Shown here in pieces: positions 1-64,000 of a stretch of 64,000 nt of DNA (position 1 is the first letter of the stretch; each line of letters starts with the position of its first letter). Origin of the DNA: Auricularia sp. M13 (lineage: Eukaryota; Basidiomycota; Agaricomycetes; Auriculariales; Auriculariaceae); contig CM073199.1 in assembly GCA_037042915.1 (NCBI GenBank), positions 1,488,001 through 1,552,000 of the forward strand, in the 5' to 3' direction. The notes under the pieces were generated by a model. The model was given only the letters and a program-made list of their open reading frames with translations, had not been told where the DNA came from and ran no database searches. Made by a program: the position numbers and the translations under genes.

Positions 1-318
1 GCCGATGGTCTGCAGCAGCAGGTACGGCCCAAAGCGCGGGATGTTGCGGCGCGGGTGCGCGGCGGCGTAGGCGAGCGCGGCGGGGTGCGAGTACACGTCC
101 CGGACCGGGTACTGGTTTTCCTCGTGCTCGCGCGCAGACGTCGAGCTCTGCGGCGCATGCGACGCGCGCTTGCGATCCCGCGACGCCGTGTGCCCGTCGC
201 GCTCGCGCTCGCGGTCCCGCTCACGCTCGCGGTGGCTGCTGCCGCCGTGGTGGCCGCTCGCGCCCACCGACTGCGGCCGGTGGCTCGACCCGGGCGGCGT
301 GTCGTCCAGTGCGAGCAT
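1..318 (-). CDS. Protein kinase, N-terminal fragment (runs off left edge)
   Basis: A reading frame starts at an ATG at 318-316 and stays open to the window edge (about 106 codons). The N-terminus is low-complexity and charged, with an RERERDRERERDG-type stretch near residues 30-42. It ends with the segment NIPRFGPYLLLQTIG, which reads as the first strand and first glycine of a Ser/Thr kinase glycine-rich loop. This 'FGPYLLLQTIG' entry is typical of fungal Kin4/Frk1- and Snf1-type kinases, so a kinase of that broad group is inferred. The catalytic core lies outside the window, so activity and subfamily cannot be judged. An exon boundary near the edge cannot be excluded. Confidence 0.6.
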   Translation of the reverse strand, partial: MLALDDTPPGSSHRPQSVGASGHHGGSSHRERERDRERERDGHTASRDRKRASHAPQSSTSAREHEENQYPVRDVYSHPAALAYAAAHPRRNIPRFGPYLLLQTIG

Positions 319-877
319 CGGTACTCAGCGAAAAGGAAGAAAAAAAAATAGGCAGCAGGGAAGGCGGGAGAGGGCACGGACGGCGGCACGGGAGGCAGCG
401 TCCAGCAGGTGTGGGCAGGCGGCCGGCTCAACCCGCTTCAAACCACTGCTGGTTGCTATCGTCCCCTTACTCATCAAACTTTTCAACACTCCCACAAAGA
501 CAAAGGACAAGTCCACTGGACCGCTTGCATAGTCTCCTTATGGCCTCAACTGCCCGTTCTCACAACCACCGGGCCCTTTCAAGCCCTACTAACAGCGTCT
601 ACGCACGTGGGGCCACAACAGATCCTGCCAGCCCCCCACGACGCTGCCGCATTCTCAGAAGAACACCGCAGGCCTGCAAGAACATCTTCTCCCTGATCCG
701 TTCCCCATCCCGTCCTCCGACGACGCTGTACAGTGTTTAACCGTGCACCAGAACACATGCAACATGTCCATACCATCGAGAACATCATAAAAAAGTGCGA
801 CATCAACAAAACACGACAGCAAGTTCAACAAGAGAGAGAGAACCGTAGTACATAGAGCGAGAGGTCGTAAATCGTCA
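319..877. other. Intergenic: kinase promoter and NUD1-like 3' flank
   Basis: No supported gene. The left part is the 5' flank of the minus-strand kinase and includes a purine run just upstream of its ATG (about 327-350). The right part is the 3' flank of the NUD1-like gene ending at 878. Confidence 0.5.
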
Positions 878-3800
878 TCAAGCGTCTCGTTGAGCGCGTT
901 TCGCCGCGACGCCGCTCAGCAGCGCGGCCGCCTTGGCGCGCTCCTCGCTGCGCACCAGCACGCCGTCGATTTCCGCGACGCCGCTGCACGCGTTCATCAC
1001 GAGCCCGCGATACGCCAGTCGGCCGACGTAGCTGCCGTCCGGCAGGTCCCCGCGGAACTTGCGGTCGAGCTCCTCCCACGTGCTGCCCATCCCCACCCGC
1101 TTGCCCTTGCTCGTGCTGTCCGACGGCTGCAGCGCGCCAGGCACGTCCCGCACCAGCAGCGGCAGGTACCACCCGAGCGAGAACGGATTCATCCTAGCGC
1201 ATATCAGCATCTCTGTCCACCCGACGCGCGCGTAGAACTCAAAACGCACCGGAAGTCCACCATCTCGATATCAGGCATCCCGCGTAGCACTCGAATGACG
1301 GCCTTGACACTCTTGAGGCGCGACCCAATGACAGTGAGCTTGCGCAACCGTGTCAGGCCAACGAGCGGCCCAATATCGCTCAGGAAGTTGTAGTTGAGGT
1401 TGAGCACCCGCACATTTGGCACTAAGCGCGCCAAATCTCGCGGCAGCTCCTCCAGCCGACACGCCGCCAGCTCCAGGTAGACCATATTGTAGCACGCCTC
1501 CTGCAAGAAGTCCTGAGGCAGCGGGTTGGCTATACGTTTTAATTAGCACTATAGCTCTGCCCGAAACCGTGCGCGCGCGCGACATACCGGACAGGTACAA
1601 CCGCTTGACGTCGCGAATCTCGCGACTAGGCAGCGTCCGCTCGCTCTTGACACCGCCTACGCCGTTCTGGTTCCTCAGACTAAGGTTCTCCAGCCGTCGC
1701 AACCGATCAAGCCCATACACGTCGCCGAGTCCTTCGCGCAGCTTATTCCCGTCGGCATACACAGTTCTCAGCGCAGGCATCCCCCCGAGCTCCAGCCGCG
1801 TGAAAGCGTTGTCGCTCACACGCAGCACGCGCAACTTGGGTAGCGCGAGCGCCGGCAGCGAGTGTAGCTTGTTGCCATCGAGGTTGAGCGTGCCGAGCGA
1901 CGCCGCGAACACGTCGACGTTTCGGAGCGTGCGGAGGCCATTCTTGCTGAGGTCGAGCGACTCGAGTTTCGGCCAAGAGCACTCGCCGAAATCCGCGTCG
2001 CGAATCTTGTTCCCACGAAGTGTCAACTTCTCCAGGGCGACCAGCGGCTCGAGCCCGCTGATGCTGAGCACCTCATTCCCCTCGACGCTCAGCTCGCGCA
2101 GATTAACCAGACACGCCAACTCTGAAACCGCACATTATCAGCAACGCGCAAAAATGATTCAGAGTGTCGACGCACGGTGCAACGAGTCTAGCTGGTTATG
2201 CGACAGGTCCAGCCGCTGGAGCTTCACGAGATGATGGAACGCCGTCAGCGATGTCAACCTGCAACGCCAAACCCAGATCAGATCGCCGCCGCGCAGCCAA
2301 ACGCCAATCTCACATGTTGTTGACCGCAGACAGCGACCGCAGGGTTTTCGGCGCGCCACTGAGCCATTCAATGCGATTTGCGTCCCTGAAGGAACCGAGG
2401 CATGTCAACACCAGAAGACTGGAAGGCGAGTACAGGGCAGCCCAGACGCACACTTTGAGATGCTCGAGCTTCGGCAGGAACTCGCGTAGGCGCGCGAGGC
2501 TCTCGACGTTCTTGTTGCTCAGGTCGATCTCGAGGAGGTCTTCCCAATACGGCTCGTACGGCTGCACGTCCGTGATAACAGTGACGAGTCGGTCGTGGGC
2601 GACGCCGAACGAGCATTCGGTTAGGAAGGTCATGTTCCCTCCCGCTCGTGAGGATGGCCGGTGCGAAGTCGAGCGCTGCAGACCAGCTCGCGAAGTCTCC
2701 TGCCGTGTCTCGTCCGGACGAGCGCGCGCTGTCAGCGGCTCCGCAAGATTGTGCGACGTTGTGCTCGCTTTCGAAGGTGTATCCAGCTCCCACGCTGCAT
2801 TGTCTTCGCATCAGCAAACCACGCCCACAGTAAGAATTCGCAAATACGTACTAGGATCCTCAAGCGCATTGAACACATTCGTCAGCTTCTTACTCCTCAG
2901 CGACATCGACGGCGCAGTCGCGTCGGGCAACATCTGTTGCGACCGCCGTCTTTCGGTATCATCGTCATGGTCCTCCGTGCTGACAGACGACTCGTCGCTG
3001 CGCAGTCCACGAATCTTGCCCTCCAGCCTGCCGTCGGAGAAGCTCACAGACCGCCTGTGTCCCCGTGGCCGGTTCAAGGGGGTCTGCACGCTCCCGTTCG
3101 CCGGGGTGTTCTTGAGCACCGACCGGGGCACCATCGGCGTCGTTGACGTCGCGCGCACCGGCGTGGGCTGCACCGGCGGCAGCGCCATGGGCGTTGGAAC
3201 AGTCATTGGGGATGGCGCAGCCGCCAAAGTTGGGGCAGAAGGGGGCGCAGGAGCAGCAGCGGGTGTGAGCAGCCGCGGTCCAGGCGCAGCGAACGACGGC
3301 GGCGCGCGGGAGGGCATCGGCGAGCGACTGTCGAAGGGCGACGGCCGGCGGAAATTGTTCAACGTTTCCGTCGCGGGGTGCGTGACGGCCTCCGCAATAT
3401 CCCAGTCGAGCGACGAGTCCAAATCGTCGTCCGCAACGCCCGTCATGATCTCCACGGGCGCGGCGTCCTCGTCGTCCGTGAACGACGAGCCGGACTCGAC
3501 AGCTCGCCCAACCATGTCGTACCGCTCCGTTGCCAGCTCGTCCTCGAGAGCGTCGGCGTCGACATCCGCTTCCAAATCTTGCGTGGCGCTGTCGTGCGAG
3601 TGCAGACTCTCGATGTCGCGGAACGGATCCTCGCTGTTCTCCGTATCGTTGCTAGAGTTCACGTTCTTGACCCAACGGTTCAGCGTCTTATCGAACACCA
3701 TGGCGCCAACACGCTCAGGCATGGTGGGAAGGTCGGTCGGCGCAATACGGGTCATCATGGGCGGGCCAGCATGCTTGACGCAGGATCCCGTGGAAGTCGC

Positions 3801-5473
3801 ACCACTGCTAGCTGCCGTGCTCGACGAAACGAACCGGTTCAGGTCGTCCAGGTTACGGGCTGAGCCAGTGGGGTGCAACAGCCCCGGCATTCGAGCAGGT
3901 GAGCCGGGAATACGAGCAGGCGACCCGGGAATGCTCGGCGTAGACACCAGGTACGGTTTTGTAGGAGAAACATGCTGTACGACGACGGCGGGGGTGACGA
4001 CGACCTGTGCATTCTGGACGATTATTTGCGGAGGGTCGACGAGGGACAGGTTTTGCAGCGCAAGTTCACGGTCGACCTCATCTGCAGCGCTAAGTCGTCG
4101 AAGCAATTTCCGAGGACTCGGCTTCGGTCGCGGTCGTGAAGAGGTGACTGTTGGTTGGGGGTCGTTCTCTTTCTCCTCAGCCTCGAAGGATTCGCGCTTC
4201 TTCGGTGTAGGCTTTTCAGGTGTGCCAGGCGACGACATGGCCTCCGTAGCGGTAGAGATGAGCCGTTTCTTGTGCATATCGCTCTTGATTCTCGCCATGA
4301 GGTTGGCTGCCTCCTTGCGATATGCAAGAGAAGAATATGCAGAACGTTTGCCGTTCTCAGCTGCTTCCGCTTCACGAGCCTGAAACGCAGCAAATGCAGC
4401 AGCATCTGTGGTCTGTCAGCTCGAGCGGGGATAATACAAAACAATGACCTACCATCTTGAAGCTGTTGCTCTTCTTCAGCCTCCTGCGCGGCAGCAAGAG
4501 TCCGCGCGGCAGGAGAGTCGTTGTTTGTCGTGAAGGAGCGAGCCTCCTTGATTTGCTGCATCAGGGAGCGGGACTCGCGGATGTAGTCGCGCGCTGAGCG
4601 GACTGGTCTCCGAGGGGGGGACGGCGTCTCGCTAGGCGCTGACAGCTTGATGCGTTTGGTGCTACGAGGATGCGTGTCGACAGTCGGCGCAGTAGCTGCG
4701 ATGGAGTCGACCATGGCCGAAAGGTGCTCGCGAGTGTAGGTGTCGTATTGGAGTTGGAATAGGCGTAAGCGGGGATCTGTAAGAGGCGCGGCGGGCTGCG
4801 TAGGTCGTACTGGAGTAGATTCGTTGTGCATTGGGACGTTGAACGTGAACTGGTAGGCGCGGCTCGGTTTACGGCCGTCGAAACCGGCAAGGTTGGGGAT
4901 GTCCGTCTCGAGGATCTCGTCAGGCGGCGGAGACTCCTCGACGATGGTCTGCGGCTCGTCGCTGTAGGAGTCCGCATATTGCGCGTCAGGCACGCCCTGG
5001 TGGTCGTACATGTCGCTGCAATCCGAGACCGTCAGGTCGCCCTCGAGCTCGATGTCCGTGTCCGGTTCCGCCAGCGGGTCGTGGTCATCCGCCGGTTCTG
5101 GCTCGGGCTCAGGTTCTCGTGCAGGCTCAGACTGCGTCTGTGGGTCGTTGGACGGGGGCGCGTTAGGCGGTGTGGGCGGGTTGAACATGCTCTGCAGCGG
5201 GAGCGGGCTGAAGAAATCCTTCATGCCGTTCTTGGCCACAGGCTGACCCGGCGTCCTGAGGATGGGCTGGACAGGCATCTCCTCGCGGACGACAAAGGTG
5301 CCCGCAGAGCTGCCCGAGGCCACGCGCATGGAGCCGCCGCCGTAGTCGTAGTGGTCCAGCCGACCACCGGACGCGTTGGGCAGCGGGACCTCGGGGCCCT
5401 CATCGACGGGCTGTTCGATCCATTCGTCCAGGAGCTCGTCGCCAAGCCATCCGGGCGCGCCATTAGTGCTCAT
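878..5473 (-). CDS. NUD1: Nud1/Cdc11-like septation/mitotic-exit network scaffold with leucine-rich repeats
   Basis: The gene reads from the ATG at 5473 (MSTNGAPGWLGDELLDEW) to a TGA at 878-880. Exon 1 covers 5473-4453; the first intron is 4405-4452 and several ~50-nt introns follow. The long N-terminal half is Pro/Ser/acidic and disordered. Around 3600-3700 it carries MVFDKTLNRWVKN followed by EDPFRDIESL, a signature I associate with Cdc11/Nud1 proteins. The C-terminal half (about 2630-900) is a leucine-rich repeat array, for example LLEIDLSNKNVESL and LRELSVEGNEVLSISGL. In yeasts this family tethers SIN/MEN components to the spindle pole body, so a cytokinesis and mitotic-exit role is inferred. 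It is transcribed divergently from receptor 1. Other LRR scaffolds are possible, but the MVFD motif argues for this one. Confidence 0.8.
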
Positions 5474-6784
5474 AGGCCGTGTAGTAAAGCAGTCGAGCTG
5501 TCGCGAGCGCTCCCAGTACCCGCGGTTCGTTTGCGCCCGGGTCGAACAAACACGAAGTAAACAACACGGTCGGAGTTGCACGTGCTCTCAACATCTTTTG
5601 ATCCCTTACCTCCATGTCCAAAATTGTGGCAACCTGTCTCGTTTCCTCCGTCCTCAACCTCAAACTTGAGAAGCCACGGCGCAATGCTCAGAGCAACAAG
5701 ATTGAAGACTGCAACTTCAAGGCCGCCGTCAACTGTCATCGCCGCCAAAGCTCCAGGCACTGCCAAATAATCCTCAAGTGAGCACAAACCGCCAAGTCTC
5801 TGGGAAGAAAAGTGTCCCGCAAGTGGCTAAGTGCTGTGTGGCTTGTTCTGGCCTCGTTCTTTTCATCTTCAAGCACTCAAGCCCTCACTGTCGTTCAAGA
5901 TGGCACACATCAAGCTTCATCGTACTTCTCTGCCTGCTCCAGATCCCGGCTCGCAGTTGCTTGGGTGTCAGTGTTCCTGAAGCCTAAGCAGTGGAGGCGG
6001 ACCAATGTCCGCTGGCCGACCGTCATGATCAGTCTAAGCGTAGCCTCATTTCCACCACCACGCTCGGCACGCGCTCGCCCCAAGCGTCTCCCCCACGTTA
6101 CGTGCTGCGCTGAGTAAAAAGGGAGGCTCAATCTACGCTGCAGCCGCTTCACGTAGACGTCGTGGGGGACCACGGTGGAAAATTTTCTGCCAATTCGTGG
6201 TGGCTGCTTCGCCGATCGTTTTCTGAGCAAGAATACTGGCTGGACACATGGACTATCGGTGCTCAACAGCAGTCGAAGATGCCGCAAGGACAAGGATGAA
6301 CGCATACGGATGCTCAAGATCACATTAGCGCACGAGAACACCATACTTGGACCGCGAGCTTTGTCTTCCTGTCTCGGCACATGGACCGGGTTTGGGCCTG
6401 GTCAGATTTCTGCTGCTGGTCGACAGTTGCGAACGACACTGTTCTGCGGGCAGAGAGTACAATCTGGCTCATTTCCGCGTTTGGAAGTACTTGTTCTCCA
6501 CGCGCTTCGGTGCGCGCGGCCGCAATGCCGGCATCAATATGTGTCCGCAAAAGGTAATGCGTCAACACTTGTACATGCTAATCCGGTACCTCCGCGAGCT
6601 GAGAGGGTCGGCCTTGACGTGTTTGCTGGCCCACGCCCGCTTTTCTCATCATGCTCCCGTACCACGCCCCTGGGGATTTAAATGCCAGACACGCGACGCG
6701 CCGAAGCTCCAGTTCCCCCCCGGATTACTCGAGCGCCTCAAGACCCCCGCGCCCGCTCCCCTCCTCACCACCCCCTGTACCATT
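5474..6784. other. Intergenic between NUD1-like gene and receptor 1 (divergent promoters)
   Basis: No supported gene in 1.3 kb. It holds the 5' flanks of both neighbours. An ATTTAAAT element at about 6684-6691 lies roughly 100 bp upstream of the receptor 1 ATG and could act as its TATA element. Short open frames here carry no recognisable domain or CaaX end. Confidence 0.5.
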
Positions 6785-8453
6785 ATGGGATACGACAAAG
6801 CCTACGTCGGCGTCGGGACGCTGTCCATCGTGCTCGTGCTCATCCCCTCGCCATGGCACTTGTCCGCCTGGAACTCGGGTAAGTGGTTGTCGCCGCCCGC
6901 CCTGGCACCCTGCTAACTTGAGCAGCTACCTGCTACATGATGATGTGGTCCGCCATTGGGACCATTATCCACATGGTTGGCAGCACGCTCTGGCATGAGA
7001 GCATCCACATACCTAGCGTCTCCGAGGCGACCTGGTGCGACATCGGTATGTCTGCGCGATATCCCGGCTGCTAGCGGATGATCCTGACAGGGCTTGCAGC
7101 GACGAAGCTCATCATCGGGCTTAGCATTGCCATCCCACTCTCGTCATTCTCTATCAACCGCCGTCTGTATAACATTGCGACCATCAAGTCGGTCACCATT
7201 ACCAAGGAAGGCGTGAGTGCCAGACGCTGGCCTGCTTCATCGCCGTGCTCACCGGAAGCTTTCAGAAACGCCGCGACGTGATCATCGACACCATCCTCTG
7301 TGTCCTCTGCCCGATCATCTTCATGGCCGTCCACTACACCATGCAGGGCCATCGGTTCGACATCATCGAGAACATCGGTTGCTGGCCATCCACATATCTC
7401 ACGCTTCCCGCTTACTTCCTCGTTCTGGGACCGCCTATCATCGTCAGCGCCGTGTCGCTCGTCATGTGCTGTATGTTGCCTCCATCTTGCAGCTGGGCCA
7501 TCAGCTAATGCCTCGCAGCGCTCTCTATCCGGGCATTCATGAAGCGTCGCCAGGAGTTCAACGCTATCCTTCGCTCGTCGTCGACCGGCCTGAACCCGCC
7601 TCGCTACTTCCGTCTGATGGCCCTCGCGTCCGTTGAAATCATCTTCGGTCTGCCCGCAGGCATCTTCTTCATGGTCGTCGGCATCAAGAACAACGGCGTC
7701 CACAAGTGGATCTCCTGGGCGGACACGCACGCTGACTTCAGCCGCGTCGACAAATACAACCAGTGGCTCCTCGAGCACGGGCTGAAGAACGCCGGCAGCG
7801 TCGTCACCGCGTCGTACCAGATGAGCCGCTGGTCGTTCCCGTTCATGGGCCTCATCTTCTTCGGGTTCTTCGGCTTCGCCGCTGAGGCGCGGAGGAACTA
7901 CTCCGTCGCGTTCTGGTGGGTCATGGCCCGCTTCGGCGTGCAAAAGCCCGTCAAGAAGCCCGCCTCGTCGCAGACCAGCACGGGCATCTCGATCTTCGGC
8001 CGCCGCTTTGGACGCAACGGACGCCCGCTGCCCTCGGCGTCGCAGACTGGCGCCTCCGTCTCGGTCTCGCTCCCGCAGTACAACAGCAGCGCGAACTCGT
8101 CGCGCGAGAACCACCTGCCGTTCGAGGGCCGCCGCAAGTCCGGCGCGACCGTCGCGAGCCTCGATACCTCGATGCTGAACTCCGACAACGAGAAGCTCGA
8201 CGAGGTCTCCGCGCCGTCGTCGCCGAGCACCAGCTCGCCGCACGAGCTCACGCCGCCCGGCCTACGCATATCGTTGACCGATCTCGCCGACGTCAGCCGC
8301 AACGCCCGCGCCTCGTCTCTCCTCGAGACCCCCACCTCCCCTCCACCACGCCCGACCTCGTACAGCCGTCCCCCGACGATGACGCAACTGCCGCCCGCCC
8401 CGCGCGACGGCTTTGTCGTCCGTCAGGAGCTTGACGCTGCCCAGATGGTCTGA
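6785..8453 (+). CDS. STE3: STE3-type pheromone receptor 1 (B mating-type receptor)
   Basis: Seven-helix G-protein-coupled receptor of the fungal STE3 family, which binds farnesylated lipopeptide pheromones at the plasma membrane. Five exons give a consistent frame: 6785-6878, 6926-7045, 7100-7212, 7266-7470 and 7519-8453 (488 aa). Family landmarks are IPSPWHLSAWN in helix 1, TWCDIATKLIIG, SFSINRRLYNIA, the conserved loop HYTMQGHRFDIIENIGC, and FMKRRQEFNAIL. Hydrophobic helices fill about residues 1-310. The last ~170 residues form a Ser/Pro-rich cytoplasmic tail. The intron phases at WCDI|A and C|SLSIRAF match receptor 2, while the introns after WNS and KEG are absent there. No pheromone gene lies within 6 kb; the nearest are P1-P3 beyond the exchanger and OXA1 genes. 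Ligand specificity cannot be read from sequence. Confidence 0.95.
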
Positions 8454-9989
8454 GCGTCCCTTTTGCTCCCCACACACATTGCACGTGCTGGCCATTCTTC
8501 TGCGCTCAACTGGCCACGCACGTTATCCTTTTTCTATCCAGCTTTGCTTGCACTCATCTTTCGCCACCTTGCCTTGCCTTGCCTGCGCCCACGCCTCGCA
8601 CCATGACTTATGCACTGATATTCTCACGTTCTCTCCGCGTCTGCGCCCACATTGTATCGATGGCTCTCTCGGCTCGCTATCGCCCACGCTCACTCACGCT
8701 TCATTCACCATTATTCACGCCCGCCACTTTCGCCTTGCTTGCCCGCTTTCGGTCTCGGTCTCCTCGCCATCTCCAGCTCTCATCTCTCTCATCTCTCATC
8801 GCTCTGTTTCGTTCTCGCCTCGTCTCGTCTCGTCTGTCGGATCTCTGGCTCGCGGCGTCTTGTATCAACGGGTTACTAGAGTAGCACTAGTTCGCGGCTC
8901 AGTCAGGAAATTGCAATAATCGCGCAATTTATCATGCATCTCGAGTACAGTAGACGGTAGTCAAACCAAGTATCGTAGAGCTCGTATAATAACCATCGCT
9001 CCTTACAACACCTTGCTTGCAGATACTCAGACTGAATCGGTCAGCGGGCCGAGAGAACAACGATTGCTGCACATTTCCATCAGAGCCCGGTCGGGACCTG
9101 CATGGCAGCTGGCACGGGACGGGATCATGCCAGGGCAGCTTCGCCCTTTGTTCCCAAAAAGGAAGGTATTGTCCAACGCACTGGGCGTCCGCGCGAGCGC
9201 GAGAAAGCATCAGCGCGTCTCTCCCCACGCCGATCGGGGCTCGTGATGCCTCTGGCGTTCGCAAGAGACGGGAGACAGAGGGCAGAGTGTTCCCCGGGGC
9301 TGAGAAAGCTCGCGCGAGGCTCTCATGATCACCTGCAGACTGGAAGGATGTTTGTCGAGGATCCACCGTGACAATGCAATCGCGCACAGTGCGTCGTTGT
9401 TGTAGTATGCACGGACTCAGGGACAGGCAAAGAGTGACACTACACACCGGCCGCTCCCTCCTGCCAGGACGCCACAGGATGGAACGGTCGCTGCACAGAC
9501 GGTCGTCCCCCACAGACATCCTCTCCTCGTAGGCCAGCGAGCAGCGAGCAGAGAGTGAGACCAGACCAGACTCCCCAGGGAACAAATTCAGGGAACGACG
9601 GTGGCGAGGGCCGAGGAAAGAGACAAGTGACAAAGATGGGCGTCGGGGAGACCACGACGACTTTATAGGCCCACGAGCGCCCCATCAACGAGCACAATGG
9701 TACGGATGATGGGCAGGCATAATGCTAATGCAAGTGAGACATCGTCAGGGCACGGCGGCATGCACAATGGTAAGTCGAATCATCTGATGGCCGACGCGGT
9801 GGCATGTCGCACCTTGTCCTGCGCGCGCTGAACACAAATCCACCCCTTTCCAAGAACAGTGCATCGCTATTCAGCGTCGCGTCTACGTACAACTATGTAG
9901 CACTATATACACAAAATTTTCTATGATCACGATCACGAGCCGGAGCGGGATCCCCTCGAACCCCCGCGCCGCACTCGCACCCGCACAAG
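8454..9989. other. Intergenic between receptor 1 and Na+/H+ exchanger
   Basis: The first ~430 bases are the pyrimidine-rich 3' flank of receptor 1, with a short CTCGT run near 8818-8838. The rest is the 3' flank of the exchanger plus a stretch holding one uninterrupted minus-strand frame (ATG at 9519, stop at 8932) downstream of a TATAAAG at about 9663-9669. No known domain is visible in that frame, so it is reported only as a finding. Confidence 0.4.
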
Positions 9990-12156
9990 TCAATGTCCAG
10001 CGCCAGCCCCGCTCTCCAGCCCGCCCGGACTGGCGCTCCCCGCGCGCCACACGCCGTCCTCCGGCGGGCCCTCCTCGCCGCGCGAGCGCTCCTCCTCCTG
10101 CCGGCGCGTCTTGCGCGCCTGCCGTCTCGCGTGGAACGTCCTGCTCGCCGTGGCGTTCGAGAACAGCGGCATCAAATAGCGCTCGTCCAGATCCACGAAC
10201 CACTTCCCGCGCTCCCTATCGCGCTGTTGTTGCGACGTCGGTTGCGGGAGGGAAGCGGCGTTGGAGGTGGACGTCGAGGCGAGCGGGAAGACCTCCGCGC
10301 TGTCGCTCTCGGACGACACCGCCGACGGGCTGACGTTGCCCGGCCGGCCCATCGCGGCCATCCACGGGTTGCTGCTCGTGCCGGCGCCGTCGAGCGAGCG
10401 GCTCTGGTGGTGGTGCGAGTACGGGTTCACGCCGCCCGCGCCGGCGTACTCGGGCGGGTAGCTGTCCTTCCCCCCTCCTCCTCCGCCGACGCCATTGACA
10501 AACGGCACGCGCTCAAAAGTGAACGAGCTTGGCGAGCCCGCATGCGCGCCAAACGGGTCGCCCTCGTCGTCGCTGCTGCCCTGGTCGTCCTCGACGCCCG
10601 TCCTGATGCCAATGATCTCCATCATGCGCGCCGTCGTGCCGCCAAACACCACGACGGTGAGGAGGACGACCGCCAGGACGGTCGTGCGGAGGTACCCCGC
10701 GTTGTCGCCCGTGAAGCCCGCGGCGAGCGCGACGCCGACGGCGCCGCGCAGGCCGGCCCAGAAGAGCATCATCTGGTACTGGTACGGCAGCGGCTCCTCG
10801 CGCGGCGAGCTCAGGCGCATGCCGCGGTGCAGGATGCGCATGTACGAGAAGTTGATCACGCTCGACAGCGGGAATACCGCCGCGTAGCGCGTCGCCACGA
10901 CCGCGAGCGTGCTGACCAGGATCAGCAGCGGCTTGACGGAGGAGCCGGAGGTGTGCGAGGCGGCGGGGAGCGTGAAGAGGTTGAGGCCGAGGTAGATGAA
11001 GATGAAGTTCTCGGAGAGCTGGGCGAGGACGCCGAAGAGGTACTTGCTGGTGCGCTGGGTGCGGATGGACATGGTGTGGTAGGCGTAGTGCTTGAGCGTG
11101 ATGCCGCAGAAGAGCAGCGAGACGATGCCGCTCATGCCGAGGCCGTTGGAGAAGAAGTAGCTCGTGTAGGCGATGAGCGCGACGAGGCAGCTCTCGATGC
11201 GCGGGAAGTGGGCGAGCGAGGAGTGTTTGAGCATGAGCGAGCACGCGAGCCCGAAGGCGACGCCGAGCGCCATGGACGTCGAGAAGGAGAGCAAGAATAT
11301 GCCGATGCCGTGCAGGAAATGCGAGGTGTATATTTCCTCGGACTTCTTCAGGTGCGACAGCGTTCTGACAGCAGGCCGGGTAAGCGCGCGAAAACGTGGA
11401 AGACGGTGAGAGACGGACGCACTCGTAGAGAACGATGGAGACGGCATCGTTGAGCAGGCTCTCGCCGAATATGATGCTGTATAGGGTGGGATCGACTTTG
11501 TACTGCTGGAAGATGGCAAGAATCGTGACGGGGTCTGTGGCAGAGAGGGCCGAGCCGAACAGGAGACATTCGAGAAGCGTGAGGTTGAGCGACTCGAGGC
11601 CGAGGTACGCGTAGACGTAGACGAGCAGCCTGAGTGGGGGTCAGCTTATGCGATTGTATGAGCAGTAGAATGCACACACCCGAGGCCCACTGCAGAGATG
11701 AAGGTGCCGACAAAGGCGAATGTGAGAATCGCGCCAAAGTTGCGGAAGAAGTGGTCCTGAATAACCGTGAGCGCGTTTCGGGGCAGTCGACGCGGGGATA
11801 GCGGACCTGGCGCAGTTCAAAGCCCGAGTTGAGGATGATGGGCGGCAGGAGGAGGTTGAAGAAGAGCGTGTGCTTGAACGTCTGCGGACCGCGTCAGATT
11901 GCGCGTCTCGAGGGCACAACGACACACGCACGAGCATGTCTCTGATCATATGGGCTGGGCCGATGCGGACGAGCAGGCCGACGAACATGCCGGCAAAGAT
12001 GGAGACGACTGTTTCGTGTACAGCGCGTATGCGCTTGATTTGGAGGTAGTAGGAGGTCCAGAGCGAGAGAATGAGCAGCATGCAGACGATGAACAGCGAC
12101 CACGACGAGTACATCTCCTCGATCTCCACCTCGTGCTCGTTCCCGGCGCCGGCCAT
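9990..12156 (-). CDS. NHX1: Nhx1-type Na+(K+)/H+ exchanger (CPA1 family)
   Basis: Multi-exon gene from the ATG at 12156 ([19 protein letters not shown]) to a TGA at 9990-9992. The membrane part shows [15 protein letters not shown] and [15 protein letters not shown], the core of the fungal/animal NHE family with its conserved Asp residues. Later helices include [15 protein letters not shown] and [15 protein letters not shown]. This is followed by a long hydrophilic tail with Gly/His/Ser-rich stretches. By homology it exchanges Na+ or K+ for H+ on endosomal/vacuolar membranes. About 82 bp separate its ATG from the divergent OXA1-type gene, so the two probably share a promoter. Assignment to Nhx1 rather than a plasma-membrane exchanger is inferred from the NHE-like core. 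Confidence 0.9.
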
Positions 12157-12238
12157 CGTGGAGACTGCGTACGGGCGGTGGCAGAGCGCGGCGGCGGCTG
12201 TGCCCGGTGCTTCCAGTCCTCGCCTGCCCAGGGCCAAA

Positions 12239-13448
12239 ATGCTCTCCTCCAGATTGTGCGCGTCATTCCCGTCGTCGTTCACTGACTAACGCGCGTTGCG
12301 CAGACTGTTACGCGCGCCGCTGCGACGCCCGCCCGTTCTATTGAGCCGCGCTGCAGTCTGTAACGCGTCGCTTTGCGTGCCCAGCCCCGGCCTGACCAAA
12401 CCGCCCAGCTCGCGCGTCCCGCACCAGCCCGCACCTTCGCGTCCTCGGCGCCGCGCCGGCTAGAGTCGCCCGTGCCCTGGCGCCTGGGCCAGCTGCATGA
12501 GCTCGGCCTCGCCTCGTACTTCACGCCCGTCGGCTGGATACAAACGCTCATCGAGGCCGCCGGCGTCGCCACCGGCCTGCCCGCCTGGGCCCTCATCCCA
12601 GCGGTCACCGTCGCCACCCGCCTGCTCATCCTCCCCTGGATAATCCAGGGCACCCAGCAGAACGCCAAGCTGCTCGACATCCAGCCGCAGCTGCTCAAGC
12701 TGCGCGAGCAGACCAACATCCGCGACGCCCAGGCGAACCAGGCCATGATGGCCGAGATCGGCAAGCTCTACAAGTCCGTCGGCTACCAGCAGGGCCGCGC
12801 CGTCAAGGGCCCCATCGCCCAAGCCGTCCTCGGCGTCGCCTTCTTCTTTGGCGTCAGGAAGATGTGCGACCTGCCGCTCGCCCAGTTCCAGCTCGGCGGC
12901 ATCGCCTGGTTCACAGACCTCAGCGTCGCGGACCCGTACTACATCCTCCCCGCCCTCTCCACCGCCGGCTTCATGCTGATGACCCAGGTCCGCCCGTCTC
13001 CGCCCGCCTTGCGCGCAAACTCACGTTTTCTTTCCTGCCAGATGGCCAAAAGAGATATGCCCCGCAACCAAGCCATGCCGCACGCGAGCAACTGGATCCA
13101 AGTGATCATCCTCGGCTCCGTCTTCTTCCTCGCGCGTCTGCCTGCCGTACGTCCCCGCTCCCTCATGTCCTCCACCCACCCACCAACCCAACCCAATCAC
13201 CTCAGGGATTAACCCTCCAAATGGCGACGAACGCGGGCCTCTCGCTCCTGCAGCAATACGCCTTCCGCTTCCCCGCAGTGCGCGCCCGGCTGGGCATCCC
13301 GCCGCTCATCCCCCAGCCGCCGGGCCCCACGATGCTCGACACCTTCAGGTCCGTGTTCAACCGCCAGTCCGCGGCCGCCAACTCTGTCGCCGCGCCGGCT
13401 GCGGGGGAGAGGGTGAGGAAGCAGAAGCCCGGCGGCGGCTGGCAATAA
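12239..13448 (+). CDS. OXA1: Mitochondrial inner-membrane insertase, Oxa1/YidC family
   Basis: Exons are proposed at 12239-12255, 12304-12355, 12409-12987, 13042-13146 and 13206-13448 (331 aa). The ATG at 12239 is the only one available between the divergent exchanger start and the conserved domain. Two short introns (12256-12303, and 12356-12408 with a CTGAC branch) are needed to keep the frame. The spliced N-terminus, MLSSRLLLRAPLRR followed by RTFASSAPRR, is Arg-rich and looks like a mitochondrial presequence with a cleavage site. The body has the family features GWIQTLIEAAG, LPAWALIPAVTVATRLL and MAEIGKLYKSVGYQQGR. By homology it inserts membrane proteins, including mitochondrially encoded ones, into the inner membrane. 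Cox18-type membership is possible, but the match is closer to Oxa1. The two 5' introns are inference from frame and consensus. Confidence 0.85.
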
Positions 13449-14482
13449 AGAGTACACCTTGCAATTTGCAACTTCAACTTGAAGGCCGGGTTGAACTCGA
13501 CTTCTCGGGCTGGCTAAAATTACTGGAATATTTCGAGAAATAGATAATCTGGGGAACTCTGCCACCGCTCAGCGCTCATGGCACATCCGCTCCTGGGGCC
13601 CACTTTCGTTGTCTGCGATCCGACCTGAACAAATCCCCTCGTGCTCTACCAGGCTCTGCATCTGATCTGTCACAACGTGTGGCATTTGGCATGTTCGTCA
13701 GGCATACTGACTGACAGTCTCCCGTGCCCTCCCTGAGACGTTCGGCGCATCGAACAGCCCGTTGGTAATCCTGCAACGCGATTCAACGGCAACACAGTCT
13801 ACTTCGCCAAAAACAGACGAATTGTCTTGTCTTTGCCGCTGTGTTTTCACCGTGTCCCCGGCTGGATCTCGAAAAATTTGAGCGTGGGGCCGGGTCTGCC
13901 AAGTGCACTCACGATACTGCCTAGGCTCGTGGTGTGGTCGCGCTGCTCATGGCTTGGTCTCTTCTCACACGGGAATATCTGAAGGCAGCACCATGGCTTT
14001 CTCCCGTCTCCCGCCGTTAGCCACGACCACGAACATGGGCCACAGCCTCGAGTCAGCTGCTCGCGCCAGCCTGAGGCGGCCCTTCTGAGAAACTCTGGAA
14101 CCACCGTTCAGTCTATGCGCGTGACCCGTTGAGGCGTGGTGAGGCGTCGATGTTGCCGCGCCTCAGTGCTGTGAGCGGAAATGACTCGGGCTGCGCTGCA
14201 GCACGGGATTACCCGGCGTGGTCATGGTCCGGTGCTCGACCGGACATGTGCTGTCTAAGCCCGTCCCGCCGACTGACGAACGCCGTCTCTCTCGCCGCAG
14301 CTCGCGGGAGGCTCATGCACTCGCGCCCGCTGCATCTGGAGCTCATGCTTTCCGCGGGTCGAGAGCGGCGGATGAATGGACAAGACGTCGGAAGCGAAGA
14401 GCCGGGGTGCGCTGGCCGGCCTTGGGCCATAAGACCGACGGCGGTTCTATGACCACGGCCCACGGCGCTGTTGTTCGCGCCC
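13449..14482. other. Intergenic between OXA1 and pheromone gene P1
   Basis: About 1 kb with no supported gene on either strand. I searched it for ATG-GAC/GAT starts leading to a CaaX stop and found none. It contains the 3' flank of OXA1 and the 5' flank of P1. Confidence 0.5.
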
Positions 14483-14489
14483 TTATAAG
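14483..14489 (+). promoter_or_regulatory. TATA box of pheromone gene P1
   Basis: TTATAAG lies 50 bp upstream of the P1 ATG, inside a GC-rich stretch. Confidence 0.6.
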
Positions 14490-14538
14490 GGGCCCCCGCG
14501 CGGCGGGGTATCAGCTGCGCAAGAAACACACCCGCATC

Positions 14539-14634
14539 ATGGACTCCTTCGCCTTTGACACCAAGCCCGACATCGAAACGCCCGTCGACACCGAGCGCCA
14601 TGGAAGCGTCACGGTCCTCTGCATCATTGCGTGA
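14539..14634 (+). CDS. CaaX lipopeptide mating pheromone precursor P1
   Basis: A 31-residue precursor begins MDSFAFDTKPDIE and ends TERHGSVTVLCIIA. CIIA is a CaaX box for farnesylation, removal of IIA and carboxymethylation. ER/H, eight to ten residues before the Cys, fits the charged pair at which Agaricomycete pheromones are trimmed, so the mature ligand is probably HGSVTVLC-farnesyl or close to it. A TATA box lies 50 bp upstream. A 50-nt intron (14664-14713) lies 30 nt after the stop, and the sequence after it resembles that after the P2 intron. The mature region is identical to that of P5. It should signal through a non-self STE3 receptor. Confidence 0.93.
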   Translation: MDSFAFDTKPDIETPVDTERHGSVTVLCIIA

Positions 14635-14713
14635 GACCTCAAGCCTACATGGATGCCAGGATGGTGAGTCTTCCCCCACCGGGCTACATTGCACCGGGCT
14701 CATGTCTTCGCAG

Positions 14714-15040
14714 CGCGTAGCGCATTCAACCTCGTCAACCGGACGCTTGCACTTGTAGTACACTAGTAGCCTTGTACCCCATCCTGGCCTTCGTTCCTGA
14801 TCATATATTTGTTTGTTCCCCATCGTTGTTGAAAGCGAAAGCGAAAACCGGAAGTGAGAACAAAGGACTCATAGGCTCCGAGGCGCCAGCGACTTGGAGA
14901 CGGACTGTTCAGATTTCCACGTATGGCTATGAGACAGCGCCGTGCCCATCGCTTTGACCTTGTGGTTGTAGCGCTTGGAAGCCGGCGTCCGTGACGCTAT
15001 TGTGCGAGTGAGACCCTCCGGACCAGGCCACAGCGGACAC
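14714..15040. other. Intergenic between P1 and P2
   Basis: Holds the P1 3' UTR after its intron, and the P2 promoter. An ACAAAGG motif lies at 14860-14866. No further gene is seen. Confidence 0.5.
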
Positions 15041-15047
15041 ATAAATA
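15041..15047 (+). promoter_or_regulatory. TATA-like element of pheromone gene P2
   Basis: ATAAATA lies 74 bp upstream of the P2 ATG. The same heptamer occupies the same place upstream of P3. Confidence 0.55.
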
Positions 15048-15120
15048 AGGGAGGACCGCGCCCAGATTTCTCTTTTCTCCAGCGTTGCACACCCCACCGT
15101 CGCTACCGCCCTCCGCACCA

Positions 15121-15213
15121 ATGGACTCCTACGACTACGTTACCAAGCCCGAGACTGCCCCCGTCGAGAAGGAGCACACCCCAGTAACTACGGTTTACTG
15201 CATCATCGCATGA
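15121..15213 (+). CDS. CaaX pheromone precursor P2
   Basis: A 30-residue precursor begins MDSYDYVTKPETAPVEK and ends EKEHTPVTTVYCIIA. CIIA is the CaaX box. The EH pair ten residues before the Cys is the likely processing site, giving a mature peptide near HTPVTTVYC or TPVTTVYC. It is a tandem paralogue of P3: the N-terminal block VTKPETAPV is shared, the EKEHTPV and DKEHTPV segments align, and both 5' leaders contain CCAGCGTTGCACA. A 49-nt intron (15235-15283) starts 21 nt after the stop and carries a TGAC branch-like sequence. Confidence 0.93.
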   Translation: MDSYDYVTKPETAPVEKEHTPVTTVYCIIA

Positions 15214-15283
15214 ACGCGCGTGCATCTTTGGATGGTGAGCTTAGCTCGCTTCCGTTGTCGCTTCCTCCGCTGACTGCCCACAG

Positions 15284-15682
15284 CGTGTAGCGCACGGCCT
15301 TGACCAGTTCATCGCTACCTTCGACCTTCATGTACTGTAGCCTACTTCTTGTGATAAACACGTCGTTTTATGCGTAATCTGCTGTGCCGGCTGGAAGAAT
15401 TACTAGTAGAAAGACCAACTCAAGTGTAGAAGCCGGCAAAAATGTGAGATGCAAAGCCCGCCTGTCGAGATCGTGGCCGCGAACGACCACGAGAGTGTTT
15501 CTCTTTCGCGGGTGCCGCGTTGTGGTCCAAGCCTCCAGGCACCTTATGGTCCTTCCGCGTTACCGGTATGGATGTGAGACACGGGTCCTAACCGGATCTG
15601 TGGCTGGGGCGTTGAGAGACCGAATCTCTTGTGCGCAGAGCTGAGACAGCCTCACCAGGGACAATAGAGTGAGGGCCGCCCG
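15284..15682. other. Intergenic between P2 and P3
   Basis: Contains the P2 3' UTR and the P3 promoter, with an ACAATAG motif at 15661-15667. No additional reading frame with a CaaX end was found. Confidence 0.5.
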
Positions 15683-15689
15683 ATAAATA
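15683..15689 (+). promoter_or_regulatory. TATA-like element of pheromone gene P3
   Basis: ATAAATA lies 68 bp upstream of the P3 ATG and matches the P2 element. Confidence 0.55.
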
Positions 15690-15756
15690 GGCAGCGAGTT
15701 TGAGGTCCTGATCCCCAGCGTTGCACAACCCCCTGTCGCTTACCGCCCCCACCCAA

Positions 15757-15843
15757 ATGGATTCCTTCGTTACCAAGCCCGAGACCGCACCCGTCGACAA
15801 GGAGCACACCCCAGTGCCCGTCCCGCACTGCATCATTGCGTGA
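15757..15843 (+). CDS. CaaX pheromone precursor P3
   Basis: A 28-residue precursor begins MDSFVTKPETAPVDK and ends DKEHTPVPVPHCIIA. It is the shortest of the nine. Relative to P2 it lacks two residues near the N-terminus. Its predicted mature part (TPVPVPHC) differs from P2 (TPVTTVYC) in several positions, so the tandem copies probably encode different ligands. The CaaX box is CIIA and the EH processing pair is kept. A 42-nt intron (15863-15904, gtgagc...ccag) starts 19 nt after the stop. Confidence 0.92.
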   Translation: MDSFVTKPETAPVDKEHTPVPVPHCIIA

Positions 15844-15904
15844 TTTCTGGTCGCAGATGTCGGTGAGCACAGCCCTAGTCGTCGTCAACAGGCGCTGATT
15901 CCAG

Positions 15905-16294
15905 CACGACTAGTCGCACCGATAGCACAGTTTCTTCGTTCTTCGTGTATTTGTAGTCTGTGTTATTGATATCTGTACCATTTCAAACGCCTTCCTCATG
16001 ACTTCAGTTCGATGTGCGAGCGAGACAGCGCGGTGCCTTTACATAAGTCGAGTCTCCAAAGTCGTGCTGAATTACCATCTTGTTGATGAGATGGAAACCA
16101 GAGCTGCAAATGGGCGTGATATTAAGGCCCGGGATGTGTTATAGTGCCAATCTGGACTTCTACCAAGAGTGCTTGACCACCGTCGGAGAATATGAATCGC
16201 GTCCGGTCGGTAAAAACCGGAAGCCCGTGATAGCCTCGTGACTTCGCTCACCTGACCGCAAGTGACCTCTTCGCCCTCCGACAAGTTGATTAAG
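15905..16294. other. Intergenic between P3 and the bHLH gene
   Basis: Contains the P3 3' UTR and the bHLH 5' flank. Nothing else is recognised. Confidence 0.5.
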
Positions 16295-17240
16295 ATGGCG
16301 ACCTCGTCCTCGCAAGCACCCATCGAAACTATGCAGACCCAGCAAAGCGTCGCGCAGCTTCTTGCCGGCATGTCTGGGTTGCAGGGCGACTCGAATGGGC
16401 ACACAAACGCGTCCGGCCTTGACCAAGCTCAAATCCTTACTATACTCAAGAACATGCCAAACGTTTTCAATCAGAGGGTAAAGGAACCAGCTAATACCAT
16501 ATGCCATTGCTCATCGACCATGCGTTGCTGCTGCTGTTGCAGAACGGAAGCGATGCTCAAAGAGAGTCAGCGAGTGCCGAACGACAGCTGTACGCCACAT
16601 TTCCACCCACATTATGGGCTCCCGTAACATGATATTCGACTACAGAGGATACGACCGCCATTCGCTAGGAGGAGAATCGCGCCATGTAGACGATGATTAT
16701 AACGACGACGGAGACGATGGCGAAGGGAGTGGCCGCGATTCTCCGAAGTCAGGCTCCAAGCGAAGGCGCAAGAACGAGCACGGATCTGAAGAGTGGGCAC
16801 GACAACGAAAAGACAATCACGTGAGTACACCCTCTGTGTGGCAACACGTCTTATTCACGTAGCTTTATAGAAAGAGGTAGAACGCCGCCGTCGAGGAAAT
16901 ATCAACGAGGGTATCAATGAGCTCGGTCGCATCGTACCCAACGGCGCGGGGGAGAAGGCCAAGGGCGCCATCCTGTCTCGCGCCGTCCAGTACATTCACC
17001 ATTTGAAAGAAAACGAGGCCCGCAATATCGAAAAGTGGACGCTGGAGAAACTACTCATGGACCAGGCGATGAGTGACCTTCAGGTTGGTGGTCGGCCGTT
17101 ATCATGTTGTCTCAGCCAAATAATGCTCGCCATTGCAGGCTCAGCTTGAGGAAACCAGGCAGCTTTTGCAGGAGGAATGTCTGAAAAGAGAGGCTCTCGA
17201 GAAGGAGCTAGAAGCCTTGCGAGCCACGCAAGCCTCGTGA
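16295..17240 (+). CDS. bHLH transcription factor, Cbf1/USF-like
   Basis: Five exons: 16295-16477, 16543-16589, 16646-16820, 16871-17083 and 17139-17240 (239 aa). The start is the first in-frame ATG (MATSSSQAPIETMQTQQ). A Gln/Ser-rich N-terminus and an acidic DDDYNDDGDDGEGSG stretch lead to a basic/helix-loop-helix domain at about residues 135-195. The basic segment KEVERRRRGNINEGIN has the His/Glu/Arg-type DNA-contact pattern of E-box binders. The loop IVPNGAGEKAKGAILSRAV is close to yeast Cbf1. A leucine-rich coiled coil (LEKLLMDQAMSDLQAQLEE) follows to the C-terminus. Binding to CACGTG-type E boxes is inferred. Relation to the flanking pheromone genes is unknown; it may simply be a linked housekeeping factor. 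Confidence 0.88.
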
Positions 17241-17402
17241 AATTAGTCCGCCATTGCTTTCATGGCGGCTGCTTCTTGTACCAAGCTCATATGATGTATC
17301 TTACGTCCGTCTTCACATATCAATTCCGTTTGAGGTCTATTCGATGTCCATGTGGCATGCTGCCGCAGTCTCCGAGTTCGAAATTAATCTGCCAAGCCAG
17401 CC

Positions 17403-18438
17403 TCACGCAATAGAGCTCTTCCAGTCATGCGCCTTGGAGTCGCACAACCGGGAAGCCAGGGCACCTGCGCATTCTAAGGCTGAATTAAGTGGTAGTTGAT
17501 ATTCTTGAGGTCTTTGCGACATACCATGCCGGTGATGCTGAAAGGATCGGTTCGGACCACGAGCCAATGGCTCGTCTCCTATGTCTTTGTCCAACGCCGT
17601 CCGTTGCAGAATATGGCGGGCCTTGACCTGCGGATGGTTGAGAACTGGGTCGATGGAATGGCAAGCAGATAGCTTACCTTCGTTACCTCCTGGCGCCATA
17701 CACGAGCGCGTTGTTTGCTACGAAATTCTTGTTCGGCCGTCGTTATAGCAGAGGATAGTAGCGAGACAAGCTCGACGCGACCCTCGAGAAGAAGATAGTC
17801 GAGCGCACTGCGAGAAACGCCGCGTTTGGTCAACCTGCGGGCGCATTGGTCAATATACAGTACGTCGACACAGACACTCACTTGCGAAAACGTAGAAGTT
17901 CACCCTCGATTGCCTGATCCGAGTCGTCCACCTGAGTATCCATGTGCTGTGCTTCATCGTCGGTGAAGTCAAGGCTTGGTGAGCTGCTCATATCGCGGTT
18001 GGTTGCAATTTGTCGAACAGCCAAGGGTAGTGAGCGATAACGTCGTCTACGCCTTGAAGCTAGGCTATTATACGGGACATTTCTGGTGCCGGTCAAAGTG
18101 TCTGCCATGTAATCCGAGTCGTCATGCGGAGTGCTGGTTTCCATACGGCGAATGTCTGCAGGCTCATGCTGGGTTTCAGATGTGCTCGACGTAGCGATGC
18201 TCTCGCGCGCAATAGTTGACAGTGGCTGCTGCACATGGCCAGTAGACCCCAGCTTAGAGTCTCGCGGTACGGAGCTGTGTGTATGATGCCGGAGTGGCCC
18301 TGCCAGAGGGTGTAGAGCTCCGAGAGAATGCTGCATATTTGAGAGCGGCAAATGGAGAGCAGTGAGAACGGCGCCAGTTCTATCGGGGCCCAGCTTCGAT
18401 TGGCCGCTCAGCGACTGAAAGGAGTCGTTAATAGGCAT
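17403..18438 (-). CDS. Hypothetical protein, no recognised domain
   Basis: I do not recognise this gene. A frame from the ATG at 18438 (MPINDSFQSLSGQSKLG) continues to GELLRFRK near 17880. Introns then lead to a helical, charged segment (RLTKRGVSRSALDYLLLEG, then TTAEQEFRSKQRARVWRQE) and to VKARHILQRTALDKDIGDE. The TGA is at 17403-17405. The N-terminal half is Ser/His-rich and probably disordered. The C-terminal third could be a coiled-coil or histone-fold-like helical region. A further intron with GTATGT donor near 17525 is optional because it keeps frame. The frame is open upstream to 18474 without an ATG, so a spliced 5' exon is possible. It sits 181 bp downstream of the trehalose synthase-like gene on the same strand. 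Confidence 0.55.
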
Positions 18439-18619
18439 GCCTCTCGCTGCTTGCTTGTGACTGCTCGGAGTCACGCGCGGTCATTGGCGGGGCTGCAAAA
18501 CGCGTTTTTACTGTCCTGTAACGACATGGACTCCGAGTTGCCAGCTACAAAATCGCGTGTATAGCACTCCCAGAGCTCCGAATTACTGATCTACAACATT
18601 GGCTGTAGCACAACATTAT

Positions 18620-21600
18620 CTATTGCAATGCCGACACCAGCTCCAAAACGTCCGCGGGGCCAGGCAATTTCCACTTCGCGTCGCTGCCTTTGCCACTGGC
18701 AGAGCACGTTACCGAGTTAGGGACGTTGTTCAGTTTCCCGAGCAGTCTATCGTCGCGGCTGATTGCAAGAATGAAATCGAGCGGGCCTCGCAAGTTAGGC
18801 AGCGTCTGGTCTGCCGTCGTCATAGATGCCCCAAGTGCTGTGACGCCGTACATTCCGAGGATGACGCCGACGGCGCTGGAACGGCTGATTTTGTTAGGCA
18901 AAACAAGGAAGGAATTTGTCCTTGGGACAATGCGCAGGCCTGTATAATCGGACAACATGAGCACAGTCGAAACATTGACGGCCGTAAATACGCACCAAAG
19001 CGCTCTCCCAGACTGTCCCACAGGTGGTTCTGGGCTTCAGCGGCTTGTCTTCGAGCCCATGCACGTTCAGCATCCACGTCATGCTCATCGCTCCAAAATC
19101 TCCAAGTCAGGGAAGCGTCAGATTCGTCTATGAAGGACCCCGGGGTTCGCTCGGTGAACTGCAAACGTTGGTATCGGCAGATACGAAGAATGAGGGGCGT
19201 ACATAATGTAGGATTTCTCTCGCAGCTGGAATCCAGCTATCATCCAAATCGGAAACCATGCTGATCCACGAATCGTTCTTGCCCTCGGTCCGGGGCAGCT
19301 TGAGGAAGCATCCATTCTCGGCGCTGAAATATCTTGGGGTCAATAAGATTACCAAGACCAGTTGATTAGCATACCATAATCCGACAGTATCAAAAACAGC
19401 TCCAAGGGATTTCTGCAAGACCCCCATGGAGAGCCCACTCAGCAACCATACGTCGTTCTTGTCATCGCCCGCTAGCCTAGCTATGACTTGTGTGACGCCA
19501 TCCGGGATGGCATGGCTGCGCGACCTCGGGCTTCTATCCCAGATGCATCCCTCAAGGTCAAGCAAGAGCAGACGCCTTCCAGCGGTCTTGTACGTATCGA
19601 GCAGGCTTTCAACCTTGAGAAGCGGGATGGAAGCGGCAGGAGGGAGTTGGTGCTCCTTGTGCACGCGGACACTTCGTGATAAGAAGGATGTGACAAAAGA
19701 CTGCGCTGTTTGCGTGACGACATGGGCGTGAAGATCCTGTTGACCGGGTTAAGGAGCACATATGAAGGACGCGGCACGTACCTTCCAACGAGTCGTAGCC
19801 TCGTCGGAGGGCATAGTCAGAGCCTACGATGTACGTTAGGACAGGACGTTACGATAGTAGAATGCATACTTGGTAGATGGCTTCACACGTCGCAACAGTG
19901 TCCCACGGGTTACACGGTATGCAACTACGGAATCCGCTAAAGCTGTAAGACCCGGCAAACTAACGTAACCAATATGAGCCAGCTAAGACGGGAGATACAT
20001 TGGGCACGAACCTCGCTCAGGATAAGTGGTCCAGATTTACCCTCTTGGCATTCCACATACTCGTGAGCGCGCAGGGCCATACCCTCGCGCAGACTAGTCA
20101 CCAAGAATGCGTCCGCCAAAGTAAGCAGCGCCAAGTATTGCGAAAACGTGAGCTCGTGTGTGTGAAGGAAAACGATTGGCTGGTATGTGAGCGTCGAAAA
20201 TTTGGAATTGACGCGTGCAACGACGTCCGAAACGCGGCCCTGCAGCTCGTTCTCCTCGCTGGTGATCAGAGCAACTTGAATAAGCACAGCCTATGCATGC
20301 GTGTTGAATGACGCGGCCGGTCATGATGAAGAAATGTTGCTTACCTTTCCCCTGAACTCAGCGTGGCGCTCAAGGAATTTCTCAAATGCAAGGATCTTCT
20401 GCCGTACGCCTTGTACCTCGTCGAGTTTGTCACGGCCAACGATGAGCTTTAAGCCGCTATAGCGCTGGCCCAGCACATTGACCCACTCTGCAACCTCGGG
20501 CTCGGCCCTAGACATCGGTATTATCAACACTGAATGAGTCTTTACAGATGAGATTTATTCTACGTACCGTTTGCGGGTTAGGCGATCAACATCGATGCCC
20601 ATCGGAAACACCGCAACATCAACGAAGCGATTGTCCAGCTGAATGCCTTTAGGCACGGCTTCGAGAGCGAGAATACGCGATGCACAGTTACGGAAATGGC
20701 GGGCAAAGTTGTGTGTTTGAGTGCCGACAAGATCAGCACCAAGTATGCCACGCAATAGATCCTGGCGGACAGCCAGACATCTGAAGATTTCCGAAGACGG
20801 CCTTCTTGGATGAGACACAGCTCTGTCGTGAACAGAAGAACATACCATGCGACGTGCAGAAAGAAACCGATGATGGCATGGGGGAGTTTCTCACGAACGA
20901 GCCGAGGCACCAACATAAGATGATAGTCGTTGACCCAGACTATGGCGTTGCGTCAGTAAGCGTGCGAAAGGTCGTGTGCCCTTACCTATGTCCCCAGGTT
21001 GGTATTCTGCGACAATGGCATCGGCGAACTTTTGGTTGAGGGCGACGTATTGCGAGTAGGTGTTGCTCTCGTAAAAATTCTTCGTCTTGGGCGCATCTGG
21101 GACTGCATAGTGCAGCGTGGGCCAAAGAACCTGACCCTGGTCAAGAGACAGAAAGCTTCTCCGGAAGAGCGAACCTGATGGCAGAATCCATCGTAGCAGC
21201 CCTTTTTTGAGGTTGAACATTGTTGGGAGAGATACCGTGAGCATCATTCACTCACCGTTAACTCGGCGTCAGTCACCCAGACAGCGATGCTTTCGTAGGC
21301 CGTCTTGAGTTTCTGGTCAATGGAATGGCGAAAATCGGAGTCGAACGCGTCGGTTGAACTGCCCAAGACGCCGATCCATGTTTTGCGGCTTAGCATCCCT
21401 CCCACGCTCTTTACAGCATTTTGGAGACCGCCGTTCGCATGAGGATTGGGCGCGAAGGTCCATTGACCAATGCTAGTATTATATCCAGGCGAATATCTGC
21501 TGGTCGAAGACGAGCGAGACGCTGTGCGCTGTGACGGCCGTTGGCTTGGCCTCCGCTGAACACGAGATCCGTTCACAGAACTGACGGCATCGACGACTGG

Positions 21601-21985
21601 GGCCACGACTGCGCGAGCTGCAGTACCGGCTGCATTCCCAGCCTGCGTCAAAGCGTCATTGATACTAGAGAACGAGAAGAACGGGTTTGTCGCCTCCTTG
21701 TTCGGTGTTGCGATTGGTGTCGTGACTTTGGACTATTTTCAAGACGTCAAGCAGTTTTTCAAAAGGAAGCACGCAACTTCAACTCACCTTGGTAGCAAGG
21801 TCGTCTAGAATGCTTGCAATAGGTCCAAGGCGCGATCCCAGAGTTGGTTTGTTGGCTGGAACGTGCTGCGCCGCCTGACTAGGATCAGCACGCCCAGGTA
21901 TGACCACATCGTCCTCCTGCGGAAGCAGGGTGACGGGCAAGAAAAGCGATGCTATGATAACCCGTCTGTCGCGCAGGCTACTCAT
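18620..21985 (-). CDS. TSL1: Trehalose-6-phosphate synthase/phosphatase complex subunit, Tsl1/Tps3-like (regulatory type)
   Basis: A multi-exon gene starts at the ATG at 21985 (MSSLRDRRVIIASLFLPV) and ends with TAG at 18620-18622. The middle is a GT20 trehalose-phosphate synthase domain, with LWPTLHYAVPDAPK, WVNDYHLMLVPRLVRE and GILGADLVGTQTHNFARHF. The C-terminal part is a TPP-like HAD domain. Key residues deviate from enzymes: the usual RLDYIKG nucleotide-sugar site reads DKLDEVQG, and the HAD nucleophile motif DxDx(T/V) reads LLLLDLEGCIWD. Both sites therefore look inactive, as in yeast Tsl1/Tps3, which stabilise and regulate Tps1/Tps2. A structural role in the stress-responsive trehalose complex is inferred. 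Internal exon limits were not all resolved. Confidence 0.85.
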
Positions 21986-22827
21986 GGCTGCGAGTTAGCT
22001 TGGTTGCAGGACGCGGACTTTGGTCAGGTCAACGACGTCACTGTCCTTGTCGATGCGTATGCCGGCCATACCCGAATGATCTTCATCCCTGAATCTGCTC
22101 GCGGCACCGTATCGATGCCACTCACTGCCTCAGCAACATCTCATGTAACAAAATGTGCGTGCAGTATTTACCAGTTGGGTGTCGGGCAGTCCAAAATATC
22201 TCCTGAGGCTCCAATGCCTCCCGACTCAGCCATGGTCCGCCATGACCGCCTCGGCGCCTCCTACGTACAGTACTTTGTTATACTGTCGATTACATATTTT
22301 ATGCATGCTTGTAAGCTGACCTCACGGTGCGAGCATGCATGCAGGTATACGTAGTTTCACTGGCTCACTTTACTACATAACCGAAGACTGTTGGGCCGTC
22401 GCCCGGAACAGGTCAAACTTAGGTTGACATTCATGGTGCTACTGTATCCAAGCAGGTGCGATGTGACGGAGAGGCTTTGTTTGCTGATTACTTGCAATAA
22501 ATCAGTTAAGTTCAGGTAGTTTGACTATGATAATGCAGAAATCCTTGTCCTTCTCCAAGTTCAACGTTCAAGTGCTGCAAGCTTATACTGTGGTCAGTCA
22601 GAATTGCCCTATCTTCGAAGAAATCCGATGCGAATATAGAGGGATTAATATAAGAATATCAGCTATGGGGAGCATAGTTGTGACCCATAGGCAGTGCGTG
22701 CTGCAAAATTGCGCGTTGGAAGGAGGAGTTCGGTCAGATCCGACCGCTGCTGGTTGTTGCCGACGGATCTCTACGCTGTGCGCTACAGCGACGAGCTTTG
22801 TACCGGTGCTAGCGTCGTGGGGCGCAC
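21986..22827. other. Intergenic, divergent promoters of TSL1-like gene and CLA4
   Basis: No supported gene in 840 bp. It serves as the 5' flank of both neighbours. Confidence 0.5.
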
Positions 22828-25581
22828 ATGGCCTATCAGCAACTGACTGCGACGTCTCTTACGCCCTCACGTGCTGCGCCCTCGCCCCCGGTGGCCAATA
22901 GACGGGCGCAGGAGCCGCCTACCCAGTACAACTCACCGTATCAGAACTCGGCTAGTTACTCGCCAGCCTTCAATCTCAACTCCTCATCGCCGGCCATGTC
23001 TGCCTACAACTCGGGTTATAGCGGTATTGGGGCATCTCCTTTGCGCTCGTCGTCCGCCCCCAGCGCGTCCGAGATCATCAGACGGGGCTGGGCTTCAGTC
23101 AAAGAGGACGGCTTTGCCAGTTTTTTGTGGGCCAGGAAATATCTGATACTCAGAGATCAAACGCTCTCTTTCCATAAGAACGAGGTGGGCATCCATTGCT
23201 CGCATTATCCTGTCCCTGATATAGTCCACCAGTCCGGCTCGCAGACGAACGTGATCTATCTGCGCGATATCACCAACATCGAGCGCACAGACCTTAAACC
23301 TTATTGCTTGCTCCTGGATACGAAGGAGAAGCGGTTCTTCTTCTCACTCAAGAACGACGAGGAGGTCTATGGCTGGCAAGACGATATCTACTCGAGGAGC
23401 CCTCTCATGGGTGTCAGCAACCCGACCAATTTCGTCCATAAGATTCATGTTGGCTTCGATCCTATCAGTGGGGCGTTCACGGTAAGCATTTGTGTGGGTC
23501 ATCAGGTAGAAAACTCAATGGTCACAGGGCCTTCCCGAGCAATGGACTCGCCTGCTAACTCAGTCTGCTATCACGCGCGAGGACTATGCTCGGAACCCGC
23601 AGGCCGTCCTGGAAGTCCTGGAGTTCTACACAGACCACCAGAAACGCGCATTTGAGGACGACGGCATGTTAGCCCCGCCCCGCCTAGCTGGCAACAACGC
23701 GAACATGAATGCCGGTGCCTCTACCTCTTCGAGGCAACAGTATGATCCTGGCTATACACCGCGCTTTGGGGAAAAGACTGGCCTAGGTGGCGCACGAGCT
23801 GCCAACACCATGCAGGACAACCAGCTTGGTCCTGGAAAGGCGCCCGCAGTCGCACCACGCCCAGGTGAAATAGTCAACCTCCCTTCGTCACTGTCACGCG
23901 CGCCGAACAACGCTCCATATCCGACAGCTCAACGGCCAGCACCGCCTCGCCCTCCTATCTCTGCCCAGAGACCCGCACCACCCGCTCCGTCTATGGGAAA
24001 TGCTCGGCCTGACCCTGGTCAGCTTTCCCAGCGCTCACGGCCGCAGGGTCCACCCGGTGTACCATCGGAAGTCAGGCCTCCCGCGTCTGGTATGGAAGGA
24101 ACGTCGTCGTCCCCATCCATTAGCCAGCAGCGACCTGCAGCGCCGAACGTTAACCGTCCCGCGGAGCCCGTGCGGAAGGAGTCATTCGACCGAAATGACG
24201 CGCCAATGCAGGCTGTCCGGCCGGCGCTTCCTCCCTCGAAGTCGGCACCTGCTCCAGCTCAGCCCGCTACGCAACCGGCTCCAGGTCCGGCGGGTTCGCT
24301 CGTTGGGCCAAAGCCAATTAAGCCGCTGCATACAGGGAAGAAGCTTCCAGGACCCTCCGACGTCGCTTCACCCGCGTCTGCGCCCAGTCAAGAGAGTGTT
24401 TCTCGCAAGGAAACGCCTGCGCCCATCGAGGAAGGCTCGCGTGATGCTGCTGCTGCTGCTTTGGAGAAGCCAACGCCGAAAGTCGAGAAGCGCATCAGCA
24501 CACTCACCGAAGCTCAGATCATGGACAAGTTGCGGTCTGTCGTCAGCAGCGACGACCCGAAGACTCTGTACAGCACGATTAAGAAAGTGGGACAGGGGTA
24601 CGTGCCGGATGACCATGGCTATGCTGGTGATTGACATGTCGTCAAGTGCTTCTGGCCACGTCTTCGTTGCAAAAACACTCTCAACTGGCAAGAAGGTCGC
24701 TATCAAGCAAATGGACCTCACGATCCAACCCCGCAAGGAGTTGATCGTCAACGAAATTCTCGTGATGAAGGAATCCCAGCACCCTAACATCGTCAACTTC
24801 CTCGAGTCGTACTTGGTGAAGAACACCGAGCTCTGGGTGGTCATGGAGTACATGGAAGGCGGTGCGCTGACCGACGTGATTGAACACAACCAGCTCGAAG
24901 AGGATCAGATATCGAGCATTTGCTTGGAAGTGCGCACATCTTGGCTTTTTTACTCACCGGTGTTAATACGTTGCAGACGTGCAAGGGTCTTGGTCATCTT
25001 CACGAACAGCAAATCATTCATAGAGATATCAAGAGCGACAACGTTCTGCTCGACGCGCAGGGCCATGTCAAGATCAGTACGTCGTCGCTGCGCCGTGCAT
25101 GTTGCAGAGGACTAACACATCTCCAGCCGACTTCGGGTTCTGCGCCAAGCTCACTGACCAGAAGTCGAAGCGTGCCACCATGGTCGGCACACCCTACTGG
25201 ATGGCGCCGGAGGTCGTCAAGCAGAAAGAGTACGGGGCCAAGGTCGATATTTGGTCACTGGGCATCATGGCCATCGAGATGATTGAAAACGAGCCGCCAT
25301 ACCTGGACGAGGAGCCGCTCAAGGCACTCTATCTCATTGCCACGAATGGAACGCCGACGTTGAAGAAACCAGAAGCTCTGAGCAAGGAGCTCAAGAGTTT
25401 CCTTAGTGTTTGCCTCTGTGTCGACGTCAAGAGTCGCGCAACCGCTGATGAGCTCCTTGGGGTCAGTAAAACCCTTCTCCGTATTATGTGTCTAATTGCG
25501 CTGCAGCACGAGTTCCTGAAGAAGGCGTGCGCGTTGTCTGGGCTAGCTCCGTTGCTGCGATTCAGGACGAAAGCTGGCTAG
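22828..25581 (+). CDS. CLA4: CLA4-type p21-activated kinase (PH + CRIB + kinase)
   Basis: Seven exons keep frame throughout: 22828-23184, 23233-23481, 23528-24597, 24647-24929, 24977-25076, 25127-25461 and 25507-25581 (822 aa). A PH domain covers about residues 83-175 ([19 protein letters not shown] to [12 protein letters not shown]). A CRIB/PBD follows at about 179-235 ([28 protein letters not shown]). A long Pro-rich linker spans about 240-540, and a complete STE20 kinase about 550-810. The kinase has [26 protein letters not shown] and GTPYWMAPE. By homology it acts downstream of Cdc42 in polarity, septation and filament formation. CLA4 is, to my recollection, a frequent neighbour of B mating-type loci in Agaricomycetes, which supports the locus call. 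Pheromone P4 lies 390 bp downstream. Confidence 0.95.
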
Positions 25582-25908
25582 GTTCCGCTATCTTGGCATG
25601 TGTCGTCCTTGTTGCTGCTACGATGATCCCTTCACCCGGTGCCGAGCGTTCATGTGCTTTATCTGTTGTGCCAATATTACGCTTATTGCATTCATTCGGT
25701 TTGCAGTCATTTAACGATCTTGCTGTGGGCATAAAATACAAACGGAGGTGGGGCTGTCTGTATTTTGCGTCGTCTCTCGGGACGTAGAGAGGATAGTGCT
25801 CAGCTCATCACACTGTAGAAGGAAGTCGACACAGTACAATTCTCGACACCTCAAGCACTACTACAAGTACATCGCGGTTCGAAGCGCGCCGAAGCCAGGC
25901 TGCAGAGG
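25582..25908. other. Convergent 3' flanks of CLA4 and P4
   Basis: Nothing beyond presumed untranslated sequence is seen. Confidence 0.5.
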
Positions 25909-25972
25909 CTGGAGGCTCGCGTTAGTACTGACAGCTTCTGTGCGATATGTTGGGCTGACTCACATCACCTGC

Positions 25973-26077
25973 TCAAGCGACGACACAGTAGCTCCAGATG
26001 GTGCCGGGGCCAGTCTCGCGGCCACTGGTCTGCTCCTGAGAAGGCTGGGTAACGGAGGGGGTCGGCTGGGCGTCCAT
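25973..26077 (-). CDS. CaaX pheromone precursor P4
   Basis: A 34-residue precursor begins MDAQPTPSVTQPSQEQ and ends GRETGPGTIWSYCVVA. CVVA is the CaaX box. The RE/ET region about ten residues before the Cys is the likely trimming site, giving a peptide near TGPGTIWSYC. The N-terminal MDAQ...TQPS frame is shared with P9, 28 kb away, marking the two as paralogues. A TATATAAG box lies about 50 bp upstream (26127-26134). A likely intron lies just after the stop (gtgatgtgagt... to ...cctccag, about 25968-25909, with a CTAAC branch site), in keeping with P1-P3. Confidence 0.9.
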   Translation of the reverse strand: MDAQPTPSVTQPSQEQTSGRETGPGTIWSYCVVA

Positions 26078-26126
26078 GATATAACAGTGACAGGTGTGTC
26101 GCAATCGTCCGAGAGGAGAGACGCCT

Positions 26127-26134
26127 CTTATATA
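26127..26134 (-). promoter_or_regulatory. TATA box of pheromone gene P4
   Basis: TATATAAG on the minus strand, about 50 bp upstream of the P4 ATG. Confidence 0.65.
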
Positions 26135-27017
26135 CACGCGCCGGATTGACAAGGCAGTGAGACACTGTTATATGGTGTTGAGACATCCATCGGGCCCATA
26201 CCAGGGACGTTGTGGCCCAAGCAGTATTCACGTGGTTCTTGTTCCAAGTCAGCTTTGACCACGCCTGACGATTTTGTAAAAATTTTCGTTCATGGGATGA
26301 ATTGGGTCGCGAGTGATCACTGGTGCTTGTCACCCGTGGCTCGAGTTTTCCAAGTTACTTATTCTGAAGCAGCGTAAAAGCTGGAACCCATCTCTTATAG
26401 ATTGAATGAACGGGATACCGTGGTCGTACTCTCTCGGACAAAACTCGGTGATTGACTCGAAGGCGCGAGGTGATAAGTATCAGCATTGGGGAGGAGTCGA
26501 GATGCACCTGACAAAGTTCGCACCAGCGCGATCGAACGCAATGTGTTGCTGTCATGGTGGTTCCCTATCTGGGTGGCTATGAGAAATTAACCAGTCCGAG
26601 ATATCCTCTATTAGTCGCAGCTTGAAAGTCGAGGTCAGTATATAAGTACTCAAACGACGTTCTGACAGATTCTGACATACTGTATAGGTATCGCAAGACG
26701 AGATACGTCCATAGTCACTAGACTAGCATCATATTCTCAGTTTATTCCTCCATCTCTATCCCAGCCCTTGAATTCGCCAGACCGGAACTAGGTACAGGAG
26801 TTTATTAATCTGATGGCATTGAACAATGCGCTGCTCCGCGGCGGACTTGACGGTTATTACTCCGAAAACGAAGAGGGCAGCGTCGTACATACCGGTACGA
26901 ACGAACAAAAGCTGAAGCGCCATCTACTGTGCCAGCGCGTCATTGTTCATGTGCTATTGTCTCCACGTTTGTCGAAACGGCCCGGAACGCTCATGTGAGA
27001 ACAAAAGGCTGATGAAC
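26135..27017. other. Intergenic between P4 and P5
   Basis: Contains the P4 and P5 promoters. A TATATAAG at about 26640 precedes a 61-codon frame (26813-26998) with no CaaX end or domain, which I do not call as a gene. ACAAAAGG at 27001-27008 lies close to the P5 TATA run. Confidence 0.4.
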
Positions 27018-27031
27018 ATATATATATATAT
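27018..27031 (+). promoter_or_regulatory. TATA box of pheromone gene P5 (TA dinucleotide run)
   Basis: A run of alternating AT/TA lies 80 bp upstream of the P5 ATG. An in-frame ATG inside it (MDEYCQ...) would add about 27 residues, but it overlaps the TATA run and is unlikely to be in the transcript. Confidence 0.6.
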
Positions 27032-27110
27032 GGACGAGTATTGTCAGATCCTAATCAACACACGCACCTCCACCCCAGTTTTCCAGCGTCCTCTACTGCT
27101 TGCAACGCCA

Positions 27111-27239
27111 ATGGACGTGATAAACGACCTGTCCTCCATCTGGACCTCTGATAGCGAACCGGAACTCAACGACCCTACGCTTCTGCCTACAGACCTCGAG
27201 CGTCATGGCAGCGTAACGGTACTTTGCCTTATCACCTAA
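27111..27239 (+). CDS. CaaX pheromone precursor P5
   Basis: A 42-residue precursor begins MDVINDLSSIWTSDSEPE and ends DLERHGSVTVLCLIT. The CaaX box is CLIT, with Thr as the last residue. The stretch ERHGSVTVLC is identical to P1 although the rest of the precursor is unrelated. In this 30-nt block the two genes differ at five third-codon positions only, so the same mature ligand is predicted. A 49-nt intron (27252-27300, gtgggt...ttggtag, with a CTGAC branch) begins 12 nt after the stop. A more upstream in-frame ATG exists inside the TATA run; 27111 is preferred because of the MD start and distance. Confidence 0.9.
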   Translation: MDVINDLSSIWTSDSEPELNDPTLLPTDLERHGSVTVLCLIT

Positions 27240-27300
27240 GTCTCTGTGAAGGTGGGTATCAGCCATATCTCATTCGGGCAGTGCTGACCAGTCTTGGTAG

Positions 27301-28243
27301 ACTCGTATCGCAGATTCGTTCCCACGGCCTGTATCGCTAGAATGAGTTATTACGGTTTTTGTATGCCTTGTTGAGGCCAACCGCGCGTCTCGAGGAACTG
27401 CACCCTTGAGCGCTGTGCGCCAACTGCAGCCTGATTCGGGCGGACGTCGTGCCGATCATTTACTACGCAACTCCCATCCACTCTCTGTCCAAAGGCTGTG
27501 CTGCCCAGCTCCTCTGCTCAGTGTAGTAGTACTAGTACGATAAATATTAGTCCCCTGTTCGTTCGGACCCCGTCACATTATTTGCGCAACATGATCCTCG
27601 TTAGAATGCGGAACTATCCAGCGATCAGACGATTGTGAGAGTAAAACTGCCATCCGAGTCAGTGCTTTCATTGTACTTGCTCGTTACCTCATGCCCAGTA
27701 TACATGGCCAAGGTTGGGTTGTGAATGAAGCAGGAGCCCCCCCGAAAAGTCTATGAGAGGTCCGATCCGCAAACTGCCCAGGAGGATGGTCCCAGTGGAT
27801 CGAAACAATCAAATCGGGTTCGGACGATGGTCCCAACGGCTCGGAGCTTCCGGCGCCCGGCGGCAATGGGAGGAGCCACAGTTGGCCACAATATCCCGCG
27901 ACTCGAAAATGCGCAGGCTCAAAATCTGCCTCAGGACGTCCAGGGTTTCGTAGGGCACCGCTCATCTCCCTGCGCTTGTCTGTTTCGCACTGTCCCCTCA
28001 CTAATAAAGATTTGTGCTGAGTACCGTGGGGGAAGCAATGACAATCGATGTGTATCCAATATATTAGTGCGCAGCGACATTGAGTATGAGCAGATACAAG
28101 ACAACGAGCGAGCGACAGCGAGGTAGATAGAGGTGTGCTAGGCAACAGGTAAATGTCATGATAAATATCTATAGTATCGGCGGCGGCGATAGCGCGAGGT
28201 GTATCAGCGTCCATGGCGGCCAGGAAACACAGGGGAGTCCGCT
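27301..28243. other. Intergenic between P5 and F-box gene 1
   Basis: Includes the P5 3' flank and the F-box 3' flank. One 187-codon minus-strand frame (28247-27684) overlaps the F-box stop region. It has no recognised domain and is treated as chance. Confidence 0.4.
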
Positions 28244-29696
28244 TCACTCTAATTTTTCATACTTCACATCGGGCGTGTTGCGCCCACCAAAAATCCTGCG
28301 ACCCAGGTTGGCGAGCCGCTTGCCTGTGCCGCCCGGCAGGCGCAGGGATGTCGTGGATGACGACGTTGGCGGGGCTGTATAGTCCAAGAGCTGCTGGCGC
28401 TGCACGACGACGGGCAGCGGCGCCATGAGCGCAAAGTTTGCCGGCGTGAGTCGCCGAGGGAAGCCGCGCGTTGGGACGAGGTCGACCTGCACAGTGATAG
28501 ATCAGCGCTGTGCCGCAGCAACTGCAATTGAGAAAAAAAGAACTCACCGGCGCCTCGCCTCCGCCCGTCGGGAACTCATGAATCCGGATGCCTTTCGAAC
28601 GACAGTGCCGCACGAACGGTGTCGCCCAGCCTGGTTCGCGGTGTCCCAGATAATTATAGCATGTCACGACGCGGAGGTTTGGGCAGCGCTTCGTAATGTT
28701 GCCGATAGCGGACCGCTCGCGTGAGACGCGGCCAGAGTCGAGCGAGCCGTGCAGGTAGAACCCAAAGTGGACAATGGTCGCCGGGAGCGTTTCGCAGACC
28801 GTTCCAGATGCTGCACCTGCGCGGAAGAGGCCGCTCCAGATGGTCAGCTCCTGTAGAGCGGGACATGCGTTGACAGCGCCAATGGCGGCGTCATCCCATG
28901 CCGCAAGCGTCAGGGAGCGCAGAGTGGGCCTCACGCGGCCGAGAAGCGACTTGAGAGCGGCCGGACGGAGACTACCGCGGGTGATAGCGAGGATGTCGAG
29001 CTGGCGAAGAGCCGTAGCATAGAGCGTGGCCAACGTGCCGTCGGGATCGTAGCTGACGTGCAGGCGCAGCTCGCGCAGCTTCAAGGACCGTTCGACTTCC
29101 TCTGGCAGCGGAGGCGGGTGAGCATCGGCCTCCGAGGCTTCTATCGCACGCGGCGGCATGACGTCGAGGTGCTGCAGTGACGGCCAGATTTCAATGAGCT
29201 CAAGCATGCGCTCCACGTCCGTGACGAGGTGCAGCTTGAGTGCGCGCACGGGCGCCGCAGCGCGGAGAGCATCAGCCTGGTCAGGCTCGATGGGCCCCGG
29301 GCACTCGTGGATGTCGAGCTGGTAGAGATAGGGGCAGCTCTGGACGAGATAGACGAGCTCCTGGTTGGACACCTTGAGCTTCTTGTTGCGCAGCGGGTCC
29401 TTGAACGAGACCTCCAGGATACGGACGGCCTCGCGCAGCATCCGAGCCTTCTCCGTCTTCTGGCCCGCGTTGCGCAGGAACGCGTGCGCCCGGTATCGGT
29501 GCGTAATGCGCACGTGTCGATACAGCAGCAGCTGCGCCGCCGGCGCCCAGTCGCTACACACCAACGCCGCCGTCGTCAGCGTCTTGTAGTCCGGCGTGCG
29601 ATCGAGGGCCCAGTCCTTGTAGTATATGTGTTCGAGGATGCGCAGGATGAGCTCGTGCGTCAGTGGCGGCGAGGGCGTCAGCGTGCGTCCGGGCAT
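28244..29696 (-). CDS. F-box protein 1 (Agaricomycete type)
   Basis: Two exons, 28548-29696 and 28244-28486 (463 aa), start at MPGRTLTPSPPLTHELILR. An F-box-like helix pair lies at about residues 12-60 (HELILRILEHIYY, then AALVCSDWAPAAQLLLYRHV). Degenerate leucine-rich repeats follow, such as LQHLDVMPP, LRELRLHV and LRSLTLAAW. By homology such proteins bind Skp1 and present substrates to an SCF ubiquitin ligase. The family is highly expanded in Agaricomycetes, so no substrate can be suggested. The C-terminus is basic with a Gly/Arg stretch (LPGGTGKRLANLGRR). The single 61-nt intron contains a run of T on the coding strand. Confidence 0.8.
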
Positions 29697-30228
29697 GGCG
29701 GTCGGCGGTTACTGGGGAGTTGGGGGGCCAGGTGCGGTCTAAGAGTCTATGTGCAGCGGCAGCCCATGTACAGCACGCGAGAAGAAAAGCAGGTCGTTCG
29801 AAAGCGGACTGAAACCGTCAGCACGCCCGGTTTCAAATCCGGCGCCTGGATCCGGGCACCGCATGCGCTTCTTTCTTGTTCCTGCGCACCCGGTCATCGC
29901 TGCTCCTTTCGCCGGCACCGCGGCGGTCCAGCGCGGAGTGTGGGCAGAGGAGAGAAACGTCGTCGCGCTAGCCGAGCAACAAGCTTCGACGCCAAATGCG
30001 GTCCGCTTATGCTTGGCCTATTCCCATTTCGACCATTCCTTTACCAATCAAAAAGCCTGGAGCTCCAGTTGACTGAGGACATGTGAGCGCATGGACGACA
30101 GAGTGAGTAGTATATCAAGGACATAGGAAATGCGAGCCGTAAGTATACAGTGCAAACAGCAATAACGATATGATACAAATCCTAAGGGCATAAGAAACGG
30201 CAGGAGCGATGGCCCCTGCCACCGAGCG
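29697..30228. other. Intergenic between F-box gene 1 and RecQ helicase
   Basis: Holds the F-box promoter and the RecQ 3' flank. A T-loop-like sequence near 29828-29840 was examined as a tRNA candidate and rejected. Confidence 0.45.
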
Positions 30229-33200
30229 TCAGGACTTCTTGAACTTGAACTTGGAGAATTTATCCGCGCCCGAACCTGCAGTCTTGGGGGTCGGCGCCGA
30301 CACGGACAGGCTCGACCCCACCTGCTGGTCGCCACTCCAATTGTTTCCGCTCGCGGTCCTCGACGGCGGCAGGCTCTTGGCGAGAGGTGGAGGAGCGGTC
30401 TCGCGCGGAATGTCCGTTGCGGCGGGAAAGCCTTGCATTTTGTGGATGATGCATACCCCCAAGAACGGACTGCACAGTTTCCACTTCTTGTCAGCTTCCG
30501 CTGCACTACCATAGAACTGCTTCAGCGCCGATTTGAAGCCTATCAGGTCTGCCGAGGGGGTTGTGTATGTGAGCTATATGTCATACGATTGCGGATGGCG
30601 ATCCCATACCGGACGGCAGCATGACTGCGAGAAACTGGAGGAGTTCCTTGGTCGCAATGTGCTTTCGGAGCATGTTCTCTTTGAGAGCAATCTGGACGAA
30701 ACGGAGATGAGTGCCACGCAGCAACACATCTTCTGTGTACGGACCTCCCGCCGTTTATCCTTCAGGTCCTTGTAACATTTCCGATTAGGGTCTCGCTTCA
30801 GTGTGTCGTCGTCGTCATCCTCAGATTCAGGCTCATCAGAGTCCTCGGCCGCGTCCGTCGTCGGCGCCGGGTTCAAGTCGGTGACGACGGTCGGTTCTGC
30901 GGCCTCGAATGCAGCGATTTCATCGAATCCTTCAAACACTCCCCAATCGACATCATTGTACTCGTCGTCGTAGTCAGCAACAATCGGATCGTCGTCTTCG
31001 ACGATAAAGCTGCTGCCACTGCGGTCGCTGCGTTCGCGCGCGGGGCCGGCCTCGTCCTCCTCGGAGTCGTACGGATTCTCCTGCGCACGCTTTTTGTTGA
31101 CTGCTTTAGCGCCGGCGTTGCCAGCTTGCCTCCCGCGCTTGGCCTTTGCAGGACCGCCAGTCTCGCCCATCTCGACGTGTATGGCCGCGCCAGCCTTGAC
31201 AGACATGCATATCTTCTGTCTGCCGTCGAGAATCGCCTTGACGTTCTCTGCCGGGCCAATCTACAACGTTGCACCACACAGATACAATGAGTTCAGGACA
31301 ACGGCGAAGGACCGTGTCAGACAGACCTTGATGTAGTCCGTTGACCAGCCAGCAGTATTCCGTACGCCCTCAAGCGAGATCGCCCCGTCGACGAGTAGGT
31401 AGTCGAATAGGCGCTCCGCCTGGACTTTCGTGAGGCCTGCCTTGCCAAAGTACTCAAGATGGTCCAGCCCCCGGTCCTTGATCTCCTTGATCTTGCTGCC
31501 CGTGAAGATGTTGACGAGCTGCGCCTGCGTCGTCTTCTCGCCACGCGCGGTCAGCTCCTGCACGAGCCGCACCGCATCCTGAGCCTGCGGCGTGAAGTCC
31601 CGGAACTCGCGCGCGTGCACGGCCGATTCTTTGCAGTTGTCGCAGAAGCCGTTGCATAGTCTGCTGTCGAAGGTCTCGCCGAAGAAGGTGCTAGCGTGAG
31701 GAGCGCATTAGTCTCTTATTTCACCGCCGGAAAGGTTGCGGCCACGTACAGGACTTGAGATCGTCGACAGTCGATGTCGTTCAGGCAGAAACGCATGACA
31801 GCGCGCACCTCCTCTTCCTGGCGTTTCTTCTCCTCCGGCAGGGCCTTGCTCTCATAGATCTGTTTCCTAAGAATCTGGAAATCACTTTGCGTGTAGACTG
31901 CAGGCTCGTCAGTTTTGATAACCTGATGTACCTGAGCCACTGTCGCACAGAGTATGCATTCGGACTCCTCTCCATCTCTGCCAGCGCGGCCAGTCTCCTG
32001 GTAGTAGCTGGTTTGGTTTCACCGTCAGTATAGCTCGAATATTACAGCAGAGAAGATAACCACATACCCCTCCAAGGACTTCGGCATTGTTTGGTGGATC
32101 ACATAGCGGACTGCTCAGCATCAGCAATGCATTACATGCGGTACAGGCTCCGCACCGTCCGGCTTATCTATGCCCATTCCAAAGGCGATCTGAGATCATA
32201 ATTAGCAACATGGCCTGCGTGCGGTACCCTGAATACAGACCGTAGCAACAATGACTTTGCAAGATCCATCCTTCCACGCCTTTTGTGTCTTTTCCTTGTC
32301 AGCCGGGCTCATCTGGCCATGAAAGTGCTTTGCGGCGACCCCATATTTATCCCTGAGCGTCTTGGCGACCTCCTCGCACCTGGCGCGCGCGAGACAGTAT
32401 ACAATGCCGGTCTTGCCAGGGTAGCGCTTGATAACATCATAGATGTCGTCCATCTTGGCGCGTTTGCGCCGGATTTCGTAACGAAGGTTCGTGCGGTTGA
32501 ACGATTGGGTGAGGCGCACGCAGCCGTCGATCTTGAGCTGCGAGATAATGTCGTCCACATTGTTCTTATGCGCCGTAGCGGTGAGCGCCATGATCGGCAC
32601 GCCAGGGTAGTCGACACGTAGGCGCGTAAGACATAGGTACTACAAGCAGGTTAGCGTGTCGTCTTGCATGTTGACAATGCTCACAGATTCCCGGAAGTCC
32701 CGTCCCCAGGTCGCCAGACAGTGCGCTTCGTCGATCACAAAGCGTGCCAGTAGTCCTCTGCGATACATCTGCTTCAAGATATTCACGAACGATGCGTTCT
32801 TGTCCAGCTTCTCCGGCGTGACATATGCCAGGCTAGGAAGATTTCGCCCAGAGGCAAGCCGGTCGCTCGCCTCGCGCTGGACTGCGGCATCAATGCCTGA
32901 GTTAAACGCGACGGCGTCAACACCCTTCTCGACGAGCATGCCGACTTGGTCGTTCATCAACGCCATAAGCGGCGTGATGACGAACGTCACGCCCTTCGTC
33001 TTGCCCTTTTGGCAGACGGCGGGCACCATATAGCAGAGACTCTTGCCGCCACCTGTGGGCATCAGCACAAAGACATCCTTGCCCTCGAGAGTCGCGGTTA
33101 TGGCAGGTAATTGGTTCCTGCGGAAAGACTGCAGGCCGTATGTCCGTTTCAGCACCTGGTGCGCTTCAGCGGAATGAGGCGACTTCTTCGCCTCCTCGTT

Positions 33201-34872
33201 CAGGTCCGGTTCAGCTGGTTGGACGGCCTTGACGACGACGTGGGTAGACGAGCTGGTATCGAGGGTATTTTCAATAGCTCGTAAAGGATGCCCATTGTCG
33301 GAATTGGCTGATGGGTTCACCACCATCCGGGTCTTCTCTACGGTCGAGACGGACCTGATAGCCTCCACCTCCATGACATCGGCATCCACGTCGATAATGT
33401 CGGGAGGAATATATCTGCTCTTTGAAGGAGCAGGAGTCGGTGTGGTGTATCTCTGAGGCGGAGGGACCGCCGGAGCAAACGTGGGCTGCGTGATTCTGGA
33501 CACGGATGGCACGCTGGCGCTGCCAGGCTCGCGCAATGCAATTTCAGCCTTGGTATCAGCGTTTCGCTTCGCCAACATCGTCCTGCATACGGACTCAGAT
33601 GTCAGGATTCACACCCAAAAGCAAACTCACATGAACATTTCGAGCATGACGGGATCTTGGTCCACAGAAGATTGCAGCATCGACTTGGCATGTTGCAATT
33701 CTGATGACAAGTTCTGGACGAGGAGGATCCGTAATTGCTCCAGTGGCATCTGCGGTGACTGTCAAGAGGCTTGCCTGGGGCATTGAAAATCACTCGATGT
33801 ATACCTGAGAGAGGTCCGCATTTGCCTGCACAGGTAGCCTGGCAGGTCCATTACTCTCCTTTGCGCTGAGGGTTTGCTTCAAATTCTCGTTCCTCTGAGC
33901 GAGGACATTGCTACAAGACTGTCGGTTGCGAGTTTGCACTACGTTTCGCAAAATTGTACGCACGCAAATTGCTCCAGCAAGAACGGGTCCCCTTCGACAG
34001 GTTCGCCCTTCTGGACTTTGATGAGCTTCTTGACATGCTCCAACTCGGAGGACAGGTTTGTCGCAAGAAGTGCGCGCAGTTGTTCCGCGGTCATCTAACG
34101 ACACTGTCACTTGACTGAACTCGACGATCTGGGCAATGAAGACCGACCTGCTCGGGATCGGAAGACGCCTTTGGCGTCGATGTTGAAGGTGGCGCGGCCA
34201 GGGCATATCTTGCAAGAGGTGTAGAAGATGCAGCAGCAGCATGGGCCTTACGCGGGCTGCGCTGCGCCGAAGACGGCGCGGGGAAGTTTTCCTTGAACGT
34301 CTCATTGTCATCCATGAAAACCTGAAGCGTTTTGCCGCATGAATGCGTTGAGCTCGGGGTAGTCACTATATAGTGCGCAGTTTATAAGGATCCCTTCCAA
34401 CCCAAGAGTACAAGGATAAACCTACCAGGCGCAGGTTCATGATGCCGCGCCTTCTTCGGCGGCGACGGCTTGCTGGACATAGCCTGTCCTTCGAGCGACG
34501 GCCGTTTCTGCCCTGCGGCACGCAGCGTTGACGATGGCTTGTCCTGTGCAGGTGGTGGCGCGTGTCTGAGTGGCGGCGGGATGCTCGCGGCATGGGGAAC
34601 GGTAACCGGGCCTGGCTATATATCACGCAACGTGAGCAGTGATCTTGGGCAGACGGAATGCGCGTAGGACATACCTGCCCACTAGAAGCAGCCTTGAACT
34701 TGAAGGTCTGCGCGCACCAAAATGTCAATACCAGGCTCGGTGTCAATAAACGCGGCCTGAAAGCCAGACGCGCCTTCGCAGCCTGGGTTTTATTCACCAC
34801 AGGCGTAGGGACCGCAGCATCTGCGCCGAACTTGGCACGCAGCTGGTCAAGGTTGTTGCGCGGGGCGGCCAT
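30229..34872 (-). CDS. SGS1: RecQ family DNA helicase (Sgs1/BLM-like)
   Basis: A large multi-exon gene starts at the ATG at 34872 (MAAPRNNLDQLRAKFGADAA) and ends with TGA at 30229-30231. The N-terminal third is Ser/Pro-rich. The helicase core shows LQSFRRNQLPAITA, Walker A PTGGGKSLCYMVPA, the DEAH box in VIDEAHCLATWGRDFRE, ALTATA, IAFGMGIDKPD and ETGRAGRDGEESEC. The RQC zinc region reads DSRLCNGFCDNCKES and is followed by a winged-helix-like segment. The C-terminus has acidic stretches and a basic KFSKFKFKKS end. I did not find a clear HRDC domain. By homology it is a 3'-5' helicase for dissolving recombination intermediates and protecting forks. The exact number and limits of introns are not settled, and N-terminal splicing is the least certain part. 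Confidence 0.9.
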
Positions 34873-35076
34873 GGTCGCGCGGGGTCGAGTTGATGGGAAG
34901 GTGGAAGGCGCGGCCGGGGCGTCGGTGTTGACCGCCACCGTGTAAGCGAGGTCACGTGCTCAGTTGCCGTCTTTCGCCACAATTTTCCCATTTTGTGGCA
35001 GCAGTCCTCGAACATCGTGAAATCGTCGAATTACGCGCTACATGGGCGCTGTACGGTTGTTCTATGCTCTATGCCA

Positions 35077-37989
35077 CTACTTCTCAACACTCGTTCCCTC
35101 CTTCCCATGTCCATTTCCACTCCCTTCGAGATCATGTTCGTACACGTCGCCCTCACCCGTACCCGCGTCGCTGACGATGGGCTCTTCGGGAATAATCAAG
35201 TTGAGTATGAGCGCGACGATCCCGGAAATGAGGACTGGGTAAACGCGTCAGCAACATGGCTTCCAATCGCTGCACGTGATGCTAGGCCTGCAACGCAAAC
35301 TCACAAGGTGTGCTCAGTACAATCGTTATGGAGTCAAACAGCCCCTGTAGACCGCTGCTCGCCTCGACGCCATCGAAGAGGTGTGTGAAGATGCCGGGAA
35401 CACTGACCAACGCGCGTCAGCATGCACCGGTATGTTTATCTCGCAGCCTACGCACAGCAAATCTCCCACGCCAAACGAGAAGGCGGCGCCTGTACATTGA
35501 GTTGGTATCACTGCATCTAGCACGACGTATTACAACGCGGAGACGTACCTAGGACGAACCGGTCGCGTCGCGTCCAGCGCAAATACGACAAGACGCGCGC
35601 GCCGGAAGTCATAACGGCGGCGAACAAAAACGTGGTAACTCCGCCCAGCACAGACGGGTGGACTGCAGGTCCAAGCACCCCGGCACGGCAGCGGCGAACA
35701 ATAGGAATCGTCCGCAGACAATTGCGCCGGCGACCATGGGATGGGTGCCGCATATGCATCCGAACAAGAGCCAGGCACGCACCCCGGGATTCACGACGAG
35801 TCCCAAAGGGGAACAAGAGATTCGGGTGCGTGGCGCGGCGGGGTTGGGGGACAAGAGGACAAAAGAAAACCGGGACGCCGGGTGTGGCGCAACGTTGGAC
35901 AATAGGACAATAGGAAACCGGAGCGCCGGTCGGCGGGTGGGCGCCGAGGCATGGGCCGCACGGACGAAAGGATAGAGGCCGGGACGCCGACAATGAGGCA
36001 TGGGCCAACGATGGCGCATGGACCAAAGAACACATCGATCGCATTGACCGCGACGAGAATAGCAGCGAGACGAGGACCAGAGCGGAAGAAGCGAACAATG
36101 AGCGAGCTGGACGCGAGCTGGGAAGGGCGCGCAGACGCACTGGAAAGAAACACGCCGGAAATCTTGCCCAGGATGCCGAACAGCAGGAGGAAGAAGCAGC
36201 ACCATCTCCCTGCGCCGCGATTTGCACAACGTGTGATGGCGATGACACCGTTATTCTAGCGCAGCGCGTGAGCATACTGTAATGGCGTGCTGGAGGGCGT
36301 ACTTGTGCGAAGACCGAAAGCGGGGTGACGGTGAACAGCGCCGAGAAGAATCCGCCGATTCCGTCTGCGAGCACCTGCTCCCCGCATTAGATCGTCTGAA
36401 CACATCAGAGAGAAAGCCTGGACGCACTCCTCCTTGTATGCGGCTGTCGAATTCCTCGCCGTCCACTTCGACGCGCGACACTTCCGCCGACGCGGTGATG
36501 TCCCCAATCGCCTCCATGGCAAGCGAAACTGCATGAACGTCGCTAAGCAAATGCACTTTTTGGACTGTGTGGGCGCTCACCGTAGACGGCCAACATGGGC
36601 AATATAGCAGGCGGGTACACCCTGATCTTGAACGTATGCACCCTGCACCACACGCACAGTCAGTCCACCGTTGCAATAGCAATGACCATTCTTACCACAA
36701 GAACGTGACAGCCGGTGCACTATCAATACTACTAGAATCCATGTACCCCGCGGCGCCAGCGACGATACTGCCGACGACGAGTCCGACGATGATGCTGGCG
36801 TTCTTGAGGAACGGGCTCCCGAACATCTCGACGAGCACGATCGTGACGAACGACAGGAAGCCGAGGCCGATGAACTCGGGCGAGCCCCACGGCAGCGGGC
36901 GCGGCGCGAAGATGGTCGGGCAGAGCTGGAAGATGCCCGAGGTTGGACGCGACGAGCAGTCGTTCGAGCCGCCGCCCCAGTTGGGTATCCCGGACGCGCC
37001 GATGAGCGACGCGCCGATCATCAGGATGACCGTTCCTACGCGGGAGGGTGTCAGCGTTCTAGTCTTGAGTGAGGATGGGCGTGAGCCGACCTGTCACGAT
37101 GGGCGGGAAGATTCGGCGCAGCGTGCGCACGGGGACGAAGCTCAGTCCCATCTCGAGGAAGGAGCATATGAGCGACGTCCCGAGCACCATGCCATATGCG
37201 TCGGGACACGCGCCACGCGTCCCGTCCGCTGCTACAGGACACGTCCCGTTCGCGTACATCGCGTCGAAGATGGCGAACGCCGTGCTCAGAGTCGCGAAGG
37301 ACGTGCCCACGACGGAAAGCAGCCCTGTGCCGAGGAAGTAGCCCTTTGGCAGACGGAGGCGCGACATTTGCACGAGACTGAGGATGCCTTCTTTCGCCGT
37401 CAGCAGCGGATTGGTTGGACCTATGCAAAGGCGTACCGCACGCGATGAGACTAGCAGAGATCATGTACGCCTGCAGCTCTGGCGGGAGATTCAATGCGCT
37501 CGAGAAGATGATCGGTGGTGTAATCAATCCTGGCATGTCGATGAGTCGCTGCAGTCCAACTGGAGGCGCTAATTGAGTAATTCAGACCTGCAAGCATCGC
37601 AAGCGCATGCTGGAAACTAGCAAGTCGTGAGAAGAAACCTTGCGAATGGGTGGTAACAACTCACCCGCATACAATCGCGAGCAATATAGGTAGCTCGTCA
37701 TCCAGCGCGTAGAACGGCGCCGCCCGTCGCGTCCTTCCGCCTTTTGCAAACGGCAAAGTCGGGGTACTATTGCAAGGTTCGACATCTTCCATGCAAGGAA
37801 CAGGACGACGACGACGCACCACAACCAGGCAAAATCGTAATCCCCTACCCAACCATCGCGCGTCGACACGCGGCGCGCAATTTTTCGCACTCTCTGAGCC
37901 GGCGAAAGCGTCGGGGGCGGGACGCTGGCGGGCTCGACGGTGATCACGGCGGCGTTGCCGTGCTTATCGAAGGCGGGGCTATCGTCCAT
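35077..37989 (-). CDS. Uric acid/xanthine permease (NAT/NCS2 nucleobase transporter)
   Basis: A multi-exon gene runs from the ATG at 37989 (MDDSPAFDKHGNAAVITV) to TAG at 35077-35079. The family signature QNNGVIAITRCAN is rebuilt across a 47-nt intron (36256-36302). Helical segments include SASLIACGI-type LNLPPELQAYMISASLIA, GSPEFIGLGFLSFVTIVLV, ASIIVGLVVGSIVAGA and VLGGVTTFLFAAVMTSG. By homology with UapA/UapC it imports uric acid and xanthine with H+ across the plasma membrane for nitrogen use. One intron, 36140-35663, is 478 nt, about ten times the local norm, and holds degenerate repeats. Removing it joins GVFLS to IHPSVLGG as the family requires. The acidic C-terminal tail is also typical. 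Uptake specificity cannot be read directly. Confidence 0.9.
35663..36140 (-). repeat. Unusually long intron with degenerate direct repeats inside the purine permease
   Basis: On the + strand, related units occur at about 35849-35882 (GGACAAGAGGACAAAAGAAA then ACCGGGACGCCGGG) and 35898-35927 (GGACAATAGGACAATAGGAA then ACCGGAGCGCCGG). Shorter relatives ('GGCCGGGACGCCGACAATGA' and two GAGGCATGGGCC copies) lie at about 35946-36006. The rest of the intron is unremarkable. Confidence 0.6.
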
Positions 37990-38823
37990 GGCAGGTGGAA
38001 CGGACAGGGCGTGAGCACTCCAACGGCGCGCGCTTTAAGCAGCGCCCTTATCATGTCGGGCGAGATAACGGTAGTCTGGCCAGTGGCCCGTGCGAGGAGG
38101 CCGCTCAGGGAGCCAGGTACGATCGTTGTAAACTGTATAACCGTCCATAATCCGCCAAGTGCAGTCGGAGTCGTGTGCGCCGTCATGGGAAAGGTTGAAG
38201 TTGTCGATCCCGCTCCGGACATCCGATCGCAAATCTGGGCATGCAATGCGCGGATCAGGCCCCAGGGTCCTGCAGCTTCTGCGACTCCGAGGAAGCGACA
38301 GGATGAAGTGAAATTGTCATTTGAGGATCCATTCAGATAGGCAGCTGGCTCTAAGGAGGTGCGACACGCGTGGTAACCATACTGAAGGGGCTGCAATAAC
38401 ACCTCAATTAGCTGCCTGGCGTCGATGACATGCGAAACGCGAGTGTCGGCTGCTGAGCATAGAGACTGCGTTTTCCAGCGCTCCCGCCGTTTCTCAGCTT
38501 TCCCAGCAATTTGAAAGCAAAGGTCACTATCTTCTGATTCATCTCAGTGCCCTCACGGCATGATGCCTAGGAGAGAGCGTCACCTGCAGACCGTTGCACG
38601 CGTCGGGCGCTTGGAGGCCACGGCGGCAAAGTTCCGGCCGGCAGGGTTAGCTTGTGACTTGACGCTCACCGCGGCGGCGCTTATATCCCTCGTCCATCCA
38701 GACTCACTTCCACAGGGCTGCTTCTTGACCTCGTCCACGCACGAGCACAGAGACATTATCCCGCCGGCGATTTGAGCCAGTAACTCCACGCTCCCATTCG
38801 CCGCACATTCATAACCACGCGCC
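37990..38823. other. Intergenic, divergent promoters of purine permease and ornithine aminotransferase
   Basis: No supported gene. CTTATATCC at about 38680 is a candidate TATA element of the aminotransferase. Confidence 0.45.
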
Positions 38824-40650
38824 ATGTCTCCCCAGACCCCTGCCGCTGCTCCCAACGGCCACGCCAAGCTCGCCGCCGATGGCCGCGAGATCGTCAAGGA
38901 CGAGCCGTCCGTGCACCTGTCCAGCGCGGACGTCATCCACCTCGAGCACGAGTATGGGGCGCACAAGTGAGCACGGGATATTGCGCCTTACTCTCGCGGT
39001 CGTTGTTGACATCACCTCGCGACCAGCTACCACCCGCTGCCCGTCGTCTTCCAGCGCGCACAAGGCGCCAAGTGCGTGTGGCTGCTGTGCTCGTTCATTG
39101 GCTAGATCGATCTGACATGCGTGCAGGGTCTGGGACCCCGAGGGCAAGGAATACCTGGACTTCCTCTCGAGCTACTCGTGCGTCATGTGCATCCGCCGCC
39201 TCGCGCTGGTCGCGTGCTGACTCTGTGACTGTTGCTCTGCAGAGCCGTGAATCAGGTGTGCATCCGATCCCATTCCAACTGCGGCATGCAGCGAAGCTTC
39301 ACGCCAGTCTGCTGATGCGCCGGCGCCGAACCCCAGGGCCACTGTCACCCGGCAATCGTCCGCGCACTCGTCGACCAGGCCTCCACGCTCACGCTCTCCT
39401 CGCGCGCCTTCTTCAATGCCCAGTTCGGCCCGTTCGCAAAGACCCTCACCCAGATGTTTGGCTACGACATGGTTCTGCCCATGAACACCGGCGCAGAGGC
39501 CGTCGAGACTGCCATCAAGCTTGCGCGCAAGTGGGCGTATGGTGTGCACCCTCCGACCCTTTCTTAATCGCTGCTCATGGTTGCATTTAGAGAAGAAGCA
39601 GGTCCCGGAAGGCCGCGCTATCGTCTTGTGTGCATCGGGCAACTTCCACGGTCGCACGACAGGCGTCATCTCCTTGAGCACCGACCCCGAGAGCAGGACG
39701 GGCTTTGGGCCGTACCTCCCCCTTGTGGGACCCCACTACGGCGACAGCAAGACGATCAGATACAACCACCCCGAGGACCTGGAGGCGGCGCTCGAATTGC
39801 ACGGCAAGGAGGTCGCAGCGTTCTTGATTGAGCCCATTCAGGGCGAGGCAGGGTGCGCATATGGCATTTCACCCAATCTCGTCTGCTTGTGCTGAAAGGG
39901 CCCTGACAGCATTGTCGTTCCTGACGACGGCTACCTCGCAAAGTGCAAGGCGCTCTGCGAGAAGCACAATGTTTTGCTCATCTGCGACGAGATTCAAACT
40001 GTTTGTGCCCTTCGTCCCCGGATCGACATGCTGCTTATCAACGCCACTGCAGGGTCTGTGCCGCACGGGCAAGATGCTCTGCTGCGAGTGGGACAACGTG
40101 CGCCCGGACATCATCCTGCTGGGCAAGGCGCTCTCCGGGGGAGGTACGCCGCTGTCTAATCTTGCTCGTTTGCCCCGAAACACACGCTCACAACTACGTA
40201 TACCTAGTATACCCCGTCTCCGCCGTCCTCGCCGACAAGCCCATCATGCTCTGCATCCGGCCGGGCGAGCACGGGTCGACGTACGGCGGCAACCCGCTCG
40301 CGTGCGCCGTCGCGACGGCCTCGCTGCGCGTGCTGCTCGACGAGCAGCTCGCCGAGCGCGCGCAGCGCCTCGGCGAGGTGTTCCGCAGCACGATCGAGGG
40401 CTGGAAGCACCCGCTCGTCGCCGCGGTGCGCGGGCGCGGGCTGCTCAACGCCGTCGTCGTCAACGAGCGCGGGCGCACGGCGTGGGAGCTCTGCTTGCTC
40501 CTTAAGAGCCGCGGCGTCCTCGCCAAGCCCACCCATGGCAATATCATCCGCTTCGCGCCGCCGTTGGTCATCGAGGATGCCGATATGCAGAAGGCGCTGG
40601 AGGTTATTCGCAGCGCGTTGGACGATCTTGAGAAGGTGTGCGCGAGATGA
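38824..40650 (+). CDS. CAR2: Ornithine aminotransferase (class III PLP enzyme)
   Basis: A multi-exon gene begins [20 protein letters not shown]. Early exons are 38824-38966, 39027-39071, 39127-39177, a 13-nt microexon at 39243-39255 (reading SAVNQ across the junctions), then from 39337. Family features are [62 protein letters not shown], the cofactor-binding [16 protein letters not shown], and LLGKALSGG with the Schiff-base Lys. [13 protein letters not shown] and [11 protein letters not shown] also fit. It converts ornithine and 2-oxoglutarate to glutamate semialdehyde and glutamate in arginine catabolism and proline formation. Length and motif order match fungal Car2. No organelle presequence is seen, in line with a cytosolic enzyme. 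Confidence 0.93.
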
Positions 40651-41183
40651 TAGCTGACCTTGATCAGACTAACCGAAGATTTCCTTTTGCACAGCTTGAC
40701 GACATCCCGGGTGAGGTGGAAAGCGAGAAGGGGTACGAAGAGCATGTTGGGAACTGAGAGCTGACGCCACATCCACATCCACATCGAGCTGGAACTGAAT
40801 GCACATCCCCGTTTTCATCCTCTCCCTCGTCCTCCCGCGCATCGACATCGAACACTGTTTATTACGCATTGCATTTGCATGTGAGCATCTTCGTCTCGGA
40901 CGTGACTGTATGGGTACCGCGCGATAGTGCGTGCGATGTAATGCACATTCTAGCCATACACATCAACTGCGTATTTCCTCATGTTTTCAATGCGGGATTC
41001 ACATTGCGTCTGGAGACTTGTTCTTATCGTATGGGGATGTTGCTGGTAATGTTTATGATGTATGATTTGCTTGCGGTGTGTATGAGTTATGATACAGCGA
41101 CGTTGCGTTTCGTGAGAGAGGAGAGCAAATCCAAGAGCCAAGAGTCCAAAGCAAGTAAGCGACAAACGACAACATCTCGGGCC
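40651..41183. other. Convergent 3' flanks of ornithine aminotransferase and DHHC gene
   Basis: No gene recognised in about 530 bases; AT content rises here. Confidence 0.5.
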
Positions 41184-42908
41184 TCAGCGGAGATGCGCAG
41201 GCCACTCCTCGCGCCGGCGCCACCGCCCGTCGTCGTCGAAGCGCGGGTTGATCTCGTAGTCGAGCCCGTCGGGGCCGTATCGCCCTATGGGCACTGCACC
41301 ATTCAGGTCGGGTCAGCGAGGTAGGAAGAGGGGGGAGGAGGGGAAGGAGGACGCGTACAGAACCAACCGACGGGGTTCGAGCCCATGCGCTGGTGCCAGT
41401 TGACGCGCGCGGAGCCGAGCCACCAGATGTTGCCCTCCGTGTTCGGGTTGCCCCATTCTTCGTCCCATCTGTGGCGGATGATGCGGCGCGAGCTGTTGTG
41501 GGTGGATGAGTATGAGAATGAATGCGCTGGGATGGGAGAGGACGGACCGTGCGTCGCAGAAGGAGAGCGCGTCGGCGAGGACGTGGCTCTCGCGCTCGCG
41601 CATCTGGTGCGTCTGCATGCTCTCCACCGTCGTCTGGTTCAGGATGATCAGCCGGGTGTGCGTGCCCAGCATGCCGATGCTGAAGAGCAGGAATAGCCCG
41701 GAGCTACAAATTTCGCGTTCGGTCAGTAATGCGGCATGTTCAAAGACGACTGGGAAAAGCGCGCACATAGCCATGATGGCAATGAAGGTCGGGTCGATGT
41801 CGGCCTTGCCTCCGCGTCGCAAGGTGGTGAGGAGGAGCGAGAGAAAGACGTAGAGCGTATACAAGAAACACCACTCGATGAAGATGTAGAAGAAGCGCGC
41901 GTTTCGCGCGCCGACGCATTGGCCGATCCATGGGCAGTGGTGGTCGTACTGCAGGACTACAAGTCGTCCCATTAGTCATGACAGCAGCACCGCTACAAGT
42001 TCAGAGCATACCGCACTGTCATCGAGTTAGCAGACGAGGTCAGCAGACACAGTAAGCGCTGCGTACCTTGCCGCACGCACGACAGTGGTGCGCCCGCTTC
42101 GGCTTGACAATGTGTTCGCGGGAGCAGTAGCGGTATTCTGGGCTCAAGACGGGGTGCGTTGGCGGCTGCCGCTGCAGCTCGGGGTGAAGAACTTTGCGCT
42201 CTGGGTGCGCATTTCCGTTCCCATTTCCGGATAAGTGTAGTTGTTGTCGCGAGGAATCTGGATATTGCGAGGGAGGTGCGTTAGACCGCACGGAGTCGGT
42301 GTGCCATGCCTGCGGTTGCGGCGGCGCTACCAGCTGCGGAGACCTCTGCACGTGCTGCGCGAGACAATGAGCGCTATGCGAATATATGTGACGGTGTACG
42401 GCCAGATGTGATACGCACGTCGATCGCGTACCCCGGCGAGGTGCCCACAATCTGCACGTGCGGTAAGCGCCCGGTCATGGCAGCAGGCCCGTCACGCACC
42501 ATCGCGTAGGTCCAGAGGAACATGGCGAGCAAGATCGCGTAGCCCACGAGCAGCCCGACTGCAGCGCTGCACGGTCAGCACCAGGGCCGCGTGCAGGGTT
42601 GGGCAGTGTACGCACTGGCTGCCGCGCGCCCGACGATGTGTGCGTCCCCTCGCAGCTCAGGGACGACGAGCCGCCCGACGTACACATACGCGCTGAAGGC
42701 CACAAGGGCTGCCCGGCGTCAGGACCGTGTTTGCGGCCATTTCAAATCTCCCCGCACCGAGCACCACCGCGACCATGAACTTGCGCATGATCCATGGCTG
42801 TGGCCTTGCGCGTCGCGCCTCTGCGCGCTCCTCTATCAGCTCGAGTCGGCGCGTGCAGCTTGCGCCAGGGCCGGATTTATAAGTGACGCTCGAGCTCGGG
42901 TGTGGCAT
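41184..42908 (-). CDS. DHHC-type protein S-palmitoyltransferase
   Basis: A multi-exon gene runs from the ATG at 42908 (MPHPSSSVTYKSGPGASC) to TGA at 41184-41186. After splicing, two N-terminal helices appear (MVAVVLALVAFSAYVYVG and VGLLVGYAILLAMFLWTYAM). A Ser/Pro/Gln-rich loop then leads to the DHHC-CRD, CSREHIVKPKRAHHCRACGK joined to CVLQYDHHCPWIGQCVG. The catalytic DHHC is intact, and helices three and four follow (FFYIFIEWCFLYTLYVF, LFLLFSIGMLGTHTRL). The TTxE-like motif reads NQTTVESM. By homology it attaches palmitate to cysteines of membrane or signalling proteins in the secretory pathway. Which Pfa/Erf2-type orthologue it is cannot be fixed. Its promoter borders the 111-bp tandem duplication. 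Confidence 0.88.
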
Positions 42909-42975
42909 TCAACCAGTGCGGGGTATGGTCAAGGATGGGCGTCGGACGTCACGGTCCCTCGCCGCTGAGTCAAAC

Positions 42976-43197
42976 GTTGAAACTGGAATTCCTCAATGCG
43001 TGCTATGTCTCCTTCTCGTCTCACAGAAACTGTGGTAGCATATTACAGTAAAGGTTCGTATAGCTTCGTCGCGTTGCAGAGTCTAAGTTGAAACTGGAAT
43101 TCCTCAATGCGTGCTATGTCTCCTTCTCGTCTCACAGAAACTGTGGTAGCATATTACAGTAAAGGTTCGTATAGCTTCGTCGCGTTGCAGAGTCTAA
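42976..43197. repeat. Perfect tandem duplication, 2 x 111 bp
   Basis: The unit starting GTTGAAACTGGAATTCCTCA and ending TTGCAGAGTCTAA occurs at 42976-43086 and again at 43087-43197, with no difference between copies. It lies between the DHHC gene start and the P6 stop, in otherwise unique sequence. Confidence 0.95.
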
Positions 43198-43372
43198 TAT
43201 GTGCAGGGCGTTACACGTCGACCAGCGAGATTCAAGCCGAACACATCCATTCCGATCCATAATACACCGAGACAGTAAAGCTACAAAATCGAATGCGAAT
43301 AATTTTAGGACTGAAATAATGAGTCAGCCTCACAGGACAACAACGCTGGACAGTGAGGAACTCGCCTGAGGT

Positions 43373-43522
43373 TCATGCAATGAGGCATGAATACGTGAAG
43401 CTCGATGGCCTGTCCTCGTCTGTCGGGACATCGAGAGGCTCATCGATGGGGGTGGAGGGCAGGTCACCCATGAAGGCTTCGTTCGAGAAGTGGGTGTCGA
43501 AGAAGATATTGATGGCGTCCAT
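43373..43522 (-). CDS. CaaX pheromone precursor P6
   Basis: A 49-residue precursor begins MDAINIFFDTHFSNEAF and ends DEDRPSSFTYSCLIA. CLIA is the CaaX box. DR, nine to eight residues before the Cys, is the likely processing pair, giving PSSFTYSC or RPSSFTYSC. The N-terminal half is acidic as in other long Agaricomycete precursors. A TATAAAG lies about 90 bp upstream at 43611-43617, within GGCCTATAAAG. No GT-type intron is evident right after the stop; a GC-AG intron (gcgagt...tttcag) is conceivable. It is encoded between the DHHC and RPN9 genes, away from the other pheromones. Confidence 0.9.
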   Translation of the reverse strand: MDAINIFFDTHFSNEAFMGDLPSTPIDEPLDVPTDEDRPSSFTYSCLIA

Positions 43523-43610
43523 GGTTCGTACGAGGCGTTTAAAAGAGTGAGAGTGGCCCGTGAGTAGCACGATGTGGGTTATTTGATACAGGACGAAAGC
43601 AGATATGCCT

Positions 43611-43617
43611 CTTTATA
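43611..43617 (-). promoter_or_regulatory. TATA box of pheromone gene P6
   Basis: TATAAAG on the minus strand, about 90 bp upstream of the P6 ATG. CTATTGT (43676-43682) and CCATTGT (43663-43669) lie just beyond it. Confidence 0.6.
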
Positions 43618-44034
43618 GGCCTGGCTTGCCCTTTTGTTGGAGGGATGACCGCAAGACCACAACCATTGTCCTCTGCTATTGTCCTTGGGATCTGTCAGTG
43701 GCCGCGCCGCTTCTACATATGATATCTCACGTGCGCCCACAGAGTACCAGTAAGCAGCACACACACACAGAGGTATGGCTGTTGGTTCATATGAGCCTCG
43801 CGACTTTTTGTGCAGAGCTAGGAGAAGTGCACACTGCACTCCCACCGTGTTATGGCTCCGATATCGGGAAGCACAAGTTTAACCTCCCTATCAGAATCTT
43901 GTGGTATTCTTCTATGTTAGGAACTGCGATCTGATAATTCAGACGATGAGAAAGACCTGGTTGGGCGTGTGGCTATGGATGGCGGAGTTAGAAATACACG
44001 ACGCGCACGCGTTCCTTCTCGTCGACCAGCCCTC
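43618..44034. other. Divergent promoter region of P6 and RPN9
   Basis: No separate gene. An in-frame ATG at 43975 would extend Rpn9 by 20 residues, but it is not favoured because Rpn9 proteins usually begin close to the DPEAFL-like segment. Confidence 0.5.
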
Positions 44035-45476
44035 ATGACTACCAGAGAAGATCCAGAAGCTTTTTTGAACGGCCTTAGTAGCCGTTCGCCAGAGTTGCGT
44101 GGCCTTGTCGAGCAGCTGCGTACCCAGCACGCCCGCAAGTGAGTATTCTCATAGTATTACGTCTCGCACGGCTGACATCGTTCAGGTTATGGCACCAACT
44201 GACCGGCACCCTGTTCGAAGTCATGAATACACCTTCTTCAAAGGACTTCCAAGTCGAAATCTTCGACAAGTTTGTGCGACCTATTGGCCCAAAGCTCAAC
44301 CAGCTGCGTTTCGCCGAACTTGCTGTGAAGGTGTCCCAACAAATTTCCGGTATGTGTAGTTGGGTTTACTCCACCTTTACTATGTTGTTAACATAATTCT
44401 AGACCCTGCCCGCCATGTCCAGTTTCTTCTTGATACACTGGCACAACTTCCCAAAGACGACCACCCTGAAGCCCATGTGCGCGTTCTTTCCACAGTCGCA
44501 CACGCCAAACTTCTCTATGGCGATCTGGAAGGCACCAAGGTGGACCTGGACGCTGGATCGGTACTCCTGGACAGCTTGGATGGCGTAGAACCCTCCGTCC
44601 ACGCCGCCTTTTATAGCGTTGCATCGGATTATTACAAGGTGCGTTACACATGGACGCGCCGTGGTTTCGCTAAGCTCCCGCTAGGCGAAGGCGGACTACG
44701 GTGCATACTACAAGCACTCGCTCTTGTACCTGGCTTGTATCAACCCTGAGACGGATATGAGCCCGGACGAACGCGTAAACCGCGCGCACGATCTCGGTGT
44801 CAGCGCGCTGCTTGCATCCAACATCTACAATTTCGGAGAGCTGGTACGTTGGTATACGTGAATTATGGCGTGATCTAACCGCTGGACTCAGCTTATGCAC
44901 CCCATCCTCGATTCCCTGCAAAATACGACGTACGACTGGCTGAAGAATTTGCTGTTCGTTTTCAACGAGGGCAACATCGGCAAATTCGAGAGCTTGGCTC
45001 CCCTCTTCCCGAAAGAGGTGCAGTCCATTATCTATCCTCTCCATGACTATTTCTCATGTTTCGAGAAGCCCATATTGCAGGAGAACCATCCTTTCCTGCG
45101 ACAGAAGATTTGCTTAATGGCGCTCATGGAGGCCGTCTTCAAGCGGGCGACCAACAAACGCACTATGACCTTCCAAGAAATCGCGGAAGAAACAAAGCTG
45201 CCCCTCGACGAGGTGGAGCATCTGCTCATGAAGGCTTTGAGGTCTGTCAGAGCCGCGCATCCAATGTTATGACTAACTCCGTGCAGCCTTAAGCTCATTC
45301 GCGGCTCCATGGACCAAGTCGACCAGAACGCGCAGATAACCTGGGTTCAGCCTCGCGTTCTTTCGCTAGACCAGATCAGCCAGTTGGCCGGACGGTTGAG
45401 CTCGTGGTGCGAAAAGCTGAGCGCTGTGGAGGATGTAGTCAAGCACGCTTCCCCAGACCTGCTCACCCTGAGATGA
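44035..45476 (+). CDS. RPN9: 26S proteasome regulatory subunit Rpn9
   Basis: Six exons: 44035-44138, 44186-44349, 44403-44638, 44685-44843, 44892-45241 and 45287-45476 (400 aa, close to the usual ~390). The protein begins MTTREDPEAFLNGLSSRSPE. It continues with ARKLWHQLTGTLFEV, a helical repeat region, and a C-terminal PCI domain at about residues 190-370 (RQKICLMALMEAVFKR, TFQEIAEETKLPLDEVEHLL, DQNAQITWVQPRVLSL). Rpn9 is a non-catalytic lid subunit needed for proteasome assembly. Only 62 bp separate its stop from the next start. Confidence 0.93.
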
Positions 45477-45538
45477 ACTTTGACTTTCTGTGTTTCCACT
45501 TTCCTGTTGCAATTCCAACTCATCGTGAACATTGAGTG

Positions 45539-47952
45539 ATGCGTCCGGTCGTTCCGGCCGTAACCGAAAGCGGTGGTCAACCATCGTCCGACGACCCACA
45601 ACGTGCTGTAGCCATGGACGCACGCGCGCGCACCCAAGGAAGTCCCGCTAAGCAGCGGCGCGGGTCCCTGCCTGCTTCGCCCGCGCTCAACGTCATGTCT
45701 ACCTGGGCTTTTCGCGACGAGATGGGACTGCCAAGCAGTGGCGTCCAGACACCTACATTCCTCCACGAGCGTTCCCGGTCCACCGACGCATTAGCCACCT
45801 ACCAGAGCTCAGAGGAGATTAGCGGAAAGCGCTCCCGCAAGAAGTGGTCTCAGGAAGAGACCCAAATGCTTGTCGACGGTTGCAACACGGTAAGCTCAAT
45901 CACTACCCATAGTTTGTCCGCTTAGTATTGTAGCACGGCGTGGGCAACTGGAAGGCAATCCTGAACGATGCCAGACTTGCGTTCGAGCCTGGAAGAACGC
46001 CGGTTGACCTGAAGGACAGGTAAGAGCACCGCGGACAACGATGCTTTCAACGGCTGACAAGTGTAGATTTCGAACCTACTTTCCAGACGCCTATCGTCAG
46101 CATTACCCGAACGCGAAGACCCACTTGTCCGACAAAGTCAGGTCTACGTTGCCGAACGGCGTATCTCTATTTGAGAAGACTCGTACGAAGCGTCGTCGTC
46201 CGTTCTCGACAGAGGAAGACGATGCTTTACGCCGAGGCTACGAGAAGGTACATACTAGCTGACCCGTTTAATGCATGCAATTGATAACTGTTTCAGCATG
46301 GGACCCTGTGGGCCCAGATTGTACAAGACCCGGTTTTCCAAGCTCAGCAGCGACGCAGCACTGACCTGCGCGATCGCTTTCGCAACGCCTTTCCTGATCT
46401 GTACGAGGCTGCGGGCTACAAGCCACGCACGCCTTCGAAGAAGGCATCGAGCGCTTCACAAAGCAGTCGTTCAAATGACAGCCCTGCCAAGCAGGATCAC
46501 GCTCGTTCTCGTGCTTTTCGCCGGCGGTTAACATATCCTTGTCCAATGCAGCGCGGCGGAGGCAGCGCGGCAGCTACTTCCGAGCATGTGGACTACAGCT
46601 CTGCAGATGAGGAGCATCATTCTCATGCAAGGAGTGTGCCGGCCTCCACACATATCCGAGCACGGTCTCATGCAGTTGGCGATACATCGATTCTCGCATC
46701 CACGTCTGAACGATCCTTACGGGATATGAGTCGTCTGCCCACGCCGTGCAGGTCAACTTCCCCACTTCCCGAACACGACGCGTTTTCTCAGTCTTCACAA
46801 TCGCACATGTTCTCTGGCCCCGCGTCACCGTCCTCGCCGAACAATAGCTTACGAGTCCATGATCTCGCCTCTCGTGAAGATGACGGTTCCAAGTCCAACT
46901 GGAACGGCCTTGACTGGCTTACCGCGGGCACTCAGTCGCATCTGCCCTCAGTACCGCTAACAGCCTCTTCGCTGTTCAGTGCCAATATGTTCGGCTCATT
47001 CAACTTGGGCCCTCACCATGACGTCCTCGACCGCTACGACTTATATTCCAGCCCGCTGTCCTCTGCCGCGAATACTTTTGGCGACTATGTTTCCGAGATG
47101 GGCATTGGAGGCTCGTTCTCAGAGGCAGACATGGACTTGAACGCTTTCGCCGGCCCCGCGAGCTCAATGGGCTTCACACACCACTCACATGTCGCCGGTG
47201 ATCTCATCTTCGCAAGTCACCATGGCGGTCATTTGCAACACGGTCATGGTTTCAGTTTCCAGGACAATAATCGTCCTCAATACCCCGACGCGGTGTCACC
47301 GACCGGTGCTTTATCACAGCAGCCGAATAGCACACTGGGTCTGTCAAATATACCTTTCGATAATTCTACCACGCTCGACCATCGCGGGCAGCACGAGCCT
47401 CATACGTCCCATACGTTGGAGTCACTGCTGGAGCCAACTGACGTTTCTCTTGCCCTTCTGGGTGGGGCTGGTCACGACCTCACACGCATGTCGGACCCCT
47501 ATGTGCCGACATATACCGTATCGCCTGCGGACTTGACTCGAGCGGCGCCAACTCATTCCAGCGATGTGCCTCTTTCGACTATACAACCACAACAGCTTCC
47601 GGCACAATTTACTCCACAGCAGCTTGCGCAGGCCATGCCGGTCGCTGTGACCACAGACAAGATGTCTACGGCCATGGACACCTCTTCCCCCCTACCTCCT
47701 GCCCGTCGTCCCTCGCCGCACTCGCATCTACGTTCAGCATCCCAACCTCCAGCCGAGCATAGGTTGGTCGATCCTCGGCGAAGTCCTTTGCTGTCCTTCG
47801 GAAGTGCCTACACCATGCCCACATCGACTCGCGACGATTCTATGCATGACCTCTGGCATCGTGGACCGGATTCGTATCAGCTTCCCTTCCTAGATCTCCA
47901 TTACTACGGCGTGTCTGACAACCACCCCTTACCCTCACGCGACACTCGCTGA
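45539..47952 (+). CDS. Double-Myb telobox DNA-binding protein (Tay1/Teb1-like)
   Basis: Four exons: 45539-45889, 45934-46019, 46067-46247 and 46297-47952 (757 aa). Two Myb repeats lie near the N-terminus. The first, at about residues 100-160, contains KKWSQEETQMLVDGCNTHG and ends VDLKDRFRTYFPDAY. The second, at about 187-245, contains RRPFSTEEDDALRRGYEKHG and ends TDLRDRFRNAFPDLY. The VDLKDRFR/TDLRDRFR helices are telobox signatures that contact TTAGGG-like DNA. The remaining ~500 residues are Ser/His-rich and low complexity. Fungal proteins with two such repeats (Yarrowia Tay1, S. pombe Teb1) bind telomeric repeats or promoters containing them. A start at 45613 (MDARARTQGS) is an alternative given the short distance to RPN9. 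Confidence 0.82.
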
Positions 47953-48248
47953 GCAGCACATTATTTCTTTCTGACTTATTCGGCGCATCCATGTACTTAG
48001 TCTTGCATACATACCACGCCTCTAACCCAACCGTGCTTGAATTTGTGTGCAAGAATCGAGATTCATCGTACATATTGGCTTTGCTGAGTATTCGAGGTCA
48101 TTCTCGAGTCGCAGCAAAATGTGTAAGGAGGGCAGAATGACTTGGCGATTCGTCAAAATGATAGGCTACAGCAAGGAGCGAAACAATGAGGCGTAATGAG
48201 AGGTTACATGAGGAGGATGAAAGGGCAGTAGACATGTCTATGATATCG

Positions 48249-49746
48249 TTATGAGATGGTAGGCTGTGAATCAGCGCCAGACACGGCTGGCATGGGCGTA
48301 GGCGTATCTAACGACCTGCGGGTAAATGTAGGCGTCGCTTGTTCAAGGTCTGTACCTTGAGGACGATACTCGGGCGCTGGGTCGAGCCCGGGCGAAATTT
48401 CAAGATCAGGTAGCGTGAGCGACATTGCCGACGCTGTCTCGAGATTGACTCGACGCATTTTATATACGGGCGGAGGCGGCCGAGGATAAAGGCTCTGCTT
48501 GACGGTCGTAAGGTCGAGCGATATGTTGTCCGGCTGTGAGCCGCTGAGGCTGGGACGTCTGTTGGTATTACTAGGCAAGGTCAACTCAGTGTGAAACCCC
48601 TTCAGCACATTGGCGTACCTGAACTGGGGCAAGGATGTTCCCTTGCTAAACTCAGTGCGGACAGGCTTGCCCATGGCGCGTCGAATCTTCCGCCAGACCC
48701 AGCCAAATATGGCACCGTAACCTTCGCGGGCCTCCTCGCTCAGCCCAAAGAAGATGAAGAACAGGATCGCAGTGCATGGCAGTATCCACCAGGAAAGAAT
48801 CAGCCGCGTCCAATCATCAGGACGGACAATCCACTGCGGCCAGATTGCAACTCGGGAGAAGTTGTAGTGCACTTCGTCCCAGCCGACCATCGGGCGCACT
48901 CCATTAAAGTGGATGTTTGCGACGAGAACATAGATGCCCAGCGACGTGCCCCAGAACATTTCGGAGAGGGCCAGCGCCATCAGACGCATATACCGCGCGG
49001 TGTTGAGCGAAGACTGCGAGTTGCGCAGATGTTGCTCAAACTCGAGCCGCCGCTTGGCGAAGTGCCGCAGAGCGAGAGCTGGGGTAAGCTCAGTCCTCCG
49101 CACAATGTCGGAAAAAGGTGACGCACCAGCATATATGAGAGATCCGATGGAGAGAACAATAGGGACAGTGTTGACAATCAGCAGGCCGAGGATGGACGTG
49201 TAAGTCACGGGCTGGCAGCCGATGTCCTCGATGATATCGAAGCGATGTCCCTGTACGGTGTAATCTGAAAACATGAGCCCGGTGCCGTGGTAAAAGGATG
49301 AGAACCGTACGGAGGATCATGATGAGCACGGGGAGACCGAATGTAATGCACAACTCGACGATTCGGCGACGTCTCTTGTCAGCTGCAGTAGTAATCGCAG
49401 AGCGAGCAGAAGCAACGTGTTCCAAGTGACGAGTAAGACAGAAGGAGCACGCAGGCAATGCGACGCTCATTCCAACAAGAATCTTGGTGGCTGGAAACTA
49501 TGAGCGTTGTTGCGAGGACCGGCTATTGACGAAGGACTCACAGATGTCGCACCAAATTCTGAAGCGTATGACGATGTTGTCCATCCAGATGATTGAGTTG
49601 ACTCCGCGAACAATGCTACACACGATGATCCAGGCGATGAGGGAGAGTGTCGCGACGTTGCGAGCCTTCCAATGCCATGGCGAAGGCAGGAGGACGAGGA
49701 AGATGGACAGGAAGGAGAATATTGGGAGCGCGTAGTTGTGGCCCAT
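48249..49746 (-). CDS. STE3: STE3-type pheromone receptor 2 (B mating-type receptor)
   Basis: Second STE3-family receptor. Exons 49746-49542, 49490-49311, 49264-49127 and 49078-48249 give 450 aa in frame. It begins MGHNYALPIFSFLSIFLVL. Landmarks include LLPSPWHWKARNVATL, RIWCDISTKILVGMSV, HYTVQGHRFDIIEDIGC, IYAALALRHFAKRRLEF and FFGLSEEAREGY. It shares the phase-1 introns at WCDI|S and Y-A|ALALR with receptor 1, but it lacks the KEG intron and has its own at IL|HYTVQ, so the two are old paralogues. The Ser/Pro-rich tail is about 150 residues. ACAATGG and ACAAAGGCAC occur 85-110 bp upstream. The nearest pheromone genes are P7 (1.7 kb away), P8 and P9, which suggests one P/R subunit here. Confidence 0.95.
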
Positions 49747-51430
49747 GGTGCGGAGGGTGATAGCGGGGGGGCGGATGCGGAGTGGAAACTCCAAAGGCTG
49801 CTAGGCATGGTGCTATAAGCATCTGAGACAGACAATGGTCAGGAGAACAAAGGCACGGCGGCTCGTCCGGATCGGAATTAGCCGACGCTTCTATGCAACA
49901 ACGAGACCGAAATCCCACACAAACAACACTCACGTGTACAGCGCAACTCTCACCCTCTAGGATCAGTTACACATACCATTGTCGATGGAAACGTTGGATG
50001 GTACCTCGATCGCCGCAAGGCACAATCTAAATTTAACTTTTAGTCTTTATATCCTGAGCCGCGGACCTAAAGCACGGCGCCTGCGATGAATGTCCTCGAT
50101 CAGCACGTGGGAAAGAATGAAGAAAGGAAGTGGGAATCGCATCGGTGGATTTGCAAGTGCTGTGGATCTGCAAGTGCTGAGCAGACGGCCCAAGGCCCAA
50201 GGCCTGCTTCGCTTCTATCCATTGCACCCGTCGCCGACTCTGATCACAAGGGGTCAGCTTCGTGCACCTGAGCATGGCAAGCCACCTCAGCCCACTCGAT
50301 CTGATTCCCTTGTGCAGCTTTACCATGACGATATGATCGATTATCGACTACAATCTTTGCGTAGCCACTGTCTTTCTTTGCGTCGGGGAGATTCGCTCTC
50401 TGATACCATGCAATGCACGGGGACACTGGCCTGGGAAAGTTCTTTACTGCACGGTACCGCATTCGCGTTTCAATTCTCATAACGATCACCATTGCCAATT
50501 CCATACGCCATTTGAAAGTGCGAAGCACGTCCCCCGGAGCGGTGACCAAGGACCCTGAGCCTCTTCTGCATTACTACCCTGACGTATGCATCCAGATTAT
50601 ATGGTATATATGAATTCGTGCAATGCTCTGCCTCAGATAGAGCTCCTGCAGTGATATTTTTACCCCACGAGTGTAGGGTTCCTGAGGGCGATGGAGCCTC
50701 CGCGTGACCAAGTTTAAGATGCAAATCGTCTCCCTTGGTCGACAATGATAGTATTGCCATGATTTGAACGCTCTCGTCTGTGTACTCTCTGGTATGAAGC
50801 TCAGCAGTCTAGATTCAATTCAAGCGTGGCACGCATCCGGCCCATTTCTAGGAGGCGGTGTGTGGGTTCACGTGCACATTGGCAGCGCGACGCGCCGAAG
50901 TTTCGTCGCATATGAGCTCAGAAATAAGTGAGATTCTGAGACTGGGGGTGTCTCGCGTCCCCGAACAATCTAAAAAGGTTGGAAACAGCGTAAGGGCCAT
51001 GGCAAAGCCTGGCTGCGGCGTGAAAACTCTCTCAAACACAAAATGCTAGTCGTCTCAGCTCAGATGCTTTGAACTCCATCCTCAGCTTCTAAATATTGGA
51101 TAGCAATGTGCCAGAATCATGTTTGTGGTATCCGACGTCCGTGCGCATGCTGTAGCGCGAAATTTGTGATCAGTGTTAAAACAGTAAGGTCGTTACTCGG
51201 TTACTTGCGCGGCGACGCGGAGAAACTTCATCAAACACATAGCTCGCGCGTAGACCCGTCGTAAAACCCAAGTATTCTTCAAAACATGGTGTAGTAATAC
51301 AAGTTAACAAGGGAGACAACATAGGCCTCTGAGTACGTATACACGAAGGTCGAATCAACTGCCCATCGCGGTCCGTGATGTAAGTCATAAGTTCCAGTGC
51401 ACGCGCGAGTCAGAGCGACCTGGACGTACT
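49747..51430. other. Intergenic between receptor 2 and P7
   Basis: A 1.7-kb stretch with the receptor 2 promoter (ACAAAGGCAC near 49849) and the P7 3' flank. I looked for further CaaX precursors on both strands and found none. Short frames carry no domain. Confidence 0.45.
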
Positions 51431-51598
51431 TCACGCGATGATGCAGGTGTAGGTGGGACCGCCCGGGGTGTCGCAGTTCACCTCCGGCTGGCTGGTCGAC
51501 GAACGAGCGACGATGCACGTGTAGGTCGGGCCGCCCGGGGTGTCGCAGTTGACGTCGGGGGCGGTGGTCTCGATGGAGTGGTTGGCAATTGCGTCCAT
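51431..51598 (-). CDS. Double-unit CaaX pheromone precursor P7
   Basis: A 55-residue precursor contains two nearly identical pheromone units. Residues 1-16 are MDAIANHSIETTAPDV. Residues 17-31 read NCDTPGGPTYTCIVA. After the spacer RSSTSQPEV, residues 41-55 read NCDTPGGPTYTCIIA and end the protein. Only the second Cys-aliphatic-aliphatic-Ala is C-terminal and can be prenylated directly; the first would have to be exposed by cleavage at the following Arg. The presumed processing point is around CD/TP, giving TPGGPTYTC. DNA of the two units is also very similar, pointing to internal duplication. A TATA element lies 65-72 bp upstream. A GTACGT donor lies 1 nt after the stop. Multi-copy precursors are known in red yeasts, but I know of few in Agaricomycetes. 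Confidence 0.92.
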   Translation of the reverse strand: MDAIANHSIETTAPDVNCDTPGGPTYTCIVARSSTSQPEVNCDTPGGPTYTCIIA

Positions 51599-51662
51599 AA
51601 GTAAGGAAGGGAACGTGAAGGCTTCGGATGCGAAGTGGGGGAGTGGCAGCGGCGTCCCAGCT

Positions 51663-51670
51663 TTTTATAT
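51663..51670 (-). promoter_or_regulatory. TATA box of pheromone gene P7
   Basis: ATATAAAA on the minus strand, 65-72 bp upstream of the P7 ATG. Confidence 0.6.
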
Positions 51671-53097
51671 GTTCCCCACAACAGCGCATGTCTCAGTCCG
51701 TGCCTCGACTTCGTGGCATTGTCCGTTTGGACTCCGAATGGTGACTTGTCTCTACGCCGGAGCTTGGGGTGAGGGTCATGCTGGTCTCATGTCTCTCTCG
51801 GCCCAATCTCTCGTGGTCCAAGTAGTTTGGGAACCGGGGCGCACCGCTTTGTTTGCCATATGGGGGTGCGTGCTGATCAGGAACATAAGAGGCGTCCAAG
51901 AGTCCGAAATATATCTGAGACACCATGTCGAATACTATTCCGAATCCGTTCTGAGGCTGTCGAGGCGAATGGCTCTCACTATCAATTTCAAAAATCCACG
52001 TCCAAATCCAGCTTCTCAACGACGAAGTCGCAGAACCACGGGCACGTCGTGGTCCCAAGTGCACGCGGTCGCATGATCATGTCACGTGACCTGGCTTTCG
52101 CTGAGCGCCTCGAGCTGAAGCCGACTGTGAGGACCGCAGCTCGCCGAGATCAGAATGCTGAGCACGCGAGCTACACAATCAGCATGAACACCGAGAACCG
52201 TTGCCTGGATAGTCGGGAAGAGGCCGTTTCCGGTAGTACAGTAGTCGATGCTGCCCGCAATTTCTGGGGCAGTTGTCCAAGTGGCATTACCGCCACAGGT
52301 AGAAGAGCGAGAAGTTTGACGGGCAGAACTCGAGCAGAACGCGATCTTGATTCCTGACGCACTGCGCAACCTAGGCGTCGACGACAGCGCTGCAGCGCGT
52401 AAAATATGAGACGGAGGCAGCCTAGAGGCACCTGAACGCAGCGGGATGTATCACTGCGTAGGCAGGCATGTGCGCGAAAATAGCCAGTGTCTGCAGGTTG
52501 CCGTTGCCAGTGAGTGCGCCGCGGCCGGCGGTGGTGGCACGGAATCAAAACCGAGGCCGCCGCAACCGTTTTCACAACCTTCCGCTATCTACTTGTTGTC
52601 TACCAGCTGCTATGGATAATACTCACAGGGTGTTGGCGTTTATCGCGCGTTACAGTTGCTGTACCTGGCGACCCTGGCGTACGGCAAATTAACATCAAAC
52701 CCAAGTTCGAGATGCGCCAGCATTGAACGTTGAACTTTGAATGTTCCTGGTGCCTCGAATTCCCGAGTTCAATTGGCTTGCAGCCAAAAATCAAAGTCAC
52801 TCTGTCCGAATCTTCCGTACATGCGTCGAACGGGACGCTGCAGCCTGCAGCCTTTGACAAGACGATTATTACACGCACACCGTGAGAGGCTACTTCTATA
52901 CGCCAGGCACAAATATGGCCATACAGATGGTGCGCCTATAACTTATATAGTTTCTACGGATACAGTTTGCTCGCGAATGAGACTTCGAACGGAAATCGTG
53001 TGAGTGCTGCACAGAGGGCAGCGATCAGCATCACATGCGGAAGAGGGAATTGAATAGGTACTGACCAGCGTGCCTGCACGCGTAGCATCGTGAGATC
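51671..53097. other. Intergenic between P7 and P8, with a possible gene remnant
   Basis: No confident gene. A minus-strand frame at 52369-52082 contains IAFCSSSARQ and STCGGNATWTTAPEIAG, faintly like small secreted Cys-rich proteins of Agaricomycetes. It lacks a signal peptide in the same frame, so it may be decayed or chance. Confidence 0.3.
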
Positions 53098-53229
53098 CTA
53101 TGTCAGAACACAGTATATGTTCCAGGGGCCCGCACGATCCGAATCGACGAGTTGCGGTTGGTCATTGGCGTCATTGTCATTTGACGATGAGTGTGTGCAG
53201 GAGTAAGAGAGCGATTCAAAGGAGTCCAT
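53098..53229 (-). CDS. CaaX pheromone precursor P8
   Basis: A 43-codon frame begins MDSFESLSYSCTHSSSND and ends DSDRAGPWNIYCVLT. CVLT is the CaaX box, with Thr last. The DR pair eight to nine residues before the Cys is the likely cut site, leaving AGPWNIYC or RAGPWNIYC. Its last 15 residues align with those of P9 (DSDTPGPWNTYCVIV), so the two are paralogues of one ligand type. TATATAAG lies 63-70 bp upstream, and CTATTGT (ACAATAG on the minus strand) just beyond it. The frame is easily missed because it is so short. A 3' intron after the stop is possible but less clear than in P1-P5. Confidence 0.88.
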   Translation of the reverse strand: MDSFESLSYSCTHSSSNDNDANDQPQLVDSDRAGPWNIYCVLT

Positions 53230-53291
53230 TGCGGCAACCCAGTGGATTGGTAAATACCTATGTGGACTACTGGGAGTGGGATTATGCAGGG

Positions 53292-53299
53292 CTTATATA
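53292..53299 (-). promoter_or_regulatory. TATA box of pheromone gene P8
   Basis: TATATAAG on the minus strand, 63-70 bp upstream of the P8 ATG. Confidence 0.65.
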
Positions 53300-54164
53300 C
53301 CAAGACGACCGCCTATTGTTCTAATTTCGAGGAGGACAATGGGACTTGACACAATGGGGCTTGGTGCAGCGTCGATTCTTCGGATCTCAACGCTCTCCAA
53401 AGCTCCTGTAGAGAGATGAGTGCGTGTGTGGACAGCTCGCGGCAACGACAACGGCAACGCAACGAGCGATCGCACTGAGTATATATCTAGATCCAATCTC
53501 AATTGATCGTTCCTAGAGGTTACGACTTTATGCATTCAACACCATAAACGACCCTGCGTTATTTTGACAGAATGTGGTGATAAACCGACCACACGGTAGT
53601 TTGCGCTGACTCTAAACGCGTGAACAGTTTGTAATTTGGTTCCGGTGGTGGCAATCCCCGGGATCATCCGAAGTTGTCACTACGGTATCTGCCGATATCA
53701 ACAGGGATAAGTACGGGGGATTGCAAATTTACTGGGGAATAATACGAGCTGGTAAAAGCAAGCGTAAAGATTCACTGGCATGAGTGAAATGTGACAGTGC
53801 GAAGCATCTAAGTCCCAACTCGCGCGACTCCGAGTCTGCCTCCAGCGCTTTGTTCATGGTCAACAAGAGCCGCGTGTCTCACTATCATATTCTCAAATAT
53901 CTTTGTTCGAGGCTGATACACGTTAGTGTCAGCCTGTGCCTTGCAAACCGGGCGTGCAATGGCGAACGGGAGGTCGCCGCGAACAGCAAGCAGGTTGCCC
54001 ACGTTTCGGAGGGAGCTGTTCAGCCACAAGTGCAGGTGGTCAAGGTTAATGAGCATGCCTGTGGTTTCCGCTCTAGGTCCGGGCAGTTGGCGTGGTCACG
54101 GATCTAAGACCTGTCTAAGAGCGTGGACCAGCGAGCCGGTTTGGGAAACAAAGGCACCGCACGG
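53300..54164. other. Divergent promoter region between P8 and P9
   Basis: No additional gene recognised. ACAATAG-type (minus strand, 53313-53319) and ACAAAGG (54148-54154) motifs lie next to the respective TATA boxes. Confidence 0.5.
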
Positions 54165-54172
54165 TATATAAG
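54165..54172 (+). promoter_or_regulatory. TATA box of pheromone gene P9
   Basis: TATATAAG lies about 50 bp upstream of the P9 ATG. Confidence 0.65.
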
Positions 54173-54219
54173 ACACACAGCAACGCGGTCAATGCCATTC
54201 AACGCCCCCGCATACTGCA

Positions 54220-54315
54220 ATGGACGCCCAAGCCTCTACGTACACTCAGCCCTCCGCCGGCCCCGTCGACAGCGACACCCCCGGTCCCTGGAACACCTAC
54301 TGCGTTATCGTCTGA
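54220..54315 (+). CDS. CaaX pheromone precursor P9
   Basis: A 31-residue precursor begins MDAQASTYTQPSAGPV and ends DSDTPGPWNTYCVIV. The CaaX box is CVIV; a terminal Val is uncommon for farnesyltransferase substrates, though Cys, Val and Ile are in the right places. The likely mature part is TPGPWNTYC. The N-terminus matches P4 (MDAQ, TQPS) and the C-terminus matches P8, so P9 links these into one family. A TATATAAG lies 50 bp upstream. A 50-nt intron (54317-54366, gtgagc...ctcacag, with a CTAAC branch) starts 1 nt after the stop codon. Confidence 0.9.
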   Translation: MDAQASTYTQPSAGPVDSDTPGPWNTYCVIV

Positions 54316-54366
54316 TGTGAGCCACCCCACCGCCGTCGCTTGCCTGCGAGCTAACTCGACTCACAG

Positions 54367-55608
54367 TCATTGCCTTGCGTCGCTCCTTGACTGTTACTGT
54401 TGTACCATCTTGTAGCTTACCCAATGCACTGTACTGATACTTGATCCAACGTGTCTCGAGTCTGATAAAATGAGTTGCCTCGAATTCAAATCTACGAAGA
54501 GCCGCGCTTCAATCATCGAAGAAGATACGACGAAGTTGAGGCCAGCGGACGATGTGTGCTTCGGATGCCTGCAAGCTTCAAGGTCGTCCCGCCCACCATA
54601 ACTCGGACGAAATCGCAGACTGTTTGAGTCGTTTTGAATGGGTTGTACTGAGCTGAAGTGCATCCCAAGATAGACATTAGCAGAAATATGCATAGCACTG
54701 CATCAATAGTGGAGGGACAGTACGAAACGGCTGCCAGCAAGCCCGTGAACTGACAGCGAAACTGCCGCGTGAAGGCGATTCCTGAGTGAATGCCGCTCCC
54801 ACTGGCAGAAAAAAATGGCCCAAAAAATCCTCCCCAAGGATGTTCGGGCAAAGAGCAAGCGCGAAACAGCGTACAAGTACATGGGCCGGGTAAGAGCCAG
54901 TGGGAGAGCCCGTCTCTTACGAAACCCGCGATGCAATCAGGCAAGTGCAGAAACTGCATGCATCGAAGGATAGCTGAAAGATTTGTATCATGGCAGCAAG
55001 CCCGGGTGAAGCGCGAGGAATCGAGTTACTGCACGAAAGGTTCAATTCTAGCGAGAGCGAGGAGGTTAAAGCAGCGTTGAAATGAACCTGGCGCACGCGG
55101 ACAGGAATGAGCGCGACGCATAGGACGCCGAGCGAGTGTGTAATGTATTCCTGCATCGTGAGCCGTCTATCAAGAAACAAAATTCCACATTGAGGGCTCG
55201 AATACCGATTGCCGGGAGTGCGCATGAAGTCCAGCCGTCGCGACAGATGATTAGTAGAGCTCAGTTCAACCAGGGCGTGGTTGGCGACCGTAAAATGCCC
55301 TGAAAGGGTAGCGCAAGGCTCTGCGATCTGGAGCATCGGCGTTGAGATAGGCGTTCAGAGTCGTTCGACCTGCGAGCACAAGAAAATCGTCGAGACGGAC
55401 TCGAAGTCGGCGGCTTGGCGTCTCCAAAGGGTTTTACAGACATTCCTTGGTCTCCAGCTAGGCTTTGAGTGCATTGGCATGCAGAATGCGAGTAAACGCA
55501 CACTCAGTGCAAGTCAGGATCAGGTGGGTTGACGGAGTTGGCGCGCCGGTACAGCCACGAACGCGCCTTTCCGGCTGACTCTCGAGATCTCAAACTGCGT
55601 GTTTGGCA
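54367..55608. other. Intergenic between P9 and ING gene
   Basis: No confident gene in 1.2 kb. Overlapping minus-strand frames at about 55340-54400 contain hydrophobic stretches such as HSLGVLCVALIPVRVRQ and RPMYLYAVSRLLFA. These could be remnants of a membrane-protein gene, but no continuous, spliceable model was found. Confidence 0.3.
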
Positions 55609-56659
55609 ATGGGTCGCTCAACGCGACGCACGGGGGCCCCTGCCCAGGTTGAAGAAGACGCCGCACCGGCTACAGAGCCTCAGGCAGGCGATACGCCTGA
55701 CAAGACTGAGCTCGAGCGGGAAGTATTCGAGGAATTCCAGCGCGAGCACTACGAAGGCAAGCCGCCCGCCATTAGCTACCTTGTAGTCAATATTGACTCT
55801 GAGCGTTAGCTGTGGAGATGCTCCCCTTGCAGCTTCGAAGGCAGTCTTCGCTAATCTGCGAGCTCGACGAACAGGGCATGGGTATGTGAGCTACGGCTCA
55901 TTGTTCGCATACACGCTTATCAGAGAGTAGGGGAGCTCGACAAGGTCGTTCACTTACTGGCACGCTACAAGGAAGTTCGCGAACAACTGGCAAAAGGCGA
56001 GAAGCTGCAAGGACCGTCCGTCGATGGATTGAAAGATACACGCGCGCTGCTCGCCGCCATCGGCCAAGCATTGTCCGAATACGTGCGCACATCCGAGGAG
56101 AAGTTCTCCATATCTAGCAACGCATACGACTCGGTCAGTTAGTCCCTTGGACTGTTTTCGGCTTGGCTTCTCACTGACCTATACCAGGTGGACCGCCATG
56201 TCCGTGCAATGGACGCCATGATCAAGGAGCAAGAGGCCGTGATTGCCTTTGGTGCTCGCGCTCCGGTATTTGGATACCATACTGGCCTCCAAAATCCATC
56301 GCAAGCAGTGGCCGCAGATGGTGATTACGCCATGTAAAGCTCTGCTCCAACGAAAGGCTAACTGAGACCCAGGGACCAAGGCTGGCGTACAGAAGCCGCC
56401 TGTCGACATGCCCATCGACCCGAACGAGCCGATATACTGCTTTTGCCGCAATGTTTCCTACGGCGAGATGGTCGCATGCGATGACGAAGACTGTCCTAAC
56501 GAATGGGTGCGCCTACTGCCAACATTTCTTCTGCCGTCTCGCTGAGCATATGACCAGTTCCATCTTGCTTGCGTCGGGCTAACAGCAATTCCCAAGTCGA
56601 ATAAATGGTACTGTCCGGATTGCAGACAGAAACATGACCATCACCGCAAGAGGAGATGA
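55609..56659 (+). CDS. ING-family PHD-finger protein (histone-modification complex subunit)
   Basis: Six exons: 55609-55756, 55810-55881, 55928-56133, 56188-56320, 56373-56506 and 56558-56659 (264 aa). The start is the first in-frame ATG ([17 protein letters not shown]). The ING N-terminal helical domain covers about residues 45-120 ([20 protein letters not shown]). The C-terminal PHD finger (about 207-255) is complete: [17 protein letters not shown], then [13 protein letters not shown], then WYCPDC. The zinc ligands C4-H-C3 are all present. A basic tail (HDHHRKRR) follows. By homology it reads H3K4 methylation within an acetyltransferase or deacetylase complex (Yng1/Yng2/Pho23 type; the exact one is unclear). 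The first intron (55757-55809) begins GCAAG, so it is a GC-AG intron. Confidence 0.9.
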
Positions 56660-57095
56660 AGCGAGCTCCATTCAATTTATTGATTCATGGCCTTCGAGTG
56701 CTTGTACAATGGAATTGGTGAGTATTGACGCATCGCTACGCATCACGCCACTAACTGCATTGACGGTTCTGAAGTATTTTTATGTATCATTATCCGAATG
56801 CATTATCGCGCTGGGTCGAGTGTTCAGCGTCTCCCGCCGACAATCCCAAGCTATCGCCTGATCTCTATCGCCCTTTCTACTCGCAGGGCGCGGCGGAGCC
56901 TGAACGAGCACTGCTCTTTGTTGATACGCAAGTTCTGTGCAAGCCTTGTTGCGGCTCCGAGCCTGGCTGTGAACCAAGACGACTACTCGAACCCCTCTGT
57001 CGTCCTTTTGAAACCGTCCACTGCGGCATGTACAGCTCGCCCGGACGATAAAAACAGGATCCGCGACTGTCCTCGCCGCTCACGTTCGCATCTTG
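56660..57095. other. Intergenic between ING gene and F-box gene 2
   Basis: No gene recognised; 3' flank of the ING gene and promoter of the F-box gene. Confidence 0.5.
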
Positions 57096-58586
57096 ATGAC
57101 CCCGCATCCCATTGTCGACACTCGGTTCATATCCTCTCCCATCAACCTTCTTTCGGCCGAGGTCCTTGCCAATGTCTTCCTGCTCGGTCTCGACGAAAGC
57201 CGCATCCGCAGTGGCTGGTGCTGGACGGTCGTCAATGTGTGCCGCCGCTGGCGCGCTGCTGCCCTCTCACTGCCGGCGCTGTGGGCGCGAATATACGTAC
57301 GGACGCCGGCCGATGTGCGCGAGATGCCTGAGCTGCTGGCGCGCGCGAAGAACGCCGACATGGAGGTACACATCATGGCCGACAGACGCTTGCCCACGCC
57401 CCAGCGCATGCACTCCGCCAAGCGCATGGCTGGAGATGCCCTTAACTGTGTCATACCACATTCCAGCCGCATTACCGTGTTCGACTATCGCGTACGTCAC
57501 GAGGATAATGCATCACGACTCTGCGCGCTCCTCGACGCCTTTTCTGCCGACCGCTTACACACGCTGACGCTGGAGACGGGCGAGTCCACGCCCGTGTATC
57601 CGGGCCTTGCATTTGGAGTTTTGGGTGGTCGCGCTCCCGTTTTGCGTACGTTGACGACGTCTATCGTTCCAGAGAACTGGGGGTCGCATGTCTTCCGGCA
57701 GCTTCGACATTTCACCCTTCGCCTCCCTCCACGAGATGCAGGACACCGTCTACGCGAAAGGTGGAATTTCGTGATGCCGGATGACTTACAACGCTTTCTC
57801 GCGCACACACCGCTGCTAGAGACGTTGTCCATCCACCTCTCCAATGGTTATGCCGACACTATTTACCCGTTCAACCTCGCTGCAACGTCGACGAGCCGAC
57901 GCTCAAGTCGGCACATCCAGGACATATCACTATTCATGGGAGTGGGCACGGAAGCGGATTTTGCAGCGCTGATGTCCATACTGGATGCTGCGTCGCTCCG
58001 GAACCTGGCGCTCGGGATAATTCCAGCCCCATGCGGTGCGGCGCTCCTCGACCATCTCCCACCGCATGAAACCTGCAGGGTGACCATCCAGCTGGTTAGG
58101 ACGGGCATCAGGCACCGCCGCCGGCCTCTTTCGTTCGATGAGTGGCGCGCTTGGACAGAGTGGGACATCTGCGCAAGCAGTAGCATATGCGGCATTCGTC
58201 GGCGCTTCGTGGTCGTATGCAACGAGGGCCTGGCGCTCGCATGCGGCGCGCTCCTCAAGCGCGTCGATTGTTTGTGCGTATTCGCACATGAGTGGCGTAA
58301 GATTTGTGCGGCGCTTGCGCCGTTCCCGATGCTCGCCACGGAGGAGCTCGTGCTGCGCTTCCGGATGGCACGGCTGCACGACCTGCCGACCGACGTGCGC
58401 CTCTGCCTCCCAGCGCTTGCGCGCGTTGTCATCGTCGCGGCCGGCCCTTCCGTGATGGGGGAGGACACTCTGCGCGGCATTATGAGCGCGTTACAGTTCG
58501 ATGCACCACGCCTGCAGTCGCTGCGTTTCGTCAACATCACGCCGGACATGGATGCACAAGTTCTATTGGAGTTTGCTGATGGGTAA
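57096..58586 (+). CDS. F-box protein 2 (intronless)
   Basis: A single open frame of 496 aa begins MTPHPIVDTRFISSPINLL. An F-box-like region at about residues 14-62 reads LLSAEVLANVFLLGLDE and then WTVVNVCRRWRAAALSLPALW, the WTxVxxVCRxWRxxAL pattern very common in Agaricomycete F-box proteins. The rest has scattered leucine-rich segments (LHTLTLETGES, TPLLETLSIHL). It probably acts as an SCF ubiquitin ligase adaptor. The absence of introns is unusual among its neighbours but common in this expanded family. It is not closely similar to F-box gene 1. Confidence 0.8.
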   Translation: MTPHPIVDTRFISSPINLLSAEVLANVFLLGLDESRIRSGWCWTVVNVCRRWRAAALSLPALWARIYVRTPADVREMPELLARAKNADMEVHIMADRRLPTPQRMHSAKRMAGDALNCVIPHSSRITVFDYRVRHEDNASRLCALLDAFSADRLHTLTLETGESTPVYPGLAFGVLGGRAPVLRTLTTSIVPENWGSHVFRQLRHFTLRLPPRDAGHRLRERWNFVMPDDLQRFLAHTPLLETLSIHLSNGYADTIYPFNLAATSTSRRSSRHIQDISLFMGVGTEADFAALMSILDAASLRNLALGIIPAPCGAALLDHLPPHETCRVTIQLVRTGIRHRRRPLSFDEWRAWTEWDICASSSICGIRRRFVVVCNEGLALACGALLKRVDCLCVFAHEWRKICAALAPFPMLATEELVLRFRMARLHDLPTDVRLCLPALARVVIVAAGPSVMGEDTLRGIMSALQFDAPRLQSLRFVNITPDMDAQVLLEFADG

Positions 58587-59066
58587 TCCTTTTGAAAGCT
58601 CTCCGTTGCTCGTCCATGCCACTATAAGCTTCAAGCTTAACGTTTATCAGTGGTGCGAGACTGTGCTGTCTCGTTTGCCCATGCTGCCTTCTATGTGTAT
58701 GTCGGGTCATTCCAACTGTAGCTCCGGGATCGTGTCATCTACCCGAGAGCTGTCGCCTGTAACGGGCTGGAGGCGGGTGCTGTGCACCGAGGCTTACTGC
58801 TGTTCGCGGCCCCCTTCCGGCCGTCACTTCGATACTGGATTGAGCGTAACGTCACTTGCTCAGCCGCGGTCATGCTCATCGCGTAGTATGGCTATAGGTA
58901 TAGCACGAACGACCGCTCTCGTCCATCGTTCTGTGGGTGGTTCGGACAACCGTCTGCAGCATATTTATATCTGGGCTAATCAATATCATGGGACCTCACC
59001 ACCTGAGAATTTTCTTTCTTTTCCGCATGAAGTTCGAAAGACGGGCACATGAAATATCAACTTGCT
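58587..59066. other. Convergent 3' flanks of F-box gene 2 and kinase-like gene
   Basis: Nothing recognised in about 480 bases. Confidence 0.5.
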
Positions 59067-60414
59067 TCAAGCGTTATATGTTTTCCTCCCGCGTGCCCCG
59101 AAAATACATATGAAGGCCAGATCCCTAAGATAGTAGAGGGAATGTAGGAAAAATCTCGATTTCTTCTTCTTCCACCAAAAGCCAAGTAATATCGCAGGGC
59201 GAAGTAGACGGTACCATGGGATTTCAGGGTAAAGCAGGTCGAAAACTTGTAATGCCATCTCTGCCGTTGGCCTATCCGAGGGATTTTCCTCGTGCAAAAA
59301 ATCGCAGAGCATCGACAGTTCGAGGAGCGGGGGTCGCTGTCGCGATGTCAGAACAATACGCTATTCCCGACCCCTCAGAAGACGTACTCCATGGAAAACC
59401 CTCCAAAGGCTTCCTAATGCATAGATGTCGGCCGCGAAAGGATCGTACTCTAAGTCTGGGTCATCTTCCACTTCAGGAGGCATTATCTTGCCTCCTTCCC
59501 ATTTTACGAGGCAGCGTTCACTTCTGCTTTCGAAGATTCGAGAAAGATCGAAGTCGATGAAGTAGACCCTGAAAGGAGGCCGTCGCGTCGTGACCATGTT
59601 CGAGAGGTGGATGTCCCTGAATGCCACCAGACGTATTAACCCTACGTTTGTTCTGAAAGCCGTCACATACCCATGGCAAATGCCCAGTGAGTGTAAAAAG
59701 GCAATGCTCTGATAATGATCAGTGTCACAACTTCGACGCACGACGAGGACCGGCTCACCTCCATCATCTGACGGACGCAGTCTAGTCTGGAGATTTGAAC
59801 CCGCACGAAGAGGTGGTCCAGTTCCGTCATCAATGGCATGACGAGGAGCTTCGCTACTACTGTGGTCCTCTGCTGATCGTAGATGTCGAGGACTTGTGTC
59901 TCCTTCAATACAGGATTGCGAGGATCCTCGACATGCGGCTTTGACAAAAGCATTTCGTACGTCTGCACTTCACGCGAGGACGACCCGGAGACCCAAGCAA
60001 TCTTTAGCATGACTGAATGACCACTATCGCATTCAGTCGCGACCATCGTTCTCCATGCAGTGAACTGTGGGCTCCGTCGCGTTAAAACGGAGGTTCGAGC
60101 ACTGTGGGCATCTGAGAGCATACATCACGAGCTGGTGTCTGAAATCTTGCGGTAGATATATCGCTGCCTAGAGAGTAGTTTGCTGGAATGTTATACCCAT
60201 GAGCGAGGATATCGGGCTGCAAAGCCAACCATATTAGATCGTTGGGATCAATATCTAGTTCTCCCCCGTCAGCAGCTTGAAGGATACCATCGAGCACTGA
60301 ACGGTCATGCAGTAGCTGTAGTGCCAGTCGCAGATATACGAGTTGGATGGCAGTGAACTGTTTGCCTGCATACGCTTTTGCAGCGCGCGCGAGCAGCAGG
60401 TTGTCGCTGACCAT
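59067..60414 (-). CDS. Atypical protein kinase-like protein (Agaricomycete type)
   Basis: A multi-exon gene runs from the ATG at 60414 (MVSDNLLLARAAKAYAGKQF) to TGA at 59067-59069. After an N-terminal helical region, an intron with GTATGC donor joins TPARD to FTAWRTMVATECDSGHSVML. A candidate ATP-anchoring Lys lies in MLKIAWVSG, and a candidate alpha-C Glu in REVQTYEML. The catalytic loop reads AFRDIHLSNMV, so the usual His of HRD is Phe, while Asp and Asn are kept. The DFG position reads IDFDLSRIF. The C-lobe shows FAADIYALGSLWRVF and NPSDRPTAEMALQ. The family is common in mushrooms and its substrates are unknown. The C-terminus is hydrophobic and basic (WWKKKKSRFFLHSLYYL), perhaps membrane-associated. 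It may be active despite the altered motifs. Confidence 0.7.
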
Positions 60415-60689
60415 AGCTGCCGCTGGAAGAGTAGTAGCCTTCGAAGTCTACCGACCGGATGAAAGCGTGGATATAGAGACAGGCAGATAGGTGGGTATGT
60501 ACTTGGAAGAATGAGGGAACTTGGAAGAGATGAGAATGCCGAAGGACAAACAATGGCTTCAAATGCCGGCCAGTACTATCCAAGTGCTCAGTAGCGACCT
60601 TGCCACCCTATTCTTTGATGTCTGAAGGGAGCAAAAGAACGATGCTCAAGAGTACTTGGAATGAAATCTACGACCAAGCAAGTACCATT

Positions 60690-63600
60690 TTATTGCACTT
60701 GCAATGACACCGCGATTCCCATACATGCCAACTCTGCACACAGATAGCGGAAAACGTAAGGTAGCGCAACGACGTCCATGTCCGCGCCTTTTGCAAGACC
60801 CCCGAGCATGTTACTCCGCGGCACGCTGAGCGACACGTCTGATCTTCGAACAGGCGCGTCAGGTGCTGCACCAGCAGCGTACTGCTGTCGCTCATGCGCC
60901 TCCTTGTCCAGGGCGCGTCCGCGACACACTCGACAGTATACACCTGCGGGATTGGAGAGCAGCGCTGCACTCGTGCCGTCGACGTCCTGTCCGAGCGAGA
61001 CGTCTTCATAGCCGAGCGATATTATGCTGCCACATGTACGGCAGACCCATGCTGTTGAGTAGTCGGAACAGTTCATCAACCGGTCCTGTAGCAAGAAGGA
61101 AGTGCCGTGCGCTATCAGAGCGTCGCGCTCCATCTCGCCGAACCGAATACCGCCAGCACGTTTTCTTCCCTAAAGAGCGCGCGTGTCAGCGTAAGGAAGC
61201 GCAGAAAACAATGAAAGGGCGTGCCTTGACCGGTTGTCGCGTGAGCTTGTCAACGGGGCCAGTCGTCCGCACTTGGAACTTGTCGTTCACCATGTGACGC
61301 AACCGCTGGTAGTAGACGACACCAAAGTAGATGTCGGCGGCGAACTCTTCGCCGGTGATACCAGAGTACATGGGTTCGTTGCCGTAGTAATTGAACCCGG
61401 ACGCGACGAGTTGTTTCCCGAAGTACGCAACCGCCGTATCGTCCTCAGAGAACCTGCAGTTCGTTAGTTGCCTGCGCTGCCAACACAGAGAGAGAATCCC
61501 CATACTGGAACGGCGTTGCGTCCTGGGCAATACCATGCATGGCGCCCGCCTTGCCGGCCATGCTCTCGACAAGCATGCCGATGGTCATTCGACTGGGGAA
61601 CGCGTGCGGGTTGATGATGACGTCCGGCTGAATGCCGCTCTCGCTGAACGGCATGTCAATCGCGGGCCATTTTTGCGAGCAGACACCCTTCTGCCCGTGT
61701 CGAGAGGAGAACTTGTCGCCGATGACCGGTGCACGCGGTATCCGCAACATGATGTGGATTTTTTGCAGTTCCGTGTCGCCAGCGTCGCCGCCTATGGGTG
61801 AATGAGTATTGATAAAAAGGAGGGTTGAACGCCGTCGACAAACCTATTAACCGCACACAATCCGTATATGCAACCTCATCGCCCTTGTACTTGACGAACT
61901 TGGTCCGCCCAGAAGTCTCGTCCACATACGCCGCAATGGGGTCGCCGGGCAAATATTGCTGCCCCACAAGAGGTAACCCGTCCTCGTCGACCTTTGCCCT
62001 CCTGGGGTCATCTCTCCGAATATCGCGCGCGATACCAAAGAATAAGGGCGTCTGCGCCGTCGACTTGACGGGGCCGTGGAGGTCGGTGAGGTCGACGATC
62101 TGCGACTTGTACACTGTGCCGTAGCCGAAGCCACGCTCGTGCGCAGACTTGTTGAGGATCATGGCATCCTCCATGTCGTAGCCCGTGTACGAAATGACTG
62201 CCACGACGGCGTTCATGCCGTTCGGGAAGGAGTCCATCGCGTATGTGTTGTGCAGTGCCGGGCGGACGATTGGCGTCTGGCCTGTTTGCAGACGGTAAAG
62301 CTTGTTGTCCGTTCTGTGTCGTATCGCCGTAGCTGGTGTACCCATTGATTGTTTACCCATCTATGCGATGCTTATATGTCAGGAATGCTATGCTTCCTTG
62401 CACAAAATGGTCGAGACGCACCTGACACTGGTAAATGTTACGAGGACTCTGCGATTACAACCCCACGTCAGATCAGGTAATGCACGGCAATGACCCACGC
62501 ACCTGGTTGAAGTCCGAGAACGGCGTCATATTTGCCAGAATGGACAAAAAGTTCGAGGTGGAAAGCTCCACATGCGTCTCAACGCCCTTCTTAACCTCCT
62601 CCTCCTTCACCGCAATATCCATATAAACCTGCTCAAAAGAGCCCACCATATCCGTCTTGCCGTTCGCCAAGAACTTCACAGGGCGCATCATGCGCGCGCG
62701 GCCGCTGAAGAGGAACAGGCCCGGATACTGCCCGCCGGCGCCCTCGCCAGGCGGGACCCACCCGATCTCGAGGTCGAGCGGGACGCCATGCAGCCCCTCG
62801 GTCTTCCACACGCGCAGGTCGTCCGCGAGCTGCTTGGCGAGCGCCGGGCGCGCCCAGCCGATGATGCGCCCGTCGAGCTGCACGCAGAGGTTCGCGCGGC
62901 CGTCGATCGACGGCGCGAACGGCTGCGTGAGCCCGCGCGCGTAGAGCAGCGCGGGGATGTGCGCGACGCTCAGCGGCTCGCAGATGATGCGGCAGGAGCG
63001 CGTCAGGTGGTTCAGCAGGCCGCAGGGCGAGCCGTCCGGCGTGTGTACCGGGCAGAGGAAACCTATGTTGCAAGCAAAATATAAGCTGGATGACATTGGG
63101 GAAGCAATAAAGACGGCTGGACGTACCCCATGAGTCCGGCAGCAGCTTGCGCACGGTGGTCGTCTTGAGCTCCGCGAAGAACGCACCACGGTGCACGCAG
63201 CGGAAATGGCTGATGTACCGATGCCAGTTGAGCTTCTCCGCGACGATCGTGAAGCCCGAGGCCTGTTGGAGATCCAAACCACTGGGCGAGACGAGGTTGC
63301 CCGTGGCCATGAAATTCGACAAGCGCGCGCCGACGTCGAAGTTGACCTTCTGCAGGATCTTGTTGAGGTACTTGCCGTCCTGGAAGTCCACCGTCGGCGC
63401 ACCGTTACGCACGTCCAGCATCACCAGCGACCGAATGGCGTTTAACGCCTCCTCCAGACGCTCCTTTACTATCATGCCGTACAGAGAACCGGGCAACAAG
63501 ATTTCTTGGTGCTGAGGCGAATCTGGGTTGTCGATTGCGCAGTCGCCCGAGACGAGCGAGTATAGTTTACGAAGCATGTAGCTGGAAAGCGGAATGTCAG

Positions 63601-64000
63601 TTTGCGGTAGATAGAGAAATTCGGATAGAACACACATGAGCATACGCGACTTTTCGCGCAAGTCGTCGAGGTGGACAAGCAGGACCTTGTTGAGCAGCCA
63701 AGTGCCGACCTCCGCATTCGTGATATCCTCGCGCAGACCGAGCACGACGCGGAACTTCTTGCCGAGATAATCCAAGCACTGTTCCTTCGTGTACAAGCTG
63801 TACGTCTTGAAGCTTCGCAGCAGCAACTCGACGCGGTCCGTGAGGTACGTATTGTCGTAGTCCTTCATGATGACGCCCTCGAATATTTCGCGGTCGCTCG
63901 CGCCGACGGCCGCCTTGAGCAGGAGCATGATGGGCACGACGTATTCGTTCTTGCGCCAGCTGAAGCGCAGCATGGCACTGCCGTTGGAGAGGTAGTGCAG
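60690..64000 (-). CDS. RPA135: RNA polymerase I second-largest subunit RPA135 (N-terminus beyond right edge)
   Basis: A multi-exon gene on the minus strand enters from the right edge and ends with TAA at 60690-60692. At the edge the frame already reads [20 protein letters not shown], an internal part of the protein; the ATG there is internal. Features in order: [108 protein letters not shown] and [19 protein letters not shown]. The C-terminal zinc ribbon has CRTCG and CRVCRG. These identify a beta-like polymerase subunit, and the ENTYLTDR-like and FQVRTTGP contexts point to Pol I rather than Pol II or III. It makes pre-rRNA in the nucleolus. Confidence 0.92.

Follow-up and report, generated by a model that had tools for sequence, protein, structure and literature searches.

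Does a mushroom pheromone gene that carries two pheromone units yield one peptide or two, when the inner unit is not at the end of the protein? The question is raised by P7, a 55-residue ORF that runs from ATG to TGA on the minus strand at 51431..51598 of the stretch of DNA analyzed here (64 kb, referred to as the window). Its translation is MDAIANHSIETTAPDVNCDTPGGPTYTCIVARSSTSQPEVNCDTPGGPTYTCIIA, followed by TGA; the plus strand of the same interval does not encode this protein. The original prediction had placed a precursor with two near-identical units at these positions. The coordinates proved right, the coding strand being the minus strand, and the description of the units was equally accurate: they differ in a single residue, V30 versus I54, which lies in the CaaX box (CIVA versus CIIA), and they are joined by a nine-residue linker.

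A mushroom-type B mating-type locus

The window represents a mushroom-type mating-type locus of class B, with pheromone and receptor genes (Table 1). It contains nine ORFs with an MD start and an aliphatic CaaX end, named P1 to P9 in window order and including P7, whereas 0.19 were expected based on 100 first-order Markov sequences, the maximum in any one sequence being 2. Searching the genome for the STE3 family returned five matches, corresponding to two genes, R1 and R2, both inside the window. This exon-by-exon search, evaluated for the best candidates, revealed no further STE3 gene elsewhere in the genome. The R2 gene shares the strand of P7 and lies 1.7 kb downstream of it; its family matches span 48717-49722 on the minus strand. 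It was modeled with four exons encoding 450 amino acids, open throughout, with introns placed by eye; 6 hydrophobic helices exceeded the threshold versus the 7 expected. The window thus holds nine pheromone genes versus only two STE3 receptor genes. It also contains a gene for a Cla4-type PAK kinase; in Trichaptum, MATB is described as flanked by PAK (PMC8970355).

Table 1. Positions, strands and attributes of the features described in the text.
Feature	Position	Strand	Remarks
STE3-type receptor gene R1	6922..7901	+	three family matches; extent is that of the matches
P1	14539..14634	+	from inner ATG (MDSF...CIIA); PF08015 E 0.045, under cut-off
P2 pheromone precursor	15121..15213	+	
P3 pheromone precursor	15757..15843	+	
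PAK (Cla4-type) kinase	22828..25581	+	PH, PBD and protein kinase domains in successive ORFs
P4 pheromone precursor	25973..26077	-	
P5 pheromone precursor ORF	26949..27239	+	probable start is the inner MDVIND
P6 pheromone precursor	43373..43522	-	PF08015 E 0.0096, under cut-off
STE3-type pheromone receptor gene R2	48249..49746	-	PF02076 E 6.2e-42 and 8.5e-34
Intron-like stretch, P7 3' UTR	51359..51429	-	71 nt; donor GTACGT 1 nt past stop; prediction
P7 unit 2 (C-terminal)	51434..51478	-	residues 41-55, NCDTPGGPTYTCIIA; true CaaX end
Copy 2 of 63-nt direct repeat	51435..51497	.	
P7 linker RSSTSQPEV	51479..51505	-	residues 32-40
P7 unit 1 (inner)	51506..51550	-	residues 17-31, NCDTPGGPTYTCIVA; CIVA internal, Arg32 next
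Copy 1 of 63-nt direct repeat	51507..51569	.	83% identical to copy 2; spacing 72 nt
TATAAA	51664..51669	-	begins 71 nt upstream of P7 ATG
P8 pheromone precursor	53098..53229	-	PF08015 E 0.046, under cut-off
P9 pheromone precursor	54220..54315	+	

P7 has the MD start, the C-terminal CaaX box and the STE3 linkage of Agaricomycete B-locus precursors. It resembles the ordinary phb/PP precursors described from mushrooms in these features, including the clustering with STE3 genes, and in the acidic residue before the Cys (PMC3140503, PMC8970355, PMC5473757). The charged processing doublet (ER, EH, DR or similar) was sought 10-15 residues before the end. At the aligned place, both P7 units have Cys-Asp-Thr, such that the acidic residue is present and its basic partner absent; P9 has Ser-Asp-Thr at the same place and likewise lacks the basic partner. 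The Pfam pheromone family, PF08015, did not match P7 even at an E value of 10. Among the eight proteins submitted (P3 was left out), P1, P6 and P8 gave weak matches (E 0.0096-0.046), none of which reached the cut-off. A genome-wide search using PF08015 was discarded as uninformative, as it returned zero matches and missed the known genes too. The Pfam failure is therefore not specific to P7.

The anatomy of the genes is shared as well. In seven of the nine genes, a fixed pattern finds a TATA-like box 55-95 nt ahead of the MD start; P2 and P3 have ATAAATA upstream instead, found by eye. An intron-like stretch comprising donor, branch site and acceptor begins 1-32 nt past the stop codon in all nine pheromone genes. 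The strict donor GTRNGY is present in seven of these stretches; the wider pattern also admits GTCAGT (P8) and GCGAGT (P6), two donors taken in once these genes had been inspected. In a control of 4000 random places in the window, the strict form was found at 3.7% and the wider form at 4.2%. Thus, the occurrence of the strict form in seven of nine genes is far beyond chance (binomial 3e-9). A positional rule that looks for an intron-like stretch shortly behind the stop codon could help to find such pheromone genes. Together with the nine ORFs, the two STE3 genes and the kinase, this shared anatomy supports the view of P7, taken in the original prediction, as a pheromone precursor with two units. 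The gene is intact, and the B locus around it is of the mushroom type.

The eight neighbors of P7 have one unit apiece, versus two in P7. The P1 ORF (14449-14634) and P5 have an identical predicted mature peptide, ERHGSVTVLC, in precursors that are otherwise different; they flank the PAK gene at a distance of 12 kb from each other. This pair represents dose through gene duplication, unlike P7. Over the last 16 residues, P2 and P3 form a similar pair (score 60 of 85-91), as do P8 and P9 (69 of 92-95), the latter in opposite orientation. A 111-bp tandem repeat of 2.1 copies with 98% matches lies at 42967-43197, approximately 180 bp from P6. The window was scanned for units by ungapped BLOSUM62 comparison using all ten C-terminal 16-mers as queries, and there was no convincing new copy, extra or decayed, among the matches listed, up to seven for each query. 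The best non-gene match to a P7 unit scored 36, compared to best scores of 25-41 for 20 shuffled queries. The P7 unit scored 37 against P6 and 34 against P9, neither being clearly closer than chance. By position, P9 and the P7 unit pair up as VDSDTPGPWNTYC / VNCDTPGGPTYTC, with a score inside the chance range.

The tandem repeat and the terminus of P7

Analysis using TRF described the P7 repeat as having a 72-nt period, 1.9 copies and a score of 193. The last six residues of the linker, TSQPEV (35-40), align with TTAPDV (11-16) of the pro-region ahead of unit 1. Based on this alignment, the repeat takes in the end of the pro-region, and the segment that was duplicated, in frame and in tandem, is the pro-region end, the mature peptide and the CaaX box. 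Six of the nine linker residues are unlike their pro-region counterparts. Both units retain P-D/E-V, Asp-Thr, Cys and aliphatic-aliphatic-Ala. Codons 32-34 (9 nt) resemble neither flank, matching at 1/9 positions upstream and 3/9 downstream. A duplication reaching past the stop codon, with the linker as old 3' UTR and Arg32 as the former stop, was considered and rejected: the local match was 7 nt long (P 0.39 in shuffles). Finally, a second Cys directly precedes the Asp-Thr site in each unit (VNCD; Cys18 and Cys42, 51434-51550). If the cut precedes this Cys, the mature P7 peptide would carry two cysteines.

An assembly error or the splicing out of a unit would leave a mature P7 transcript with one unit. 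The original prediction had named a frameshift or assembly error between the units as possible grounds for its refutation. No frameshift is seen in the sequence of P7, and the units differ at 5/45 nt, which argues against an assembly duplicate. The P7 DNA is present once in the genome (52.1 Mb, 14 contigs), and a degenerate pattern for the predicted peptide, TPGGPTYTC, matched the genome twice, both times in P7, while the reversed control pattern did not match. With respect to splicing, the linker holds a donor-like word, GTTCGT, and nothing further was found in favor of a one-unit transcript. Donors located within the initial 138 nt of the ORF find no acceptor plus branch site at a distance of 40-110 nt. 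Further along, two donors do have such a partner, the acceptor that also serves the 3'-UTR intron, but they score 0 and 1 of 3, versus 3 of 3 for that intron's own donor. Splicing that removes a unit was therefore rejected, there being no convincing candidate among the combinations of donor, acceptor and branch site, and we regard a one-unit transcript, through either route, as scarcely credible. Given the predicted 3'-UTR intron directly after the stop codon, and as no splice inside the ORF is convincing, unit 2 appears to be the genuine end of P7, with no convincing spliced product ending in CIVA.

Possible conservation of the inner unit

The similarity of the units may reflect nothing but recent duplication or gene conversion, and would then be uninformative on function. 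Gene conversion has been proposed in red yeasts to maintain inverted repeats that hold whole pheromone genes (PMC3236058). Either process would, however, equalize synonymous sites and linker along with the peptide, and these differ in P7 at 4 of ~11 sites and 7 of 18 alignable nt, respectively, making this account very unlikely.

Over their 15 codons, the units differ by four synonymous changes and one nonsynonymous change (pS 0.36, pN 0.03), as compared to a pS of 0.56 and a pN of 0.55 for the nine codons of linker and pro-region. This mostly synonymous change resembles the pattern described for a red-yeast tandem-peptide gene, in which the changes between strains of two species are synonymous only (PMC3236058). 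The Fisher test on the units (p 0.0096) and simulations of drift from either unit (P 0.004-0.027; three segments, six settings) take both copies as free and thereby overstate selection. When only unit 1 was free, the values were 0.086 over the 15 codons, 0.063 over the 12 codons ending at the Cys and 0.040 when counted from V16. For all three segments, 0.60, as obtained for the 15-codon unit, was taken as the nonsynonymous fraction to be expected. Nonsynonymous change in unit 1 was low relative to the linker rate (p 0.033 one-sided, 0.056 two-sided) and relative to the linker and synonymous sites combined (0.024 and 0.050, respectively); a Poisson version in which the neutral rate was fixed gave a p of 0.012. 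Similarly, the overall rate of change in the units, 5/45 nt, was lower than that in the linker, 7/18 alignable nt (p 0.028). The unit-1 tests overlap and are mutually dependent, and the data behind them are 5 changes among 45 nt.

These tests bear on whether unit 2 is the only pheromone in P7, unit 1 being a duplication remnant in a longer pro-region that is cut off and degraded upon release of unit 2. Such a precursor needs ordinary enzymes only, and P7, at 55 residues, falls below the upper limit of ~100 amino acids given for precursors (PMC4101180). The tests in which only unit 1 drifts are borderline as well. Against this, unit 1 keeps its Asp-Thr, its Cys and its CaaX pattern, with fewer changes than in the adjacent linker. 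The original prediction had left room for a remnant that only adds length: the preponderance of synonymous change and a linker that diverged freely disfavor it, but the p values of the unit-1-only tests, 0.01-0.09, leave this option weakened rather than overturned. We consider a remnant credible, though not probable. As judged from the substitutions, the inner unit may be kept by selection, for which support is modest.

Proposed maturation of P7 and its precedents

We propose that P7 is the precursor of a functional farnesylated pheromone and that its inner unit is released at or after Arg32, so that each precursor supplies the peptide twice, a reading to which we assign a probability of about 0.5. 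P7 originated through an in-frame tandem duplication of the pro-region end and the mature peptide. Unit 2 would take the ordinary route, in which Cys52 is farnesylated, IIA is removed, methylation follows and a cut is made near Asp43/Thr44. Prenyltransferases act on C-terminal CaaX boxes, and unit 1 would accordingly require a prior cut. We infer that this cut, at or after Arg32, exposes CIVA or else CIVAR, which could either be shortened to CIVA by a carboxypeptidase or serve as an extended motif. The exposed unit would be processed like unit 2, with a cut near Asp19/Thr20. One P7 transcript would thus yield two copies of TPGGPTYTC, or of a peptide a few residues longer, and the effect of the second unit would be on dose, not on specificity.

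Several of these steps can be compared to described systems. In mushroom pheromones, the C-terminal CaaX box is farnesylated, trimmed and methylated, and the precursor is cut at a charged doublet (PMC8305134, PMC3140503), the freed peptides having 9-14 residues (PMC4101180). Unit 2 fits this route, with Asp43-Thr44 at the aligned place but without the doublet's basic partner. FvPp1 of Flammulina has one residue past its CAAX box, and the effect on processing is described as uncertain (PMC3140503). The rhodotorucine A precursor is described as having CAAX-like spacers and giving rise to several peptides (PMC3068285). Similarly, P7 holds two copies of the predicted mature peptide in one ORF, and its internal CAAX-like sequence is followed by a basic residue (CIVA-Arg32). 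In rhodotorucine precursors, too, a basic residue follows the internal CaaX; it is Lys in Rhodosporidium and Arg in P7. By this analogy, a cut at Arg32 that gives a second prenylated peptide is plausible.

Alternatively, unit 1 might be freed unprenylated by cuts at the Asp-Thr sites, as a peptide spanning Thr20-Asp43 or a shortened version of it, and act as a weaker or modulating ligand. The Asp-Thr site is common to both units and no cut at Arg32 would be necessary. In work on Coprinus cinereus cited in PMC3068285, moreover, prenylation did no more than increase the pheromone's efficiency. An unprenylated peptide would, however, have no need of the aliphatics and Ala after Cys28, and these are kept, the change at V30/I54 being conservative and that at A31/A55 synonymous. 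In addition, no route is known to us by which such an unprenylated peptide would be exported. Overall, we consider this alternative unlikely.

Among the closest known systems are the red-yeast RHA precursors of Rhodosporidium and Sporidiobolus, which also have tandem farnesyl-pheromone copies and an internal CAAX-like sequence (PMC3068285, PMC3236058), a likeness drawn from descriptions. Tandem pheromone units are described for RHA2 (PMC3236058). The red yeasts belong to another subphylum, Pucciniomycotina, and, unlike in their precursors, each P7 unit has its own pro-region end and acidic site, with a nine-residue join. Red-yeast precursor spacers are short. The comparison to red yeasts made in the original prediction was a fair one, and there are further precedents in MFA1 of cereal rusts (PMC10977897) and the h-type precursor HPP1 of Trichoderma reesei (PMC3068285). 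Rust MFA1, alongside which Microbotryum is cited, has tandem repeats in one precursor and is linked to an STE3 gene (PMC10977897). Its three repeats are of similar sequence, unlike the two P7 units with their identical predicted peptide, and the rust receptor system, mostly biallelic, differs from that of P7. In HPP1, which is needed for male fertility, CaaX-like motifs are repeated and the last one is C-terminal, as in P7 (PMC3068285). HPP1 is from an ascomycete and has two Kex2 sites, which are dispensable for fertility in that fungus; in contrast, P7 contains one Arg and no Lys, and therefore no dibasic Kex2-type site, whether between its copies or elsewhere.

No tandem precursor from Agaricomycetes was found among the titles and abstracts listed. 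The available text passages of papers on Agaricus, Hypsizygus, Pycnoporus, Rhizopogon, Trichaptum, Grifola, Pleurotus and Flammulina contain no tandem precursor, and those of papers on Wallemia and Phaffia do not mention tandem units. As precursor alignments are usually given in figures and supplements, this absence from titles, abstracts and text passages is weak evidence. The Trichaptum study left out candidate ORFs of <100 or >200 bp (PMC8970355), and longer tandem genes could be missed through a size filter of this type. Tandem precursors are known elsewhere; as far as we know, the processing proposed for P7 is without precedent in Agaricomycetes.

More generally, mushroom-forming fungi may make tandem farnesyl-pheromone precursors in which a protease exposes the internal CaaX box before prenylation, P7 being an independent origin of the rhodotorucine design that raises dose. 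We offer this tentatively, at somewhat less than even odds; independence from the red-yeast RHA genes is assumed from the single-unit form of the neighboring genes. How an internal CaaX box is prenylated is described as unsolved for rhodotorucine, whose maturation enzymes were described as not known in 2010 (PMC3068285). P7, next to eight single-unit genes, offers a direct comparison, as the same cell must either cut or ignore the inner box. If true, the two-unit design would mean that dose is raised within a gene, in a locus that otherwise multiplies genes, and would suggest that pheromone dose, beyond specificity, is under selection in B loci.
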